Shown in pieces: positions 1 through 64,000 of a stretch of DNA of 64,000 nucleotides; the first letter of the stretch is position 1, and each line of letters begins with the position of its first letter. The position numbers and the translations under genes are program-made. The notes under the pieces are model-generated. The model was not told the origin of the DNA. It saw only the letters and a program-made list of their open reading frames with translations, and ran no database searches. This DNA comes from Flavobacterium sp. ENC (GTDB lineage: Bacteria; Bacteroidota; Bacteroidia; Flavobacteriales; Flavobacteriaceae). Location of the stretch: NCBI RefSeq assembly GCF_020991415.1, contig NZ_JAJMOY010000009.1, positions 1 through 64,000 on the forward strand, given 5' to 3'.

Positions 1-44
1 GGTTTGCAGAAAAGACACCTTTAAATTCGGTACTCTCATTGGTT

Positions 45-262
45 CTCGCAAAGGCGCAGAGGCGCTAAGTTTCTATTCTTACGGAATATCTCTTTTGAAA
101 ATCACTGCCTGGGCCTGATGGAAATGGAAATCCTTTTTGGCTTTGGGTTTTCTCGCACATTCGTTAGCTCACGCAAAGACACAGAGGCGCAAAGTTTCTC
201 ATCTTACGGAATATCTCTTTTGAAAATCACTGCCTAGCCCCGATGGAAGTGGAAATCCTTTT
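45..262. repeat. Degenerate direct duplication of about 93 bp
   Basis: Two copies, about 45-137 and 168-262, share the block TTACGGAATATCTCTTTTGA and the flanking text reading roughly cgcaaagRcRcagaggcgc. Both continue into the first half of the structured element described at 235-316. In the first copy that element breaks off after its 5' half near 137; in the second it is complete. Confidence 0.75.
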
Positions 263-316
263 GCTTTTTGCTGTCAAAAAAGCAAAAGACTGAAACGGAC
301 AGCGGGAAATAGCTCC
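235..316 (+). repeat. Dispersed structured element, copy A
   Basis: Conserved outer arms (TAGCCCCGAT at the left, CGGACAGCGGGAAATAGCTCC-like text at the right) enclose a variable apical hairpin (gctttttg/caaaaaagc). The outer CCCG can pair with CGGG, and the inner CC with GG. Related copies lie at 37476-37563 and 63879-63954, both in the opposite orientation. It may belong to the Rfam Flavo-1 family, but that is from memory and a covariance-model search is needed. Confidence 0.6.
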
Positions 317-416
317 TTATTAAATTCCAAATTTTTAAATTCCAAATTCCAAAAGCTTCGGCTATGCTTAGCTGGACAGGATAATTATTGTATACGTATA
401 TATAATGTACAAAAAC

Positions 417-448
417 AAACCCGAAAGGTTTTGGAAAACTGTCGGGTT
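417..448. repeat. Small palindrome, AAACCCGA...TCGGGTT family
   Basis: Imperfect inverted repeat in which AAACCCGAAAGGTTTT is followed by AAAACTGTCGGGTT. The same hairpin type recurs at 34705-34737 and 34962-34994 downstream of the GH3 gene, so this is a dispersed repeat rather than a terminator of a recognisable gene. Confidence 0.6.
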
Positions 449-837
449 ATAGAAATAAAATCAGTTCTTATATAGAAGAGTTATTTTTTATCGAGTATTT
501 TGCTTTTGACTCCCAATGATTCAACCGACCGGATTCGAATCCTCTTAGAAGAATTGTTTCTATAAATTAGTCTTTCCGTTTATAAAACCTTTTAATGATG
601 ATTTGCTATATGAAATAACAACAACGTTATAAAAATAAAAAAAACAATAGCCAAACAATAAAACAGAAAAACGCGAGGACAATTCAGCATTTTTCAATTT
701 AACCACATTTAGATCTCAATTCCAAAACACACAAACAAAGGAACACTTATTCCGAACAACCAATACCTGCAACTTCCTAAATCCTAACAACTACAATGTC
801 TTATATTGCCAGACCGGAAATGATTTGTTTTAAACAC

Positions 838-868
838 AGAAAGCCCTCTTTTAGAGGGCTTTCTTGTT
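838..868 (-). terminator. Intrinsic terminator after rpsT
   Basis: Nine-base-pair stem AAAGCCCTC/GAGGGCTTT with a four- to five-base loop, 23 bases beyond the rpsT stop codon on the minus strand. The T-run is weak on the minus side, so the efficiency is uncertain. Confidence 0.6.
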
Positions 869-890
869 GTATTTAGGAAACTGTAATTAA

Positions 891-1142
891 TTACAATTTA
901 GCAACATGTTTCGTTAATTTAGACTTCAGGTTAGAAGCTTTATTATCATGAATGATGTTCTTTTTAGCTAATTTATCAATCATAGAAATTACAGTTGATA
1001 ATTTTGAAGAAGCATCAGATTTTTCAGTAGCTAATCTTAATGCCTTGATAGCATTACGAGTAGTTTTATGTTGATATCTGTTAAGAACTCTTCTTTTTTC
1101 GTTACTTCTAATTCTTTTTAAAGCTGACTTATGATTTGCCAT
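891..1142 (-). CDS. rpsT: 30S ribosomal protein S20
   Basis: Small 83-residue, very basic protein that binds 16S rRNA in the small ribosomal subunit. The start MANHKSALKRIRSNEKR and the alternating Lys/Arg-rich helices are typical of S20, and the length fits bacterial family members (about 83-90). The ATG is preceded by an A/T-rich leader without a Shine-Dalgarno sequence, as is usual in this phylum. The gene stands alone, downstream of two tRNA-Glu genes on the same strand, and is followed by a hairpin near 838-868. Confidence 0.97.
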   Translation of the reverse strand: MANHKSALKRIRSNEKRRVLNRYQHKTTRNAIKALRLATEKSDASSKLSTVISMIDKLAKKNIIHDNKASNLKSKLTKHVAKL

Positions 1143-1293
1143 TTTATTATTTTTTTACCTTTTTTATAATTCTTTTTTTCGTAGTGCTCACAGGAACAGA
1201 TTTCTGTTACCAGTACCAAATCTTGTAGTTCCAATCCTTAGATGAATAAAACTAATCTTCTAAGTTTTCTTCAATTTATTCAATTGATTTTTG

Positions 1294-1365
1294 TAGCCCG
1301 TAGCGGAATCGAACCGCTCTTACATGGATGAAAACCATGCGTCCTAACCGATAGACGAACGGGCC
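1294..1365 (-). tRNA. tRNA-Glu (anticodon UUC)
   Basis: On the minus strand the 72-base sequence folds as a full cloverleaf. The acceptor stem GGCCCGT pairs with ACGGGCT (with one G-U pair), the anticodon stem is CATGG/CCATG, the loop TTTTCAT gives anticodon TTC, and the T-arm carries GGTTCGATTCC. The discriminator is A. CCA is not encoded. Confidence 0.95.
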
Positions 1366-1408
1366 ATTTTGACATCAAGTTTAACAACTTAATCAGCAGT
1401 AAAAGTAG

Positions 1409-1480
1409 TAGCCCGTAGCGGAATCGAACCGCTCTTACATGGATGAAAACCATGCGTCCTAACCGATAGACGAACGGGCC
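1409..1480 (-). tRNA. tRNA-Glu (anticodon UUC), second identical copy
   Basis: Base-for-base the same 72-nucleotide cloverleaf as the gene at 1294-1365, 43 bases away in the same orientation. The two were probably made by tandem duplication and are likely cotranscribed, since this copy lies upstream of the other. Confidence 0.95.
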
Positions 1481-1557
1481 TGCTTCTCTAATGCGGATGC
1501 AAAGATACATCTATTTTTAAGATGCACAATACCTGAAGCAAAAATTTTTATTTTTTT

Positions 1558-3036
1558 TTAATATGCCTTCGCAAAAAGCACTCTTTTAGATGAAGGATTC
1601 CCTGTAAATACACAGACTCCCGCCTCTTCCAAAGCATCTAAAGGAATACAACGAATTGTTGCTTTTGTCAGGTCTTTTATTTTCTCTTCAGTGGCAGCCG
1701 TTCCATCCCAATGAGCCGATACAAATCCACCTTTTCCATCCAAAACTTCCTTAAACTCCTCAAAACTATTTACTTCCGTTATATGAGTATTACGATAGTC
1801 CAATGCTTTATTAAATAAGTCGTTTTGAATCTGCTCTAACAAGTCATTTATATAATTTACGATTTCATTAGCCGAAACAACCTCTTTTGTCAGGGTATCA
1901 CGTCTTGCAACTTCAAAAGTGCCATTTTCTAAATCTTTTGGCCCTACGGCAATTCTAACAGGAACTCCTTTTAGTTCCCATTCAGCAAACTTGAATCCTG
2001 GCTTCTGAGTTGTTCTGTTATCATATTTAACCGAAATTTTCAATTTCTTCAGCTTAGCTGTCAATTCATTAACTGCAGTGGTAATTTGCTCCAACTGCTC
2101 ATCTGTTTTATGAATTGGCACAATAACAACCTGTATTGGAGCCAAATTTGGAGGCAAAACCAATCCCTGGTCATCAGAGTGTGTCATAACCAAAGCCCCC
2201 ATCAGACGAGTAGAAACTCCCCATGACGTACCCCAAACGTGTTCCTGCTTCCCTTCTGCGTTAGCAAACTTCACATCAAATGCTTTCGCAAAATTCTGTC
2301 CAAGAAAATGTGATGTACCAGCCTGCAATGCTTTTCCATCCTGCATCAGCGCTTCAATACAATATGTTTCATCGGCACCGGCAAAACGTTCTGTTTCTGT
2401 TTTTATACCTTTAACAACAGGAATTGCCATAAAATTCTCGGCAAAATCAGCATAAACATTCATCATTTTTTCAGATTCTTCAATCGCTTCTGCTTTTGTA
2501 GCATGTGCTGTATGTCCTTCCTGCCATAAAAATTCAGCCGTTCTCAAAAACAAACGTGTACGCATTTCCCAACGGACCACATTTGCCCACTGATTAATTA
2601 ATAAAGGTAAATCTCTATAAGATTGCACCCATCCTTTATAAGTAGACCAGATAATTGCCTCACTTGTTGGACGAACAATAAGCTCTTCCTCCAGTTTTGC
2701 ATTTGGATCAACCATTAGCTTTCCAGGTTTATCGGGATCATTTTTTAATCTGTAATGCGTAACAATAGCACATTCCTTTGCAAATCCTTCTGCATTTTTT
2801 TCTTCCGCCTCAAACATGCTTTTGGGCACAAATAAAGGAAAATACGCGTTCTGATGTCCGGTCTCTTTAAACATTCTGTCTAACTCAGCCTGCATTTTTT
2901 CCCAAATAGCATATCCGTACGGTTTAATAACCATACATCCTCTAACTCCTGAATTTTCAGCTAGATCTGCTTTGACAACCAGCTCGTTATACCACTTTGA
3001 ATAATCTTCTGATCTTGTAGTGAGGTTCTTACTCAT
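1558..3036 (-). CDS. proS: Prolyl-tRNA synthetase (short, archaeal/eukaryotic-like form)
   Basis: Class II aminoacyl-tRNA synthetase that charges tRNA-Pro in the cytoplasm. At 492 residues it is the short form, without the large insertion editing domain of the E. coli-type enzyme. Visible class II blocks are RPTSEAIIW around residue 123, the motif 2 region [17 protein letters not shown], and the motif 3 region [20 protein letters not shown]. These are followed by an anticodon-binding domain (from about residue 300) and a C-terminal extension ending in KAY. The ATG start is clear. It lies upstream of the tRNA-Glu pair on the same strand and diverges from the lipoprotein gene at 3138. Confidence 0.97.
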
Positions 3037-3099
3037 ATTGAATAGTTTGGCACAAATTTTGTTTTAATAATTTTAACTAAATAGTTTGACAAAACTAAC

Positions 3100-3107
3100 T
3101 ATTTTTG
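3100..3107 (+). promoter_or_regulatory. Putative -7 box of the lipoprotein gene at 3138
   Basis: TATTTTTG matches the Bacteroidota -7 consensus TAnnTTTG and lies 30 bases before the ATG. The nearest upstream TTTG (3085-3088) is too close to serve as a standard -33 box, so only the -7 part is supported. Confidence 0.4.
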
Positions 3108-3137
3108 TAATGTGCAACAATAAAAAACACCACAGAT

Positions 3138-4166
3138 ATGAAAACTTCTATTTCTCTTCGCCAAAACTCAAGTCATTTTTACTTAATTGGATTATTGAGT
3201 TTTCTACTTGCATCGTGTGGTTCTTACCAGAATACATCTTATTATGACAATGATGGTGTTTATGGTAACACACGAAATACTTACGCACAAGCGACCACCT
3301 CAGAGACGAACAATCAATATAAGGACTACTTCAAATCATTACAGAACGACGATCAGCCTACTGAAATTTTTACAGATGTAGATAATTATGGTAATTATGC
3401 TGTAAACGATAGTACTGAAACTGCAACTGCTACAGCCTATCCTGCATGGGGAAGCAGCAACACTGAAGTAGCTATTAATTATTATCCTAGCAACTCATGG
3501 TCATGGGGAATTTCTGCCGGATGGGGAGGATATCCTTATTACGGATGGGGTTACCCTGGCTACGGATGGGGCGGTTATCCGGGATACGCATGGGGAGGAT
3601 ATCCTTATTACGGATACGGATACGGATGGGGCTACCCTGGTTACGGATGGGGCGGTTATCCAGGATATTGGGGAAGACCTTCCTACCGATATAATAATTA
3701 TGCCTATAATTATGGAAGAAGAGGTTCTGCTTCTTATTACGGCGGTAGAGATTACTCCTCAAACAGAAATTACACTAACAGAAGCTACAGTAATAGAAAT
3801 TATACCAATAGAAACTTCACCAACAGAAGTTATACTAACAACAGAAATAGCTATACTACTAACAGACGCGAATATACAGACTTCAGAAGAAGTTCTTCTG
3901 CAAATGGCAGAACAACAACAAATCCAACTTTTACAAACAGAAGCTACACGCAAGGACAAAATAACAGCTATGATTATTCTAACAGAAGATCAAGCGGTAC
4001 AACAACCCGAAACTACAATAACACGACAAACAGCAGCCCAACAAGAAGTTACTCTCCTAGCCCATCACGTTCTATGAATAGTGGCGGAGGAAGCATGAGA
4101 TCATCCGGCGGTGGCGGTGGCGGCGGTGGAAGATCGTACAGTGGTGGCGGTGGCGGAAGAAGATAA
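3138..4166 (+). CDS. Low-complexity Gly/Tyr/Trp-rich lipoprotein
   Basis: Predicted lipoprotein of 342 residues with a signal peptide and lipobox LLASC (Cys near residue 27). After a spacer the chain becomes highly repetitive. About residues 118-180 are built from GYPGYGW/GWGGYPYY-type units. About 185-300 are rich in Tyr, Asn, Arg and Ser with repeated NRSYTNRN-like hexamers. The C-terminus is a poly-Gly run with Ser and Arg. I do not recognise an enzyme domain. Such compositions occur in surface-adhesive or self-associating proteins, but no function can be assigned. The gene has its own -7 promoter box and is followed at 47 bases by the FadL-family gene. Confidence 0.85.
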   Translation: MKTSISLRQNSSHFYLIGLLSFLLASCGSYQNTSYYDNDGVYGNTRNTYAQATTSETNNQYKDYFKSLQNDDQPTEIFTDVDNYGNYAVNDSTETATATAYPAWGSSNTEVAINYYPSNSWSWGISAGWGGYPYYGWGYPGYGWGGYPGYAWGGYPYYGYGYGWGYPGYGWGGYPGYWGRPSYRYNNYAYNYGRRGSASYYGGRDYSSNRNYTNRSYSNRNYTNRNFTNRSYTNNRNSYTTNRREYTDFRRSSSANGRTTTNPTFTNRSYTQGQNNSYDYSNRRSSGTTTRNYNNTTNSSPTRSYSPSPSRSMNSGGGSMRSSGGGGGGGGRSYSGGGGGRR

Positions 4167-4213
4167 CTTCCTGTTCGTTACACCTAATACAATCATCTAA
4201 AAATTTGAATCCA

Positions 4214-5737
4214 ATGAAGAAAATAGTATTCCTATTAATAGCGGGACTATCTTTTAGCGTCTCACATTCACAAGAAGTTTCAGACGCCGTTCGTTATGCA
4301 CAAGACAATCTTACCGGAACTGCCCGGTTCAGAGCCATGGGCGGAGCCTTTGGAGCAGTGGGCGGCGACCTTTCTTCCTTAAGTGTAAACCCTGCAGGAT
4401 CGGCCATATTTGCCAATAATCAGACCGGAATAACGTTAAGCAATCAGAGTATTAAAAACAACTCCAACTATTTTGGCACAAATACCAGTGACGACAAAAA
4501 TTCTTTTCTCCTGAATCAGGCTGGCGGCGTTTTTGTCTTTCATGACCGAAACCCAAACAGCAACTGGAAAAAAATTGCTATTGGAGCTACTTATGAGAAT
4601 ACTAACAATTTTGACAATAATACTGTTTCGGTAGGAACTAATCCTGTCAATTCTATTGATCAGTACTTTTTAGCTTATGCTAATGGAGATCCTCTAAAAA
4701 ACAATGGAGTTAGATTGGGGGACATAAAAAACATATCATATACTAATAAAACATATAAACAGCAACAAGCTTTTTTTGGCGCTGAAGGCTATGTAATAAA
4801 CCCCGTTACTAGCGATAACAATAATACAAAATACACAACTAACGTTCCTACCGGAGGCAATTACTACCAGGAAAACGAAGTTTACGAAACAGGCTACAAT
4901 AGTAAAGTAAGTTTCAATATTGCAACATCCTACAAAGACCGTCTCTATTTAGGAGCCAATTTAAATGTACATGTAACAGACTACAGAAGAACTAGTACTT
5001 TTTATGAGGATAATGACAAACCATTAGTTGCAGGTGAAACCATATCAAGTTTACGTTTCAACAATGACCAATATACGTATGGTAATGGGTTTTCTTTTCA
5101 ACTTGGGGCTATCGCGAAGGTTACGGAATCTTTTCGTCTTGGTTTAGCTTATGAATCCAATACCTGGTACGAACTGTATGATGAAATTTCACAAAGTCTT
5201 TACACTACACGTCAGGCTGCAGGAGGCCAGCCTATAGACAAAGCTGTTAATCCGAATGTTGTTAATGTTTATGACCCTTACACTTTACAAACTCCCGGCA
5301 AAACAACTTTTAGTGCTGCTTATGTATTTGGAAAATCCGGTTTAATCAGTGTTGATTATGCTATTAAAGATTACGGAAATACAAAATACAAACCAACAAG
5401 CGACGAAGGCTTCAAAGGCCTGAACAACCAGATAAGTGACGAGTTAACTTCTACTGGAGAATTACGGGTTGGTGCAGAATATAAAATCAAACAATTAAGT
5501 TTACGCGGTGGTTATCGTTTTGAAGGAAGCCCTTATAGAGACGGAACAACAATTGGCGATTTAACAAGTTATTCGGGTGGTTTAGGCTATAACTTTGGTA
5601 CTACCAAAGTAGATTTGGCTTACTCCTACTTCGAAAGAAAATCAAATCAAGGTTTCTTTGCGCAAGGACTTACTAATGGTGCAAACATCTCATCGAAGCT
5701 GAACAATGTTTCCCTGACTTTATTATTTGAATTGTAA
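4214..5737 (+). CDS. Outer-membrane beta-barrel protein, OmpP1/FadL family
   Basis: Predicted 507-residue outer-membrane transporter for hydrophobic compounds, by family resemblance. It has a signal peptide (MKKIVFLLIAGLSFSVSHSQ), then the FadL-type opening with AMGGAFGAVGGDLSSLSVNPAG near residues 35-55, where the hatch region is expected. Many alternating beta-strands follow, ending in an aromatic/hydrophobic C-terminal strand (SLTLLFEL). I chose the ATG at 4214, which gives a clean signal peptide, rather than the in-frame TTG nine bases upstream. It follows the repetitive lipoprotein at a short distance and may be cotranscribed with it. The substrate is unknown. Confidence 0.85.
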   Translation: MKKIVFLLIAGLSFSVSHSQEVSDAVRYAQDNLTGTARFRAMGGAFGAVGGDLSSLSVNPAGSAIFANNQTGITLSNQSIKNNSNYFGTNTSDDKNSFLLNQAGGVFVFHDRNPNSNWKKIAIGATYENTNNFDNNTVSVGTNPVNSIDQYFLAYANGDPLKNNGVRLGDIKNISYTNKTYKQQQAFFGAEGYVINPVTSDNNNTKYTTNVPTGGNYYQENEVYETGYNSKVSFNIATSYKDRLYLGANLNVHVTDYRRTSTFYEDNDKPLVAGETISSLRFNNDQYTYGNGFSFQLGAIAKVTESFRLGLAYESNTWYELYDEISQSLYTTRQAAGGQPIDKAVNPNVVNVYDPYTLQTPGKTTFSAAYVFGKSGLISVDYAIKDYGNTKYKPTSDEGFKGLNNQISDELTSTGELRVGAEYKIKQLSLRGGYRFEGSPYRDGTTIGDLTSYSGGLGYNFGTTKVDLAYSYFERKSNQGFFAQGLTNGANISSKLNNVSLTLLFEL

Positions 5738-5760
5738 TTAAAGATAAATAGAATGAATGA

Positions 5761-5799
5761 AAATCCGTTAAGTATTTTGCTTGGCGGATTTTTTTTATC
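5761..5799 (+). terminator. Intrinsic terminator after the FadL-family gene
   Basis: AAATCCGTTAAG pairs with CTTGGCGGATTT (twelve pairs including two G-U) and is followed by a T-run, 24 bases after the stop codon. Confidence 0.8.
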
Positions 5800-5939
5800 G
5801 CTAATAAAATGACATCGCTTAGCTGACTTATTTTCCGTCAGAAAAAAAACACGTTGGATAACAGCTCTAAAAGCTATCGAAAGCTTCATAAAAAACAGCT
5901 AAAAGAAAGGGAAACAGGCGGTGTTTGAATAAAAAAGTG

Positions 5940-5947
5940 TAATTTTG
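5940..5947 (+). promoter_or_regulatory. Putative -7 box of rimO
   Basis: TAATTTTG matches TAnnTTTG, 20 bases before the rimO ATG. A TTTG at 5924-5927 is too near for a standard -33 element. Confidence 0.4.
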
Positions 5948-5966
5948 CACTCCAATTTATAAAAGT

Positions 5967-7280
5967 ATGAGAACCAAGTCTTTAAAAAAGAACAAAATTA
6001 ACGTAATCACTCTTGGGTGTTCGAAGAATGTATATGACAGTGAAGTCCTGATGGGGCAGCTTCGTGCAAGCGGAAAAGATGTTGAACATGAAGCGCCTGC
6101 AGAACGAGAAGGAAACATCATTGTAATTAACACCTGTGGTTTTATTGATAATGCCAAAGCAGAATCGGTAAACATGATTTTGGAATATGCTGACAAAAAA
6201 GACAAAGGACTTGTTGATAAAGTATTTGTAACCGGGTGTTTATCGGAGCGTTACAGACCAGATTTAGAAAAAGAAATCCCGAATGTTGATCAATATTTCG
6301 GTACCACCGAACTGCCTCAGTTATTGAAAGCACTAGGAGCCGATTATAAACATGAATTATTAGGAGAACGTTTAACTACCACTCCTAAGAACTACGCTTA
6401 CTTAAAAATTGCCGAAGGCTGCGACAGACCCTGCAGTTTTTGCGCCATTCCTCTTATGCGCGGTAAACACGTTTCACAAACAATTGAAAAATTAGTTAAA
6501 GAAGCAGAAGGTCTGGCTAAAAACGGTGTTAAAGAACTTATTCTGATTGCTCAGGATTTAACATATTATGGTCTTGACATTTATAAAAAGAGAAATCTTG
6601 GTGAACTTCTGGAAGCTTTAGTAAAAGTTGAAGGTATTGAGTGGATCCGTCTGCATTATGCTTTCCCTACCGGCTTCCCGATGGATGTTTTGGAAATTAT
6701 GAAACGTGAACCTAAAATTTGCAACTATATTGATATTCCATTGCAACACATTTCGGATTCTATATTAAAGTCTATGCGTCGTGGAACTACACAGGCTAAA
6801 ACGACTCAATTATTAAAAGAATTCCGTGCTGCTGTTCCCGGAATGGCAATCAGAACGACTTTAATTGTTGGATATCCGGGTGAAACTCAGGAAGATTTTG
6901 AAATCCTGAAAGATTTTGTTCAGGAAATGAAATTTGACAGAATGGGATGTTTTGCTTATTCACACGAAGAAAATACACATGCTTACTTACTTGAAGATGA
7001 TGTTCCGGACGATGTAAAACAAGCCAGAGCTAACGAAATTATGGAATTACAATCTCAAATTTCATGGGATTTAAACCAGGAAAAAGTCGGGCAGGTATTT
7101 AAATGTATTATTGACCGAAAAGAGGGTGCCCATTTTGTAGGCCGAACTGAGTTTGACAGCCCCGATGTTGATAACGAAGTATTAATTGACGCTTCTAAAC
7201 ATTACGTAAAAACAGGAGATTTTGTTAATATCAAGATAATTGAAGCAACAGAATTTGATTTATACGGAGAACCTGCTTAA
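5967..7280 (+). CDS. rimO: Ribosomal protein S12 methylthiotransferase RimO
   Basis: Radical SAM enzyme of 437 residues that adds a methylthio group to the conserved aspartate of ribosomal protein S12. Domains in order: the N-terminal methylthiotransferase domain with cluster cysteines in LGCSKNVYDSE, INTCGF and TGCLSER; the radical SAM core with CX3CX2C at Cys152, Cys156 and Cys159 (EGCDRPCSFC); and a C-terminal TRAM domain from about residue 370. The length fits RimO, and LGCSKN with DSE favours RimO over MiaB. It has its own -7 box and is followed after 41 bases by a small secreted protein gene on the same strand. Confidence 0.95.
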   Translation: MRTKSLKKNKINVITLGCSKNVYDSEVLMGQLRASGKDVEHEAPAEREGNIIVINTCGFIDNAKAESVNMILEYADKKDKGLVDKVFVTGCLSERYRPDLEKEIPNVDQYFGTTELPQLLKALGADYKHELLGERLTTTPKNYAYLKIAEGCDRPCSFCAIPLMRGKHVSQTIEKLVKEAEGLAKNGVKELILIAQDLTYYGLDIYKKRNLGELLEALVKVEGIEWIRLHYAFPTGFPMDVLEIMKREPKICNYIDIPLQHISDSILKSMRRGTTQAKTTQLLKEFRAAVPGMAIRTTLIVGYPGETQEDFEILKDFVQEMKFDRMGCFAYSHEENTHAYLLEDDVPDDVKQARANEIMELQSQISWDLNQEKVGQVFKCIIDRKEGAHFVGRTEFDSPDVDNEVLIDASKHYVKTGDFVNIKIIEATEFDLYGEPA

Positions 7281-7321
7281 ATTTACAATAGATATTTGCT
7301 AACTTTTGATAAAACAATCTT

Positions 7322-7888
7322 ATGAAACCTATTCAATCTTTATTTCTTTTGGTTTTCACGTTATTAAGCATTACTTCTGTTTCTGCTCAATACGGAAATG
7401 GATATAATAACGGCTACGGTGGAGGTGGTTATGGCGGAGGCGGTTACGGAAGAGGCGGCGGAATGGGAATGGACAGAAGTATGACACAGGCAGGACCTCA
7501 AAGTCAGAGTAAGCCCAAAGAAATCCCGGCCGAAGAAACTGCGGCTAAGTTCGTAGAGCAAATGAAACCAGTTGTAAATCTTGATGAACTTCAGGCTATT
7601 GCCATCACGAATGTTTTTGCTGACAGTATGAGGGAACAAGGTATCCTGTTAAAAAACGAAAGCAGTAGTCAGGATGTGAAAATGGAGCAATTGAAAGCTT
7701 TACAAGAAAGCACTACAAAGAAAATAACTGCTTTTCTTAATCCGGACCAGATAGAAAAATACACCAGTTTTATGGCTAACTTCAAAGAAATCAAAAAGTC
7801 AAAGTCAAAAAAGAAAAAAGACACTAAAGAAAACAAGGAAAATAAAGAAATAAAAGAAGACACAGAAACAGGAAAAGTTCAAGAATAA
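7322..7888 (+). CDS. Small secreted Gly/Tyr-rich protein of unknown function
   Basis: A 188-residue protein with an N-terminal signal peptide ending at SVSAQ. A short segment of GYGGGGYGGG repeats (residues 22-48) leads to a helical middle with an evenly spaced Met/Leu pattern (MKPVVNLDELQ to FLNPDQIEKY). The tail is extremely Lys/Glu-rich (about 158-182, KKSKSKKKKDTKENKENKE). The helical part loosely recalls periplasmic Spy/CpxP-type proteins, but I cannot see a diagnostic motif, so the function is unassigned. It lies between rimO and the amidase gene with short gaps, probably in one transcription unit. Confidence 0.8.
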   Translation: MKPIQSLFLLVFTLLSITSVSAQYGNGYNNGYGGGGYGGGGYGRGGGMGMDRSMTQAGPQSQSKPKEIPAEETAAKFVEQMKPVVNLDELQAIAITNVFADSMREQGILLKNESSSQDVKMEQLKALQESTTKKITAFLNPDQIEKYTSFMANFKEIKKSKSKKKKDTKENKENKEIKEDTETGKVQE

Positions 7889-7922
7889 TTATCTTAACTT
7901 AATTCCAATAATGTAATTAATT

Positions 7923-8828
7923 ATGATAAAAAAACATTTATACTATCTGCTTTTAGCGATTATTATTACTTCGTGCTCCACAAATCCCTATAAAAACACT
8001 GAAAAAGTTTACGATAAGCAACTTAAAACTTTAGAAAATCAAATTACCAGTAAAGAGGCCCAACCAATACCTTCGGTTAGTCCGGTAGTTATTGATACAA
8101 CATATGCACAACAGTTAGGGATTGTAAAAGATACTTTATCTAAAACAGGATCAACTATTTTATTGAATGGGATCAATACAGAATGGATCGGTACTGTTAA
8201 TTTCAATTTAAGAAAACCAAGTTTTATCATTATTCACCATACTGCACAAGATTCTGTTCAGCAAACAATCAATACTTTTACAAAAACGAAAACACAGGTG
8301 AGTGCTCATTATGTGATTTCTGAAAACGGAAAAGTAGTTCAGATGCTTAATGATTATCTTAGAGCATGGCACGCAGGAGCATCTACCTGGGGAAAGAATA
8401 CAGATCTTAACTCAAGTTCTATTGGTATTGAATTGGATAATAATGGTTTTAAACCTTTTACAGAAGCGCAAATCAGTAGTCTTGTGGCTCTTTTAACTAA
8501 ATTGAAAAAAGATTACAACATACCAACTCAAAATATACTTGGTCATGCGGATATTGCTCCGGGAAGAAAACAAGATCCGAGCGCTTTATTTCCGTGGAAA
8601 ACATTAGCCGAAAAAGGATTCGGAATCTGGCCGGATGAAATTCTGGAAGAAGCCCCTTTTGATTTTAAAATAGAGCAGGGTTTGCGCATTATTGGTTATA
8701 ATACCAAAAATCTGTCAGCAGCGATAATGGCTTTTAAGCTGCATTATATCCAAACTGATACTACCTCAACTTTAGACCGAAAAACAATAGATACTATCTA
8801 CTCTATTTACAAAAAACAACTGCAGTAG
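7923..8828 (+). CDS. N-acetylmuramoyl-L-alanine amidase, AmiD-like lipoprotein
   Basis: Predicted zinc amidase (Amidase_2 fold) of 301 residues that cleaves the MurNAc-L-Ala bond in peptidoglycan fragments. The signal peptide has lipobox ITSCS, so it is probably anchored in the outer membrane facing the periplasm. Zinc ligands are visible in FIIIHHTAQDS (around residue 100) and GHADIAPGRKQDP (around residue 210). WHAGAS and SIGIELDNNG are the usual intervening blocks. A C-terminal helical region resembles the peptidoglycan-binding tail of AmiD. Its start follows the small secreted protein by 34 bases, and an intrinsic terminator follows. Confidence 0.92.
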   Translation: MIKKHLYYLLLAIIITSCSTNPYKNTEKVYDKQLKTLENQITSKEAQPIPSVSPVVIDTTYAQQLGIVKDTLSKTGSTILLNGINTEWIGTVNFNLRKPSFIIIHHTAQDSVQQTINTFTKTKTQVSAHYVISENGKVVQMLNDYLRAWHAGASTWGKNTDLNSSSIGIELDNNGFKPFTEAQISSLVALLTKLKKDYNIPTQNILGHADIAPGRKQDPSALFPWKTLAEKGFGIWPDEILEEAPFDFKIEQGLRIIGYNTKNLSAAIMAFKLHYIQTDTTSTLDRKTIDTIYSIYKKQLQ

Positions 8829-8850
8829 TATTTTTTTACTTATATAAGAT

Positions 8851-8886
8851 ACCGCATTTCTATATTTAGGGGATGCGGTTTTTTTT
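8851..8886 (+). terminator. Intrinsic terminator after the amidase gene
   Basis: ACCGCAT pairs with ATGCGGT around a 15-base loop, followed by eight T residues. It ends the rimO-to-amidase run. Confidence 0.8.
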
Positions 8887-8890
8887 ATTG

Positions 8891-9068
8891 TTGGATGTTG
8901 GATATTAGATGTTGGATATTAGATGTTGGATGTTGGATATTAGATGTTGGATATTGGATATTGGATATTAGATGTTGGATATTAGATGTTGGATATTAGA
9001 TGTTGGATACTAGATGTTGGATATTGGATGTTGGATATTAGATATTGTTAGACGTTGGCTGTTGGACG
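8891..9068. repeat. Heptanucleotide tandem repeat TTRGATR
   Basis: About 22 contiguous seven-base units (8891-9044) drawn from TTGGATG, TTGGATA and TTAGATG are followed by a few decayed units to about 9068. A second seven-base array (TAGATTT) occurs after ndk at 62135-62200. Confidence 0.95.
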
Positions 9069-9243
9069 TGAGTTAGATTTTGGTGAGGATGCTGAATGTT
9101 GCCTTTATTTGGGATGCTATATTAGATTTTGGAAAACTACTATTTGTTGGAGAAATAAGATTTTTTTTGACGAATCTCAATGTTTTTTGCTTAAAGTAAA
9201 TGAGTCCATAAATAACGGAATACTCATTAAAATAATTTTAAAA
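9069..9243. other. Gene-free spacer between repeat and porin terminator
   Basis: AT-rich sequence between the heptanucleotide array and the porin terminator. The only ORF crossing it begins inside the repeat array and lacks recognisable features, so I see no gene here. Confidence 0.6.
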
Positions 9244-9282
9244 TTAAAAAAGCTGCCAAAACATTAGTATGTTTCGACAGCT
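9244..9282 (-). terminator. Intrinsic terminator after the porin gene
   Basis: On the minus strand AGCTGTCGAAACAT pairs imperfectly with ATGTTTTGGCAGCT and is followed by a T-run, just after the porin stop codon. Confidence 0.8.
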
Positions 9283-9315
9283 CCAAAAAAAAAAAAAAAT
9301 ATCAATCTTTATCTC

Positions 9316-10392
9316 TTAGAAAGAGTATGTTGTAGCAATTAGTCCAAAAAACGATCCGCCTGTTGGTAATGCATCTTTGTCTAAAAATATATCTTCGGAT
9401 GCAGCGTCATATCTTAACTCCGGAATTATGGTTAGCTTTCCAACTTTATAGTTTAATGAAAGTGTGTTAGCAAATACACTTGAACCATTAAGTACCCCCA
9501 AATTCAAAGCATCTTTAGCATCAAAATATTCCACTCTGTACGCCAGGCTTAAAGACTCTTTAAAGGCATAATTAGCATATCCTACTAATGAAAACCATTC
9601 TCCGTCTAAGTCACTATTAAAATCATTTGTTACTTTAGCGTAAGTAGCATTAAATCCAAGTCCAAAACTATCACTAATTGTTTTTGAGGCTACAAAATCA
9701 ATTTGTGTTTTATTCTCGTCCGTCGGAGGAATTACAGTACCCGGAGTCGGATTTGTACTTCCTGATGTGAAATTCAAATAGGCACTTCCTGTTTCAGCAA
9801 CGTATCCTAACTGTCCAACATAGGTTTTCTGAGTTGATCCTGCATCCATCGCTGATTTAAAATCAGTAGGGTTTGTAATCCCGAACATGGCTGTGAATTT
9901 TCCGGCTGTATATTGTGCCTTCACCCCTGTATTAAAAAACGGCCCATATGAAAACGCGTACGACATACTGTAGTTTTTATTGCTGACCGCATCCAGCAAT
10001 TCGTACCCGATATGAGTTCCAAAACTACCCGCTACTACTTTAAATTTATCTGTAATATCATAAGTGAAAAATAATTGTTTTATGATGAACTTTGTATTCT
10101 CTTCATTATATGAAAACTCTTCTGCTCTGGTTCCGAAACCTAAATCTACAAAAACGGAAGCCTTTCCGAATTTATGCCCTGCCTGAATGGAAGCCATTCC
10201 CAGTTCGAATGAATCCTGTGAGTTGGTAAAGCTCGTTAATCCATTCATTTGTTTAGAAAAATCATATTTATAGTAAGCGTCTGCCGATCCTCCCCAAGTT
10301 GTTGCCGGTGAAACTGAAGCTTCAGTATCATCCTGGGCAAAAGCAAAAGAACTTGTTAACATCGCGGCTAAAATGTGAAATACTTTTTTCAT
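9316..10392 (-). CDS. Outer-membrane porin (BBP2-like beta-barrel)
   Basis: A 358-residue outer-membrane beta-barrel protein with a signal peptide ending at SFAFAQ. The mature part consists of alternating amphipathic strands with aromatic girdle residues (for example YYKYDFSKQ, AYRVEYFDAKDAL) and ends in a terminal Phe (LIATTYSF), as expected for barrel insertion. The layout resembles the BBP2/OmpL-like porins of Bacteroidota, which often accompany transporters of small solutes. No partner gene lies next to it here. A short palindrome 365 bases upstream (10756-10778) might be a regulatory site. The substrate is unknown. Confidence 0.82.
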   Translation of the reverse strand: MKKVFHILAAMLTSSFAFAQDDTEASVSPATTWGGSADAYYKYDFSKQMNGLTSFTNSQDSFELGMASIQAGHKFGKASVFVDLGFGTRAEEFSYNEENTKFIIKQLFFTYDITDKFKVVAGSFGTHIGYELLDAVSNKNYSMSYAFSYGPFFNTGVKAQYTAGKFTAMFGITNPTDFKSAMDAGSTQKTYVGQLGYVAETGSAYLNFTSGSTNPTPGTVIPPTDENKTQIDFVASKTISDSFGLGFNATYAKVTNDFNSDLDGEWFSLVGYANYAFKESLSLAYRVEYFDAKDALNLGVLNGSSVFANTLSLNYKVGKLTIIPELRYDAASEDIFLDKDALPTGGSFFGLIATTYSF

Positions 10393-10755
10393 GTTTTAAT
10401 TGGTTTTTAGTTATTAATTGATTCTGGTTAGTTAATCTTTTATATATCTATTTAATAGTATAAGTCATTTCTAAAACCTCTTATTCGCCAACAAAACATC
10501 CTCATTTTCATTAGCGAATTTATTAACTTTTGTGAGAGTAAAAGAACAGCTGCCGCTTTTTTTGATGTTTTAAGGAAAGAATTACGGATTACAAAAATTA
10601 CCTTAACAATAATCGTGATATGACATTAATACTGAATTATTTTTGAAAATTTAATAACCATTTTTTACTCTTAAATTAAAAAAAATAAGGGTTTCAGCCA
10701 AAAAAACTATTTTAAAACAGCCAAAAACAAGCCAAAAACGTCATTAAAAAAATTA

Positions 10756-10778
10756 TACCCCTAAAAAATATGGGGGTA
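10756..10778. promoter_or_regulatory. Palindrome with CCCC/GGGG arms upstream of the porin gene
   Basis: The sequence TACCCC, ten A/T bases, then GGGGGTA stands out in a nearly G/C-free spacer. A regulator site is possible, but the evidence is only symmetry and local composition. Confidence 0.35.
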
Positions 10779-10937
10779 CTATAAAATAAAAACTAAAAAA
10801 TGATATTCAATAAAAATTAATATAACAAATAAAGCCTGTTAAGTTAGATAATCTAAATTCTTACAAAAATACTCATCAAAAACACTTTTTGTCTTACTAA
10901 ACAGCTCTTCGTAAACAGATCGAATTTCGATTAAAGA

Positions 10938-10965
10938 CAAAAAAAAGACGCACTACTGTGCGTCT
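10938..10965 (-). terminator. Intrinsic terminator after the GH5 gene
   Basis: AGACGCAC/GTGCGTCT stem with a four-base loop followed by a T-rich run on the minus strand. It closes the minus wing of the mannan locus. Confidence 0.8.
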
Positions 10966-11078
10966 GTATCATTAAGCTTTAAAATCTATTTGAATTAAAG
11001 AATTGGTTTTGCCCTGCTAATGAATCAATAGAAAAAAAGACAGGGTTTCTATTTAACCAAATAATCTGGCATCGTAAG

Positions 11079-12035
11079 TTACCTATTGTATTTTCGAAGA
11101 TATTCACGAGCCTTACTACCGGATTCTTTTAAATCTTCCATTTTCCACTTCCCTTCTGATTTTGCAGATTTTTTCAAAATGGAGCAGGTTTCATCTTTAT
11201 CAGATACGGACCAGGTAATCCAGCTGAGCTTTCGTGCTTCCATCCAGTCTATGTATTCCTGCCAGGCTTTTAGATTTAAAGGACCATCACCCGTAGCTTC
11301 CATTCCGGCAGATTCTGATATAAAAACAGGCAGACCTTTACTTATTGCTATATCTGTTTTGTCTCTTAACTCCTTTCCATGAGTTGCGGCATAAAAGTGC
11401 ATCGTATACATTATATTGGTAACCCCTAAAATAGGATCGGCTGCGGCAAGGTCAACATCCTGATCCCAATGCGGAGAACCCACCAAAATAATATTGTTCG
11501 GATCATTTTCCCGTATGACCTTAATTACTTCTTCGGAATAGGCTTTGACCTCAGCCCAGCTTTCATAATCCGGTTCATTAAAGATCTCATATATAATGTT
11601 GGGATACTTTGAATACTTTTTGGATATCTCCGAAAAAAAGGCTTTAGCTTCTTCTAAGTTGATATTATGACTGTGCCAGTCGACTATTACATAAATATCA
11701 GCCTTTATCGCTCCTTTAATAACAGCGTCAATTTTATCTTTTGAAAATTGCGGTTCTTTCCTATAGGCCATCTCCCCTAATTCAACGCCCATGGCGGCAC
11801 GAACAACATTACAATTAAAGTCTTTTCGCAGCCATTTAACCGCCTTTTCGTTATAAAACCTTGGCCACATACTATGCCAGCCAAAACTCATTCCTCTTAA
11901 AACAACGGGGACCTTATATTGATCTACTAATTGAGTTCCGACAACACTCAGCTGTCCATGAGTTTTAACCTGAGCATTTGAAAAAGAAAACAGTAATACT
12001 AAAATAATACTAAATAATCTACTCTTAACATTCAT
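11079..12035 (-). CDS. Secreted GH5 endo-glucanase/mannanase (GH5_2-like)
   Basis: A 318-residue (beta/alpha)8 glycoside hydrolase with a signal peptide ending at SFSNAQ, so it is exported. The acid/base glutamate is Glu154 in IYEIFNEP and the nucleophile is Glu241 in VFISESAG. VVLRGMSFGWH and VIVDWHSH are typical of GH5 subfamily 2, best known for endo-beta-1,4-glucanases. In this locus the likely target is the mixed glucose/mannose backbone of glucomannan, but mannanase activity cannot be excluded. It is the last gene of the SusCD wing, 12 bases after the GH27 gene. Confidence 0.9.
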   Translation of the reverse strand: MNVKSRLFSIILVLLFSFSNAQVKTHGQLSVVGTQLVDQYKVPVVLRGMSFGWHSMWPRFYNEKAVKWLRKDFNCNVVRAAMGVELGEMAYRKEPQFSKDKIDAVIKGAIKADIYVIVDWHSHNINLEEAKAFFSEISKKYSKYPNIIYEIFNEPDYESWAEVKAYSEEVIKVIRENDPNNIILVGSPHWDQDVDLAAADPILGVTNIMYTMHFYAATHGKELRDKTDIAISKGLPVFISESAGMEATGDGPLNLKAWQEYIDWMEARKLSWITWSVSDKDETCSILKKSAKSEGKWKMEDLKESGSKAREYLRKYNR

Positions 12036-12047
12036 AACTATTGGCGT

Positions 12048-13280
12048 TTAGGGGATTAATCTCAAGGTAACGGAATCATGAGGAGCGAGATCTGCCACAA
12101 AATTCTTTTTTGTAGAACCTGTCTCTTTGTTCTTCCACAGATCTTTTAGCTTAAAAACGGTTTTACTGAAATCAGCCTCGTAACCAAAATCGGCATCTTT
12201 AATGTTATGTTTTTTCCAGTCAAAATTGACTTTTTTCGGCACTTCACTTCTGTTTAAAAACGTAACTACCCAATTTCCGTCTGATAAAGGTTTTACCCAT
12301 ACTTCCAATCCGTCTTCTGCCCCATATTTAAAACCTTGAATTCCCAATTTATCCTGATTAACTGCGATTAGTTCTTTATTGGTAAGGATTGCCAGTGTTT
12401 CTTTAGACATTTTTCTAAAATCATTTCCGGCGACAAGCGGCGAAGCCATCATGCACCACATGGCGAAATGGGATTTATCCTCCGTATCGTTCATTTCGTT
12501 TCCGACTTCCATCATGTCAAAATCATTCCAGTGATCGGGTCCTGAATATTTACGAATGTCTTTGCGCATTTCAACAATTTTCATAAATCCCCACGACGAC
12601 CAATTTTCCGGATGTTTGAACTCACAATCGAAACACGGGTAAATGTCTCCGGAAATCCTCCAGAGATTCCCAACCGGTTTTCCCCACTCCCAAGGCTGAT
12701 TGTCGCCCCATTCACAAAGACTGAAAACCATAGGTCTTCCGGCTGTTTTTATGGCATTGCTCATGGTAGTGTAGGCTTCTTTGGCAGTAATTCCCTGCGT
12801 GTTACACCAATCGTACTTCAGGAAGTCAATTCCTAATCTGGCATAAAACCGGGCATCCTGATATTCGTAACCGCGTGTTCCCGGATAACCGGCACAGGTT
12901 TGCGTTCCGGCACAATTGTATAAACCAAATTTCAATCCTTTGCTGTGCACATAATCAATTACTGCTTTCATTCCGTTCGGGAATTTAGCCGGATCAGGAA
13001 TTAAATCCCCGTTCGCATCACGTTCCCTCGTCATCCAGCCATCGTCGAGTACAATATAATTGTATCCTGCTGCGGCCATTCCTGATGAAACCATAATATC
13101 TGCCGTTTCTTTTACCAGTTTTTCATCGATACTGGTTCCGAAAGTATTCCAGGAATTCCAGCCCATTGGAGGTGTCATCGCCAAACCTTCAAATTTGCCG
13201 CCCGCTTGCGTATGCGTATTCCCCTGACTAAAGCCCAAAAAGGAAACGCTTAATGCAAGTATTAAAACTATATTTTTCAT
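12048..13280 (-). CDS. GH27 alpha-galactosidase
   Basis: Exported 410-residue family 27 glycoside hydrolase that removes alpha-1,6-galactose side chains, presumably from galactomannan. The signal peptide (ALSVSFLGFSQ) is followed by the hallmark TPPMGWNSWNTFG. The nucleophile is Asp157 in FLKYDWC and the acid/base is Asp212 in WRISGDI. The LDDGWM block binds substrate. A C-terminal beta-sandwich begins near residue 320. It follows the second glycan-binding lipoprotein after 94 bases that contain a strong hairpin terminator (13311-13343), so its expression may be partly separated from the SusCD genes. Confidence 0.95.
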   Translation of the reverse strand: MKNIVLILALSVSFLGFSQGNTHTQAGGKFEGLAMTPPMGWNSWNTFGTSIDEKLVKETADIMVSSGMAAAGYNYIVLDDGWMTRERDANGDLIPDPAKFPNGMKAVIDYVHSKGLKFGLYNCAGTQTCAGYPGTRGYEYQDARFYARLGIDFLKYDWCNTQGITAKEAYTTMSNAIKTAGRPMVFSLCEWGDNQPWEWGKPVGNLWRISGDIYPCFDCEFKHPENWSSWGFMKIVEMRKDIRKYSGPDHWNDFDMMEVGNEMNDTEDKSHFAMWCMMASPLVAGNDFRKMSKETLAILTNKELIAVNQDKLGIQGFKYGAEDGLEVWVKPLSDGNWVVTFLNRSEVPKKVNFDWKKHNIKDADFGYEADFSKTVFKLKDLWKNKETGSTKKNFVADLAPHDSVTLRLIP

Positions 13281-13303
13281 TATAAAAAATTCAAATTAAT
13301 ATT

Positions 13304-13343
13304 ATAAAAAAAGTATTCCCTAACGAGTGATTAGGGAATACTT
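13304..13343 (-). terminator. Terminator-like hairpin inside the SusCD operon
   Basis: Perfect 13-base-pair stem AAGTATTCCCTAA/TTAGGGAATACTT with a seven-base loop, followed on the minus strand by seven T residues. It sits between the second glycan-binding protein gene and GH27 and could reduce read-through into the two enzyme genes. Confidence 0.8.
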
Positions 13344-13374
13344 CAAACAAACTCAAAATAAAACAAATGCTTTT

Positions 13375-14622
13375 TTACAAAAATCCAATATCATCCAGAT
13401 ATATGACTCCCGGCAATCCTGAATATTCTTTCATGAACAACGAATTTACGGTTGTTCCTAATTTTTCAGGATGAAGATCTGATATTGGTATGGAGATATT
13501 ATTCCATTCTCCTGCTTTGATATCAATTGCTTTTCCATCATCATCATTTGTGCCTCCGATGGAGAATAAAACCCTGGTACTTACTGTAGCATATACAGAT
13601 AGTTTTAAATATCCGTAATCGGCAACATTTACTGCATTATACTGCATATATAAACCACTCCAGCTATCGGTAGTACGCTTAATGGAATACGTTCCCCTAC
13701 TCACATTTTCAGTACTTTGGAAATTTTCGCTTCCACCCCATTGCCATGTAGAAACCGGCGTTGGAGATCCGGAGAAATTATCACCATACACTAAAAATTT
13801 AACACCGATTGTTGCGATATTGGATGTACCATATTCTGTCTGCACTTTTACAAGGGCATACGAACCAAAATCTGCCGGAACTGTTACTTCTATTGCTGTT
13901 TTTGATATCGATTTGAATACTGCTTCTGTATCGCCAAATTTGACACTTTTGACTTTTACAAAATTTGAACCGGTAATGGTAATCACATCGCCAGGTGATG
14001 CAAATGACTGAGAAAGAGCTGAAACAACAGGTGCAGGCGGAGACAATGCTATCACATTATCTAAAACATTCACAAAGCCGTTTGTTGCGTAATAATCCAA
14101 ACCAGTGGCAGGTTTATCCGAACCATTCACTTTTAAAACTCCGTTGGTCACATTTACGCTTAACAGGTACAAATCAGGATTCGCTGCATTTGCCAATGTG
14201 GTCAATTCGCCTGTTTCGAGATAATCAGCAGTTACGCCGGCGAGTTTACCCACTCTTTTTTTAACTCCTTTTACCACATGGCTCAATACGATTTGTTTTA
14301 AAACATCAACCGGTACTAAAGTGATATCCGGATAACCCAATGAATTTACGTATCCGTTTTTTACAAGATAGGCTTCCAGAATGGCATCAGCAGGAACAAA
14401 ATAAGTAAAATCTTCAGTGGTGTTCAGAGTCGCTTCCAAACCTGCCAGTTGTATTGCTTTATTAAAAAGTATCAAATTCGTGTTTGCCTTGATTAAGCCA
14501 TAGGCCGTATTGTAATTTTGTTCTGCACCTCCCACACCCGGAAGATCATTATCACAAGAAGAAGCGAGGGCAACTAAAAAGGCACATACTGCTATTTGTT
14601 TTAGTTTATATAGTATTTTCAT
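13375..14622 (-). CDS. Surface glycan-binding lipoprotein with FAS1 and IPT/TIG domains
   Basis: Predicted cell-surface lipoprotein of 415 residues (lipobox ASSC, Cys23). Domains in order: a fasciclin/FAS1 domain at about 38-195 (NLILFNKAIQLAGLEATL, FTYFVPAD, DVLKQIVLSHVVKG, GFVNVLDNVI); an IPT/TIG Ig-like domain at about 196-275 (ASPGDVITITGSNF); and a C-terminal carbohydrate-binding-like sandwich at about 280-415 ending in VIYLDDIGFL. The last domain resembles that of the neighbouring gene. Its position after SusD fits a SusE/F-like or SGBP-B role in capturing mannan chains. A FAS1 domain in that position is unusual to me. A hairpin lies on each side of the gene. Confidence 0.87.
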   Translation of the reverse strand: MKILYKLKQIAVCAFLVALASSCDNDLPGVGGAEQNYNTAYGLIKANTNLILFNKAIQLAGLEATLNTTEDFTYFVPADAILEAYLVKNGYVNSLGYPDITLVPVDVLKQIVLSHVVKGVKKRVGKLAGVTADYLETGELTTLANAANPDLYLLSVNVTNGVLKVNGSDKPATGLDYYATNGFVNVLDNVIALSPPAPVVSALSQSFASPGDVITITGSNFVKVKSVKFGDTEAVFKSISKTAIEVTVPADFGSYALVKVQTEYGTSNIATIGVKFLVYGDNFSGSPTPVSTWQWGGSENFQSTENVSRGTYSIKRTTDSWSGLYMQYNAVNVADYGYLKLSVYATVSTRVLFSIGGTNDDDGKAIDIKAGEWNNISIPISDLHPEKLGTTVNSLFMKEYSGLPGVIYLDDIGFL

Positions 14623-14660
14623 AAGTTTTCTTTTTTATATTTTTTTCAATGAAAAGAATT

Positions 14661-14695
14661 AAAAGAATCATTTCATCGTACTAAATGATTCTTTT
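14661..14695 (-). terminator. Perfect inverted repeat between the two glycan-binding genes
   Basis: AAAAGAATCATTT pairs perfectly with AAATGATTCTTTT across a nine-base loop. The tail is only moderately T-rich, so it may act as a weak terminator or as a 3'-end stabiliser in the SusCD message. Confidence 0.55.
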
Positions 14696-14705
14696 AAAAA
14701 TTCTA

Positions 14706-15776
14706 CTATTTTAATATCAAACCTAAATCATCAATAAAAATGGTATTCCCTCCTTCTTTACCTCCAAATTCCTGAAATGTAATTTGTGTTAATTCAGTTG
14801 GGCTATCTAACGTATTGAAAAGGATTTCAACATACGTCCAGTCAGATGAAAAATTAATAACCGGTTTTATTTTATCATTTCCGTTAATAAACACACCAAC
14901 TGAACCTGAATTTTGTCCTTTAAGACTTATTCTGATTCCTTTATATTTAGAAATATCAAATTTTGAATTATCAATTCCGATATACAATCCGTTCCATTGG
15001 CCGGCTTTCCATGAAATGCTTTTTGAACCCTGCTTTGGATCTTTATCATAGGCAGTGTCATACGGATTTGTTGCATCCCACAAACCATCATAAGATCGCA
15101 GTGAAGTATAAGCGTCATCATAAATAGCGCTCCCAAAAGTTTGTCCTGCCACAGTAGTTCCGGAAACATTGGTCACAGACAGTTTTTTATACAATATATC
15201 TGCCGGTACTTTTACGGTGATTTCAGTTAAGGTTGAAGAAATTGGTTCAACTGCTGTAGTTCCAAAATTAACGATCGGTCTCAGAAAATACTCTCCTTTG
15301 ATTGTAATAATATCTCCCGGGTTTGGGTTAATAGGAAAACCGGAAATAGTTGGAGAAGGCGGTCTCACTTTTACCGTGTATTTCAATGTTCCGATTTTGG
15401 TTACAATCTTCAATTCATCCATTTCATTAAAATATGGAGTGTCCTGATCAACAGAAATTACAATTACATTATCTGTTACCAACGTCGGATTAAAAGAAGA
15501 TTCTAACCCATTGAAAGATATGGATTGCAAAGTGGCGAAACCTGAACCTCTAATAATATAGGTATTCCCTGCATTTATGACATCTGTTGGAACGTCTACT
15601 TGCCTGTCTCCTTCTACTAAAGGATCATCAATAACCGATTTACTAATTCCTGTTACGGCTAATTTACCTGACGAAGAACTACCGCCTTCATCGTTTGAAC
15701 AAGCACTAAACAATAGCATTGAAACTGAAGCTAAAAAGTAAAACTTCAATAGCATTATTTTTTTTATATTTTTCAT
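14706..15776 (-). CDS. Surface glycan-binding lipoprotein with tandem IPT/TIG domains
   Basis: Predicted outer-membrane lipoprotein of 356 residues (lipobox FSACS, Cys26). Two IPT/TIG-like Ig domains follow (about 40-135, with NTYIIRGSGFATLQSISF; about 137-215, with NPGDIITIKGEYF). The C-terminal domain (about 220-356) resembles the xyloglucan-binding-type domain of SGBP-B proteins and ends in NTIFIDDLGLIL. It occupies the SusE position 19 bases after susD, so it most likely binds polysaccharide at the surface. Family members bind the glycan of their locus, here probably mannan or glucomannan. Confidence 0.88.
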   Translation of the reverse strand: MKNIKKIMLLKFYFLASVSMLLFSACSNDEGGSSSSGKLAVTGISKSVIDDPLVEGDRQVDVPTDVINAGNTYIIRGSGFATLQSISFNGLESSFNPTLVTDNVIVISVDQDTPYFNEMDELKIVTKIGTLKYTVKVRPPSPTISGFPINPNPGDIITIKGEYFLRPIVNFGTTAVEPISSTLTEITVKVPADILYKKLSVTNVSGTTVAGQTFGSAIYDDAYTSLRSYDGLWDATNPYDTAYDKDPKQGSKSISWKAGQWNGLYIGIDNSKFDISKYKGIRISLKGQNSGSVGVFINGNDKIKPVINFSSDWTYVEILFNTLDSPTELTQITFQEFGGKEGGNTIFIDDLGLILK

Positions 15777-15795
15777 AATTGTTTCGCTTTAAAGT

Positions 15796-17358
15796 TTATT
15801 TAAAAACATAAGGTACCGGAGCCTCTTTTAACTTTGGATTTTTTCTGACATCATTTGCCGGTTTAGGAAAAATAAAATCTGTTTCTACCGGTGTGTAATG
15901 CTTTACGCCTTCATAATCAGAACCTCTGTCTTGTTTCGAAATGATGTCAATAGCCTCTGCTCTTGGCAATCTTCCCAAGTCATACCAGAATTCTCCCTCA
16001 AAAGCAAATTCGACTCTTCTTTCCTGAAACAATGCTTTTTTGGTTAATGGCGTATTGACATTCAATTCACTTAAACCTGCTCTTTTCCTGATTTTATTAA
16101 AAGATGCTTTTGCATTCGGATCACTTGTTTCGTTCGCACCCGCCAATATTGCTTCAGCATGAATTAACAAAACATCGGCATAACGCATGATATAATTACA
16201 ATTACTCATAGAACCCCATCTGTCCGCAACACCTGTTTCACTGGTTGCCTGACCCACTACATATTTTTTTACAGCCGCTCCGGTTGCATCTAATACGTTT
16301 GGATATTTCGTTTTATCTAATGTAAAGCCTACCACATCACCGCCTTTTAATCCCGGATAAGAGTCTCCGTAAATCATATACGATTCTTTTCTTCTGACAT
16401 CCCCTACTTCAAAAGCTTCCTGAATATCATTCGAAGGAATATAAACTGCTCCATAGGAGACATTGTCATTTAAAATATCCAGACCATACTGAACATTAGA
16501 AGGATTTCCGGCCTGATATTCATTGACTGCTCCGGACCATTGCCAGGAATAAATCGATTCTTCATTGTTATTTTTACTGGTCAGAAACAAATCTCCATAG
16601 TTCGGTAAAAGTCCAAATTCTCCTGAATTAATTACTTTTTCAGCCATGGCTCTGGCATTGGTATAATCTTTTTGGTACAGGTATATTTTTGCCAAAAATG
16701 ATTCTGCAGTTCCCTGTGATATAAATACATTCACCGTACTTGAGCCTCTTAATCTTACTTTTGGTTTCAGGTTTGCTGCAGCATATTTCAGATCGTTTTC
16801 GATAAACTTATATACATCTTCGATTCTGTTGTTATTTACCATCGGGTTTTTTGCCAATGCTAAATTATCTTCGATAATAGGCACAGGACCAAATAAACGT
16901 ACCAGGTAGAAATAAGAAACTGCTCTGAAAAAATGTGCCTCTGCGATTGTATTCTTAATCACATCGGGACTTACTCCTGCTTTTGCATTGGTATTCAGGT
17001 TATTGATCAGATCATTTGATTGGGCAACGATACCAAAGCAAGATCTCCACGGATCTGACAAAATGAAACTGTCCGATGTCAATTTAAACTGGATTACCTC
17101 ATTTCCATCCACATTTGACCAGCAGTTTCCGGAAGACATTTCGGAAAGCGCGAAAAAACATTTTGTAAAAAACGGAGCCCACATTCTTCCATACATTCCA
17201 TAAGTGGTACGTTGTACCTGCTCATCTGATGTATAAAAATTATCACTTACATATCCGTCCTGGGTAGGTCGGTCTAAATAATCCTCACTACATGAAGCAG
17301 ATAAAGCCAGCAAAGCCACTACCGCTAAGCTTTTAAAATTTATTTTATATATTTTCAT
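15796..17358 (-). CDS. SusD/RagB-family nutrient-binding lipoprotein
   Basis: Lipoprotein of 520 residues that forms the lid over the SusC channel and delivers oligosaccharides to it. It has a signal peptide with lipobox LSASCSED, the opening EDYLDRPTQDGYVSDNFYTS, four-helix TPR-like scaffolding in the N-terminal half (AEAHFFRAVSYFYLVRLFG is the family hallmark) and the C-terminal SusD signature (RYADVLLIHAEAIL; RRVEFAFEGEFWYDLGRL). The length is typical. It lies 11 bases after the susC-like gene on the same strand. Confidence 0.96.
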   Translation of the reverse strand: MKIYKINFKSLAVVALLALSASCSEDYLDRPTQDGYVSDNFYTSDEQVQRTTYGMYGRMWAPFFTKCFFALSEMSSGNCWSNVDGNEVIQFKLTSDSFILSDPWRSCFGIVAQSNDLINNLNTNAKAGVSPDVIKNTIAEAHFFRAVSYFYLVRLFGPVPIIEDNLALAKNPMVNNNRIEDVYKFIENDLKYAAANLKPKVRLRGSSTVNVFISQGTAESFLAKIYLYQKDYTNARAMAEKVINSGEFGLLPNYGDLFLTSKNNNEESIYSWQWSGAVNEYQAGNPSNVQYGLDILNDNVSYGAVYIPSNDIQEAFEVGDVRRKESYMIYGDSYPGLKGGDVVGFTLDKTKYPNVLDATGAAVKKYVVGQATSETGVADRWGSMSNCNYIMRYADVLLIHAEAILAGANETSDPNAKASFNKIRKRAGLSELNVNTPLTKKALFQERRVEFAFEGEFWYDLGRLPRAEAIDIISKQDRGSDYEGVKHYTPVETDFIFPKPANDVRKNPKLKEAPVPYVFK

Positions 17359-17369
17359 AATAGTTTTTA

Positions 17370-20300
17370 TTAAAATTCAACATTCATTCCAAACGTAATG
17401 GTACGGTTGGTAGGATAACGCCCTGAATCAATTCCGCTCAGTAAAGCATTCTGATTATAGTCTCCAATTTCAGGATCATAACCCGTGTATTTGGTGAAAG
17501 TGTACAAATTCTGAACACTTGCATAAAATCTTAGTTTACTTAATTTGGTTTTAGAAAGAATATCCGATGGCAGATTGTAAGCAAAAGTTACCTGTGAAAT
17601 TCTCAAAAACGAACCATCTTCTACATAACGATCTGATATGGCAATATTCGGATGTCCGTCTCCGCCATCAGGTCTTGGATATTTTGCGTTCGGATTATCA
17701 GGCGTCCAGAAATCAGCAGCTTCTGCCAGTTGATTTTCGTAAAGACGCTGGTTTTTTGTCGCCGCTCTTCTGGTTAAGTTCATTACTTTACCTCCCTGAG
17801 AACCCTGAAGGAAAACAGTAAGATCTAAATTTTTATATTTGAATGTATTGTTCAGACCATACGTAAAATCAGGCATTGGATTCCCTATGTAAGTCAAATC
17901 TTTTTCATCGATTAACCCATCTTTATTCTGATCTACATATTCTACATCGCCCAAAACACTTTTTGTAGCTTTGTTACCCGTAAAAGGGATTGGAGCATTT
18001 GCAAGTTGTTCGTTGGTACGGATGATTCCAACCGTCTGATAGCCGTAAAACTGACCTATTGGCTGACCAACTTCACTTTTAGTAACTGTTTTGGTCGTAT
18101 AACCGTTCACCTGAACTTCTTTTATTAAATCAAAATTTTCGGCTAAACTTAATAGTTTGTTGTTATTTTTAGAGAAAATAGCCGTTACATCCCATGAAAA
18201 ATTAGGACTAAATTTATTTGAATATTTTAATGTAGCTTCTATACCCTGATTTCTCATACTTCCCAGATTTACTGTCGGCGCAGCCAGACCACCCTGATAC
18301 TGCTCTAAACCTGTCACATACGTTGGCAATGGCAGTACAAATAAAAATCCTGAAGATTGTTTTCTGTAAACGTCTACACTGGCATTCAGTTTTGATTTAA
18401 ACAAACTGAAATCAAGTCCTAAGTTGGTATCTTCTGCAGTCTGCCAGGTCAGCCCCGGATTTGCAATATTACCGGCAGTAAAGAAATTACCCAAAGCCGA
18501 TTTGATCGTTTGAATGTTAGAAAGGTACAAGCCTCCTCCAACAACCTGATTTCCGGTTTCACCGTAACCCGCCCTGAATTTAATATTGTCTACATAATCT
18601 CTCGTGCCTTCCATGAATTTCTCATTCGAAAGATTCCAGGCTCCGGAAATTGCGGGAAAGTAACCCCATCTTTTATCTTTGGCAAAATTAGAACTACCAT
18701 CAGCTCTTATGGTACCCTGAATACTGTACCTGTTATCAAAACTATAATTAAAAGTTCCGAAAAAAGAGTACAGGGCATTGCTTCCTTTATATTCACTTGC
18801 TACTAATGTATCCTGATCACCAAGATTGATAGAATGAACGTCATTACTTAATAGTCCGCCAATAGACTGACTGTTTCCAAACCAGGTTGCATCTGTAGCT
18901 TCCTGAGCACCAATAAAATTAAAGCTGTGTTTTCCTAAAGAAAATCGGTATGTCAGCATATTTTTAATATTTAACTGATACCAGGTATTCGCTCTTTCCT
19001 GAAGCTGGTTTACTTTATTTACAGCAGCTCCCCAAACATAAGTAGGCTGGAAGGCTTCAAAATTCTGAAGCGAGGTATTCGCTCCCAATTCGAAACGGTA
19101 TTCTAATCCTTTCGCTAATCTAAAAGTGGAATAAAAATTCCCCTGAAAATTCTTTTGTACTAAATAATTGGTATTCATTAAAGTACTCGCCACCGGATTA
19201 ATCCACGCACCCTGCGAGCCATCCTGAGGAGGTCCTGCATAACTGCCATCTAAATTTCTAACCGCAACATCGGGAGTAGATAATATAGTGGTACCTATAA
19301 TACCATCACTATATCCTTCAATGGTAATGTTCTGATTGGTGATCCCTGCTGTCAGGTTAACTCCCATTGTCAGCCAGTCTTTTACTTTTGATTCAAAATT
19401 AGTTTTGAAAGTATATCTTTTGAAATCAGATCCTATGACCACACCATCCTGATTCAGGTAAGATCCTGAAACATAATAATTCGTGCTGTCATTCGCCCCT
19501 GAAAAAGATAACTGGTGGCTTGTCATTAAGGCTGTTCTGTATATTTCGTCCTGCCAGTTGGTTCCGTTACCTAAAACAGAAGGCACAGCAAACTCGTCAC
19601 GCGGTGCCACACCATAATATTGTGCCAATGCATTTTGTTGTGTCGCATACTGGCTTAAATTCATTGTTTTCAGTAATCTCGTTACATCCTGTACCGAAAA
19701 TGCAGTATCATATGTTATTCTTCCGGCACCTTTTTTACCTCTTTTAGTCGTAATAATAACCACTCCGTTAGAAGCTCTTGAACCGTAAATAGCGGTAGAA
19801 GCCGCATCTTTTAAGATATCCATCGTTTCAATATCGTTTGGATTCAGAAATGCCAGCGGGCTATTGGTTACACTACCTGTATTGGTTCCGATGTATCCAC
19901 TTACAATCGTTCCTCCCGTAGCCTGACTGGTAGCATCACCCGAAATTGGAATACCGTCTACTATATATAAAGGTTCGTTGCTGCCTCCCAAAGAAGCATT
20001 TCCACGAATTTTTACCGAAACACTTCCTCCCGGTTTTCCGGAATTATTAGTCACGACAACCCCTGCAGCTCTTCCCTGCAACATCTGCTCGATCGTAACT
20101 TGCTGGGAATCCTTGAAATCTTTTGATGACACAGAAGAAACTGCCCCTGTAATATCTTTTCTCTTCTGGCTTCTATATCCGACATTTACCAATACTTCAC
20201 GTAAATCTTCAGCGTTAAGTCTCAGGACCACATTAACAGGCCCGCCATTTTTTACATTAACGGTCTGAGTAACATATCCAATAAATGAAACTGAAATGCT

Positions 20301-20537
20301 GGAGTTAGCGGGAGCATCAATAACATACTTTCCATCAAAATCTGTTGAAGTTGTTTTTTTAGTACTAACTACCGTAATATTTGCTCCGGGAATAGAAAGT
20401 CCCTTATCATCAGACACGACTCCTGTAACTTTTACCTGAGCAGTAATACAATTACTCGTCAGCAACAAAAATAAAATCAAAGGAACCGCTATGTGGTTAG
20501 CATTCCAATGAATGAAATTAGTCATTAGTTTTTTCAT
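17370..20537 (-). CDS. SusC/RagA-family TonB-dependent transporter
   Basis: Outer-membrane TonB-dependent transporter of 1055 residues that imports oligosaccharides with the SusD partner. A signal peptide (LLLTSNCITAQ) is followed by a carboxypeptidase-regulatory-like Ig domain at about 34-115 (VTGVVSDDKGLSIPGANITV), a TonB-box region, the plug (DITGAVSSVSSKDF; PLYIVDGIPISGD; DILKDAASTAIYGSRASNG) and a long beta-barrel ending in ITFGMNVEF. It is the first gene of the minus wing and lies about 310 bases downstream of the AraC regulator, so a promoter is expected in that spacer. Confidence 0.97.
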   Translation of the reverse strand: MKKLMTNFIHWNANHIAVPLILFLLLTSNCITAQVKVTGVVSDDKGLSIPGANITVVSTKKTTSTDFDGKYVIDAPANSSISVSFIGYVTQTVNVKNGGPVNVVLRLNAEDLREVLVNVGYRSQKRKDITGAVSSVSSKDFKDSQQVTIEQMLQGRAAGVVVTNNSGKPGGSVSVKIRGNASLGGSNEPLYIVDGIPISGDATSQATGGTIVSGYIGTNTGSVTNSPLAFLNPNDIETMDILKDAASTAIYGSRASNGVVIITTKRGKKGAGRITYDTAFSVQDVTRLLKTMNLSQYATQQNALAQYYGVAPRDEFAVPSVLGNGTNWQDEIYRTALMTSHQLSFSGANDSTNYYVSGSYLNQDGVVIGSDFKRYTFKTNFESKVKDWLTMGVNLTAGITNQNITIEGYSDGIIGTTILSTPDVAVRNLDGSYAGPPQDGSQGAWINPVASTLMNTNYLVQKNFQGNFYSTFRLAKGLEYRFELGANTSLQNFEAFQPTYVWGAAVNKVNQLQERANTWYQLNIKNMLTYRFSLGKHSFNFIGAQEATDATWFGNSQSIGGLLSNDVHSINLGDQDTLVASEYKGSNALYSFFGTFNYSFDNRYSIQGTIRADGSSNFAKDKRWGYFPAISGAWNLSNEKFMEGTRDYVDNIKFRAGYGETGNQVVGGGLYLSNIQTIKSALGNFFTAGNIANPGLTWQTAEDTNLGLDFSLFKSKLNASVDVYRKQSSGFLFVLPLPTYVTGLEQYQGGLAAPTVNLGSMRNQGIEATLKYSNKFSPNFSWDVTAIFSKNNNKLLSLAENFDLIKEVQVNGYTTKTVTKSEVGQPIGQFYGYQTVGIIRTNEQLANAPIPFTGNKATKSVLGDVEYVDQNKDGLIDEKDLTYIGNPMPDFTYGLNNTFKYKNLDLTVFLQGSQGGKVMNLTRRAATKNQRLYENQLAEAADFWTPDNPNAKYPRPDGGDGHPNIAISDRYVEDGSFLRISQVTFAYNLPSDILSKTKLSKLRFYASVQNLYTFTKYTGYDPEIGDYNQNALLSGIDSGRYPTNRTITFGMNVEF

Positions 20538-20849
20538 AATAATGTTTGGTTAGTTTAAATTAGTATTGTTATAATTAAGCAATAAAGAGTTGGTTATTAT
20601 TTTCTTAAATTATTTAACAAATCTATAACAGAAGGAAACAGCAAATCGATAGTATTATATCATTTAATGATAATATTTTTACTATACCGGTTTAAAAAAA
20701 CATATATAAAAATAATTTCAGTTAAAAATTGCATTATTCGCAATCAACATCCGCTATTTGAATATGAATTATAAATTAAAATTAACGAATCGCTGAAAAT
20801 GCAAACGATTTCGTTAAAAATAATATTTGTTTGTGCAAAAAAAGTATCA
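20538..20849. other. Spacer between the AraC gene and susC
   Basis: A 312-base AT-rich spacer that should contain the susC promoter and any regulator sites. The only clear structure I see is the inverted repeat at 20782-20817; I see no ORF. Confidence 0.6.
20782..20817 (-). terminator. Inverted repeat after the AraC gene (weak terminator or operator)
   Basis: On the minus strand TTAACGAAATCG pairs with CGATTCGTTAA (one bulge) across a 13-base loop, followed by TTTTAATTT, 33 bases after the regulator stop codon. It could end the regulator message. Because it also lies in the susC upstream region, a binding site is a second possibility. Confidence 0.45.
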
Positions 20850-21728
20850 CTACAGAATACGCTTTAATCCAGAAAAATCTTCCCTATACTGACTTGGCGT
20901 ACAATTTTTAGTAGCTTTAAAACTACGATTGAAGTTCGCAATATTATTAAAGCCGGATTTAAAAGCAACCTCTGAAACGCTCATATCCTTTTCTACAAGC
21001 CAGCGGGCCGCATATCCGATACGGATATCATTTATATAATTGACAAAAGTTTTGCCGGTGCGTTTTTTTATAAACCGATTAAAGGAAATAATTGACATGC
21101 TGGCGACATTGGCAACATCTTCCAGCGTAATTTTTTCTGCAAAATGTTTCTGCACATATTCGTAAACCAGCTTCATTTTATCATAGTCATCAAACGTATC
21201 ATAATCTACTGTATAAGTAGAAAGCAATCGCTGATTCCTGGAGTTCGCCAGATCATATAATAAAGAAGTAATTTCCAAAAAGTAATCCATTCCGTCTAAT
21301 TTTGAGAGTCTTACCAATCTTGGCGTCAATTCTTCAGCTACTTTTTTGGAAAAAAGAATGCCATGAATGGAACGATTGAACATATCACGAATCGGATTCA
21401 TAATACGTCTGGAAAGAAAAGATTCAGGAAAAAGATCGTTGTGAAACTGAATTGTAATTTCATGTATTTTTTTACTCGTACATTTATTTAACTCCCAGCC
21501 GTGATATAAATTCGGACCGATTAAAACCAGTTCAACATTGTCAATTTCTTCTATGTTATCTCCTACAACACGCTTCACTCCTTTTCCGTTTAAGATAAAA
21601 TTGATCTCAAATTCCGGATGATAATGTACCGGAAAATCGAAACTATCCTTCACCCTGTCAAAAACTAAAAAACTGTCTCCGGCCGAAAGCGGCGCAATTT
21701 CTCTGTAAAAATTCTTGGAACTACTCAT
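20850..21728 (-). CDS. AraC-family transcriptional regulator of the mannan locus
   Basis: A 292-residue cytoplasmic regulator. The N-terminal cupin-like ligand-binding domain (about 10-110, with FPVHYHPEFEINFILNGKG) precedes a C-terminal double helix-turn-helix of AraC type (about 185-288, with ITLEDVANVASMSIISFNRF and MSVSEVAFKSGFNNIANFNR, ending in TPSQYRE). I chose the ATG at 21728; the in-frame TTG at 21773 adds 15 poorly structured residues. It lies between the two divergent wings, so it is the best candidate for sensing an intracellular mannan breakdown product. The ligand is inferred, not seen. Confidence 0.92.
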   Translation of the reverse strand: MSSSKNFYREIAPLSAGDSFLVFDRVKDSFDFPVHYHPEFEINFILNGKGVKRVVGDNIEEIDNVELVLIGPNLYHGWELNKCTSKKIHEITIQFHNDLFPESFLSRRIMNPIRDMFNRSIHGILFSKKVAEELTPRLVRLSKLDGMDYFLEITSLLYDLANSRNQRLLSTYTVDYDTFDDYDKMKLVYEYVQKHFAEKITLEDVANVASMSIISFNRFIKKRTGKTFVNYINDIRIGYAARWLVEKDMSVSEVAFKSGFNNIANFNRSFKATKNCTPSQYREDFSGLKRIL

Positions 21729-22030
21729 CTTAAATTGGTTTTTAGAAGTGGTATTTGATTTTTTTATTTGCAATAATATGATATATAATTGATAAAATAA
21801 TATTAATTATACGATATACATCCGTTTATCTTTGAAAAATAGAATTATCATTTTTACAAAAAGAGTATTAATAATAAACATTAATCATTTTTAATAGAAT
21901 ATCTTTTTAAAGTTTTAATAATTTTAGCCGGCAAAGCATAGTGAATTATCGATTAAAAAAACAAGTAGTCCGGGATTGGATATTAAATAAGGAATTGGAG
22001 CCTATTATACTGAAAACAAACTTATTCGTA
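21729..22030. promoter_or_regulatory. Divergent spacer between the AraC gene and the GH26 operon
   Basis: A 302-base, very AT-rich spacer that must hold the promoters for the regulator and for the plus wing. I do not find an exact TAnnTTTG box. TAATTTTA near 21918 is one mismatch away. No ORF is supported apart from a GTG extension of the GH26 frame. Confidence 0.45.
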
Positions 22031-23173
22031 ATGAAAAAAAATATTTTAATGTTCATAACCTCAGTATTCATTGGAACTTCCTGTTCTTCGCAGCGTATTG
22101 GGACTAATACTAATTTGTCACTTTCAGATAAAAAAGCAACACCTGAGACTGTTTCCTTATATAAAAAACTGACTCAACTGACTCAAAAAGGTTTCCTCTT
22201 TGGCCATCAGGATGATCTGGCGTATGGGGTAAACTGGAAATACGAAGACGGACGCAGCGATGTAAAAGAGGTTACAGGTGATTATCCCGCCCTGTACGGA
22301 TGGGACATTGCCGGTTTAGAAAAAGACGAAAGCAATAATATAGACGGGGTTCCTTTTGCCAAAATGAAACAATACATTCAGGAAGCCAATCAAAGAGGCG
22401 GAATCTCGACCATAAGCTGGCATTTTGACAATCCCGCTACCGGAAAAAGTGCCTGGGACAACACGCCAAATTCACTAAAGACGATTTTGCCCGGCGGGGA
22501 AAACCATCAAAAATTTACTTCATGGTTAGACAAAGCGGCAGCTTTCTTCCTGTCCTTAAAAGATCATAAAGAAAAAAACATTCCGATTCTTTTCAGACCG
22601 TATCATGAGCTTACCGGCGGATGGTTTTGGTGGGGAAAAGGCAATTGCACGCCGGAAGAATTTAAAGCCGCCTGGAAATTTACTTTCGAATACCTGCAGA
22701 AAAAAGGGGTCCATAATTTAATTTACAGCTACAACACCGGCAGTTTTGATTCTAAAGAAGACTTTTTGGCCCATTATCCGGGCGACAATTATGTCGATAT
22801 GCTGAGTTTTGACGCTTACCAGAACAATGATGATAAAGAAGGGAAAAAGTTTATTGAAGGCGTTCAGAAACAACTTAAAATCTTAAATGAAATCGGCTTA
22901 GAGAAACACAAACCTATTGCATTGGCAGAAGCAGGATACGAGGCCATTCCTGATGCCAACTGGTGGACCGGAACTTTACTAAAAGCCATTGGAGACTATA
23001 AAATTTCTTATGTTTTACTCTGGAGAAACCACGGCTGGCAGGAGAAAGAACAGAAAATGCATTATTATGTTCCGTATTCCGGACAGCCAAGCGAGAAAGA
23101 TTTTGTTGATTTTTACAAGCTCGAAAAAACATTATTCGAAAAAGACCTTAAAAAATTAAAAATTGAGAATTAA
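22031..23173 (+). CDS. GH26 endo-beta-1,4-mannanase (lipoprotein), first copy
   Basis: A 380-residue family 26 glycoside hydrolase that hydrolyses the beta-1,4-mannan backbone. In the Bacteroides counterpart of this gene order the enzyme mainly releases mannobiose. The signal peptide has lipobox GTSCSS, so it is membrane-anchored. The acid/base is Glu193 in RPYHELTGGWFWWG and the nucleophile is Glu300 in IALAEAGYE. The start at 22031 (MKKNILMF) restores the signal peptide; the GTG at 21941 does not. It is the first gene of the plus wing, upstream of the symporter. Confidence 0.94.
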   Translation: MKKNILMFITSVFIGTSCSSQRIGTNTNLSLSDKKATPETVSLYKKLTQLTQKGFLFGHQDDLAYGVNWKYEDGRSDVKEVTGDYPALYGWDIAGLEKDESNNIDGVPFAKMKQYIQEANQRGGISTISWHFDNPATGKSAWDNTPNSLKTILPGGENHQKFTSWLDKAAAFFLSLKDHKEKNIPILFRPYHELTGGWFWWGKGNCTPEEFKAAWKFTFEYLQKKGVHNLIYSYNTGSFDSKEDFLAHYPGDNYVDMLSFDAYQNNDDKEGKKFIEGVQKQLKILNEIGLEKHKPIALAEAGYEAIPDANWWTGTLLKAIGDYKISYVLLWRNHGWQEKEQKMHYYVPYSGQPSEKDFVDFYKLEKTLFEKDLKKLKIEN

Positions 23174-23261
23174 AAATCTGCCTGATCTGCGTGCAAAAAA
23201 AACAGCACACAGAAAGAAAACAACTAACTAAATATAAACCACAACAATTAAAAAATAACTG

Positions 23262-24653
23262 ATGCACGACAAAATTAGTTTAAAAGAAAAAGTAGGTTAC
23301 GGTCTTGGAGATGCTGCATCTTCAATGTTCTGGAAAATCTTCAGCATGTACCTTTTATTTTTCTACACCGATGTTTTCGGATTGGCACCAGCCGTTGTCG
23401 GAACCATGTTTCTGATTACCCGAATCTGGGATTCCTGTTTTGATCCTATCGTTGGAATCATTGCTGACCGCACGAAAAGCAAATGGGGAAAGTTCAGGCC
23501 TTATCTGTTATGGGTGGCCCTGCCTTTTGCTGTCATTGGAGTACTAACTTTTTACACCCCTGATTTTGACGAAAAAGGAAAAATCATCTATGCCTATGTT
23601 ACCTACTCAGCCATGATGATGATTTATTCTTTAATCAATGTCCCGTATGCATCACTTTTGGGTGTCATGTCGTCTGACCGAAAAGAAAGAACAACACTTT
23701 CCTCCTACCGTATGGTTTTTGCCTTTGGCGGAAGTCTCCTGGCGCTGTGGCTGATTGAACCTTTGGTAAATTATTTCGGCGGAAGCCTGAACTCTAAATC
23801 GGGATGGCTCGCTACCATTTCAGTATTTGGCTTGATTACCACTGCTTTTTTCTGGGGTTGCTTTTTCTTCACGAAAGAAAGGGTAAAACCTATTGCCGAC
23901 GAAAAAAACGATTTAAAGGAAGACTTAAAAGATTTACTAAAAAATAAACCCTGGTGGATTTTACTGGGAGCCGGAATTGGTGCCTTGGTATTCAATTCCA
24001 TCCGTGACGGAGCAGCAGTATATTACTTTAAATATTATGTAAGCGGCAATATAAACTTTGACTTTTCACTGTTTGGAACTGATTTTCACATGACGCCAAC
24101 CTCCATTTATTTGGTTTTAGGCCAGGCAGCCAATATCATCGGAGTTATCATTGCGACTCCCATTGCAAACCGAATAGGTAAAAAGAAAACTTTTTTTGGC
24201 GCCATGGCTTTGGCAGCGCTTCTGAGTCTGATTTTCTATTTCTTCGGAAAAGAAGATATTTTCCTGATCATGGGGTTCCAGGTGCTGATCAGTATTTGTG
24301 CAGGCTGTATTTTTCCTTTAATCTGGTCGATGTATGCTGACAGCGCCGATTATTCAGAATGGAAACAAGGACGCAGGGCGACCGGACTGGTTTTTTCCGC
24401 TTCCTCCATGTCACAAAAATTCGGATGGACGATTGGCGGTGCAGGAACCGGATGGCTTTTGGGCTATTACGGCTTTCAGGCCAACGTAGAGCAAACCACA
24501 GTGACTCAAAACGGAATACAATTAATGTTAAGTATACTCCCTGCAATCGCAGCAGTTATCTCAGTAGCTTTTATTTTGTTTTATCCTTTATCCGAAGAAA
24601 AATTACAAACCATAGAACAGGATTTAAACGAAAAAAGAGACCTCAACAATTAA
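23262..24653 (+). CDS. GPH-family sugar:cation symporter (probable mannobiose importer)
   Basis: Inner-membrane transporter of 463 residues with about twelve predicted membrane helices. The N-terminal block (KVGYGLGDAASSMFWKIF, FYTDVFGLAPAVVGTMFL, RIWDSCFDPIVGIIADRT, KWGKFRPYLLW) is the signature of the glycoside-pentoside-hexuronide family. In the Bacteroides mannan gene set a member of this family sits between GH26 and GH130, and it is thought to carry mannobiose into the cytoplasm. Here it lies 88 bases after GH26 and 28 bases before GH130. Confidence 0.94.
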   Translation: MHDKISLKEKVGYGLGDAASSMFWKIFSMYLLFFYTDVFGLAPAVVGTMFLITRIWDSCFDPIVGIIADRTKSKWGKFRPYLLWVALPFAVIGVLTFYTPDFDEKGKIIYAYVTYSAMMMIYSLINVPYASLLGVMSSDRKERTTLSSYRMVFAFGGSLLALWLIEPLVNYFGGSLNSKSGWLATISVFGLITTAFFWGCFFFTKERVKPIADEKNDLKEDLKDLLKNKPWWILLGAGIGALVFNSIRDGAAVYYFKYYVSGNINFDFSLFGTDFHMTPTSIYLVLGQAANIIGVIIATPIANRIGKKKTFFGAMALAALLSLIFYFFGKEDIFLIMGFQVLISICAGCIFPLIWSMYADSADYSEWKQGRRATGLVFSASSMSQKFGWTIGGAGTGWLLGYYGFQANVEQTTVTQNGIQLMLSILPAIAAVISVAFILFYPLSEEKLQTIEQDLNEKRDLNN

Positions 24654-24681
24654 AAAAATACAGATACAGAAATCGATTATT

Positions 24682-25872
24682 ATGACAACAATAGCCACTT
24701 CAACTACATTTCAGGATAGAAAAGTAGCATTAGAAAAAGAACATACCACACTGATTGAGCAAAGAAATGCTCCTCAGGACACTATCGGAAACGGTATATA
24801 CCAACGCTACAAAAATCCTGTAGTTACAGCAGCGCACGTTCCTTTAAACTGGCGTTTTGACCTCAACGAGGAAACCAATCCTTTCCTGCAGGAACGAATC
24901 GGAATTAACGCCGCCTTTAATGCAGGAGCCATCAAATGGAACGAAAAATACCTGCTTGCCGTTCGCGTAGAAGGAATCGACAGAAAGTCTTTTTTCGCAA
25001 TAGCGGAAAGTCCAAACGGAGTGGATCATTTTAAATTTTGGGAAAAACCATGTGTGATTCCGCAAACCGAAGAACCGGACACCAACGTGTACGATATGCG
25101 TCTGATTCACCATGAAGACGGTTGGGTATACGGTATTTTCTGTACCGAAAGAAAAGATCCTAAAGCACCAAAGGGCGATACAAGTTCGGCGGTAGCCAAT
25201 GCAGGTATCGTTCGTTCTAAAGATTTGGTAAATTGGGAAAGGTTACCGGATTTAATTTCGAATACAGGCCAGCAGCGCAATGTGGTTTTACATCCCGAAT
25301 TTGTAAATGGAAAATACGCTTTATACACCCGTCCGCAAGATGGTTTTATTGATGTTGGAAATGGCGGCGGAATTGGTTTGGGCTACATCGACGATATGGC
25401 AAACCCGGTGGTAAAAGACGAAAAAATCATCTTCGGAAAAAAATACCATACGATCTACGAATTAAAAAATGGCGCCGGTCCTGCTCCTATCAAAACAGAA
25501 AAAGGATGGCTGCATTTGGCACACGGGGTTCGAAATACCGCTGCAGGTTTGCGTTACACGCTATACATGTTCATGACCGATTTGCATGATATTGCCAAAG
25601 TCACCCATGTTCCTGCCGGGCATTTTATGGGCCCTGAAGGGATCGAAAGAGTGGGCGATGTATCGAATGTATTATTTACCAACGGCTGGATCGAAGATAC
25701 TGACGGAACTGTTTTTATTTATTACGCCTCCTCAGACACGAGAATGCATGTGGCTGTTTCATCGGTAGAAAAATTAACTGATTACGTCATGAATACGCCT
25801 GAAGATACTTTTATTTCGGCAGGTTCTGTCCATACAATCATCAGTCAGATTGATAAAAATAACGCCATATAA
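24682..25872 (+). CDS. GH130 phosphorylase, probable 4-O-beta-mannosyl-glucose phosphorylase
   Basis: Cytoplasmic 396-residue glycoside phosphorylase without a signal peptide. By family (GH130 subfamily 1) it converts mannosyl-beta-1,4-glucose and phosphate to mannose-1-phosphate and glucose. The block TNVYDMRLIHHEDGW contains Asp138, the expected catalytic acid. NPVVTAAHVPLNWRFDL and ERIGINAAFNAGA near the N-terminus and HGVRNTAAGLRY near residue 275 are characteristic. The length matches characterised mannosyl-glucose phosphorylases. It directly abuts the epimerase gene that supplies its substrate, which supports this assignment over other GH130 activities. Confidence 0.93.
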   Translation: MTTIATSTTFQDRKVALEKEHTTLIEQRNAPQDTIGNGIYQRYKNPVVTAAHVPLNWRFDLNEETNPFLQERIGINAAFNAGAIKWNEKYLLAVRVEGIDRKSFFAIAESPNGVDHFKFWEKPCVIPQTEEPDTNVYDMRLIHHEDGWVYGIFCTERKDPKAPKGDTSSAVANAGIVRSKDLVNWERLPDLISNTGQQRNVVLHPEFVNGKYALYTRPQDGFIDVGNGGGIGLGYIDDMANPVVKDEKIIFGKKYHTIYELKNGAGPAPIKTEKGWLHLAHGVRNTAAGLRYTLYMFMTDLHDIAKVTHVPAGHFMGPEGIERVGDVSNVLFTNGWIEDTDGTVFIYYASSDTRMHVAVSSVEKLTDYVMNTPEDTFISAGSVHTIISQIDKNNAI

Positions 25873-27069
25873 TTGATCGTGTCAGTACAACTAAAGCAAC
25901 TCAAAACCGAATTAGCAGCAGAGCTTGAAAACATTTTAAGCTATTGGTCCCAAAACGCAATCGATTCCCAAAATGATGGATTCGTCGGACAGATCGACCA
26001 TTCCGAAAACAGAATTGAAAATGCTGAAAAAGGTGCCGTGTTAAATGCCAGAATCTTATGGTCCTTTTCTTCAGGTTATCAGGTTACGAAAAAGGAAGAA
26101 CATAAAAAAATAGCACAAAGGGCTTTTGAGTACGTGTCGAATCATTTTTACGACACCGAATTTGGTGGTCTGTTCTGGAGCATCCATACTGATAAAACAC
26201 CAAAAGATACTAAGAATCAAATTTATGCTTTAGCTTTTGCTATTTACGGACTATCGGAATATTATGTTATTTCCAAAGACGAAAAAGCGTTAGAAATCGC
26301 CATTAATTTATATAAAAAAATTCAGAAGCACAGTTACGATCGGGTAAACAAAGGATATCTGGAAGCTTTCACAAGAGACTGGCAGCCAATTGAAGATCTG
26401 CGCCTGAGCGACAAGGATGCTAACGAAAAGAAAACGATGAACACGCATCTGCACATCGTAGAAGCCTATGCCAATCTCTTTAAAGTCTGGAAAGACAAAA
26501 CGCTTCAAAACGATATTATTGAACTTTTACAAACTATAGAAAAACATTTCATCAATACCGAAACCGGGCATTTACGTTTGTTTTTTGATGAAAACTGGAT
26601 CGAAAAACCAGACGTCATCTCCTACGGTCACGATATCGAAGCAGCCTGGCTTTTATTACAGTGTGCCGAAATTTCAGAAGATCAGACGCTAATCACTAAT
26701 TATAAAAAACATGCCGCTCAGATGGCAGAAGTGACCCAAGAAGGGCTGGACTCCGATGGCGGTTTATGGTACGAATTTGACGCTGAAAAGAACGAACTCG
26801 TTGCCGAAAAGCATTGGTGGGTTCAGGCTGAAGCCTTAATTGGCTTTTACAATGCTTACCAGATTACCGGTGATGAAAATTATTTAGACATCGTTTTCAA
26901 AAACTGGGATTTTATTAAAAACCACATTCTGGATGCTGAAAACGGAGAATGGTTTTGGGGAATTTACCGCGACTATTCTTTGATAGAAAAGGATAAGGCC
27001 GGTTTCTGGAAATGTCCCTATCACAATAGCCGCGCCTGTTTAGAACTTATTCACAGAATAAAAAACTAA
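25873..27069 (+). CDS. AGE-family epimerase, probable mannobiose/cellobiose 2-epimerase
   Basis: Cytoplasmic (alpha/alpha)6-barrel epimerase of up to 398 residues that should convert mannobiose to mannosyl-glucose. Catalytic histidine positions are visible at His192/His194 (MNTHLHIVEAY), His253 (SYGHDIEAAWLL) and His384 (KCPYHNSRACLE). There is no early ATG. The frame opens with TTG immediately after the GH130 stop, and a GTG follows at 25879, so the start is non-ATG and the gene is probably translationally coupled to GH130. The order symporter, GH130, epimerase matches the Bacteroides fragilis mannan cluster as I recall it. Confidence 0.92.
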   Translation: MIVSVQLKQLKTELAAELENILSYWSQNAIDSQNDGFVGQIDHSENRIENAEKGAVLNARILWSFSSGYQVTKKEEHKKIAQRAFEYVSNHFYDTEFGGLFWSIHTDKTPKDTKNQIYALAFAIYGLSEYYVISKDEKALEIAINLYKKIQKHSYDRVNKGYLEAFTRDWQPIEDLRLSDKDANEKKTMNTHLHIVEAYANLFKVWKDKTLQNDIIELLQTIEKHFINTETGHLRLFFDENWIEKPDVISYGHDIEAAWLLLQCAEISEDQTLITNYKKHAAQMAEVTQEGLDSDGGLWYEFDAEKNELVAEKHWWVQAEALIGFYNAYQITGDENYLDIVFKNWDFIKNHILDAENGEWFWGIYRDYSLIEKDKAGFWKCPYHNSRACLELIHRIKN

Positions 27070-27091
27070 CCTAACCTAACCTAACTACCTA
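27065..27091 (+). repeat. Short CTAAC tandem repeat before the second GH26 gene
   Basis: Four to five CTAAC units occupy the whole 26-base spacer between the epimerase stop and the GH26 ATG. It may affect translation initiation through slippage-driven length change. Confidence 0.7.
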
Positions 27092-27095
27092 ACCC

Positions 27096-28328
27096 ATGAA
27101 AACCACTTTTCTTAAAACAGCATTTATAAGTTTATCGATGTTGACGGTCATCAGCTGTTCGTCTGATAACGAAAACACCAACGATGAAATCATCATTGAT
27201 CCGCCAACGCAAAGTGATCCCTTAACGACCAAAAACGTTACCGGTTACATGGCTGATGCAAATGCGACCAAAGAAACTGTGGCTTTATTTTTTAATTTAA
27301 AGAAACTCGCCAAAACCAAAACCGCTATTGGTCAGCAGGATGCTTTTAACAGCTTCTATTTGGATGCCGGCGGAGATTCCGATATTAAAAAAAGTACCGG
27401 TTTCGATCCTGCAGTTTTAGGCTCCGATTTTATGTTTATCACGGACAAAAACAACAACAATCAGTCTGGCAACTGGTTTTTCCAACAGGAACAAAAAATA
27501 ATAAACGATACCAAAGCGGCTTACGCGAAAGGCATGATCAATACTTTTTGCTGGCACCTGAGAGAACCCAACAAAGAAGAATCTTTTTATGTGTCCGACA
27601 TGACAACGGAACAAAAAACTAACGCCTTCAAAAGTATTTTGCCGGGCGGAGCCAATCACGAATGGTACAAGAAGAAACTCGATAAAATAGCCAGCGTGGT
27701 TTCTAACCTGAAAGCAGCTAATGGCGAATTGATTCCGATCATCTTCAGGCCTTTTCATGAATTTGACGGAAGCTGGTTCTGGTGGGGCGCGAACTTTTGT
27801 ACGCCGGAAGAATACAAAAAGGGCTATCAGTTTACGGTTGATTATCTAAAAAACACCAAAGGCGTCCACAATATCCTCTACGCCTTTTCTCCCGACAACT
27901 CGTATACCACGGAAAGCAATTATCTAAGCCGCTATCCGGGTGATAAATACGTAGACATTTTGGGAATGGATAATTATGGCGACTTCGATAATAAAGGACA
28001 ATCGGGAGCGAACACGGCCAATTCTAAATTAAAAATAGTATCCGATTTAGCCAAAACCAAAGTAAAAATTGCTGCTTTGACCGAGACCGGCTATCGCGTT
28101 ACGGAATCGATTGTTCCTGTAAAAGACTGGTTTTCTGTTTATTTGTATGATGCTCTGACATCCAATACTATTGAAGTGAGTTATGTGCTTTTTTGGAACA
28201 ATAACAAAGATGGCTATTATGTCCCAAATGGTTCTGTTTCGAATACGGGAGATTTTAATACTTTTAGTAAAAAAACAAGAGCGGCATTGGTGAATTCTTT
28301 GCCTAAGATGTACGAGTTACCAAAATAA
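27096..28328 (+). CDS. GH26 beta-mannanase (lipoprotein), second copy
   Basis: A 410-residue family 26 enzyme, a paralogue of the one at 22031. Signal peptide with lipobox VISCSS (Cys21), then an Asn/Asp/Glu-rich linker that would hold the enzyme away from the membrane. The acid/base is Glu222 in RPFHEFDGSWFWWG and the nucleophile is Glu330 in ALTETGYR. The acidic linker suggests surface exposure, whereas the first GH26 has a shorter linker, so the two may work on opposite sides of the outer membrane. The gene is preceded by several CTAAC repeats and followed by a 28-base perfect inverted repeat. Confidence 0.93.
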   Translation: MKTTFLKTAFISLSMLTVISCSSDNENTNDEIIIDPPTQSDPLTTKNVTGYMADANATKETVALFFNLKKLAKTKTAIGQQDAFNSFYLDAGGDSDIKKSTGFDPAVLGSDFMFITDKNNNNQSGNWFFQQEQKIINDTKAAYAKGMINTFCWHLREPNKEESFYVSDMTTEQKTNAFKSILPGGANHEWYKKKLDKIASVVSNLKAANGELIPIIFRPFHEFDGSWFWWGANFCTPEEYKKGYQFTVDYLKNTKGVHNILYAFSPDNSYTTESNYLSRYPGDKYVDILGMDNYGDFDNKGQSGANTANSKLKIVSDLAKTKVKIAALTETGYRVTESIVPVKDWFSVYLYDALTSNTIEVSYVLFWNNNKDGYYVPNGSVSNTGDFNTFSKKTRAALVNSLPKMYELPK

Positions 28329-28345
28329 AAAATAAGTATACTCCG

Positions 28346-28433
28346 TGTCATTTCGACGAAGGAGAAATCACATGCGCTGAATCCGTAAAGTACGTCGCTC
28401 TCCCTATGTGATTTCTCCTTCGTCGAAATGACA
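28346..28433. repeat. Perfect 28-bp inverted repeat (dispersed palindromic element)
   Basis: The 28-base arm at 28346-28373 (beginning TGTCATTTCGACGAAGGAG) is the exact reverse complement of 28406-28433, with a 32-base spacer. Degenerate relatives occur at 37620-37719 and, as a half-element, inside a coding region at 48688-48716. It lies within the plus wing between GH26 and GH5_7, where its transcript would form a very stable hairpin without a T-tail. Confidence 0.95.
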
Positions 28434-28468
28434 AAAAATGAGTGGAATAGCTCCTAAAAAAATAAATT

Positions 28469-29758
28469 ATGAAAAATGATTTCCTCAAAATAATGAGTTT
28501 CGCTTTAATTCTTTCGACACTAGCCTGCCAGGCGCAGGAAAGAATTACCGTTAAAGGAACTCAATTTTACAAAGGCAACCAACCGTACTCCTATATTGGA
28601 ACCAATTATTGGTACGGCAGTCTCCTGGCTTCTAAAAAAATCGGAGACCGAAAAAGATTGCTGCGTGAACTGGATTTGTTAAAAAAAGAAGGAATTGATA
28701 ACCTGCGGATTTTAGTGGGTGCTGATGGTGGAAAATATGATTTTACCGTTCGTCCTGCTTTACAATACGAACAGGGAAAATATGATGAAGATTTGCTTGA
28801 CGGTCTGGATTTTCTGCTTCATGAAATGAAGAAACGCAGCATGTATGCGGTTTTGTATTTGACGAATAACTGGGAATGGTCGGGCGGAATGTCGCAGTAT
28901 TTAGAATGGAATGGAAAAGGCCCGATTCCGGTTCCCAATATCGCCCCGAATACCTGGCCGCAATTTATGTCGTACACAGAACAATTTCACAGTTGTGCTC
29001 CTTGTATGGAAGGTTTGAACAATCATGTGAAGTTTATCATAGGAAGAACAAATAAATATTCGAAAAAGAAATACACCGAAGACAACACGATTATGGCGTG
29101 GCAGGTTGGAAATGAGCCACGTACCTTTACAGCGGAAAACGAAGCCAAATTTACAGTCTGGCTCAATACTATTGTCGATTTAATTGATAGTTTAGATCAA
29201 AATCATTTGATTTCTACCGGTTCTGAAGGTTTAAACAGTTCGAATGACAGCATGGAAATTTTTGAAAGAACACATCAAAATCCGCATATTGATTATCTGA
29301 CCATGCACATCTGGCCCAAAAACTGGGGTTGGTTTAAAGCAGATAATGCAGAAAAAACGCTGCAAGCAACGCTTGAAAATGCCGGAATTTATATCGACAA
29401 ACATGTAAAAGTGGCCAACAACCTGAAACGTCCGATTATTATTGAGGAATTTGGCCTGCCAAGAGAAAACGAAAGTCTGTTAAGCTCTTCTTCCGTTGCC
29501 AACAGAGATGTTTTTTACAATTATATTTTTGGTCGCGTGGCCGAAAGTGTGGCGAATAATGGCCCGCTTCAGGCTGCCAACTTCTGGGGATTTGGCGGTG
29601 AAGGAAAAGCAGTTACAGCCGATGGGAAATGGAATCCCGGAGATCCTCTGACAACAGATCCTCCGCAGGAACCACAAGGACTGAATTCCGTTTTTTCGAC
29701 CGATAAATCGACTTTGGAAATTGTAAAAAAATACAATTCAGAACTTAAAAAAATTTAA
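28469..29758 (+). CDS. GH5_7-like beta-mannanase
   Basis: A 429-residue family 5 hydrolase, most like subfamily 7 mannanases. The signal peptide ends in STLACQAQ, which could be a lipobox (Cys20) or an ordinary cleavage site. YSYIGTNYWYGSLLAS, DNLRILVGADGG and VLYLTNNWEWSGGM are typical of GH5_7. The acid/base is Glu216 in WQVGNEPR and the nucleophile is Glu326 in IIIEEFGLPRE. It would cleave mannan internally and complement the GH26 enzymes. It is followed 70 bases later by GH97. Confidence 0.93.
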   Translation: MKNDFLKIMSFALILSTLACQAQERITVKGTQFYKGNQPYSYIGTNYWYGSLLASKKIGDRKRLLRELDLLKKEGIDNLRILVGADGGKYDFTVRPALQYEQGKYDEDLLDGLDFLLHEMKKRSMYAVLYLTNNWEWSGGMSQYLEWNGKGPIPVPNIAPNTWPQFMSYTEQFHSCAPCMEGLNNHVKFIIGRTNKYSKKKYTEDNTIMAWQVGNEPRTFTAENEAKFTVWLNTIVDLIDSLDQNHLISTGSEGLNSSNDSMEIFERTHQNPHIDYLTMHIWPKNWGWFKADNAEKTLQATLENAGIYIDKHVKVANNLKRPIIIEEFGLPRENESLLSSSSVANRDVFYNYIFGRVAESVANNGPLQAANFWGFGGEGKAVTADGKWNPGDPLTTDPPQEPQGLNSVFSTDKSTLEIVKKYNSELKKI

Positions 29759-29820
29759 ATCATATAAGTAATATAAGATCATATAAGTCCAAGCTTTTTA
29801 TTATAACTTATAGGGTAAAA
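29759..29820. repeat. Partial inverted repeat related to the 61491 element
   Basis: Two copies of ATCATATAAGT (near 29759 and 29779) lie opposite TTATAACTTATAGGGTAAAA, which resembles the reversed arm TTTTACCATATAAGTTATG at 61491-61512. It fills the spacer between GH5_7 and GH97. Confidence 0.5.
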
Positions 29821-29828
29821 AAAACAGC

Positions 29829-31817
29829 ATGAAAAAACTATTTACTTTGTTTCTTGTCCTGATTGTAAATCTTTCTTTTTCACAGAAGGGGAAGGACTTT
29901 ATATTGAAATCTCCGAATGGAAAAATTAAAATCCGAATTCTGGTGAACGATAAAATTAGCTGGACTATTTCTCATGAAAAAGATGTTATTCTGGCGCCTT
30001 CGGCAATGTCAATGACTTTAAGCGAAAATCAGGTTTTAGGAAAAAATGCGATAGTTTTAAATTCAAAAACAGCAACAGTTAATTCTTCATTTGATGCTCC
30101 GTTCTACAAAAAGAAATCGGTTAAAAACAATTACAATCAGCTGATTTTAAATTTTAAAAATGATTTCAGCATTAAATACCGTGCTTTCGATGATGGTGCT
30201 GCCTATCGTTTTGTTACCAAAAAGAAAAAAGACATTACGGTAAAATCGGAAGAAGTGGTTTTGAAATTCGACCAGGATTATCCTACTTTAATGCCATATG
30301 TCCGTGATTTAAGAAACCCGAAAGATCCTTATATTTCGTCTTTTGAAGCCCATTATGAAAACAAAAAAATAAGTGAGTTTGCAAAAGACACCCTGGCATT
30401 TTTACCTTTTTTAATTGACTATAAAAATCATAAAAAAGCAGTATTTCTGGAAGCCAATCTGGAAGATTATCCGGGATTATTTGTAACCCATAACCCGTCG
30501 AAATCCGGTTTTGAAAGTCGTTTTTCCAGGTATCCTTTACAGGAAAAGAATGGCGGATTCAACAACATCAACCGATTAATTACCGAAAGAGCTGATTATT
30601 TGGTTCAGACAAAAGGAACCCGAAATTTTCCGTGGAGAATTGTTGTCATTTCAGAAAACGACAGTGATTTGGCTAATAATGATATGGTTCAGAAATTATC
30701 GGAACCCACCAAAATAAAAGACCTCAGCTGGATAAAACCCGGAAAAGTAGCCTGGGACTGGTGGAACGACTGGAACATTTATAACATTGATTTTAAAGCC
30801 GGGATTAATACGGAAACATACAAATATTACATTGACTTTGCCTCCAAAAACAAAGTAGAATATGTGGTTCTGGATGAAGGATGGAGCCTCGAAGAAGACA
30901 TTATGAAACACAACCCAAATGTGGATCTCGAAGCTTTGATTGGGTACGGAAAAGAACGAAATGTGGGAATTATTTTGTGGAGTTCCTGGATGGCACTGAC
31001 TAAAAATACGGACGGAATTTTAAAGAATTATGCCGATTTGGGAATCAAAGGATTTAAGGTTGATTTCTTAGATCGTGACGATGCTAAAATGGTGCAATCA
31101 GTTTATGATATTGCCCAAAAAGCAGCCAGTCACCATTTGCTTCTGGATTTTCACGGCATGTATAAACCAACGGGACTTCAGCGTACTTTTCCCAATATCC
31201 TAAATTTTGAAGGGGTAAAAGGTTTAGAAAATAACAAATGGACACCCAATGACGATGTTCCAACGTACGACTGCACCATTCCGTTTATCAGAATGATGGC
31301 CGGCCCAATGGATTATACGCCGGGTGCGATGCGTAATGCCACAAAAAACGAATTCAAACCAAGTCATTCCAACCCAATGAGTCAGGGCACCAGATGCCAT
31401 CAACTGGCCTTGTACACTATTTTTGAAGCACCTTTACAAATGATGGCCGATAGCCCGACGGCTTATATGAAGGAACAGGAAAGCACCGATTTTATAGCCA
31501 AAACCCCAACCACTTTTGACGAAACCGTAGCTTTAGACGGAGAAGTTGGAAAATTCGTAGCAATCACGAGAAGAAAAAACAAAACCTGGTATTTAGGGGC
31601 TATTACCAACTGGGATTCCAGAGAGCTGACAGTTGATTTTTCTTTCCTTGAAAAAGGTAAAAAATTCGAAGCTGAAATTTTCTCCGACGGATTGAATGCC
31701 GATAAAGCAGCGACAGATTACAAAAGAGAAATCATTACAGTTGACTCCAACACAAAACTAAAATATCATTTAGCACCGGGCGGTGGATTGGCTGCAATTA
31801 TTCAGTTGAAAAATTAA
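29829..31817 (+). CDS. GH97 glycoside hydrolase, probably a retaining alpha-galactosidase
   Basis: Exported 662-residue protein (signal peptide NLSFSQ). An N-terminal beta-super-sandwich (about 22-290) precedes the (beta/alpha)8 barrel (about 300-560; WDWWNDWNIYNIDF, YVVLDEGWSLEEDI) and a C-terminal sandwich. GH97 contains inverting alpha-glucosidases with a Glu base and retaining alpha-galactosidases with an Asp nucleophile. Here GFKVDFLDRDD places Asp412 where the retaining clade has its nucleophile, and Glu461 in NFEGVKG is a candidate acid/base. That favours galactosidase activity on galactomannan, alongside GH27. It is the last gene of the plus wing, before a bidirectional terminator. 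Confidence 0.9.
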   Translation: MKKLFTLFLVLIVNLSFSQKGKDFILKSPNGKIKIRILVNDKISWTISHEKDVILAPSAMSMTLSENQVLGKNAIVLNSKTATVNSSFDAPFYKKKSVKNNYNQLILNFKNDFSIKYRAFDDGAAYRFVTKKKKDITVKSEEVVLKFDQDYPTLMPYVRDLRNPKDPYISSFEAHYENKKISEFAKDTLAFLPFLIDYKNHKKAVFLEANLEDYPGLFVTHNPSKSGFESRFSRYPLQEKNGGFNNINRLITERADYLVQTKGTRNFPWRIVVISENDSDLANNDMVQKLSEPTKIKDLSWIKPGKVAWDWWNDWNIYNIDFKAGINTETYKYYIDFASKNKVEYVVLDEGWSLEEDIMKHNPNVDLEALIGYGKERNVGIILWSSWMALTKNTDGILKNYADLGIKGFKVDFLDRDDAKMVQSVYDIAQKAASHHLLLDFHGMYKPTGLQRTFPNILNFEGVKGLENNKWTPNDDVPTYDCTIPFIRMMAGPMDYTPGAMRNATKNEFKPSHSNPMSQGTRCHQLALYTIFEAPLQMMADSPTAYMKEQESTDFIAKTPTTFDETVALDGEVGKFVAITRRKNKTWYLGAITNWDSRELTVDFSFLEKGKKFEAEIFSDGLNADKAATDYKREIITVDSNTKLKYHLAPGGGLAAIIQLKN

Positions 31818-31822
31818 GCACA

Positions 31823-31864
31823 AAAACATCCAGAGGCGTAAAAAGCGCGATTCTCTGGATGTTT
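31823..31864. terminator. Bidirectional terminator between GH97 and the MDR gene
   Basis: AAACATCCAGAG pairs with CTCTGGATGTTT around a 17-base loop. The minus strand has a five-T tail and the plus strand a shorter one. The genes on the two sides are convergent. Confidence 0.75.
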
Positions 31865-31883
31865 GTGATTAAAAATTACACTT

Positions 31884-32852
31884 TTAAATTGTAACAACTA
31901 ATCTTTTTCCGTCAGCAAGAGGCATATCCCAGGCTTTTTCGATGTCATTTATAGCGATAGAAATGGTTTCAATCACTAACTTTTTCGATACCGCCAGTTC
32001 AAACATTTCGGGTAAAATCTCTGTTATCAGTTGTTTCATTTCCATTTTCGTCCAGCTTCCGAAACCTGAACCTGACAATTGAAGATCGACACTTCTTAAA
32101 ATTTCTGACGATAACTGAATCGTATCTCCGCCTAAAGAACCCACAGAAACAAATCTCGTTCTAGGCGTAAAGGAGCCATCCCCTTTCAAAGATTTTAGAA
32201 TTAATTCCGCTGAACGTCCCCACAAATAATCGATTATAATATCAATTGGTGCCGTACTGTGAATCTTTTTTATGTGTTTTATAAAGTCTTCATCAGGCTG
32301 CATCAATAGTACATATTCATCTGCACCTAAATCCAATAAGGCTTTTAAGGTTTCTTCCTTTCTTCCGGTCACAATTATTTTTTCTGCTCCGTAATGCCTC
32401 GCCAGCTGAATCGCTATTTTCCCGGTAACTCCAGTGGCGCCGTTGATTAAAACCGTTTCTCCTTTCTGAATATCGGCTCTAAATCGCAACGCCATGGCAG
32501 AACCCGCGACCGCATTGGGTAATGCTGCTGCTGTACAATCGTCAAGATCTTCGGGAACTTTTACCATTTTATTTTTATCCACAATGGCTTTTTCCGCAAT
32601 CATTCCGGTCACGCCTAAGGCATAAACTCTCGTTCCGTCTTCCAGAAAACCCACACCATCGCCTCCAGCCACTTTTGCTGTTGCTTTGTCGTCTGCCGAG
32701 TAATGTTTTCCGCTTGCTATGTTTTTGTCTAAATTCTTAACTGCCGAGGCTTTAACGTTCATTAATAACTGATTTTCATTCTCGATAATGGGATCTGGGA
32801 AATCAGTATACTGTGGTAATTCTCCTTTTTTATAAACTACTGCTGCTTTCAT
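31884..32852 (-). CDS. Zinc-free MDR oxidoreductase (quinone reductase-like)
   Basis: Cytoplasmic 322-residue medium-chain dehydrogenase/reductase. The N-terminal GroES-like domain (MKAAVVYKKGELPQYTDFP) lacks the usual zinc-binding cysteines. The Rossmann domain has the nucleotide-binding motif NGATGVTGKIAIQLAR near residue 145, as in NADPH-dependent quinone or enone reductases. It follows the Crp/Fnr gene after 97 bases and is probably regulated with it. It has no evident role in mannan use. The substrate is unknown. Confidence 0.9.
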   Translation of the reverse strand: MKAAVVYKKGELPQYTDFPDPIIENENQLLMNVKASAVKNLDKNIASGKHYSADDKATAKVAGGDGVGFLEDGTRVYALGVTGMIAEKAIVDKNKMVKVPEDLDDCTAAALPNAVAGSAMALRFRADIQKGETVLINGATGVTGKIAIQLARHYGAEKIIVTGRKEETLKALLDLGADEYVLLMQPDEDFIKHIKKIHSTAPIDIIIDYLWGRSAELILKSLKGDGSFTPRTRFVSVGSLGGDTIQLSSEILRSVDLQLSGSGFGSWTKMEMKQLITEILPEMFELAVSKKLVIETISIAINDIEKAWDMPLADGKRLVVTI

Positions 32853-32949
32853 ATTTTAAATTTTTAAGTGTTATTTAAGTTTTATGAAGCAAAATTAGTC
32901 TGCAGTAAATCGTTGGACGATAACATTTGTTATCAAATGCAGATTGGTT

Positions 32950-33519
32950 TTATTTAAGCAGTTTATTTTTTATCCTGCTCAAGTGAACAGAAGTTATTCC
33001 AAGATAAGAAGCGATATAATGTTGGGGAATACGCTGAATTAACTGTGGTTTTTCTTTTAAGATATTCAGGTAGCGCTGTTCCGGTGAATCTTTTATAAAA
33101 GAGACAAAATGTTTCATATAATCGAAAGTACGCTCAAAAAGAATGTCTATAAATTTTTCCCGTATTTCCGGAATTTCAATTAATTCGTTGAGGATGCGGT
33201 CCATCTCTTTTTTGTCGACATACCATAAAATGCTGGGTTCAATCGTTTCGATCGTCACGGGGCTTGGGATTTTCTTTCGGAAACTTTCAATAGAAGCGAC
33301 CATTCCGCCTTCTAAAAAAAATTGCATGGTAAGGTCTTTTCCATCTTTGTTAAACCAGCATCTCACACAGCCTTTTTCAATAAAGAAAATCCGTTCTGAA
33401 ATTTCGCCTTCGTTTAAAAGAACAGTTTTGGCAGGAAGCTCCAATTTGTTGAAACAATTGAGGTAACGCTCCCATTTATGGTCTTCTATGGGGAATTTAT
33501 TTTTAAGATGATCAAACAT
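32950..33519 (-). CDS. Crp/Fnr-family transcriptional regulator
   Basis: A 189-residue regulator with an N-terminal cyclic-nucleotide-binding-type beta-barrel (about 20-110; NEGEISERIFFIEKGCVRCW) and a C-terminal helix-turn-helix (QHYIASYLGITSVHLSRIKN). Divergence at the ligand pocket makes cAMP sensing doubtful, as is common for flavobacterial members. It sits 15 bases after the aldo/keto reductase gene and upstream of the MDR gene on the same strand, suggesting a three-gene stress or redox unit. Confidence 0.92.
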   Translation of the reverse strand: MFDHLKNKFPIEDHKWERYLNCFNKLELPAKTVLLNEGEISERIFFIEKGCVRCWFNKDGKDLTMQFFLEGGMVASIESFRKKIPSPVTIETIEPSILWYVDKKEMDRILNELIEIPEIREKFIDILFERTFDYMKHFVSFIKDSPEQRYLNILKEKPQLIQRIPQHYIASYLGITSVHLSRIKNKLLK

Positions 33520-33534
33520 GGGAGCATTGGTAAA

Positions 33535-34491
33535 TTATTGCAGAATGCTTTCTATTGCATTTATTTCATCTGATGAAAAATCAGGTTTTTGCAGGCAGTC
33601 AATATTGTTGTTCAATTGTCGGACAGAGCTTGCCCCTATTAAAACAGAAGTAATTCGTTTGTCTTTCTGCAGCCAGGCCAAAGCCATTTGCGCCAAAGAC
33701 TGGTTTCTGTTCTGCGCAATTTCGTTTAACTGCACTAACTTCTGAATACGTTCAGGTGTCACCTCAGCTTCTTTTAGATGTCCGTTTGGATTATGTGCCC
33801 TTGAATTTTCCGGAATCCCGTTTAAATATTTATCGGTTAAAAGACCTTGTGCCAAAGGTGAAAATGCAATACAGCCCACTCCTTTTTCTTCCAAAACATC
33901 CAGCAGACCATTTTCTACCCAGCGTTCCAGCATGGAATATTTAGCCTGGTGAATTAAACATGGCGTTCCCAGTTGTTTCAAAACATCAACGGCCACTCTG
34001 GTTTCTTCTGCCGAATAATTACTGATCCCAACATACAGTGCTTTTCCACATCTTACGGTGTGATCCAAAGCCATCATCGTTTCTTCAATTGGCGTTTCGG
34101 GATCGGGACGATGGGAATAGAAAATATCTACATAATCTACATTCATGCGTTTTAAACTCTGGTCCAGGCTTGACAATAAATATTTACGGGAACCCCAGTC
34201 TCCATAAGGCCCGTCCCACATCGTGTAGCCTGCTTTAGTTGAAATTACGATTTCATCTCGCAGGTTTCCCTGAAAATTATGCCATAATATTTTACCGAAA
34301 TTTTCCTCGGCCGAACCCGGAACCGGTCCGTAGTTATTCGCTAAATCAAAATGTGTTATTCCTTTATCAAAAGCTTCTTTAGCGATACTTTCGGCATTTT
34401 CAAAATTATCTACTGACCCGAAGTTATGCCATAATCCTAAAGATATTTCAGGTAATAGTAACCCGCTTTTTCCACATCTGTTGTATTTCAT
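33535..34491 (-). CDS. Aldo/keto reductase (YghZ-like)
   Basis: Cytoplasmic NADPH-dependent reductase of 318 residues with the (beta/alpha)8 AKR fold. Catalytic residues appear in FDLANNYGPVPGSAEE (Asp and Tyr), STKAG (Lys) and YSHRPDPETPIEETM (His). The cofactor block is near TSVLIGASSVRQLNNN. The NYGPxxGSAEExxG pattern is that of the YghZ/Kv-beta-like reductases that act on L-glyceraldehyde-3-phosphate and small aldehydes. It lies upstream of the Crp/Fnr gene. Its upstream side is the repeat array at 34530-35135. Confidence 0.93.
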   Translation of the reverse strand: MKYNRCGKSGLLLPEISLGLWHNFGSVDNFENAESIAKEAFDKGITHFDLANNYGPVPGSAEENFGKILWHNFQGNLRDEIVISTKAGYTMWDGPYGDWGSRKYLLSSLDQSLKRMNVDYVDIFYSHRPDPETPIEETMMALDHTVRCGKALYVGISNYSAEETRVAVDVLKQLGTPCLIHQAKYSMLERWVENGLLDVLEEKGVGCIAFSPLAQGLLTDKYLNGIPENSRAHNPNGHLKEAEVTPERIQKLVQLNEIAQNRNQSLAQMALAWLQKDKRITSVLIGASSVRQLNNNIDCLQKPDFSSDEINAIESILQ

Positions 34492-34704
34492 TTTTTTGGT
34501 TTAATGGTTTGCAGTTTTTAGGTTTTAAAAATACAAAAAACTCTCGCAGATTTTGCAGATCATGGAGATTAAAAAAATCAACACCCCATCAGGGTTTAAA
34601 CCAACTTCAAAACTCTTGCAGATTTTGCAGATCACAGAGATCAAAAAAAATCTGCAAAATCTGCAAAATCTGCGAGAAAAATATTTTCTTTTTTTTAGTT
34701 AAAC

Positions 34705-34737
34705 AAACCCGACAGGTTTTAAAAACCTGTTGGGTTT
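34705..34737. repeat. Palindrome AAACCCGACAGG, copy in the array
   Basis: AAACCCGACAGGTTTT faces AAAACCTGTTGGGTTT. It is the same family as 417-448 and 34962-34994. A solitary left half occurs near 34831-34847. Confidence 0.8.
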
Positions 34738-34961
34738 ACGTTCTCGGTTCAATCAGATATTTTTTTCATTATTGTAAAAAACGAACTCCAAAACTCTCGC
34801 AGATTTGCAGATCATAGAGATTAAAAAAATCAACAAACCCGACAGGTCCAAACCAAACTCCAAAACTCCCGTAGATTTTGCAGATCACGGAGATCAAAAA
34901 AAATCTGCCGAATCTGCAAAATCTGCGTGAAAAATATTTTCTCCTTTTAATCTAAAAACAG

Positions 34962-34994
34962 TAAACCCGACAGGTTTTTAAAACCTTTCGGGTT
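34962..34994. repeat. Palindrome AAACCCGACAGG, second copy in the array
   Basis: TAAACCCGACAGGTTTTT faces AAACCTTTCGGGTTTA. It occupies the same place in its repeat unit as 34705-34737. Confidence 0.8.
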
Positions 34995-35148
34995 TACGTT
35001 CCCGTATCAACCAGATAATTTCGTTCATTATTGTAAAAACCAAACTCCAAAACTCTCACAGATTTTGCAGATTATAGAGATTAAAAAATCTGCCGAATCT
35101 GCAAAATCTGCGAGAATAATATTTTCTTTTTTAACGTAAAATAGTTTT

Positions 35149-37443
35149 TTACTTCAACTCAAAACCACTTTCCAAACCTGCATCCGAACTTCCTCCCACC
35201 ATGATTTTGAAAGTTCCCGGTTCAATCAGATAATTTCCTTCATTATCATAAAAACCCAGTTCGTTATCTGTTAACGTAAAGGATATTGTTTTGGTTTCCC
35301 CTTTTTTCAAGTCCACTAATTCGAATCCTTTTAATTCTTTTACTGGTCGGATGATGCTGGCAAATTCATCATGAATATACAATTGCACCACTTCTTTTCC
35401 GTCGTAATTTCCGGAGTTGGTCAACTCCACCGAAACCTCAACAGTTTCTCCTTTTGCAAAAGAGGTTTTGTTTACTTTCAGGTTTTTATAATCGAATTTG
35501 GTATAACTCAAACCAAAACCAAACGGAAACTGAGGTGTTTTTTCTACATCGGAATAATGCGACCAAAATACATTTTTATCACTGTCTGTTGGTCTTCCGG
35601 TGCTGTATTTATTGTAGTAAATCGGAACTTGTCCAACATTTCTCGGGAAAGACATCGGCAGTTTCCCACTCGGATTGTAATCGCCGTATAAAACCTGTGC
35701 CACGGCATTTCCGGTTTGGGTTCCTAAATGCCAGGCTTCCACAATGGCCGGAATATGCTCCGCTGCCCACGGAATGGTCAACGGGCGTCCGTTATTTAAA
35801 ACCAAAACGATATTCGGGTTTACTTTATAAATTTCTTCCAGTAATTCCTGTTGAACGCCGGGAAGATCAAGATCGGTTCTGCTGCGGCCTTCCCCACTCT
35901 GAAAACCGTGTTCTCCTAAAACCATTACCACAACGTCTGCTTCTTTTGCCGCTTTTTTAGCGGCTTCAAAACCACTTCTGTCGGTGGTATTCAAAATAAC
36001 TTCCTTTAAGAAAGACGTTTTTCCAACCACCAGATCAGCTCCTTTTTCAAAAGTCAGTTTATTGTCTTTGTACTGCTGCATTCCCTCCAAAACCGAAACG
36101 GCCGTATTGTCATCAGAAGCAATTCTCCAGCTTCCCAAGGGGCTGTTTTTATCATTTGCCAAGGCTCCGATCAGGGCAATTTTTTGTCCGGATTTCTTTA
36201 GCGGAAGCAGGTTTTTATCATTCTTTAAAAGTACAATCGACTTTTTCGCCATATCCAGAACACCTTCATTATTGGCCTTATTTCCGACAACTGCTTTTTC
36301 ACGTTTTTCGTCACAATACAGGTACGGATCATCAAACAGTCCCAATTCAAATTTCACACGCAAAATTCTGCGAACGGCATCATCCAGCAATGCTTCTTTT
36401 ACTTTTCCTTCTTTTACCAAATCAGCCAGCTTTGTCACATATAAGTAGGATTCCATATCCATATCAGAACCGGCTACCACTGCTTTTAGAGTTGCATCGG
36501 CTTCATCTTTAGCATAACCGTGTGCGATCATTTCACGAATGGAAGCATAATCTGAAATTACAAAACCGTCAAACTTCCATTTTCTTTTCAGGATATCTCT
36601 CTGCAGGAAAACATTTCCTGTTGCCGGAACGCCGTTTAAGGTATTGAATGAATTCATAAACGTTCGTACTCCCGCGTCTACGGTCGCTTTAAACGGAGGT
36701 AAAACCGAATTGTACAATTTAGAATTACTGATGTCTACGATATTATATTCTAATCCGGCTTCAACATAACCGTATGCCGCGAAGTGTTTGGCACAGGCCG
36801 CAATCGTATTTACTTTCGCCAAATCGGCAATTGTTTCTCCCTGAAAACCTTTTACTCTTGCATATCCAATTTTACTGCCCAGATACGGGTCTTCTCCTGC
36901 TCCTTCCATGACACGTCCCCAGCGCGCATCGTTCGAAACATCTACGTTGGGGCCAAAAGTCCAGTTAATTCCGGATGCCGAAGCTTCATCTGCTGCAATC
37001 GCTGCCGATTTTTTAATCGCTTCCAGATCCCAGCTTGCTGCTTCTGCCAACGGAATCGGGCTTAATGTTTTATATCCGTGAATGACATCAAATCCAATAA
37101 TCAACGGAATTCCCAAACGGGTTTCTTCTACAGCAATTTTCTGTACGGCACGAACTTCTCTTACACCGCGAACGGTAAGCATCGAACCGACCAGTCCTTT
37201 TCGTAAATGCTCGTATTTCAGCTCGGCTGTTCCGCCTTTAGGAGCGGGTCCCGTAACATCCCAAAAACCATTATACTGATTCATCTGTCCTACTTTCTCC
37301 TCGAGCGTCATTAAGGGCAAAAGCAGGTCGATACGTTGTTCAATTGTTTTGTTTTTATCCAGATATGGTTTTTTCTGTGCATTCATATTTCCAATGGTCA
37401 GCAGGGCAAAAAGCCCAATGGTTATTATTTTTTTTGTATTCAT
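35149..37443 (-). CDS. bglX: GH3 beta-glucosidase/exo-glycosidase (BglX-like)
   Basis: Exported 764-residue family 3 hydrolase. The signal peptide is clear from the ATG at 37443 (MNTKKIITIGLFALL, cleavage after NMNAQ); an upstream in-frame ATG at 37470 would add nine residues. Domains: the N-terminal (beta/alpha)8 barrel with nucleophile Asp298 in GFVISDYAS, the second alpha/beta domain (about 400-600, AEADVVVMVLGEHG), and a C-terminal fibronectin-III-like domain (about 655-750). It is periplasmic in the family and trims non-reducing glucose or mannose from oligosaccharides. Part of its C-terminal coding sequence recurs in the downstream repeat array. Confidence 0.94.
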   Translation of the reverse strand: MNTKKIITIGLFALLTIGNMNAQKKPYLDKNKTIEQRIDLLLPLMTLEEKVGQMNQYNGFWDVTGPAPKGGTAELKYEHLRKGLVGSMLTVRGVREVRAVQKIAVEETRLGIPLIIGFDVIHGYKTLSPIPLAEAASWDLEAIKKSAAIAADEASASGINWTFGPNVDVSNDARWGRVMEGAGEDPYLGSKIGYARVKGFQGETIADLAKVNTIAACAKHFAAYGYVEAGLEYNIVDISNSKLYNSVLPPFKATVDAGVRTFMNSFNTLNGVPATGNVFLQRDILKRKWKFDGFVISDYASIREMIAHGYAKDEADATLKAVVAGSDMDMESYLYVTKLADLVKEGKVKEALLDDAVRRILRVKFELGLFDDPYLYCDEKREKAVVGNKANNEGVLDMAKKSIVLLKNDKNLLPLKKSGQKIALIGALANDKNSPLGSWRIASDDNTAVSVLEGMQQYKDNKLTFEKGADLVVGKTSFLKEVILNTTDRSGFEAAKKAAKEADVVVMVLGEHGFQSGEGRSRTDLDLPGVQQELLEEIYKVNPNIVLVLNNGRPLTIPWAAEHIPAIVEAWHLGTQTGNAVAQVLYGDYNPSGKLPMSFPRNVGQVPIYYNKYSTGRPTDSDKNVFWSHYSDVEKTPQFPFGFGLSYTKFDYKNLKVNKTSFAKGETVEVSVELTNSGNYDGKEVVQLYIHDEFASIIRPVKELKGFELVDLKKGETKTISFTLTDNELGFYDNEGNYLIEPGTFKIMVGGSSDAGLESGFELK

Positions 37444-37475
37444 GATAGTATAATGATCAGATAGTTTCATAATTT

Positions 37476-37563
37476 GGGCGTGTCCCTCCGGGTCGGGCTA
37501 TTCGCTGCAAGTCCTCGCACTTCCTTCGTCAGGCTGTGGGCTTTCCACTACTATCCCTCACGC
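37476..37563 (-). repeat. Dispersed structured element, copy B
   Basis: Read on the minus strand it has GATAGTAGTGGAAAGCC at the left and GCAGCGAATAGCCCGACCC at the right, matching copy A (235-316) in both arms but with an unrelated apical sequence. Extra outer arms GCGTG/CACGC pair. It lies only 33 bases upstream of the GH3 start, within its probable 5' leader. Confidence 0.6.
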
Positions 37564-37619
37564 GAATGGGTAATGAGATCATTTTGTTTTTTTTAAGAGC
37601 TATTCCAATTTCCTCAATC

Positions 37620-37719
37620 TTGTCCTCCTGAGGAACAAGGATCACACTAGAAACTCCGCACAAATAATCGTAAATCCTTGTCGAATTATGAGTGTGATTT
37701 CTTTTCCGTCGAAATGACA
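37620..37719. repeat. Degenerate palindromic element, second copy
   Basis: The arms TGTCCTCCTGAGGAACAAGG (left) and TTTCTTTTCCGTCGAAATGA (right), both bounded by ATCACACT/AGTGTGAT, form an imperfect inverted repeat of the same family as 28346-28433. Confidence 0.7.
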
Positions 37720-37798
37720 AAAATGCGATAAAACAACAAAAAAACCAGTGCCAATCTGTTTAAACCTGTAAACCCGTGGGCAAAAATCTAAAATCTTC

Positions 37799-39178
37799 TT
37801 ACTCCGTAATAAAACAGGATGCCGGCAAATTGGCTTTATTAAACAAATCCGATTGTGTTGTATTGCCCCAGGCAAAACGAGCTTTTACCGGAACCGTAAC
37901 TTTTTTACTTGTCAAAATCACCTGATTGTTTTTAATCGAAGCTTCTGCGGTGTAAAAGATTCCATCGGCTCCGGCCAATTCGAATTGATTTGAGATTTTA
38001 TTTTTGAAATACAATCCGTCAGCGTAATCCAACGAAACTATTCCTTTGTTTTTCTCCACCTTAAAAGTTTTGTAAAGCGGTCCGTTTACCAAATTAGAAT
38101 TGGTTTTATAAGTAGCGGCCAAAGCCAGATTTGCCAGACGAATTCCGACATCTTTTTTATTCTTTGGATGAATATCGATCGTATCCGAAATATCGCTTAT
38201 GACCACCATTCCGGTATTCGAAACTTCTTTCAGTAGTTTTCTTTGGGAATCTCTCACTATAACATTTGAGAAATTATTGCTGCCTGTTTTATAAGGCGCG
38301 ATCTGTACGTAATAAAAAGGAAAGTCATCCTGCCAGGCTTTTCTCCACGAAGTAATCAAAGCCGAAAGTGTCTTGTCATAAACGGCAGAACCCACATTCG
38401 ATTCGCCCTGATACCAGAGTGTTCCGGCAATTTTAAATCCGGCGAAAGGGTAAATCATGGCGTTGTAGGCACGGCCGGGCTGCCTTGGTCCGTATTCCTG
38501 CTCGTTCAGTTTTTTGGCATTTTCCAATAAAAGAGGATCATTATTCACCACTTCTTCCGGCATCCAGATTTCAGCGGGAGTTCCGCCCCAATTCGAGGAA
38601 ATTAAACCGATCGGAACATTTTTTAAATCTTCCCTTAAACGCTTCGCAAAAAAGTAGCCGACAGCGCTGAAATTTTTCATGGTTTCCAGAGTCGATTCGG
38701 TCCAGTTCCCCAATAGGTTATTTTGTGGAGTGGTCGCGGTTAATTTCGGAACGGTAAAAAACCGGATATTCGGATTCGTGGCATTTTTTGCTTCTTCCTC
38801 GCCATTATCAATTCCCCAGCTGACCGACATTTCCATATTCGATTGTCCGGAACAAACCCAGACTTCACCGATTAAAATATTCTTCAAAACCACTTCATTG
38901 TAGCCTTTTATCGAAATGGTGAAGGGTCCGCCGGCCTCGGGCGTTTTTATTTTCAGTTCCCATTGTGCCTGATTGTTCGCCACCACTTTATATTCCTGAT
39001 GGTTCCAGCTGCTAACTAATCTGATTTCTTCTTTAGGATTGGCCCAGCCCCAAATTTTAACTTCGGAATTGCGCTGTAAAACCATATTATCACCAAAAAT
39101 ATTCGGAAGGGAAACGTTTGCCATCATAGTAGTGGAAATCAACAGAAAGAAAGCAAACTTAAATATATTATTTTTCAT
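37799..39178 (-). CDS. SASA-domain carbohydrate acetylesterase
   Basis: Exported 459-residue SGNH-type esterase annotated in its family as sialate O-acetylesterase; in this context it probably removes acetyl groups from mannan. The signal peptide (LLISTTMMA) precedes a beta-sandwich (about 22-100). The catalytic serine lies in VWVCSGQSNMEMS, with further blocks SSNWGGTPAEIWMP and WYQGESNV, and the His/Asp site is near DTIDIHPKNKKDVG. Its first codons overlap the end of the upstream CE2-type gene by 11 bases, so the two are translationally coupled. Confidence 0.92.
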   Translation of the reverse strand: MKNNIFKFAFFLLISTTMMANVSLPNIFGDNMVLQRNSEVKIWGWANPKEEIRLVSSWNHQEYKVVANNQAQWELKIKTPEAGGPFTISIKGYNEVVLKNILIGEVWVCSGQSNMEMSVSWGIDNGEEEAKNATNPNIRFFTVPKLTATTPQNNLLGNWTESTLETMKNFSAVGYFFAKRLREDLKNVPIGLISSNWGGTPAEIWMPEEVVNNDPLLLENAKKLNEQEYGPRQPGRAYNAMIYPFAGFKIAGTLWYQGESNVGSAVYDKTLSALITSWRKAWQDDFPFYYVQIAPYKTGSNNFSNVIVRDSQRKLLKEVSNTGMVVISDISDTIDIHPKNKKDVGIRLANLALAATYKTNSNLVNGPLYKTFKVEKNKGIVSLDYADGLYFKNKISNQFELAGADGIFYTAEASIKNNQVILTSKKVTVPVKARFAWGNTTQSDLFNKANLPASCFITE

Positions 39179-40262
39179 TTAGCAATTTTTTTAAAACCGG
39201 AGCATAGGCATCTGCCATCACTTTTTGGTCTGCAACATCGGGATGCCCTAAACAGCCTTTTGGAGTCATAGGCTTAAATTTGAAAATAACAATCGGCTTA
39301 TGCGTTTTATCCTCTTTAAAAGCATCTTTAATTTTGTTCAGGCAATCTTCAAACAGAATTCCCTTTTCACCGCCAACCATAGGACTGTTGGTAATGACTA
39401 TTTGTGCTTTTGGATTGTGCTTATAGAGCATTTTTATAAAATCAATATAGTTCGAAATATATTTCCCGGCGTTAAAAGGCAGGCGTTCTTTTTTTCCGTC
39501 TCCTCCCGAAAAGTCATTGGTTCCTAAAGCAATACTGATAATATCCGGCTGAAAAGCAAAATCATATTTAGGTTTGGAAGGATCTTTTATTAAGTACAAA
39601 TTCCCGTATAAGTCAGGCATAATACCTTCTTCTTTATTTTCATCATTCCAGTTTCTGTACATTCCGATTCCGGAAACAGAACTCATAAGATAGGCTGCAC
39701 CAATTGCTCTGGAGAGAACCGGCCCGTAAGCATAATACCCATTATGATGATCGAAATATTCCCCTTTATCACAAGGGACATCCGAATCGTCACTGGCCGC
39801 GCCACACGTTATGGAATCTCCAATAAATTCAATTTTCTTTTTCTTTTTTGACGCAATAGGAGCCAGTTTGGCCGTGGTTCCGGCAAATAAAACATTTCCG
39901 CTTTGGGCTTCCGTATTTTTATAAATGGTAAGATTATGCACTTTTTTATTCGAAGTAATTTGTATCGGAAAAGATTGTGCAGCACCTTTTTCAATTCTTA
40001 ATTTCCCCATATACTTGCCGTCCAAAACCAGCGCCACATAATTATGATGTTCGTAGGCATCCACACTTTGCAGGGAAACCGAACAGGTATTACCGGTAAA
40101 ATTGAAAGATACCGAAGAAGCGGTTCCAATAAGAATGACGTTATTGTCCTGAAGTTTATCGACCCGGCCTTCGTAAAGAAAGGTGTTACTTTTATTTTGT
40201 GAAGTCGAAACAACCCCAATCAGCAAAAACAAAATGAAAAGCGGTATTTTTTTGAGAAACAT
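39168..40262 (-). CDS. CE2-type acetylesterase
   Basis: Exported 364-residue esterase (signal peptide LIGVVSTSQ) with the two-domain layout of carbohydrate esterase family 2. An N-terminal jelly-roll domain (about 22-135; YEGRVDKLQDNNVILIGTAS) precedes an SGNH hydrolase domain with the catalytic serine in IEFIGDSITCG, the ALGTNDFSG block and the histidine in GHPDVADQ. CE2 enzymes deacetylate xylan and glucomannan. Acetylated glucomannan is the natural target in a mannan-centred region. It is the first gene of the esterase pair and overlaps the SASA gene by 11 bases. Confidence 0.92.
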   Translation of the reverse strand: MFLKKIPLFILFLLIGVVSTSQNKSNTFLYEGRVDKLQDNNVILIGTASSVSFNFTGNTCSVSLQSVDAYEHHNYVALVLDGKYMGKLRIEKGAAQSFPIQITSNKKVHNLTIYKNTEAQSGNVLFAGTTAKLAPIASKKKKKIEFIGDSITCGAASDDSDVPCDKGEYFDHHNGYYAYGPVLSRAIGAAYLMSSVSGIGMYRNWNDENKEEGIMPDLYGNLYLIKDPSKPKYDFAFQPDIISIALGTNDFSGGDGKKERLPFNAGKYISNYIDFIKMLYKHNPKAQIVITNSPMVGGEKGILFEDCLNKIKDAFKEDKTHKPIVIFKFKPMTPKGCLGHPDVADQKVMADAYAPVLKKLLNEK

Positions 40263-40454
40263 AATTTATCTGTTAAAATATAAATGAGATTCACAAAGAT
40301 ACCGGAACTAAAGCGATCAAAAAGATACTAAAACGTCAAAAAGCAATAAAAAAACACCATATCCGTTTCTTATTGTTTATTTACGGCTTCCACAGATAAC
40401 GGCTTTGATTTTACAAAGCAACAGTCTACCTTTAGCAATTAAACCTGTCTTCTT

Positions 40455-40967
40455 ATGAAATTCCCTCTTTATATCGTATTTGGCTTTTCAATTTTATTTC
40501 TTTCTTTTTGTGAAAAAGAAAATAAAACCGTCCATCCGGTCCTTTCAAAAAAAGAAAAAAGTCAAATTGCTGACCGGGATTCTATAATTGATTACGCCAA
40601 AAAATACCTTGGGACTCCGTATCTGTATGCCGGAAATGATCCTCAAAAAGGATTCGACTGTTCCGGATTTGTGAGTTATGTTTTTAAGAATTTTGATGTC
40701 AGCTTACCCAGAAGTTCCAATAGTTATAAAAACCTCGGAGTAGCACTGGCTCCTGAAGATTTTAAGGTGGGGGATATTTTGGTTTTTTACGGTTATAAAG
40801 ACAGGACAGTTGTCGGGCACCTTGGCATTATCTGCGAAGCCGACGGCATGCACTCCAAATTCATACATGCCTCTTCCGGAAAAGTGAATAGCGTAACGAT
40901 TACGGCATTAGATACCGAACACTATACCAAACGTTTTTATAAATGTATTGATGTTTTATCGAAATAG
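40455..40967 (+). CDS. NlpC/P60 (C40) peptidoglycan endopeptidase, lipoprotein
   Basis: A 170-residue cysteine peptidase that cleaves D-gamma-Glu-diaminopimelate links in wall peptides. The signal peptide carries lipobox FLSFCEKE. The catalytic dyad is visible as Cys69 in GFDCSGFVSYVF and His in VVGHLGIIC, with a third polar residue in HASSGKV. SLPRSSNSYKNLG is typical of the family. It is convergent with the L,D-transpeptidase gene at 40992, with only 24 bases between the stop codons. Confidence 0.93.
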   Translation: MKFPLYIVFGFSILFLSFCEKENKTVHPVLSKKEKSQIADRDSIIDYAKKYLGTPYLYAGNDPQKGFDCSGFVSYVFKNFDVSLPRSSNSYKNLGVALAPEDFKVGDILVFYGYKDRTVVGHLGIICEADGMHSKFIHASSGKVNSVTITALDTEHYTKRFYKCIDVLSK

Positions 40968-40991
40968 AGAAGTCTTTCTTGCCTGTGTAAC

Positions 40992-42581
40992 TTATTCTTC
41001 GGTCAGTAATTTGATCAGGCTTTCGTCTCTGCTGTACACATCGTTATAGAAATTCAATTTTCCTTCCCGGTCTACCCAGGCCGTAAAATAACCGATATAA
41101 ACGGGCACTTTCTTTTTTAGCGTATACCAGCTTTCTTTACCGGCATGCATGGCCTTATCAATTCGTGCGGGCGTCCATTTCGGATCATTCTTTAATAGTT
41201 CAATCGCTAATTCCCTCGGTTTTGCCACACGCACACAGCCATGACTAAAAGCCCTGTTTTCTCTTTCAAACAAACTTTTCGCAGGTGTATCATGCAGGTA
41301 GATGTTATTTGAATTTGGAAATAAAAACTTTACCAGACCAAGTGAATTATTTATGCCCGGTGCTTGTCGAACGGCACCATTGTTCCATTCCAAATGTTTT
41401 TCGGCCAGATAATTTTTGTTTTTAGCCATACCGGGTTTGATCTCCTTATTGATAATACTTTGAGGCACGTTCCAATACGGGCTGAAAACAATATTATTCA
41501 TCATACCGCTGAAAATAACCGTTTTGGTCATGGCTTTTCCAACCACAACGGCTGAAACAAAACTGATTTCATGATTGCGAATCAGATACAGTCTAAACTC
41601 AGGAATGTTGACTTCGATATATTCCTTTCCTTTTTCCAGTTCGGGGTCAATCCATCGGCAGCGCTCCATGTTTACTATAATGGTTTTGATCCTGTCGGCA
41701 ACCGGAACATTCAGTTCTTCAATATGTTCTTTTAAAATGACATTCTTAGGCGTTTTTCCGTGATGGATTTCATAATCTTTCATTGCCGCAATTAAAGTCG
41801 AATCGCAAACAGCACTTTTGTTGTTTTCTTTTAGTTCGCCCGTTACCGCAAGCCTTTCTCTGATCTGCGCTATTGCAACTGCGGAATCACCTGTTTTAAA
41901 ATTTTTAAAATCTTCGCCGACGTCAATTGTTTTCCAGCCTCCTTTTTTCTCAATTTCGCGATATTTTTTAAGCACATCACGGAGTTTGTAATACTGACTG
42001 AACATTTTACTCTTATTATCATCATTGATCGTGGCATGTTCGAAAATAGAATCTGAAAAAACCTGATAATTTACTTTTTTACGGGGTAAAAGCCATTGCA
42101 AAGAGGTTGATGTTTTTTCGTCTACACCGCTAAATACTTTTTCAGCATAATAGAAATATAAGTTTGTAATCATCAGATCGGTATCTATCTTAGATAATTT
42201 ATTGTCTGAAATACGTTCAAAAATGGGAGTGATTTTTTCATTATACGGAAAATTGGCTTTCAGTCCTTCTTCTTCCAGGCCTTTATATTTATTGAATAAA
42301 GTACTTCCAAATTCAACGATTCCTTTATTATCCAGCCAAAGCTGAGTAGCACCTTTTTTCTTATAAAGGGCTAAAACATCTCCCTGAAATTTAACTAATT
42401 TCGGATACGTCTGGTAAAATTTAGAAATATCGGTGCTGTCAATGGGAATTTTAAGTTCGGGAACTACCTGCTCAGCAGTATTTTTTGGGTTGTCTTCCTT
42501 GTCACTGGATTTAGAATTACAGGAAATAACCGTAAAAAACAGCATCAATGCGGCAAGCGGATACAAAATTTTCATATTCAT
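40992..42581 (-). CDS. L,D-transpeptidase (YcbB-like), lipoprotein
   Basis: Predicted periplasmic peptidoglycan cross-linking enzyme of 529 residues. The signal peptide has lipobox VISCNSK. A helical scaffold domain (about 60-250) is followed by a peptidoglycan-binding-like segment (GDSAVAIAQIRERL) and the YkuD catalytic domain with His447 and Cys449 in FSHGCVRVAKP; FSPYWNVPQSI is another family block. The chosen ATG at 42581 gives a standard signal peptide; an ATG six bases downstream is equally possible, and the upstream TTG at 42629 is rejected. It lies downstream of the DUF1573 gene on the same strand. Confidence 0.93.
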   Translation of the reverse strand: MNMKILYPLAALMLFFTVISCNSKSSDKEDNPKNTAEQVVPELKIPIDSTDISKFYQTYPKLVKFQGDVLALYKKKGATQLWLDNKGIVEFGSTLFNKYKGLEEEGLKANFPYNEKITPIFERISDNKLSKIDTDLMITNLYFYYAEKVFSGVDEKTSTSLQWLLPRKKVNYQVFSDSIFEHATINDDNKSKMFSQYYKLRDVLKKYREIEKKGGWKTIDVGEDFKNFKTGDSAVAIAQIRERLAVTGELKENNKSAVCDSTLIAAMKDYEIHHGKTPKNVILKEHIEELNVPVADRIKTIIVNMERCRWIDPELEKGKEYIEVNIPEFRLYLIRNHEISFVSAVVVGKAMTKTVIFSGMMNNIVFSPYWNVPQSIINKEIKPGMAKNKNYLAEKHLEWNNGAVRQAPGINNSLGLVKFLFPNSNNIYLHDTPAKSLFERENRAFSHGCVRVAKPRELAIELLKNDPKWTPARIDKAMHAGKESWYTLKKKVPVYIGYFTAWVDREGKLNFYNDVYSRDESLIKLLTEE

Positions 42582-42670
42582 ATTTTTACTAAAAATAAAC
42601 AAGTTTTTACAAAAACATCCTTTTTGCAAAAAAATAAATCCCTGCTTAAAACAATATTATCGACAAAAAA

Positions 42671-42699
42671 AACTCCGGATACATTACATATCCGGAGTT
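42671..42699 (-). terminator. Intrinsic terminator after the DUF1573 gene
   Basis: AACTCCGGATA/TATCCGGAGTT stem with a seven-base loop and an eight-T run on the minus strand. It separates the DUF1573 gene from the L,D-transpeptidase. Confidence 0.85.
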
Positions 42700-42727
42700 T
42701 TCCCCTTTATAATCTCAACCTTTTATT

Positions 42728-43141
42728 TTAGATCACCGTTCCTTTTAAAGTAAGGACTTTCGGTGTTGTTTCTGCGCTTGTAGTTACTGTAACGGTTTTA
42801 GTAAATCCGCCTTTATTAGCTGCATTGTAAGTGGCAGTCACCTTAGCCGATTTACCAGGTAAAATTGGCTCTTTGGTATAATCTGTTGCTGTGCAGCCAC
42901 ATGATCCCTGAACACTCGTAATGACAACCGATGTTTTTCCGGTATTTTTAAATTCATACACAATTGCTTTTGGAGTTCCTTGTGGAATCTGACCAACATC
43001 AATTGTTTCTGCTTTCCACACAATTGTAGTCGCTGTAGTTTCTGTTTTTACAGTAGAAACTAATGTTTTTACCGGTGCAATTGCTGAAAAGGACATTAAT
43101 CCTAAGGCTAAAGCCAACATTGAAATTTTAATAATTTTCAT
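42728..43141 (-). CDS. Secreted DUF1573 protein
   Basis: A 137-residue exported protein (signal peptide GLMSFSA) made of a single Ig-like DUF1573 domain. The diagnostic block is ITSVQGSCGCTATDYT, with the CGC motif near residue 82, followed by PGKSAKVTATYNA and a C-terminal LKGTVI. The family is abundant in Bacteroidota, and its biochemical role is not established. The gene has its own -7 box and its own terminator, so it is probably a strongly expressed single-gene unit. Confidence 0.93.
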   Translation of the reverse strand: MKIIKISMLALALGLMSFSAIAPVKTLVSTVKTETTATTIVWKAETIDVGQIPQGTPKAIVYEFKNTGKTSVVITSVQGSCGCTATDYTKEPILPGKSAKVTATYNAANKGGFTKTVTVTTSAETTPKVLTLKGTVI

Positions 43142-43181
43142 CGTTTTTTATTTAAATGGTTAATGGTTACATTTTATATTT

Positions 43182-43189
43182 CAAAGGTA
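43182..43189 (-). promoter_or_regulatory. Putative -7 box of the DUF1573 gene
   Basis: On the minus strand TACCTTTG matches TAnnTTTG, 41 bases before the ATG. No convincing -33 TTTG is seen at standard spacing. Confidence 0.45.
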
Positions 43190-43303
43190 CTTTGTAAGAA
43201 TCCAATGTCATGTTAAGCGGTTTCAAATGTTTGTTAATGACCTGTTAATGGGTGTTTTTAATTTAAATTTTGATTAATATTACACCTGTAAATCCTATTT
43301 CTC

Positions 43304-44566
43304 TTGAAAATAAATAAACTCAACAGCATTATTCTTCTGGGACTTGTAGCTATTATCAGCATACTGGTCGCACAATTACTGTGGACCAAAGAGGCATTTA
43401 ACCTGGAACAAAAAAAACTGAGCCAGAAAGCGCATATTGCTTTACTGGAAGTAGCGCGAAAACTATATGAAGGAACGAATCATGAATTGCCGGCTGTAAA
43501 TCCGGTTCAGAAAATTGCCAATGATTATTATATCGTGAATGTCGAAAATGATTTTGAGCCTGATATTTTAGAATTTTATTTAAAATCAGAATTCAAAAAG
43601 ATGAATATCACGACTGATTTTGAATACGCGATGTACAATTGTCAGAGTGATGAAATGATCTATGGCAATTATATTTCACTATCCCAGAAGGGAAAATCAA
43701 AACAAACGGTTTACTTCCCGAAGCATAAAAATCTGGTGTATTATTTCGCCGTTCGTTTTCCCAATGAAACGACTTATTTATTCAGTTCAATGCGTTTTTG
43801 GTTTATACTTTCCACCGTGCTGATTCTTATTTTACTGATTTATGTGTATTCGATTTTTACGCTTTTGCAGCAAAAAAGATATTCCGAACTGCAACGTGAT
43901 TTCATTAATAATATGACACATGAATTTAAAACACCTTTGTCTTCTATTTTAATTGCTTCCCAATATTTAATTGAACAGACTGCCATAAAAGAAGACAAAA
44001 AACTTCATACTTACACGGACATCATTATCAATCAGAGCCATAAACTGAACAACCACATTGAGAAAATCCTGAACGTGGCCAAATCAGATCATACTTCACT
44101 GGAATTAAAAACAGAACCGGTTTTAATTGTTCCCATTATCGAAGAAACGATTACCAATATTCAGCTGAAATATCCGGAAGCCCATATTGTAATTGAAACA
44201 AATTCCCCTGATTATACCGTACAAACAGACGTTTTTCATTTTACCAATTTAGTGTATAATTTACTGGACAACGCCGTAAAATACTGCAATGAAAAACCGG
44301 AAATACTGATTCGCATTTCCAAAGAAAATCAGGCTTTGAAACTAGAATTCACCGATAACGGAATTGGGATTTCTCCTAAAAATATCACTTCTATTTTTGA
44401 CAAATTCTATCGCATTCAGAATGAAAAGAGTAACGAAGTAAATGGTTTCGGCCTTGGGTTGTATTATGTAAAAGAAATTTGTAACTTACAGTATTGGAAA
44501 ATAAACGCCGCCAATAATTCAGAAAAAGGTATTACCATAACGCTGACAATTCCATATAAGAAATGA
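43304..44566 (+). CDS. Sensor histidine kinase
   Basis: Inner-membrane two-component sensor of 420 residues. Membrane helix 1 is at about 7-27 (IILLGLVAIISILVAQLLW), then comes a periplasmic domain of about 130 residues, then helix 2 at about 163-186 (FWFILSTVLILILLIYVYSI). The cytoplasmic HisKA domain has phospho-acceptor His206 in NNMTHEFKTPL, and the ATPase domain has the N, G1 and G2 boxes (NLLDNAVKYC, DNGIGI, GFGLGLYYV). The start is TTG; there is no ATG before the first membrane helix. It overlaps the response regulator by four bases (ATGA). Confidence 0.94.
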   Translation: MKINKLNSIILLGLVAIISILVAQLLWTKEAFNLEQKKLSQKAHIALLEVARKLYEGTNHELPAVNPVQKIANDYYIVNVENDFEPDILEFYLKSEFKKMNITTDFEYAMYNCQSDEMIYGNYISLSQKGKSKQTVYFPKHKNLVYYFAVRFPNETTYLFSSMRFWFILSTVLILILLIYVYSIFTLLQQKRYSELQRDFINNMTHEFKTPLSSILIASQYLIEQTAIKEDKKLHTYTDIIINQSHKLNNHIEKILNVAKSDHTSLELKTEPVLIVPIIEETITNIQLKYPEAHIVIETNSPDYTVQTDVFHFTNLVYNLLDNAVKYCNEKPEILIRISKENQALKLEFTDNGIGISPKNITSIFDKFYRIQNEKSNEVNGFGLGLYYVKEICNLQYWKINAANNSEKGITITLTIPYKK

Positions 44567-45243
44567 AACATTTTAAAATTTTATACGCCGAAGATGATGA
44601 AACATTAGCGTTTCTGACCAAAGATAATTTAGAACAAAACAACTATAATGTCACGCATTGTTCTAACGGAAAATTAAGTTTAGAAGCTTTCAAGGAGGAA
44701 GTTTTTGATATTTGTATTCTGGATATCATGATGCCAAAAATGGACGGTTTTGAAGTCGCAGCCGAAATCAGGAAAATTGATGTTGATGTTCCCATTATTT
44801 TCCTCTCGGCAAAAACTTTAAAAGAAGACCGCATAAAAGGCCTGCGTTTAGGGGCCGATGATTACCTCGTCAAGCCTTTCAGTATTGAAGAATTATTGCT
44901 GAAAATCGAAATTTTCCTGAAACGTTCACAGAAAAACGGGATCAAAAAATCCGTTTATGAAATTGGAAAATATCACTTTGATACCGAAAATTTCATCCTT
45001 TTTAATGAAACGGAAAAAATTAGCCTGACCCAACGTGAATCGGATCTTTTGAAGCTGTTTGTGGACAACAAGAACCTGGTTTTAAAAAGACAGCAAATCC
45101 TTACTTCGCTATGGGGTGACGATGATTATTTTATGGGACGCAGCCTGGATGTCTTTATTTCCCGCCTTCGAAAGATCCTGGTGAATGAAAAAGGAATTTC
45201 GATTGAAAACTTACACGGAATCGGTTTTCGATTTACAATGTAA
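44563..45243 (+). CDS. OmpR-family response regulator
   Basis: A 226-residue partner of the kinase at 43304. The receiver domain (about 1-120) has acidic residues in AEDDE, phospho-acceptor Asp54 in CILDIMMPKMDGF and Lys in LVKPFS. The C-terminal winged helix (about 135-226) shows LTQRESDLLKLFV and GRSLDVFISRLRKIL. The four-base overlap with the kinase indicates translational coupling. Target genes cannot be deduced from the window. Confidence 0.95.
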   Translation: MKHFKILYAEDDETLAFLTKDNLEQNNYNVTHCSNGKLSLEAFKEEVFDICILDIMMPKMDGFEVAAEIRKIDVDVPIIFLSAKTLKEDRIKGLRLGADDYLVKPFSIEELLLKIEIFLKRSQKNGIKKSVYEIGKYHFDTENFILFNETEKISLTQRESDLLKLFVDNKNLVLKRQQILTSLWGDDDYFMGRSLDVFISRLRKILVNEKGISIENLHGIGFRFTM

Positions 45244-45263
45244 TTTTTACACTTAAAACTATA

Positions 45264-45271
45264 TAATTTTG
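45264..45271 (+). promoter_or_regulatory. Putative -7 box of the metallo-hydrolase gene
   Basis: TAATTTTG matches TAnnTTTG, 30 bases before the ATG at 45302, suggesting independent transcription from the two-component genes. Confidence 0.4.
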
Positions 45272-45301
45272 TATTTTTAGTATCAAACAAACTTACAGGA
45301 T

Positions 45302-46066
45302 ATGAAACTGCATCATTTGCGTAACGCGACTTTGGTTATTGAAACCGAAAAGCACGTGATTTTAATCGATCCCATGCTGGGCAAAAGAAAAACTATTGCG
45401 CCATTTACGCTATTCCGTTACAAGCCCAAAAGAAACCCGCTTACCGCACTGCCCAAAAACAGCAGGGATATCCTGAGTAAGGTAACACATTGCCTCATCA
45501 CGCATTTGCATCAGGACCATATTGACAGGGCCGGCGAGGTTTTCCTTAAAAGAAAATCGATTCCGGTAATCTGCAGCATCAAAGATGAAAAAGCACTGTT
45601 ACAAAGAGGCTTAACCGTCATTCAGTCGCTGGATTACTGGCAGCCTCAGTATTTTCTGGATGGCAAAATTACGGGAATACCAGCCGTTCACGGTTATGGA
45701 TTTATAGCAAAACTCATGGGAAACGTTATGGGTTTTTATATTGAGCTTCAGAATGAAAAATCAGTTTATATTAGTTCCGATACCATTTTTACGGAGCATG
45801 TTCAAAAAGTACTGACCGAGCTGAAACCTGATATTGCAACAGTTGCCTGCGGTACGGCACGATTAGATATTGGTCAGCCCTTATTAATGAGAATGGATGA
45901 TATTCTGAAATTTGCCGTCCTTGCTCCTGGGAAAGTTTTCGCCAATCATCTGGAGGCCTTAAACCACTGCCCAACCACGAGGGAGGAGCTGAAACAGGCT
46001 TTGATACAAAATAATCTGATGTCAAAAACCGTGGTTCCGAATGACGGGGAATGCGTGGAGTATTGA
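45302..46066 (+). CDS. MBL-fold metallo-hydrolase
   Basis: Cytoplasmic 254-residue beta-lactamase-fold hydrolase. The metal-binding motif appears as THLHQDHIDRAG (residues near 68-75), with further ligands in AVHGYG, SSDTIF and the C-terminal ANHLEALNHCP. The fold resembles the UlaG/Lactamase_B_2 group. The substrate is unknown. It has its own -7 box. Confidence 0.88.
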   Translation: MKLHHLRNATLVIETEKHVILIDPMLGKRKTIAPFTLFRYKPKRNPLTALPKNSRDILSKVTHCLITHLHQDHIDRAGEVFLKRKSIPVICSIKDEKALLQRGLTVIQSLDYWQPQYFLDGKITGIPAVHGYGFIAKLMGNVMGFYIELQNEKSVYISSDTIFTEHVQKVLTELKPDIATVACGTARLDIGQPLLMRMDDILKFAVLAPGKVFANHLEALNHCPTTREELKQALIQNNLMSKTVVPNDGECVEY

Positions 46067-46122
46067 TTATTTTTATTTTAGAAAATAAATTTATTATTCC
46101 ATTACAATTTCCGTTTTAATAT

Positions 46123-46130
46123 TATATTTG
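46123..46130 (+). promoter_or_regulatory. Putative -7 box of the small membrane protein gene
   Basis: TATATTTG matches TAnnTTTG, 23 bases before the ATG at 46154. Confidence 0.4.
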
Positions 46131-46153
46131 ATTTTATAATCAAAGCCAAATTC

Positions 46154-46678
46154 ATGGATAATTTCTTAAGAAAAATAAACTTAATCAAAGATATTACGAT
46201 ACAATTACCCATTACAAAAACGGAATTTATACAAAAATTTCGAAATCACGTAGACGAATCTGATTTGGGTTATGTACCTTTTGAAGTTTTTCAATCCAGT
46301 ACAAATGAGTACAAAGGCAACATTCAAAACAATACTTTTGAATTAAAAAAGAGAAAAAAAATCTTCGACACAAATTATTCTTTTGCAAAAGTAATTGGAG
46401 AAATAATCCAGCAAAATAATGAATTAACCATAAATGTTGAAATTGTTGGTTTCAGAAAAAGAATACTACTATTTGGAGTTATGATTCTTTTATTCTATCT
46501 CCTTTTTTTTGTGGGGGCTATTTCAAATGATGATGCTTTTCCTTTCTTTATTCTTCCTTTTTTAATGATTCATATGTCAGTAATGCTGGTGATTCCTTAT
46601 TTTGTAATAAGACGTAGTGTTAACAGAATGGCTTATGATTTAGAAAGAGATTTTCATTACTGGGTAACTAAAAGATAG
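46154..46678 (+). CDS. Hypothetical membrane protein
   Basis: A 174-residue protein I do not recognise. The first 95 residues look cytoplasmic and mixed alpha/beta. Two membrane helices follow (about 101-121, LLFGVMILLFYLLFFVGAI; about 128-150, FFILPFLMIHMSVMLVIPYF), then a short basic/aromatic tail ending in FHYWVTKR. It has its own -7 box and is convergent with the radical SAM gene, with 19 bases between the stops. Confidence 0.75.
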   Translation: MDNFLRKINLIKDITIQLPITKTEFIQKFRNHVDESDLGYVPFEVFQSSTNEYKGNIQNNTFELKKRKKIFDTNYSFAKVIGEIIQQNNELTINVEIVGFRKRILLFGVMILLFYLLFFVGAISNDDAFPFFILPFLMIHMSVMLVIPYFVIRRSVNRMAYDLERDFHYWVTKR

Positions 46679-46697
46679 CATAATTTATTTTAAAAAT

Positions 46698-48920
46698 CTA
46701 CAAAACCAACAACCCAAATTCCCGTAAAGTATTTACCGGTTTAGAATACCAAAACAATTCAAAATCTTCAAACTGCGCTTCAAAGTCTGCTTTTACTTCC
46801 TGGAAAGTATAATGTTTGCTATTCGAAACCGTGATCTTTTTCAGGATTTCTACCAGCCAGTCCCCTTCATTTTTATTGGTCTGAATGGTAAAACTTTCTT
46901 TTTTATCGTGAAAAGTCAGCGTCATCATTTCCCAGGTTTGTCCTTTTTTAGATTTTGTAAAATGTTCCAGAGAAGGCTTCCCTCCTAACCATACTACTTT
47001 TGCATTTGGTTTTGTATTGAAATCATTTCCTTCTTCGAGTGCATTAAAAATAAAATCAGGGTCAATTTTTGTTTTCGGAATTTTAAAATCGAACCAGTCC
47101 TGCAATTCGTAATCAAAACAGATTCCGTGCATGAAATTGAAAAGCGATTTCTTTAAGCCAAAACTGAATTTATCATGATTGATACCGGTTGCATCTTTAT
47201 AGTCAATATCGTTATTCGCAAAAGTTCCAATGGCTTCCGTTGCTTTTGTAACGCCAAATTTCTCCGGATACAAGCCAACCGGACTATGTGCTGTCATGGC
47301 AAACTGATGCCAGAATCCCGATTGTAAAATTCCCGCTTCAAACAACTGACGCACCATTTCGAGGCTGTCAACCGTTTCCTGAATGGTCTGTGTCGGATAT
47401 CCATACATCAGATAGGCATGCACCATAATGCCCGCTTCGGTAAAATTGCGGGTTACTTTTGCTACCTGTTCTACGGTTACGCCTTTGTCGATTAATTTCA
47501 ATAATCGGTCGGAAGCCACTTCCAGGCCACCGGAGACCGCAATACAGCCTGAGGCTTTGAGCAACAGACATAAATCGGCAGAGAAGCTTTTTTCGAAACG
47601 AATGTTCGTCCACCAGGTAACCGCTAATTTTCGGCGTAAAATTTCCAGAGCCAAAGCACGCATCAGTGCCGGAGGGGCCGCTTCATCTACAAAATGAAAA
47701 CCATTCTGACCTGTTTGCTGCATCAGGTCTTCCATTCGGTCACACAGCAAATTAGCCGCAACAGGCTCGTATACTTTTATATAATCTAAAGAAATATCAC
47801 AAAAAGTACATTTTCCCCAATAACAGCCGTGCGCCATGGTGAGTTTGTTCCAGCGTCCGTCACTCCACATTCGGTGCATCGGATTTACGATTTCGATTAC
47901 CGAAATGTATTTATCCAAAGGCAAATCAGAATAATCGGGCGTTCCAACGTAGGCTTGTTTGTAATCGTGTTTTAACGAATTGTTTTTGTAAACCACTTTC
48001 CCGTCTTCCAGCAAAAAAGTTCTTTTATAAGAATTGGAATTTGGGTTTTCTAAATTGAATATTAACTCTTCAATAGGCACCTCGCCATCATCCAGCGTAA
48101 TAAAATCGAAAAACTCAAAAACACGTGCATCCGAAAGAGAACGCAATTCGGTGTTTGGGAAACCTCCGCCCATCGAAATTTTAATTTCGGGATGGTTTTG
48201 TTTTACCCATTGCGCACATCGAAAAGCGCTGTATAAATTCCCGGGAAAGGGAACTGAAATCAAAAACAAAGTAGGCTGAACGGCTTCGATTTTAGCTTTC
48301 AGTAACGAAATTAAAATTGCATCGATATAGGTCGGCTTTTGTTGTAAAGCTTCGTACAATTCATCAAACGAATTGGCACTTCGGCCCAAACGTTCGGCGT
48401 AGCGGCTGAAACCAAAATTTTCATCGACACATTCCACAATAAAATCCGAAATATCTTCGAGGTATAAAGTGGCTAAATGTTTCGCTTTGTCCTGAGTTCC
48501 CATCGTTCCGAAAGCCCAGTCGAGTTCTTCCAATTGTGCAAACCGTGAAGCTTCCGGCAGAAAATCTTCCTGACAGATCTGCAAAGCCAAAGTTGGATTT
48601 TTCCCCTGCAAAAATTGAATAACGGCATCAATCGTTTTGATGTATTCGTCCTGTAAAGCAAAAATGCGCTTCGAATTATCCGAGATTTCATCCCTCGACT
48701 CCGCTCGGGAGGACACGTTTTCAAAAAGATTTCCGGAATACAGAAACAAATCAACTAAACCTTTCTTCGAAAACAGTTCCAAAATCACATCGATACCCAA
48801 ATCTGCCTGGACTGCTGCTACGTTTTTGGTATTCAGAAACCCTTTGATATAAGCGGTTGCCGGATACGGAGTATTCAGTTGAGTAAAGGGCGGTGTGATT
48901 ACAAAAAGTTTTGTTTTCAA
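46698..48920 (-). CDS. B12-binding-type radical SAM protein
   Basis: A 740-residue protein of unknown reaction. The N-terminal half (to about residue 345) resembles a cobalamin-binding-like domain (FLISVPFPGNLYSAFRCA, SMGGGFPNTELR, DFITLDDGEVPIEELI). The radical SAM core follows, with the cluster motif GCYWGKCTFCD at Cys366, Cys371 and Cys374, that is CX4CX2C rather than the usual CX3CX2C. GLEVASDRLLKLIDKG and MVHAYLMYGYPTQT are further core blocks. Residues 69-78 (VSSRAESRDE) are encoded by an inserted repeat element (48688-48716). The gene stands alone, so no pathway is indicated. Confidence 0.88.
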   Translation of the reverse strand: MKTKLFVITPPFTQLNTPYPATAYIKGFLNTKNVAAVQADLGIDVILELFSKKGLVDLFLYSGNLFENVSSRAESRDEISDNSKRIFALQDEYIKTIDAVIQFLQGKNPTLALQICQEDFLPEASRFAQLEELDWAFGTMGTQDKAKHLATLYLEDISDFIVECVDENFGFSRYAERLGRSANSFDELYEALQQKPTYIDAILISLLKAKIEAVQPTLFLISVPFPGNLYSAFRCAQWVKQNHPEIKISMGGGFPNTELRSLSDARVFEFFDFITLDDGEVPIEELIFNLENPNSNSYKRTFLLEDGKVVYKNNSLKHDYKQAYVGTPDYSDLPLDKYISVIEIVNPMHRMWSDGRWNKLTMAHGCYWGKCTFCDISLDYIKVYEPVAANLLCDRMEDLMQQTGQNGFHFVDEAAPPALMRALALEILRRKLAVTWWTNIRFEKSFSADLCLLLKASGCIAVSGGLEVASDRLLKLIDKGVTVEQVAKVTRNFTEAGIMVHAYLMYGYPTQTIQETVDSLEMVRQLFEAGILQSGFWHQFAMTAHSPVGLYPEKFGVTKATEAIGTFANNDIDYKDATGINHDKFSFGLKKSLFNFMHGICFDYELQDWFDFKIPKTKIDPDFIFNALEEGNDFNTKPNAKVVWLGGKPSLEHFTKSKKGQTWEMMTLTFHDKKESFTIQTNKNEGDWLVEILKKITVSNSKHYTFQEVKADFEAQFEDFELFWYSKPVNTLREFGLLVL
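48688..48716 (-). repeat. Repeat element inserted in frame in the radical SAM gene
   Basis: On the minus strand the text begins TGTCCTCCCGAGCGGAGTCG. It is related to the left arm of the palindromic element at 37620 (TGTCCTCCTGAGGAACAAGG) and to 28346-28433. It adds ten codons without breaking the reading frame. Confidence 0.65.
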
Positions 48921-49038
48921 AGGGAATTATTTTCTGCAAAAATACGGGATATTTATAATCTTTTTCAGGAAAAGATTCAGGAGGATCTGTTTGTATTTTG
49001 AAACCGGAACTTTTAGACTTATTTAGTAGATATTTAAT

Positions 49039-49046
49039 TACATTTG
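49039..49046 (+). promoter_or_regulatory. Putative -7 box of the large secreted protein gene
   Basis: TACATTTG matches TAnnTTTG, 20 bases before the ATG at 49067. Confidence 0.45.
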
Positions 49047-49066
49047 CGACGCTATAAATCTTACTT

Positions 49067-52000
49067 ATGAAGCGAATTTTACTTTTTTTATTACTGCTGA
49101 TTTTTATGCCTGTCCGGGCACTAAACAAAAATCAATCTGTAGGTTTTAAAGAAAACAAAGGTCAGATTACAGACCAGAAAGGCAGGCCCAACAATGCCGT
49201 GAAATATTTATTAAACACAGGAGGCTTGAATGTTCAGTTACGCAAAAACGGTTTTTCTTATGACATTTATGAAGTAAAAAAGACTCCGGTTGTACGCTCC
49301 AATGCCTCAAAAACAGTTTCTTCCGGAGTACCGGACAAAGATAGAACAGAACAGCCTGATTATACTTTAGAATACCTGTTTCATCGAATAGATATTGACT
49401 TTGTAAACTCAAATTCCAAAGTGGAATTGCTTACAGATCACAAATCAACGGATTTTGACAATTATTATAATGTCCCAAACAAACCTGAGGGAATTATCGG
49501 CGTACATCAATACAAACAGCTCACATACAAGAATATTTATCCGAATATCGATGTAGTTTTTACGATTCCGAATGATCCTGAAAAAGTCGTTGAATACAAT
49601 TTTGTTATTCATCCAAAAGGAAAGATCTCTGATATTCAATTAAAATTTAAGGGTGCTGAAACTGATTTAGCAGATAACAAAATCCGTATGAATGTTCGCT
49701 TTGGAAAAATGGAAGAAACACTTCCGGCGAGCTGGATTGAAGATGGGACTGGTAAAAAGGAGATTTCCATTGCATACAGAAAGATTAAAAAAGACGTTTA
49801 CGGTTTTACCGGTTCAGAACCGGTTTCTGATAAAACGGTGATTATTGATCCTGTGCCGACAAGGCTTTGGGGAACTTTTTATGGGGATGAAGAGGATTAT
49901 GGCTCAAATGAATTTGGCGGAATTGCAACTGACTTATCAGGTAATAATTATCTGGTTGGTTTTACTTCAGTGCCTAACTCTTCCTATGCAACTTCGGGCG
50001 CACATCAGACAACAATTGGAAACCCTAATAAAATAGCTCCTGACGGAATACTTGTGAAATTTTCGCCTGATGGCCGCAAACTATGGGCAACCTATTACGG
50101 TGGAGAAGAATACGACAGAATAAATGCAGTAAAAACAGATAACCAAAACAATGTCATTATTGTCGGCAAAACAAATAGTAAAACCAATATCAGCACAGCC
50201 GGTTCATACAGTTCTTCTTTTGGTGGTTATGATGATGGTTTTTTAGTGAAATTTAATTCCTCCGGCATGCGACTCTGGGGTACGTATTACGGAGGAAAAG
50301 ATAACGATGAATCTTTTGATGTTGATATTGATAAAAATAACAACATTTTTATGGTTGGGAGATTTTCAATCAATCATTCAGAAAACATTTTTGACACCCC
50401 AATTGGCGACGGCTTTATAGCCAAATTCAACCCTAATGGAAATATCCTTTGGAATAAATTATACGGCGGTAAAGGTACGGATGAATTCAGATCGATTAAA
50501 GTTGGAGAAAATTTCATTGTAGCTGGCGGTCTTTCCTATAGTTCAGATAACATTTCTACTCCGGGAGTTTTTCAGGAAAATCTCAATTACATCTATAATC
50601 TCTCCAACGATGGCATAGTTTTTAAATTAAATTTAGATGGAGATCGAATATGGAGTACCTATTACGGAGGGGAATCTGGGGAAAAAATTCATGCAGTAGA
50701 AATTGATGATGAGAATAATATCTATATAGGTGGGGAAACTACCAGTTCTAATACTATTGCTTCACCCAACTCCTTTGATGATTATAATTTATATTCCTGG
50801 ACAGGTTTTCTTGCAAAACTGGATCAGAACGGGCAAAGATTATGGGGTACTTTTTTAGGTCTTGATACAATAATCTACTCCCTTGTTTTTACAAACAATT
50901 CAATATATGTTGGCGGTAATGGAGGAATTGATAATTCAATAACAACTATATGTGCCTATAAACGAACTGGCATGGCTGGTGGATATATGGGAAAATTTTC
51001 TAAATCGGGAAATTTAATATGGGGAAGCTACGCCGGAGGATTTGACCAATACTCTCAGACAGAAATAGCGGTTAACAACAATGAGATAATAGTCGGCGGG
51101 ACGTCATCAATGAATGATGGAATAACGGATGCAAATTCATATCAGCCTGAAATTTTAGGCCGTAAGAATTTTTATTTAATGAAATTTTCTGAGGAAAATA
51201 ATTGTAACATTAATGCGAACCCTGGCAGTAATTCACCAGTTTGCATTGGAGGTACATTAAATTTTACTGCGGATTCGGGATATAATTATTTATGGACAGG
51301 ACCTAATAATTTTACAAGCACTTTACAAAATCCAACTATTACAAATGTATCTGGTATAAATAATGGTGACTATCATTTAAAAGCAAGTGACTATTGTGGA
51401 TGTGAGAAAAACTATGACCTAAAAGTTGTTATTGGAGATATTGAAGCACCCGTCCCGGATTTAGTAATTCTTCCAACCATAACCGGAGATTGTACTACCA
51501 CAATAACTACATTTCCAACAGCAACCGATGCGTGCGCAGGAGCAATTACAGGAACAACGACAGATCCTTTATCCTACAATTTGCCCGGAACGTATACTAT
51601 TGTGTGGAATTATGATGACGGAAATGGAAATAAATCTTCTCAAAATCAAACGATTACCATTAGCAGTCAGCCTTTACCAGCGGTAACTTCACCACAAACC
51701 TTCTGTATTCAGGAAAATGCAACTATAAACAATATCAGTGTTACAAACGGCCAAAATATCAAATGGTATGATGCAGCAACAGCCGGAACACTTTTACCCA
51801 ATACAAGTGTACTTCAAAATGATAAAACATATTATGCCTCGCAAACCATAAATGGCTGTGAAAGCGAAAGAGCAGCAGTTACCATAAAAATTCAGGACAC
51901 TCCCGTGCCCACTGGAGATACAAATCAGCCTTTTTGTACAGGTCAGGATCCAACTTTAAATAGTATCACTGTTAACGGAGAAGACAAAAAATGGTATGAT

Positions 52001-53098
52001 TCGCTGACCAATGGAAACAACTTACCGGACAATACCAGTCTGCAAAACGGAAAAACATATTACGTTTCCCAAACGATAAATTTATGCGAAAGCAAAAGAT
52101 TAGCCGTTACGATTTCCGTGCAAAACACACCTTCTGTACCTTCAGGAGATTTAAATCCGAAGTTTTGTAAAAGCGAAAATGCTACTTTAAACAGTATTGG
52201 TCTTAACGGTCAGAATATAAAATGGTACGATTCTACCGTTGCAGCAGGTACCTTGTCAAACACCACTTTATTAGAAAACAATAAAACGTATTATGCTTCA
52301 CAAACTGTGGGATGTGAAAGTGAAAGAGTTCCGGTATTGGTAAAAATCGATGACACGCCACTCCCAACCGGCAATAATGATCAGCAATTTTGTATTGACG
52401 AAAAAGCAACTATTGCCAATCTGAACTTTACAGGAACAGCTCGTAAATGGTACGATGCCCCAGCAAATGGTAATATTTTGCCCGAAACAACCCTGTTACA
52501 AAACGGTATCTATTATGCAACACAAAGACTCAACAATTGCGAAAGTGAACGATTTGCGGTTTCTGTTAAAATACAAGACACTCAAAGTCCAATGATTGAT
52601 TCTCCGCAAATATTCTGTATCCAGCAAAACAGTTCCATAGAAAAAATTAAGATTAATGGCGAACGTATAAAATGGTATGATCAGGCTATAGGAGGAATGA
52701 TTTTAACTGAATCAACACCGCTCGAAAACGGAGTTACGTATTATGCTTCCCAAACCGTCAATGAATGCGAAAGTGAAAGAACTCCGGTAACGATAAAAAT
52801 CCTTGGAGCGACAACTGCCGATTGTATCAATTATGTCGATGAACTTCCCTTTCCGAAATTCTTTACGCCGAATAATGATGGCCACAACGACACCTGGACG
52901 ATTGATTTTGCTTATTTAGCTCCCCGTACAGGAATCAGGATATTTGATCGTTACGGAAAATTCATCAAAGAACTCACCACTGATACTTCATGGGACGGAA
53001 CTTACATAGGCCGGGACGAGCCTGCCTCGGATTATTGGTTCGTAGTGACCCGTTTAAACGGTGCCGAATTTAGAGGCCATTTTAGCCTGAAACGTTAA
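49067..53098 (+). CDS. Large secreted protein with SBBP propeller, Ig-like repeats and type B T9SS domain
   Basis: A 1343-residue exported protein. After the signal peptide (LLIFMPVRA) comes an N-terminal domain often paired with SBBP repeats (NQSVGFKENKGQI). SBBP beta-propeller repeats follow at about 255-715, each with LWGTYYGG-like text. An Ig-like module (PVCIGGTLNFTADSGYNYLW) and a HYR-like domain (about 790-860) come next, then five consecutive repeats of about 75 residues (about 866-1250) with a pattern such as FC..NATL..I, KWYD, TYYASQT and CESER. The type IX type B sorting domain is at the end (FFTPNNDGHNDTW, IFDRYGK, WDGTYIGRDEPASDYWF). Likely cell-surface or extracellular; the ligand is unknown. 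Confidence 0.92.
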   Translation: MKRILLFLLLLIFMPVRALNKNQSVGFKENKGQITDQKGRPNNAVKYLLNTGGLNVQLRKNGFSYDIYEVKKTPVVRSNASKTVSSGVPDKDRTEQPDYTLEYLFHRIDIDFVNSNSKVELLTDHKSTDFDNYYNVPNKPEGIIGVHQYKQLTYKNIYPNIDVVFTIPNDPEKVVEYNFVIHPKGKISDIQLKFKGAETDLADNKIRMNVRFGKMEETLPASWIEDGTGKKEISIAYRKIKKDVYGFTGSEPVSDKTVIIDPVPTRLWGTFYGDEEDYGSNEFGGIATDLSGNNYLVGFTSVPNSSYATSGAHQTTIGNPNKIAPDGILVKFSPDGRKLWATYYGGEEYDRINAVKTDNQNNVIIVGKTNSKTNISTAGSYSSSFGGYDDGFLVKFNSSGMRLWGTYYGGKDNDESFDVDIDKNNNIFMVGRFSINHSENIFDTPIGDGFIAKFNPNGNILWNKLYGGKGTDEFRSIKVGENFIVAGGLSYSSDNISTPGVFQENLNYIYNLSNDGIVFKLNLDGDRIWSTYYGGESGEKIHAVEIDDENNIYIGGETTSSNTIASPNSFDDYNLYSWTGFLAKLDQNGQRLWGTFLGLDTIIYSLVFTNNSIYVGGNGGIDNSITTICAYKRTGMAGGYMGKFSKSGNLIWGSYAGGFDQYSQTEIAVNNNEIIVGGTSSMNDGITDANSYQPEILGRKNFYLMKFSEENNCNINANPGSNSPVCIGGTLNFTADSGYNYLWTGPNNFTSTLQNPTITNVSGINNGDYHLKASDYCGCEKNYDLKVVIGDIEAPVPDLVILPTITGDCTTTITTFPTATDACAGAITGTTTDPLSYNLPGTYTIVWNYDDGNGNKSSQNQTITISSQPLPAVTSPQTFCIQENATINNISVTNGQNIKWYDAATAGTLLPNTSVLQNDKTYYASQTINGCESERAAVTIKIQDTPVPTGDTNQPFCTGQDPTLNSITVNGEDKKWYDSLTNGNNLPDNTSLQNGKTYYVSQTINLCESKRLAVTISVQNTPSVPSGDLNPKFCKSENATLNSIGLNGQNIKWYDSTVAAGTLSNTTLLENNKTYYASQTVGCESERVPVLVKIDDTPLPTGNNDQQFCIDEKATIANLNFTGTARKWYDAPANGNILPETTLLQNGIYYATQRLNNCESERFAVSVKIQDTQSPMIDSPQIFCIQQNSSIEKIKINGERIKWYDQAIGGMILTESTPLENGVTYYASQTVNECESERTPVTIKILGATTADCINYVDELPFPKFFTPNNDGHNDTWTIDFAYLAPRTGIRIFDRYGKFIKELTTDTSWDGTYIGRDEPASDYWFVVTRLNGAEFRGHFSLKR

Positions 53099-53103
53099 AA
53101 CAG

Positions 53104-53141
53104 AAAAGGTTGCCCGAATTTAATTTGGACAACCTTTTTTA
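53104..53141. terminator. Bidirectional terminator between the secreted protein and the MFS gene
   Basis: AAAAGGTTG pairs with CAACCTTTT across a 17-base loop, with a T-run on the plus strand and A-rich left flank that serves the minus strand. The flanking genes are convergent. Confidence 0.75.
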
Positions 53142-53156
53142 ATTATTATTTCAGAC

Positions 53157-54434
53157 TTAAAACTTATGCTCCTTTTTACTAATAAGCAGTAAAGAAAACA
53201 AAGAAATGCAGGCCGCTATAGTCAGATAGAAGCCAACATAGGTTAAACTATAAGTACTGGCCAGCCAAATGGCAATCATTGGAGCAAAGGCTGCACCAAG
53301 GATTCCTGCCAGATTAAACGTTAATGAAGCTCCGGAATAACGAACATTGGTAGGGAACAATTCGGATAAGAAAGTTCCTAAAGGTCCGTAAGTGAATCCC
53401 ATCAACGACATTCCTAAACAGACAAAGAAAGTTACCATAAATATACTTCCTGAATTTAAAAAATGAGAGAAGAAAAAACCAAAAACAGCAATAGCAATAG
53501 TAGTTATAATTAATATTTTGCGACGTCCAATTTTATCTGCAACAACTGCTGAAACAGGAATAAAAGCAGCAAAAAACAACACTGAAAACATCTGAATCAA
53601 AAGGAAATCCCTTTTGGCATACCCCAGATCCGAAGTGGCCCAGCTCAGGGTAAAAACCGTCATCAGGTAAAACACCAGAAAGGTGGTAATCGCTGCAAAT
53701 GTTCCAAAAATCAATTGGTTTTTATACGACTTGACCAACGTAAGAAAAGGAACTTTTACCTCTTCGTGTTCGTTTTTTGAATTTTCAAAAGACGGTGTTT
53801 CCGTAATTTTAGTCCTAATATAAAATCCGACTACCACCAGAAGAGAACTGGCAATAAACGGAATTCTCCAGCCATAATTCATGAAATCCTCACTCGTCAT
53901 GGAATCCGTTAACAACAGGAAGGTACCTCCCGAAAGCAATAAGCCGATGGGTGCTCCCAATTGTGGAAACATCCCGTACCAGGCCCTTTTATGCGGAGGT
54001 GCATTTTCAATCGCGAGCAAAACAGCGCCTCCCCACTCACCTCCTAAACCAACACCCTGACCAAATCGGCACAACATCAATAGTAAAGGAGCTGCTACGC
54101 CAATACTGGCATAACCGGGTAAAAATCCAATCGTTACAGTTGAAATTCCCATCGTTAACAAAGCCGCAACCAGCGTAAACTTACGTCCGATTTTATCGCC
54201 GTAATGCCCGAAAAATGCAGAACCCAAAGGGCGCGACAAAAAGGCTATCGAAAAAGTCGCCAGTGATTCCAAAGTAGCCATGGTTTTATCGGAACCCGGA
54301 AAAAACAATTGCGGAAAGACCAATACCGCAGCATTGGCATAAATATAAAAGTCAAAAAATTCGATGGTGGTACCAATCAAACTGCCAAAAAGAACATGTC
54401 GAAGCGAGTTCTTCTGATTAGGGGTATTTTTCAT
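53157..54434 (-). CDS. MFS transporter, metabolite:H+ symporter family
   Basis: Inner-membrane transporter of 425 residues with about twelve helices. The opening SLIGTTIEFFDFYIYANAA, the LSRPLGSAFFGHYGDKIGRK loop and RFGQGVGLGGEWGGAVLL are hallmarks of the MHS group (ProP, ShiA and KgtP relatives), which import organic acids or osmolytes with protons. The substrate cannot be deduced. It lies downstream of the RtcB operon on the same strand but is separated by a terminator at 54586-54610. Confidence 0.92.
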   Translation of the reverse strand: MKNTPNQKNSLRHVLFGSLIGTTIEFFDFYIYANAAVLVFPQLFFPGSDKTMATLESLATFSIAFLSRPLGSAFFGHYGDKIGRKFTLVAALLTMGISTVTIGFLPGYASIGVAAPLLLMLCRFGQGVGLGGEWGGAVLLAIENAPPHKRAWYGMFPQLGAPIGLLLSGGTFLLLTDSMTSEDFMNYGWRIPFIASSLLVVVGFYIRTKITETPSFENSKNEHEEVKVPFLTLVKSYKNQLIFGTFAAITTFLVFYLMTVFTLSWATSDLGYAKRDFLLIQMFSVLFFAAFIPVSAVVADKIGRRKILIITTIAIAVFGFFFSHFLNSGSIFMVTFFVCLGMSLMGFTYGPLGTFLSELFPTNVRYSGASLTFNLAGILGAAFAPMIAIWLASTYSLTYVGFYLTIAACISLFSLLLISKKEHKF

Positions 54435-54585
54435 TTGGTTTTGATATAGATTTTTTTTTAAGAAAATAGAGTATAAAAATGAATCTATTTTTCGAAAGTA
54501 ACAAACATTTATCTGTTAAAATAAAAGATCGTTGTGAAAAATTCAAAGCAAAATAGTACGCATTCCAAATGCAATGGAAAAATAA

Positions 54586-54610
54586 AAAGGATGCCGTACT
54601 GACATCCTTT
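54586..54610 (-). terminator. Intrinsic terminator after the helical-repeat gene
   Basis: AAAGGATG/CATCCTTT stem followed by a T-rich run on the minus strand. It closes the probable four-gene RtcB-PrfH unit. Confidence 0.75.
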
Positions 54611-54616
54611 CTCGTA

Positions 54617-55150
54617 TTACTTATTCCTTTTATCCGCTGATTTTCCTTTTTTAGATCCGGTTTTTTTCGATTTTTTATTCATTTTTTTGTGCAATCGCTT
54701 TTCGGTTTCTTCCATAAGATAATCGTATTCATTGCTTAACGTTTCAAGTCTTGCTTCTTTTAGCGCTTTCAATGCCTTTTTAAAATCTTTCCGGCTTTCT
54801 AAAAGCATCACTTTTTTAAGAAGAATCTCCACTTTGTTAATGCCTTTAATCGTCAAAGCAAAATCGATAAGCCTTGTCGCTTCCGCATAATCTTCATTCA
54901 GGATTAAAGTATTGATGTAATACGAATATACTTCTATAGCATTGATATTAATCGAAATGGCCTGCTGAAAATATTCCTTGGCTTCTTCATATTTCAATAG
55001 CTGATCGGCCTGAACACGGCCATAAAGGCATAATGCCATTGTATTTTTGTCGTCATAAGACAAAGCGTAATCCAGTGATTCTATGGTTTCGACCAACGAA
55101 TACGGATAATTGTCCAAGGCTTCAAAAATGTATTTATCTACTGTTTTCAT
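54617..55150 (-). CDS. TPR-like helical protein of unknown function
   Basis: Cytoplasmic 177-residue protein. Residues about 12-145 form tetratricopeptide-like helix pairs (SLDYALSYDDKNTMALCLYGR; YEEAKEYFQQAISINI; DYAEATRLIDFALTI; DFKKALKALKEA). The last 25 residues are extremely basic (KKMNKKSKKTGSKKGKSADK), suggesting nucleic-acid or ribosome contact. It starts 36 bases after the prfH stop codon and ends at the next terminator, so it may belong to the RNA-repair unit. No function is known to me. Confidence 0.83.
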   Translation of the reverse strand: MKTVDKYIFEALDNYPYSLVETIESLDYALSYDDKNTMALCLYGRVQADQLLKYEEAKEYFQQAISININAIEVYSYYINTLILNEDYAEATRLIDFALTIKGINKVEILLKKVMLLESRKDFKKALKALKEARLETLSNEYDYLMEETEKRLHKKMNKKSKKTGSKKGKSADKRNK

Positions 55151-55186
55151 AATTTTTTAGATTTGGAAAATTCAAAAATCGGGGTA

Positions 55187-55876
55187 TTATTCCCTGTCGA
55201 AATAATCTTCTCTTTTTAATTTTTGTCTTTCCTGTTTGTATTTTTTTTCCTGTTTTTGTTTTTTAAAGTCTGAACCCTGAAAAATCCGTACCGGATTGCC
55301 TCTCTGAATCTGCAGCTGATTCATCCATTGTGCCTGAAATTCAGCTTTAAACTGCTTTACGGTTTCTTCTTTAAATTTCTGTAGTAACCTTTCAGTGGCC
55401 AGTTTTTTGTTCTGGTGCTGTGAACGCAAATCCATAGAAACCACGCTGATTCCGGTTGGAAAATGCGTCGCCCTTACTGCAGAACTCACCTTATTGACAT
55501 GCTGCCCTCCGGCTCCGGAACTTCGCATCGCCTGATAGTGAATATCCTTTTCCGAAATTTCGGTTGCCGCAGATTTTTCTATTTCGAAAATGCCGATAAA
55601 CCAATTTTTCCTTTTATGAAATTTCCTGAACTGACTTTGCCCAATCCACTGAATGGTGCCGATCCATGAGTTCATGAACGGATCCAGCGTATCACTTTCG
55701 AGTAAAATCGTAGCGGTTTCTACTGTTCCGTTCTCAATTCCGGTTTCCCGTTGAAGCATTGTTGTTTTTATATTATTTTCTTTTGCTTCTTCTATAAAGG
55801 TTTTTAAAACCTGGGCCACAACCCAGCTGCATTCCGCCGGGCCGCGACCTGATGTTATTTGAATTATTTTTTCCAT
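55187..55876 (-). CDS. prfH: Release factor-like protein PrfH
   Basis: A 229-residue class I release-factor homologue. It has the catalytic loop [18 protein letters not shown] with the GGQ tripeptide at residues 123-125 but lacks the full codon-recognition domain 2 of RF1/RF2. [17 protein letters not shown] follows, as in the RF family, and the C-terminal tail is Lys-rich. PrfH proteins are typically encoded with RtcB and are thought to release peptides from ribosomes whose decoding centre has been cut, so that RtcB can rejoin the 16S rRNA. Here it begins 11 bases after rtcB, in agreement with that role. Confidence 0.95.
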
Positions 55877-55887
55877 TTCTTACTAAT

Positions 55888-57279
55888 TTAGCGGTCCATT
55901 CTAACGATCTTCGGCGTGAATGTACCGAGTACATCAACGAGTTCATTTTGGTTGGCCATTACTTTATTGATGTCCTTATATGCCATTGGAGCTTCATCTA
56001 TATTTCCTCCAATCAAAGTGACATCGTTTGCTTTGAGCACTTTATTAATTTCACTTTGGGTGAACGATTCTTTGCACTTTCTACGCGAGAAAAGCCTTCC
56101 GGCGCCGTGCGATGCTGAGTTCAAACTCTCCGCATTTCCTTTTCCCTTCACAATAAATCCCGGAGCCGTCATGGAACCCGGAATAATACCCAGTTCACCA
56201 ACGTTCGCAGGAGTCGCTCCTTTGCGATGTACAATGGCTTCCTTGCCGTTTACAGTCTCTTTCCATGCAAAATTGTGATGATTTTCAATGGTCACCACCA
56301 CTCGTTTTCCAACCGCTTTTGCCATTCGGCGGTGAATATCATCGTGACAGGCTTTTGCATAATCGCCGGCTAAATTCATCGCCAGCCAGTATTCCTGACC
56401 GTCATGCGTATTCAGATCCAGCCAGGCCAAATGCTGTACATTTTTAGGTAACGGACATTGTTTTGTCGCCAGATACGTATAATGTTTTGCAATATTGGCA
56501 CCCAATCCTCTTGAACCGCTGTGTGACAGCACCGCAAAATATTCCCCAGCCCCAATTTTCCATTCGTTAAGCGGATTGGTGATTTTTGCAATCCCAAATT
56601 CCACAAAATGATTGCCTCCGCCGGAAGTCCCAAGCTGTTTGTAGGCTTTACCCAAAAGATTTTTCAAAAGCGGAATATCCTGAAATTCACTCCGGCTGAA
56701 CAATTCATGATCTGCTTTTATGGCGTGGGTCTCATACATTCCGAATTTGGTATGGTCTTTTAAAATCGCCTGCAGCTGATGCTCTTTTCCTTTGAAAAAT
56801 GAAGCCGGAATGTCAAAAATGGACAAACTCATGCGGCATCCGATATCAACACCAACTCCGTACGGAATTACGGCATTGTCTGTGGCGAGCACACCGCCAA
56901 TCGGCAGTCCGTAACCGGAGTGCGCGTCAGGCATTAAAGCGCCTGCAACTGAAATTGGTAATTTTAAAGCGTCATACAACTGGTACTTTGCCTGTTCATC
57001 AATTTCATTTTCTCCGAATATCGAAAACGGTGCGCGAGTGTTGTTAAGCTGATGCATGCGTACCTGTACCGGATTTACCAGTCCTTCCGCGACTTTCCCC
57101 CAGGTTCCATGCCCCGTAAATTTTTCCGGAAACAATAAAACTTCCTTTGCTTCGGTTAATATGCTCTCTTTTTTTTCTCTTTTTCTGTATCTGTTGATCT
57201 GCCCTAAAGCAATATTGATACTGTTATTCTTTGGAAAGCCTATTTTAATAAGGTCCTTTCCGGATAATTTATTTCCCAT
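55888..57279 (-). CDS. rtcB: RNA-splicing ligase RtcB (PrfH-associated type)
   Basis: GTP- and Mn2+-dependent RNA ligase of 463 residues that joins 3'-phosphate or cyclic-phosphate ends to 5'-OH ends. Visible family blocks are DAHSGYGLPIGGVLATD, the metal-binding Cys148 in GVDIGCRMS, LGTSGGGNHFVEFG, LSHSGSRGLG, and SASHGAGRLFSRRK with His391 in the block that carries the guanylylated histidine. The linkage to prfH marks it as the rescue-associated form, aimed at rRNA rather than tRNA splicing. Its ATG overlaps the stop of the upstream 258-residue gene (TAATG), so the two are translationally coupled. Confidence 0.95.
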   Translation of the reverse strand: MGNKLSGKDLIKIGFPKNNSINIALGQINRYRKREKKESILTEAKEVLLFPEKFTGHGTWGKVAEGLVNPVQVRMHQLNNTRAPFSIFGENEIDEQAKYQLYDALKLPISVAGALMPDAHSGYGLPIGGVLATDNAVIPYGVGVDIGCRMSLSIFDIPASFFKGKEHQLQAILKDHTKFGMYETHAIKADHELFSRSEFQDIPLLKNLLGKAYKQLGTSGGGNHFVEFGIAKITNPLNEWKIGAGEYFAVLSHSGSRGLGANIAKHYTYLATKQCPLPKNVQHLAWLDLNTHDGQEYWLAMNLAGDYAKACHDDIHRRMAKAVGKRVVVTIENHHNFAWKETVNGKEAIVHRKGATPANVGELGIIPGSMTAPGFIVKGKGNAESLNSASHGAGRLFSRRKCKESFTQSEINKVLKANDVTLIGGNIDEAPMAYKDINKVMANQNELVDVLGTFTPKIVRMDR

Positions 57280-58055
57280 TAGGTATATTTTTCTTCTAAA
57301 TACTGTTCGTATATCGTATTCAGATTGTTATGATTTATTTGATTGCTATTTTTTAGCTTTTCCAGGCTATAATAATAGCTGGCGTCTCTGTTACGTGTTT
57401 TATAAATCTTGTATCCCAGATACCGGTTTTGTATGTAATTTTCTATCCGCCTATTTTCACTTTCCAATACGGCATCTACCGCTTTTTTATGGGTAATGAT
57501 ATTGGGCTCAATTTTAAATACAAATCTCCAGGACTCTGTAAATTCATAATAGGTCTTAAAACAACGCCATCGGTCCGACCATTTTTCGATTCGTGTAAAG
57601 CAGGATTTTTCCTTGTCAGTCAATCCGGGTTTATTCGCATTCCATTCACTGACACTAATTTTCGCCAGAAATTGCTCCCTTGGATGGTCTGTCTTTTTTC
57701 CAGATTGTTTTTTCCGATTGGCAAATGTTTTTTGATTTGAAAATTGGAAAGTGTTTATTTTTTCCAATACATTCACATAAAACATCGCCTCCGCTGAGTG
57801 CAAAACATCTTTTCGAACTACAAAAAAACGAACCCAGCCTTTTTGATAAGGTTCTTCCAATTCAATCAAAGGCAACTCTTTAATTGCCAGATAAATTGCG
57901 TGCTTTCGTTTTGCTAATTGAACAAGATGTTTTTCAAAATCCCCTTTCACCAATCTTTTTTTGCGTCTTTTATTCTTTAGACGACTACTTTCAAAGTAAT
58001 CGTCGAAAAGAGAATTGTCCATTAAAAAAAAATTAAATGAATTCTGACCCAACAT
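57279..58055 (-). CDS. Uncharacterised protein coupled to RtcB
   Basis: A soluble 258-residue protein with no signal peptide or membrane helix; I recognise no domain. A basic segment (KNKRRKKRLVKGD, about 27-39) is followed by an alpha/beta region with VRFFVVRKDV, a second basic stretch (NRKKQSGKKTDH, about 113-124), a Trp/Tyr-rich core (EKWSDRWRCFKTYYEFTESW, about 155-174) and a C-terminal helical part (about 190-258). The overall character suggests RNA binding. It is first in the operon and overlaps rtcB by one base. An ATG at 58022 (MDNSLFDDYF) is an equally plausible start. Confidence 0.8.
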   Translation of the reverse strand: MLGQNSFNFFLMDNSLFDDYFESSRLKNKRRKKRLVKGDFEKHLVQLAKRKHAIYLAIKELPLIELEEPYQKGWVRFFVVRKDVLHSAEAMFYVNVLEKINTFQFSNQKTFANRKKQSGKKTDHPREQFLAKISVSEWNANKPGLTDKEKSCFTRIEKWSDRWRCFKTYYEFTESWRFVFKIEPNIITHKKAVDAVLESENRRIENYIQNRYLGYKIYKTRNRDASYYYSLEKLKNSNQINHNNLNTIYEQYLEEKYT

Positions 58056-58138
58056 TTAAAAATGGAGGGCAAAACATTTTATCTTAAACAGATAAATTAA
58101 GTTCGTGATCGGGAATTTCTGAAGTGTCTAGAATAAAA

Positions 58139-58173
58139 AAAAGCCCGAAAGTTATTTTCCTTCGGGCTTTTTT
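58139..58173 (-). terminator. Strong intrinsic terminator upstream of the RtcB operon
   Basis: AAGCCCGAA pairs with TTCGGGCTT around an 11-base loop. On the minus strand it is followed by eight T residues and on the plus strand by six. No plus-strand gene needs it. It lies 84 bases before the first gene of the RtcB operon and after the small ORF at 58194-58280, which is a leader-attenuator layout. Confidence 0.85.
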
Positions 58174-58193
58174 CTATATCTAAAATTGATTTG

Positions 58194-58280
58194 CTAGGAT
58201 TGAGAAAAGCCACGAAGACACATGCCAACAGAATCTGATCCTGATGCGATGTTTTGAGAGGTAAAGTTTAGTACAAACAT
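58194..58280 (-). CDS. Possible 28-codon leader peptide upstream of the RtcB operon
   Basis: A short ORF on the minus strand runs from ATG at 58280 to TAG at 58194. The peptide begins MFVLNFTSQN and ends CLRGFSQS. It stops 20 bases before the strong terminator at 58139-58173. The nine bases just before its ATG (ACGAAGACA, minus strand) are perfectly complementary to TGTCTTCGT near its end, so the transcript can form a long-range stem that may hide the start. It may be a true leader peptide, or the ORF may be incidental within a structured RNA. Confidence 0.45.
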   Translation of the reverse strand: MFVLNFTSQNIASGSDSVGMCLRGFSQS

Positions 58281-58289
58281 TGTCTTCGT
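58212..58289 (-). ncRNA. Candidate structured leader RNA of the RtcB operon
   Basis: The perfect nine-base inverted repeat at 58212-58220 and 58281-58289 encloses 60 bases, including nearly all of the small ORF. A promoter-like TTTG, 16 bases, TAATTTG arrangement lies upstream on the minus strand near 58340-58370 (one base short of the usual -7 box). With the terminator this defines a possible transcript of about 200 bases reading toward the RtcB operon. Confidence 0.45.
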
Positions 58290-58506
58290 TGTTAATAATT
58301 AATGATTTATTTTTCTGAGGCAAATTTTGTGAAATATTTTCCTAATAAACAAATTATTTTTGAAATATTTTTCAAAACCACCGAAACATATTGATTTACA
58401 GTTATTTATATTCAAAAATAAAATTCAGGTCATAAGCAATCGTTAAAACCAATTTTAACTGCATATTTTGCTTAAATTTACAGCTATCAAAAATAAACCC
58501 AAAATT

Positions 58507-60096
58507 ATGCCAACCGACTGTATCAGCTACCAAAACTCAGGATATTTCTCGACTTTGATACAAGATTATTTAGAACAAAAACCGGACCTTCAACCGCTAT
58601 ATAATAATTTTCCGGCACTGGAAAACTTTGAAAAACAAATCATTGAAAAGCAGCAGAATTTCGATAATCAAAACCGAATTCCACTGGTTTCTGTTTTAAA
58701 AGCGCAATACGCTGCCCTTGAAATTTCAGATTTAACACAACAAAACATTGACCTTTTAGCACACGAAAGTACGTTTACGGTGACGACGGGACATCAGTTA
58801 AATCTTTTTAGCGGGCCGCTATATTTTCTTTATAAAATTATCTCAACCATCAATCTGACCAAAGAATTGAAATCGAAATATCCTACTTTCAATTTCGTTC
58901 CGATTTATTGGATGGCGACCGAAGACCACGATTTTGAAGAGATCAATTATTTCAATTTTAAAGGAAAAAAATTCCGCTGGAATACCGAAAGTACCGGTCC
59001 TGTAGGAAGACTCTCCACAGAAGGCCTGGCTGAATTTTTCGAAATTTATGCATTGCAATTAGGCTCAAGCACGAATGCCAATACGCTGAAAAAACTATTT
59101 GAAGACGCTTATCTGAACCATGATAATCTTGCAGATGCAACCCGTTTTTTGGCGAATGGTTTATTTGCTTCTCAGGGTCTGGTGATTATAGATGCTGACA
59201 ATGCCGATTTAAAACGTGCCTTTATTCCGTACATCAAAGAAGAACTGCTGGAACAAACTTCTTTTAAAGCAGTTCAGGAGACGATTGAAAAACTGAAAAA
59301 TTATACCGTTCAGGTAAATCCGCGTGAAATCAATTTATTTTATATTGAAGACGATTTGCGCGAACGAATTGTTTTGGAGAAGGACAGATTTATTGTCAAT
59401 AATACCAAAACTTCATTTTCGAAAGCGGAAATTTTGCAATTACTGGAAAGTCATCCGGAAAAATTCAGTCCCAATGTGATCATGCGTCCATTGTATCAGG
59501 AAATTATTTTACCCAATTTATGTTATATTGGCGGAGGCGGGGAAATTGCCTATTGGCTGGAATTAAAATCTTTCTTTGATGCCGTAAACATCACCTTCCC
59601 TATAATTCTGGTTCGGAATTCGGTATTGCTGACAACGGAAAAACAAGCTAAAAAAGCCGATCAGTTAGGTTTAAGCTGGAAAGACTTATTTACCAAACCA
59701 GCCGATTTGGTAAATGCTGTCACGCATAAAATTTCAGAATTTCCCATTGATTTAACACCCCAAAAAGAAATTCTGGAGAAACAATTTGAATACCTTTCCG
59801 AATTAGCACAAAAAACAGACAAATCCTTTACCGGAGCGGTAAAAGCACAGGAAGTAAAACAGAAAAAAGGCCTTGAAAATTTAGAGAAGCGTCTGCTTAA
59901 AGCGCAAAAAAGAAAATTAAACGACCAGCTGGAGCGCGTTGTGGATTTACAGTGTCAATTGTTTCCAAACAACAGCTTACAGGAACGCCAGACTAATTTT
60001 TCTGAATTTTATTTAGAAAAAGGCGAACAATTGATTCCGTTATTAACTCAAAAATTAAAACCTTTATCCACTAATTTCTCCATTATAACAATATAA
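58507..60096 (+). CDS. bshC: Bacillithiol biosynthesis cysteine-adding enzyme BshC
   Basis: Cytoplasmic 529-residue enzyme, the putative ligase that adds cysteine to glucosaminyl-malate in the last step of bacillithiol synthesis. Recognisable blocks are TVTTGHQLNLFSGPLYFLYKI near residue 85, YWMATEDHDFEEINYF and NVIMRPLYQEIILPNLCYIGGGGEIAYWL. A C-terminal coiled coil (about 425-490) is typical. I chose the ATG at 58507 (MPTDCISYQ) over an upstream TTG. No other bacillithiol genes lie in the window. Confidence 0.95.
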   Translation: MPTDCISYQNSGYFSTLIQDYLEQKPDLQPLYNNFPALENFEKQIIEKQQNFDNQNRIPLVSVLKAQYAALEISDLTQQNIDLLAHESTFTVTTGHQLNLFSGPLYFLYKIISTINLTKELKSKYPTFNFVPIYWMATEDHDFEEINYFNFKGKKFRWNTESTGPVGRLSTEGLAEFFEIYALQLGSSTNANTLKKLFEDAYLNHDNLADATRFLANGLFASQGLVIIDADNADLKRAFIPYIKEELLEQTSFKAVQETIEKLKNYTVQVNPREINLFYIEDDLRERIVLEKDRFIVNNTKTSFSKAEILQLLESHPEKFSPNVIMRPLYQEIILPNLCYIGGGGEIAYWLELKSFFDAVNITFPIILVRNSVLLTTEKQAKKADQLGLSWKDLFTKPADLVNAVTHKISEFPIDLTPQKEILEKQFEYLSELAQKTDKSFTGAVKAQEVKQKKGLENLEKRLLKAQKRKLNDQLERVVDLQCQLFPNNSLQERQTNFSEFYLEKGEQLIPLLTQKLKPLSTNFSIITI

Positions 60097-60211
60097 TTTA
60101 TACTTTACCGCAATACTTTCAGGATAAAATAACCACCTGATTCTGAAAGTATTGTTTTTAAACCAAATAGCGACTTTTAAAATTATTAACTAACCAATTT
60201 ACCCAAAACCA

Positions 60212-61483
60212 ATGGTAAAAGAACGCTTAATTTCGCTAGATGTCTTTCGCGGACTCACAATTTTATTAATGACAATTGTCAACAATCCCGGAGATTGGGG
60301 ACATGTTTTCCCTCCACTTTTACATGCCGAATGGAATGGCTGTACGCTAACCGACTTAGTATTTCCTTTTTTTGTATTTATTATGGGAGTGGCAGTTCCC
60401 CTTGCCATGCCGGATAAAAAATACGACGGTACGACGTTTAATAAAATCCTGGTACGTTCCTTACGAATGTTATGTCTTGGGATTTTCTTCAATTATTTCG
60501 GAAAAATACAGCTTTTTGGTCTCGAAGGAATTCCGTTGCTTATTGGCCGCTTAATCATTACAATCGCTGTCGGCTATGCACTGATGGGGAATTTTAATAC
60601 TAAACTGAAAAACATATTCGCTTTTTCGATATTGCTTATCTATCTCATTTTAGCCTACAGCGGAATCGAAGCGTATCAGGATGTGCGTCTTCCGGGCGTT
60701 TTACAACGAATTGCAGTGGTGTATTTTGTTGTTTCGCTATTATATTTAAAAACATCACAAAAGACCCAAATCATAACCGGAGTTGTCTTATTATTAGGCT
60801 ATTGGGCAGCGATGACCCTGATACCGGTTCCCGGAATCGGTGAAGCGAACCTTGATAAGGCGACCAATTTAGCTTCATGGCTCGATAGCATTCTCCTTAA
60901 AGGTCATATGTATCGCGGCACTGTAACCTGGGATCCCGAAGGAATTCTGAGTACTATTCCATCTATCGTAAATGGAATTATTGGTCTTTTGATTGGTCAG
61001 TTATTACAACTTAAAATTGCAAAAACCGAGATTGCAAAAAAAATGATGGTAGCCGGAATAGCCTTAATTATTGCGGGCCTGATTTGGAATATTGTTTTCC
61101 CAATCAACAAATCGATCTGGACCAGCAGCTACGTATTATATACAACCGGACTGGCAGCAACCGTCTTGTCAATTCTCTATTACATTATTGATATCGCAGC
61201 CTATAAAAAAGGTTTCAAATTATTTTTAATCTGGGGCGTCAATCCGATGATTGTGTTTTTTGCTTCTCAGATTATACCACAGGCTTTGGTCATGATTCAG
61301 TTTGAAAATCCGCACAAAACCGGAGAGCAGATTAATCTTCTCAGTTATTTATATGGTTACGGAATTGCCCCGTTTTTCAGTAATCCAATGATGGCTTCCT
61401 TTGCCGGAGCATTAGTTTACGTCGCCATCTGGACCTTTATTTTATGGATCTTCTACAAAAATAAACTCATTTTTAAAGTTTAG
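60212..61483 (+). CDS. NagX/HGSNAT-like membrane acyltransferase family protein
   Basis: Inner-membrane protein of 423 residues with about ten to eleven helices. The N-terminus (ERLISLDVFRGLTILLMTIVN) and the block HAEWNGCTLTDLVFPFFVFI are characteristic of the DUF5009/NagX family, related to heparan-alpha-glucosaminide N-acetyltransferase. The histidine in LLHAEW is the likely catalytic or acetyl-carrying residue by comparison. In many Bacteroidota such genes sit among sugar-use genes. Here it follows bshC after 115 bases and precedes ndk, so no pathway is indicated. Confidence 0.88.
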   Translation: MVKERLISLDVFRGLTILLMTIVNNPGDWGHVFPPLLHAEWNGCTLTDLVFPFFVFIMGVAVPLAMPDKKYDGTTFNKILVRSLRMLCLGIFFNYFGKIQLFGLEGIPLLIGRLIITIAVGYALMGNFNTKLKNIFAFSILLIYLILAYSGIEAYQDVRLPGVLQRIAVVYFVVSLLYLKTSQKTQIITGVVLLLGYWAAMTLIPVPGIGEANLDKATNLASWLDSILLKGHMYRGTVTWDPEGILSTIPSIVNGIIGLLIGQLLQLKIAKTEIAKKMMVAGIALIIAGLIWNIVFPINKSIWTSSYVLYTTGLAATVLSILYYIIDIAAYKKGFKLFLIWGVNPMIVFFASQIIPQALVMIQFENPHKTGEQINLLSYLYGYGIAPFFSNPMMASFAGALVYVAIWTFILWIFYKNKLIFKV

Positions 61484-61490
61484 TTTTTTC

Positions 61491-61605
61491 TTTTACCATA
61501 TAAGTTATGTAACATAATATAAGGAGAGGCGCACAAAGAGTGCGTCTTTTTCTTTTTCTGACGCTAAACATATCGGCTTTTACTTACATAACTCATATGG
61601 TAAAA
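61491..61605. repeat. Inverted repeat enclosing a terminator
   Basis: The 22-base arm 61491-61512 (beginning TTTTACCATATAAGTTATG) is the reverse complement of 61584-61605 with one mismatch. The 71 bases between contain the terminator hairpin at 61527-61547. A partial relative lies at 29759-29820. Confidence 0.85.
61527..61557 (+). terminator. Intrinsic terminator after the NagX-like gene
   Basis: AGGCGCAC pairs with GTGCGTCT (one G-U pair) around a five-base loop, followed by a T-rich tail. Confidence 0.8.
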
Positions 61606-61684
61606 AAACGCACTCTTCTTTAGCAAAACAACATTTCATGATGTTTTAATTATCAATTAATTAAAATTAATTCATAAAAAAGTC

Positions 61685-61692
61685 TATTTTTG
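61685..61692 (+). promoter_or_regulatory. Putative -7 box of ndk
   Basis: TATTTTTG matches TAnnTTTG, 25 bases before the ndk ATG. Confidence 0.45.
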
Positions 61693-61717
61693 CACAAAAT
61701 TTAAAAAACGCAAGAAA

Positions 61718-62137
61718 ATGGCAACAAATAGAACTTTTACAATGATTAAGCCGGATGCTGTAGCAAACGGACACATTGGGAACATCTTAGCAATGATTAC
61801 TAACGGAGGTTTCAAAATCGTTTCGTTAAAACTAACTCAATTAACTGTAGCGGATGCTCAGGCATTTTATGCTGTTCACGCTGCAAGACCTTTCTACGGA
61901 GAATTAGTAGAATTTATGTCACGCGGACCAATTGTTGCTGCTATTTTAGAAAAAGATAACGCAGTAGAAGATTTCAGAACTTTAATTGGAGCTACAAATC
62001 CGGCTGAAGCTGCTGAAGGAACTATTCGTAAAGCATACGCAACTTCTATCGGAGAAAATGCAGTTCACGGTTCAGACAGCGACGAAAATGCTGCTATCGA
62101 AGGTGCATTCCACTTTGCAGGAAGAGAGCAGTTCTAG
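61718..62137 (+). CDS. ndk: Nucleoside-diphosphate kinase
   Basis: Cytoplasmic 139-residue enzyme that transfers the gamma-phosphate of ATP to other nucleoside diphosphates. The phospho-acceptor is His117 in [30 protein letters not shown] at the N-terminus, [16 protein letters not shown] in the middle and the Glu-rich C-terminus are typical, and the length fits. It has its own -7 box. Its TAG stop codon is the first three bases of the TAGATTT tandem array that follows. Confidence 0.97.
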
Positions 62138-62200
62138 ATTTTAGATTTTAGATTTTAGATTTTAGATTTTAGATTTTAGATTTTAGATTTTAGATTTTAG
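62135..62200. repeat. Perfect heptanucleotide tandem repeat TAGATTT
   Basis: Nine exact copies of TAGATTT plus a final TAG. The first TAG is the stop codon of ndk. The seven-base period is shared with the array at 8891-9068. Confidence 0.98.
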
Positions 62201-62205
62201 CAAAA

Positions 62206-62238
62206 AAAAAATCCATTCGCTGCGCGAATGGATTTTTT
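62206..62238. terminator. Bidirectional terminator after ndk
   Basis: ATCCATTCGC/GCGAATGGAT stem with a three-base loop, flanked by A-run and T-run on both sides. It serves ndk and the convergent gene at 62257. Confidence 0.9.
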
Positions 62239-62256
62239 TATTCTGATGTAAAATTA

Positions 62257-62976
62257 TTAAAGTTTACCGTCTGTCTTTTTAATGATTTTAGCTACTTTTT
62301 CATCTAAATCTTTCAAAAGTTCATCTAAGGCACTTTCACACATAGGTAATATTTTTTCAGCAGTTAAAACCGGAATTCCTCCTATGATAGCTCCGGTCTT
62401 TTTAGAGTTTGCACCTTCACTAAAAGCAAATACTTTTTTTCCTGTTTTATCATATAAAGCAATTCTCGCATACGCTTTCATTTTAACCGTTCCGGTTCCA
62501 CCCACAGCGAATCCTTTTTGTAAAGCAAAATGTATTTCAGTAAATAAAACACCATCTGCAACATCTTTAAACATAGTAGCAGTTCCTACTTCATTTTCAG
62601 AACCATTCATACCTTCATAAATATATTTGTATCCAGGGTAGTTGATGATGGTTTTCCCTGCATCTCCTTCTCTGGCAAATTTAGGAACGAAATCAATATA
62701 TTCCTGTTTTTGGATTACCTCATTTTCAGGAAGTAAATCAAAAGGGAATTGTTTAGAAAAAACATTAAAAAAAGAATTATGATACTTCTCTAAAATAGGG
62801 GTAAGATTAAAATCAGGATTATTACCTAAATCAGCTATTGCAGCCAAACTGCCTAGTCCCAAATCAGCAAGACTGATTGTTTTGTCTGTGTAAAAACCGA
62901 CAACTGCAACTTTTTTCTTTTGCGAATAACTGTTTAAAGCTAATAATACGGTTAAAATAAGGAATACTTTTTTCAT
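62257..62976 (-). CDS. Secreted hypothetical protein
   Basis: A 239-residue protein with a signal peptide (LLALNSYSQ). The mature part begins KKKVAVVGFYTDKTISL, a beta-strand opening reminiscent of periplasmic CsgG/LpoB-type or TolB-like folds, and includes VKMKAYARIALYDKTGKKVFAF and an amphipathic C-terminal helix (ALDELLKDLDEKVAKIIKK). I cannot assign a family with confidence. The gene is convergent with ndk and shares its terminator. Confidence 0.82.
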   Translation of the reverse strand: MKKVFLILTVLLALNSYSQKKKVAVVGFYTDKTISLADLGLGSLAAIADLGNNPDFNLTPILEKYHNSFFNVFSKQFPFDLLPENEVIQKQEYIDFVPKFAREGDAGKTIINYPGYKYIYEGMNGSENEVGTATMFKDVADGVLFTEIHFALQKGFAVGGTGTVKMKAYARIALYDKTGKKVFAFSEGANSKKTGAIIGGIPVLTAEKILPMCESALDELLKDLDEKVAKIIKKTDGKL

Positions 62977-63058
62977 TGTTTTTGGATTGTTTTTGGATTT
63001 AATTATTAAAAAAATATGTATTAAAAAAAATACTTATCGGTCAAATATATCATAAAAA

Positions 63059-63083
63059 AAACACTTCCAAAGTAGAAGTGTTA
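63059..63083 (-). terminator. Intrinsic terminator after the DUF721 gene
   Basis: AACACTTC/GAAGTGTT stem with a seven-base loop and a T-run on the minus strand. Confidence 0.8.
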
Positions 63084-63140
63084 ATTTTATTTTTTAATAT
63101 TAAAACCTAACGATCTAAATCGTTTAAAGTCAAATAGAAT

Positions 63141-63437
63141 TTAACGTAAAACGACATCCTTAACGACTTCACGCCCTAATTCTTCATTAATCATCTTGAC
63201 AATTTTAGATTTTCCGTGGCTCAGTTCCTCTCTCAAAACGGCAGATCCAAGTTCTACATAAAGCGTACTTCCTTTCAGGACAACATTTTTTGTATACGTA
63301 TTTACGCCATTTCCCATCAGCTGCCTCCAGGCTTCTTTTACATCAATCTGATCCATTCCCGGCTGAAGTTTATTCACCTGAATAATCTGTTGCAGCACAT
63401 CTCCAATCGAACTCTGATTATTTAACCTTTTTGCCAT
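63141..63437 (-). CDS. DUF721 (DciA-like) protein
   Basis: A 98-residue cytoplasmic protein of the DUF721 family, related to the DciA helicase-loading factor. The pattern SIGDVLQQIIQVNKLQPGM, VKEAWRQLMG, and SAVLREELSHGKSKIVKMIN matches the compact KH-like domain of the family. It overlaps the upstream lipoprotein gene by 20 bases. In flavobacteria this gene is often near recF and ndk, in line with the position here. Confidence 0.92.
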   Translation of the reverse strand: MAKRLNNQSSIGDVLQQIIQVNKLQPGMDQIDVKEAWRQLMGNGVNTYTKNVVLKGSTLYVELGSAVLREELSHGKSKIVKMINEELGREVVKDVVLR

Positions 63438-63858
63438 CGTCTAATAAATTTATGGGTCCTGCTTTTTTATAATGATATTCCTTATTTTCCTGGTTTTTCA
63501 CCACCAGTTCTTCATCTGAAATCGAAATCAATTCCTCACTCCACTTTGCATAATTTGTTTTATAATCTAAAAAAGTCTTTCCATCAGCAAATCGAACCGA
63601 AACATTTTCAAAAGAATCACTTGTCAAAAAAGTGCCGTCAAATTGCGGCATCACTTTCTTTCGGATTCCTTTATTTTTTTTAATTTCAAAAAAATCAAAA
63701 GTTTCATTCATGCCATAATCCTTCTCTTCCCCTTTATCAAAAACAACTTTCGTAATTTCCCAGTAGCCGTTCAGTTTTGCAATATCTGCTGGTTTAATTT
63801 CCTGTTTGCAGCTCACAAACAAAAGAGACAAAACCAAAATCATAAAAGAGTTTTTCAT
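63418..63858 (-). CDS. Small lipocalin-like lipoprotein
   Basis: A 146-residue predicted lipoprotein (lipobox LLFVSCKQE). The mature part (KLNGYWEITKVVFDKGEEKDY onward) has the strand pattern of the lipocalin-like proteins common in flavobacteria. The ATG at 63858 gives a proper signal peptide; the upstream ATG at 63927 would add 23 residues and run back toward the structured repeat, so I rejected it. Its end overlaps the DUF721 gene by 20 bases. Confidence 0.85.
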   Translation of the reverse strand: MKNSFMILVLSLLFVSCKQEIKPADIAKLNGYWEITKVVFDKGEEKDYGMNETFDFFEIKKNKGIRKKVMPQFDGTFLTSDSFENVSVRFADGKTFLDYKTNYAKWSEELISISDEELVVKNQENKEYHYKKAGPINLLDDGKKVK

Positions 63859-63878
63859 AATAAGTATACTATTAATAA

Positions 63879-63954
63879 GGAGCTGATTCCTGCTGTCCGC
63901 TTTATCTTTTATGGCGAACACCGCCATAAAAGGATGCCGCTCCCATCAGGGCTA
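63879..63954 (-). repeat. Dispersed structured element, copy C
   Basis: Read on the minus strand: TAGCCCTGATGGGAGCGGCA at the left, an apical ATGGCG/CGCCAT hairpin, then GCGGACAGCAGGAATCAGC at the right. CCTG pairs with CAGG, where copy A has CCCG with CGGG, so a base pair has changed on both sides. It lies directly upstream of the lipoprotein gene. Confidence 0.65.
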
Positions 63955-64000
63955 AGACTCCCGTTTTCAAAAAGAAAATTTCGTGAGTCACAAAGTTAAC

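Follow-up and report, generated by a model that had tools for sequence, protein, structure and literature searches.

Leader-dependent control of an RtcB-like/PrfH gene pair has been described in Pseudomonas aeruginosa, where the leader ORF PA5471.1 precedes armZ (PA5471, RtcB-like) and PA5470 (prfH); complete translation of the leader results in termination at a 3:4 hairpin, while stalling, deletion of the leader or an amber codon results in expression (PMC12057347, PMC13041342). The system is induced by ribosome-targeting antibiotics (PMC12057347, PMC13041342), and deletion or the amber codon raises ArmZ (PMC13041342). A review grades the attenuation mechanism as proposed and in need of confirmation. 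Ribosomes on an antibiotic-responsive leader ORF also control msrD (PMC10314930). In Flavobacterium psychrophilum leader-peptide attenuation is reported at amino acid operons (PMC9723704); rtcb is not mentioned in the main text of that paper, whose supplement was not covered. Burroughs and Aravind described RFH-RtcB operons that include TPR and charged accessory genes (PMC6514570), and RtcB2-PrfH shields Escherichia coli against colicin E3 (PMC9223846).

Leader control of msrD depends on drug-specific arrest, and the leaders of the trp, his and thr operons follow a 1:2, 2:3, 3:4 pairing logic. In E. coli rtcBA is a stress-controlled RNA repair operon, switched on by the protein activator RtcR together with sigma-54.

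Here we analyse a window of 64,000 nucleotides from Flavobacterium sp. ENC (contig NZ_JAJMOY010000009.1, positions 1 to 64,000). From the sequence alone we consider it highly probable that the element upstream of its orf258-rtcB-prfH-TPR operon is a translation-sensing transcription attenuator; expression measurements, mapped transcript ends and ribosome profiling are all lacking, and the sensing step itself remains an inference. New is the attenuator on the Bacteroidota rtcB-prfH operon, whereas leader attenuation on an RtcB-like/PrfH pair is already known from Pseudomonas. A literature search, which saw its sources in part and did not extend to subscription journals or bioRxiv, found no report of such a leader in Bacteroidota.

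Layout of the locus

Promoter-like boxes, a 28-codon ORF and a strong terminator follow one another on the minus strand ahead of orf258-rtcB-prfH-TPR, with bshC divergent (Table 1). The first-pass annotation had proposed a translation-coupled attenuation layout here, made of the 28-codon ORF, a perfect nine-base inverted repeat between the bases before its ATG and bases near its end, a strong terminator 20 bases after its stop and the operon 84 bases further on. The ORF (58280-58194) is indeed present in the ORF list, with the predicted peptide MFVLNFTSQNIASGSDSVGMCLRGFSQS, and the perfect repeat is found at 58281-58289 and 58212-58220; because 15/2000 mononucleotide shuffles reach nine bases, the repeat alone is modest evidence. 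The minus-strand fold of 58130-58300 has an energy of -46.2 kcal/mol (z -5.86; 0/200 shuffles equally low), in line with the strong terminator claimed. Its stem (58133-58149 with 58161-58177, T tracts flanking both sides) begins about 17 bases past the leader stop codon instead of 20. A consensus terminator scan did not list this terminator at 58133-58177. The first-gene ORF can be counted from 58055, but a start at 58022 is likelier, as the alignments with most homologues begin only near residue 10.

The elements within the annotated span of 58056-58290 are real, but conservation reaches further, from the promoter-like box (about 58353-58321) to the small hairpin near 58078-58096. The boxes read TTTG at 58353-58350 and AAAATTTG at 58328-58321 (minus; the transcription start is unmapped), and the small hairpin has compensatory changes in the genus alignment, seen by eye and without statistics. 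While the attenuator layout proposed in the annotation is real, its key element, the 2:3 antiterminator, was overlooked. In the window it pairs CUUCG-u-GGCUUUU with AAAAGCC-CGAAG at -16.7 kcal/mol, a duplex matched by 15/2000 shuffles.

Table 1. Features of the leader region and of the operon in the window
Feature	Positions	Strand	Basis
Promoter-like boxes of the leader transcript, Bacteroidota sigma-A type	58321..58353	-	30-sequence alignment, motif counts
Region 1, ACGAAGACA, abuts leader start codon, partner of region 2	58281..58289	-	inverted repeat, 1:2 covariation
Leader ORF, 28 codons, C-terminal LRGFSQS	58194..58280	-	ORF list, kept frame
Region 2, TGTCTTCGTGGCTTTTCT, final codons of leader, pairs alternatively with regions 1 and 3	58203..58220	-	covariation
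Region 3, AGAAAAAAGCCCGAAGG, 5' arm of terminator and 3' arm of antiterminator (2:3)	58159..58175	-	duplex energy, covariation
Region 4, CTTTCGGGCTTTTTTTT, 3' arm of terminator and U tract	58135..58151	-	fold, covariation
ATTCTAGACACTTC box directly past U tract	58121..58134	-	near-invariant within genus alignment
Region 5, TTCCCGA, potential partner of region 4 once read-through occurs	58109..58115	-	conserved downstream; 4:5 covariation
Small hairpin TTTATCT-n5-AGATAAA preceding first gene	58078..58096	-	genus alignment, by eye
orf258, uncharacterised first gene	57279..58055	-	start 58055 or likelier 58022
rtcB, RNA ligase	55888..57279	-	Pfam PF01139, E 1.8e-81
prfH, peptide chain release factor H	55187..55876	-	NCBIfam TIGR03072, 237.9 bits vs cut-off 166.65
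TPR-like protein gene	54617..55150	-	weak TPR matches below gathering cut-offs

In the window prfH adjoins rtcB, which meets the criterion for a PrfH-RtcB ribosome repair operon. Since rtcB scores under the cut-off of TIGR03073 (release_rtcB; 135.5 vs 271.8 bits), we file it as a PrfH-linked RtcB (PF01139) and not under that family. For the product of orf258 Pfam gave nothing over cut-off and NCBIfam did not match at all; with its predicted structure (pLDDT 78, pTM 0.52) Foldseek gave no hit at an E of 0.001 or better, and the best Z of 5.5 with VIA-align 2 is inside the usual noise. In some relatives the slot of orf258 holds a distant homologue or a PcfJ-like protein, and in many there is no gene between leader and rtcB. 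Homologues of the TPR-like gene occur in 80 fetched loci, counting two copies of the window, and the gene is probably the last of the operon. About 180 bases past it, on the same strand, lies a major-facilitator transporter gene (53157-54434; PF07690, PF00083).

The promoter consensus of Bacteroidota is TAnnTTTG (PMC9723704), and the window box, AAnnTTTG, is a single base away from it. Upstream of the leader ORF TAnnTTTG occurs in 19/38 loci and nAnnTTTGC in 30/38 (1.2 and 0.5 in shuffled sequence); 6/38 have no A..TTTG box within the stretch scanned. In the 80 nt past the U tract, the only part scanned there, the same motifs occur in 0/38 and 1/38 loci (shuffled 1.5 and 0.9). An operon promoter between 58056 and 58138 would have spoken against the annotated layout; in the window neither TAnnTTTG nor nAnnTTTG is present there. 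For a promoter upstream of the leader with read-through into the operon there is motif evidence only, as RNA ends are unmapped.

Conservation of the leader and its linkage to rtcB

A blastn survey of 150 genomes of the genus with a 281-base query (E 0.001) gave matches in 64. In 44 of them the match counts as long, with 108 or more aligned bases; the others are short and mainly cover the terminator. An rtcB of the same clade (at least 73% identity, one of them a fragment) is found in exactly those 44 genomes, and in 44/44 it lies on the same contig and strand as the element, 47-1272 nt away. Alongside the paralogous rtcB (about 53% identity) no long match was found in the 150 genomes.

The linkage is also observed beyond the genus. 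An rtcB at E 1e-60 or better is present in 39/397 genomes of the family (40 hits), and all hits except the window were fetched, giving 39 loci. The leader is on the same strand in 27/27 of those whose rtcB is at least 73% identical, including L076 and L077, which had weak model scores (E 0.15 and 0.047) and were accepted via ORF and regions. In 22 of these 27 prfH lies within the fetched stretch, and in L074 and L094 it follows further on, as their named copies L155 and L140 demonstrate. A phylum-wide draw of 395 genomes, from which 20 loci were fetched, added the leader in 8/8 loci of a second family (rtcB 62-64%, prfH present) and in L120-L122 of the first family; L111-L118 have no full-length match to the leader model. 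Among the best 80 matches to named records, 59 have prfH behind rtcB, two of them short of upstream DNA, and the leader is present in 55 of the 57 testable loci; in L145, L160 and L176 its regions and not the model revealed it, the ORF of L156 is cut down to 17 codons, L169 carries an insert of about 100 nt preceding region 3, and in L163 no leader was found. Genera with the leader among these best 80 matches include Flavobacterium, Polaribacter, Lutibacter, Tenacibaculum, Aquimarina, Zobellia, Myroides, Chryseobacterium, Epilithonimonas, Kaistella, Halpernia and Sphingobacterium (two species). The locus is present in the laboratory strains F. hydatis DSM 2063 and F. pectinovorum DSM 6368. The named set overlaps the other genomes, therefore the counts must not be summed.

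Covariance model matches in 137/397 family genomes were set aside as mostly bare terminators (shorter partial matches were not checked singly), and L041, L046, L050, L053 and L054 were dropped as terminators behind other genes. One record titled Limnohabitans sp. MAG20 (L165) holds an rtcB 84% identical to that of the window, with the leader and an orf258 homologue; as its name belongs to a different phylum, this is probably a binning or naming error.

Conservation of the ORF and the stem in close relatives, on which the annotated layout depended, is found: in 30/30 genus loci available as sequence, out of the 44, the ORF is intact (26 to 28 codons, one GTG start), preceded by region 1 and ending in region 2, and the layout extends to other families. 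Indels within the ORF of the genus loci are of three or six bases. Across the 27 family loci region 2 is spaced 51, 54, 57, 60 or 63 nt from the ATG, always a multiple of three, while the two alternative frames are open in just 7 and 9 of them; by contrast, the AAG of region 1 is 5, 6, 7 or 8 nt away from the ATG, and the spacing between the leader stop and region 3 varies from 22 to 39 nt. Among the best 80 named matches the frame is kept in 55/56 loci (the exception is L150, with region 2 out of frame), with the other frames open in 11 and 26, and 56/57 leader loci have an ORF of 20-30 codons. The stop codon is 21 nt past the CTT of region 2 in 21/27 family loci and in 43/56 loci of that named set.

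The peptide is almost wholly different between genera, whereas the frame is conserved. The synonymous-rate signal that the annotation had expected is weak: pN/pS of the leader is 0.55, equalled by 34/200 column shuffles, which indicates weak peptide selection, and we rejected it as stand-alone proof of coding. We read the ORF as translated, with the product itself not being the point; translation was not measured. A hairpin in the middle of the ORF (P2) is suggestive only, with a mean z of -1.63 in a codon-shuffle test (29/38 loci below -1) and 4383/5000 permutations in an arm test whose arm split lay outside the hairpin.

Leaders are also found on other rtcB operons. Operons without prfH, with rtcB at about 66% identity, combine rtcB with a PcfJ-like gene before it and a TPR-like one. 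By eye, a leader ORF with both 2:3 and 3:4 precedes the PcfJ-like gene in L082, L083, L084, L119 (and L172), L170, L173 and L175; in L084 the 2:3 pairing joins ACUUGGGUUUU with AAAACCCGAGU. Neither region 1 nor 1:2 was seen by eye in the leaders of this clade, L085 has no leader of this type by eye, and the sequence of L081 is cut. In L172, L173 and L175 a second terminator-like hairpin lies further downstream.

We also searched without the model for an ORF with antiterminator and terminator. A first finder was discarded, having missed L141, L145, L148, L155, L156, L160, L163 and L169 among the 57 prfH-linked loci and marked 10/21 prfH-less ones, and its counts are unused; the thresholds of the stricter version were chosen after a first look at the results. 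With prfH-linked rtcB, the stricter version marked 25/35 upstream regions, 1/35 on the opposite strand and 0/35 downstream. With prfH-less rtcB of other families, it marked 8/24 upstream, none on the opposite strand and 1/23 downstream, and it found none in 7 remoter rtcB paralogues. The prfH-less group includes a common leader (TYR...FS) in L114, L115, L199 and L201, with 2:3 near -21 kcal/mol and 171-187 nt before rtcB, and different leaders with antiterminator and terminator in L194 and L202; these six lie 171-549 nt before rtcB. The hit in L200 is weak, and GC-rich repeats may have produced the one in L204. From this exploratory search it seems that further rtcB genes of Bacteroidota are likewise preceded by leader switches, unrelated to the one in the window. 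Upstream of rtcB in L111, L112 and L113 are repeated tRNA-like pieces, T-arm-like before D-arm-like, as if circularly permuted, for which neither ARAGORN nor Rfam at gathering scores gave anything.

Alternative pairings and the proposed switch

As the genus terminator arms hardly vary, the genus alignment yields no covariation. We compared duplex energies of cognate and non-cognate arms among 35 loci (the three near-duplicates L120-L122 dropped) with 5000 permutations, uncorrected for relatedness. Pairings 1:2, 2:3, 3:4 and 4:5 are all stronger when cognate, each with 0/5000 permutations, against 3535, 743 and 1379 of 5000 for the control pairings 3:5, 2:5 and 1:5; in a first run with 27 loci the controls 1:4 and 1:3 gave 203 and 730 of 5000. 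Compensating arms are seen directly: CTGAAG with CTTCAG (L067, L068, L098), ACCGAAG with CTTCGGG (L071, L072, L097) and AAAGC with GCTTT (L066, L077), and where region 2 has GGTTT or GACTT, regions 3 and 4 have the matching changes.

Folding with simulated ribosome occupancy (38 loci, 28 degrees, transcript end after region 3) gave on average 2.1 expected 2:3 pairs with a ribosome at the stop codon, 13.2 with one at the start codon and 12.5 with none, and in 38/38 loci 2:3 was lower with the ribosome at the stop than with it stalled at the start. With 2:3 reduced by the stop-codon ribosome, termination is to be expected after completed translation and read-through after a stall. Without a ribosome, 2:3 exceeds 1:2 at equilibrium in 36/38 loci (mean expected pairs 12.5 vs 1.1), with 1:2 dominant only in L074 and L080, and the gain in 2:3 from a start-stalled ribosome is small. 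Consequently, an untranslated OFF state either needs folding kinetics or does not exist. Of the criteria of an attenuator, the locus shows an ORF over the switching region, mutually exclusive 2:3 and 3:4, and an anti-antiterminator 1:2, while its promoter and read-through rest on motifs alone. The layout claimed by the annotation is supported by conservation, covariation and the lack of promoter motifs beyond chance in the 80 nt past the terminator. We suggest the following sequence of events, in which termination and read-through in the cell are inferred.

Step 1: RNA polymerase would initiate upstream of 58300 (minus) and transcribe the leader ORF. The 1:2 pairing is probably a kinetic brake, holding region 2 until region 3 emerges, a role that is likewise inferred.

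Step 2: A ribosome that reaches the stop codon would mask region 2, so that the 3:4 terminator forms and transcription ends (OFF).

Step 3: An early stall, for example at the start codon over region 1, would leave region 2 free to form the 2:3 antiterminator, and orf258-rtcB-prfH-TPR would be transcribed (ON). After read-through region 4 can pair with region 5, which is made past the decision point and may lock the read-through form.

The signal read would be the completion of translation, with the peptide sequence hardly mattering. What the switch does without translation is uncertain: the equilibrium folds point to ON, but 1:2, formed first, may keep it OFF. The rise of ArmZ upon deletion of PA5471.1 or with the amber codon fits an ON state.

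The strong terminator and the promoter motif of its own upstream could also belong to a free-standing small RNA of about 150 nt that ends at the terminator, the operon being transcribed from a separate promoter, and Rfam likenesses to terminator-bearing small RNAs and leaders point weakly the same way, none above the gathering score. This is very unlikely: the element immediately precedes this same operon and shares its strand, its ORF frame is kept in register with region 2, promoter motifs are not above chance in the 80 nt past the terminator, and 2:3 and 4:5 covary, which is of no clear use to a small RNA. Similarly slim is the chance that the leader responds to a protein or metabolite, as a riboswitch or through an RNA-binding protein (RtcB or PrfH themselves, for instance), with the ORF incidental. 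In its favour is the ATTCTAGACACTTC box, which is near-invariant in the genus yet has no place in the attenuator model; however, the other genera inspected do not show the box in this form, and the middle of the RNA varies freely among genera while the frame is kept. An Rfam identity was rejected as well: the likenesses are sub-threshold and driven by the terminator, and no family scored above gathering in the window or in six loci.

That the switch acts on leader translation or mRNA stability and not on termination we regard as highly improbable. The pairing 1:2 conceals the start of the leader, the read-through RNA contains 4:5 as well as the small hairpin, and the U tracts of L076, L145 and L148 are weak or interrupted, all of which would fit; but a U tract stands behind the 3:4 stem in nearly all loci inspected, and regions 2, 3 and 4 covary jointly. 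Scarcely credible is amino-acid-specific attenuation as in trp or his leaders, for although the 1-2-3-4 architecture is identical and the terminator part resembles Rfam Thr_leader and His_leader below the gathering score, no single-residue run or regulatory codon run exists in the leader peptides examined (genus, family and named loci), peptide composition differs among genera, and the operon is not biosynthetic. We retain attenuation that senses whether leader translation is completed.

Meaning of the leader and comparison with known systems

The operon is thought to rescue and repair damaged ribosomes; with such an attenuator damaged or poisoned ribosomes would induce their own repair. The conserved attenuator thereby names an inducing signal, still inferred, for PrfH-RtcB repair, where it has been largely open so far: failed translation of a short leader. 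It also offers a simple reporter for identifying the inducing damage or drug. A wider reading, which we hold as possible but doubtful, is that the leader is a dedicated sensor of ribosome damage and that such switches evolved repeatedly on rtcB operons. Ribosomes with a nicked decoding centre would still initiate but freeze at the leader start codon over region 1, inducing the ligase and the release factor, and the separate origins would be the prfH-linked form, the PcfJ-rtcB form without region 1, the unrelated leaders at prfH-less rtcB and PA5471.1. If this is true, RNA repair is commonly under the control of failed translation.

Among the known systems, the E. coli RtcR-rtcBA system is likewise stress-controlled RNA repair, but works through a protein activator and sigma-54. 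The trp, his and thr leaders share the 1:2, 2:3, 3:4 logic with the rtcB leader, which has no regulatory codon run and precedes a different operon. Unlike msrD with its drug-specific arrest, the rtcB leader has a peptide that varies among genera. PA5471.1 resembles it in layout and logic only, as a leader before an RtcB-like and PrfH pair (the leader sequences were not compared). Pseudomonas belongs to another phylum, the operon studied here has in addition a TPR-like gene and either orf258 or a PcfJ-like gene, and ArmZ is described as an efflux pump anti-repressor, while no such role is known for the Flavobacterium operon. Together with PA5471.1, the Flavobacterium leader suggests that two phyla reached the same control over the same gene pair.
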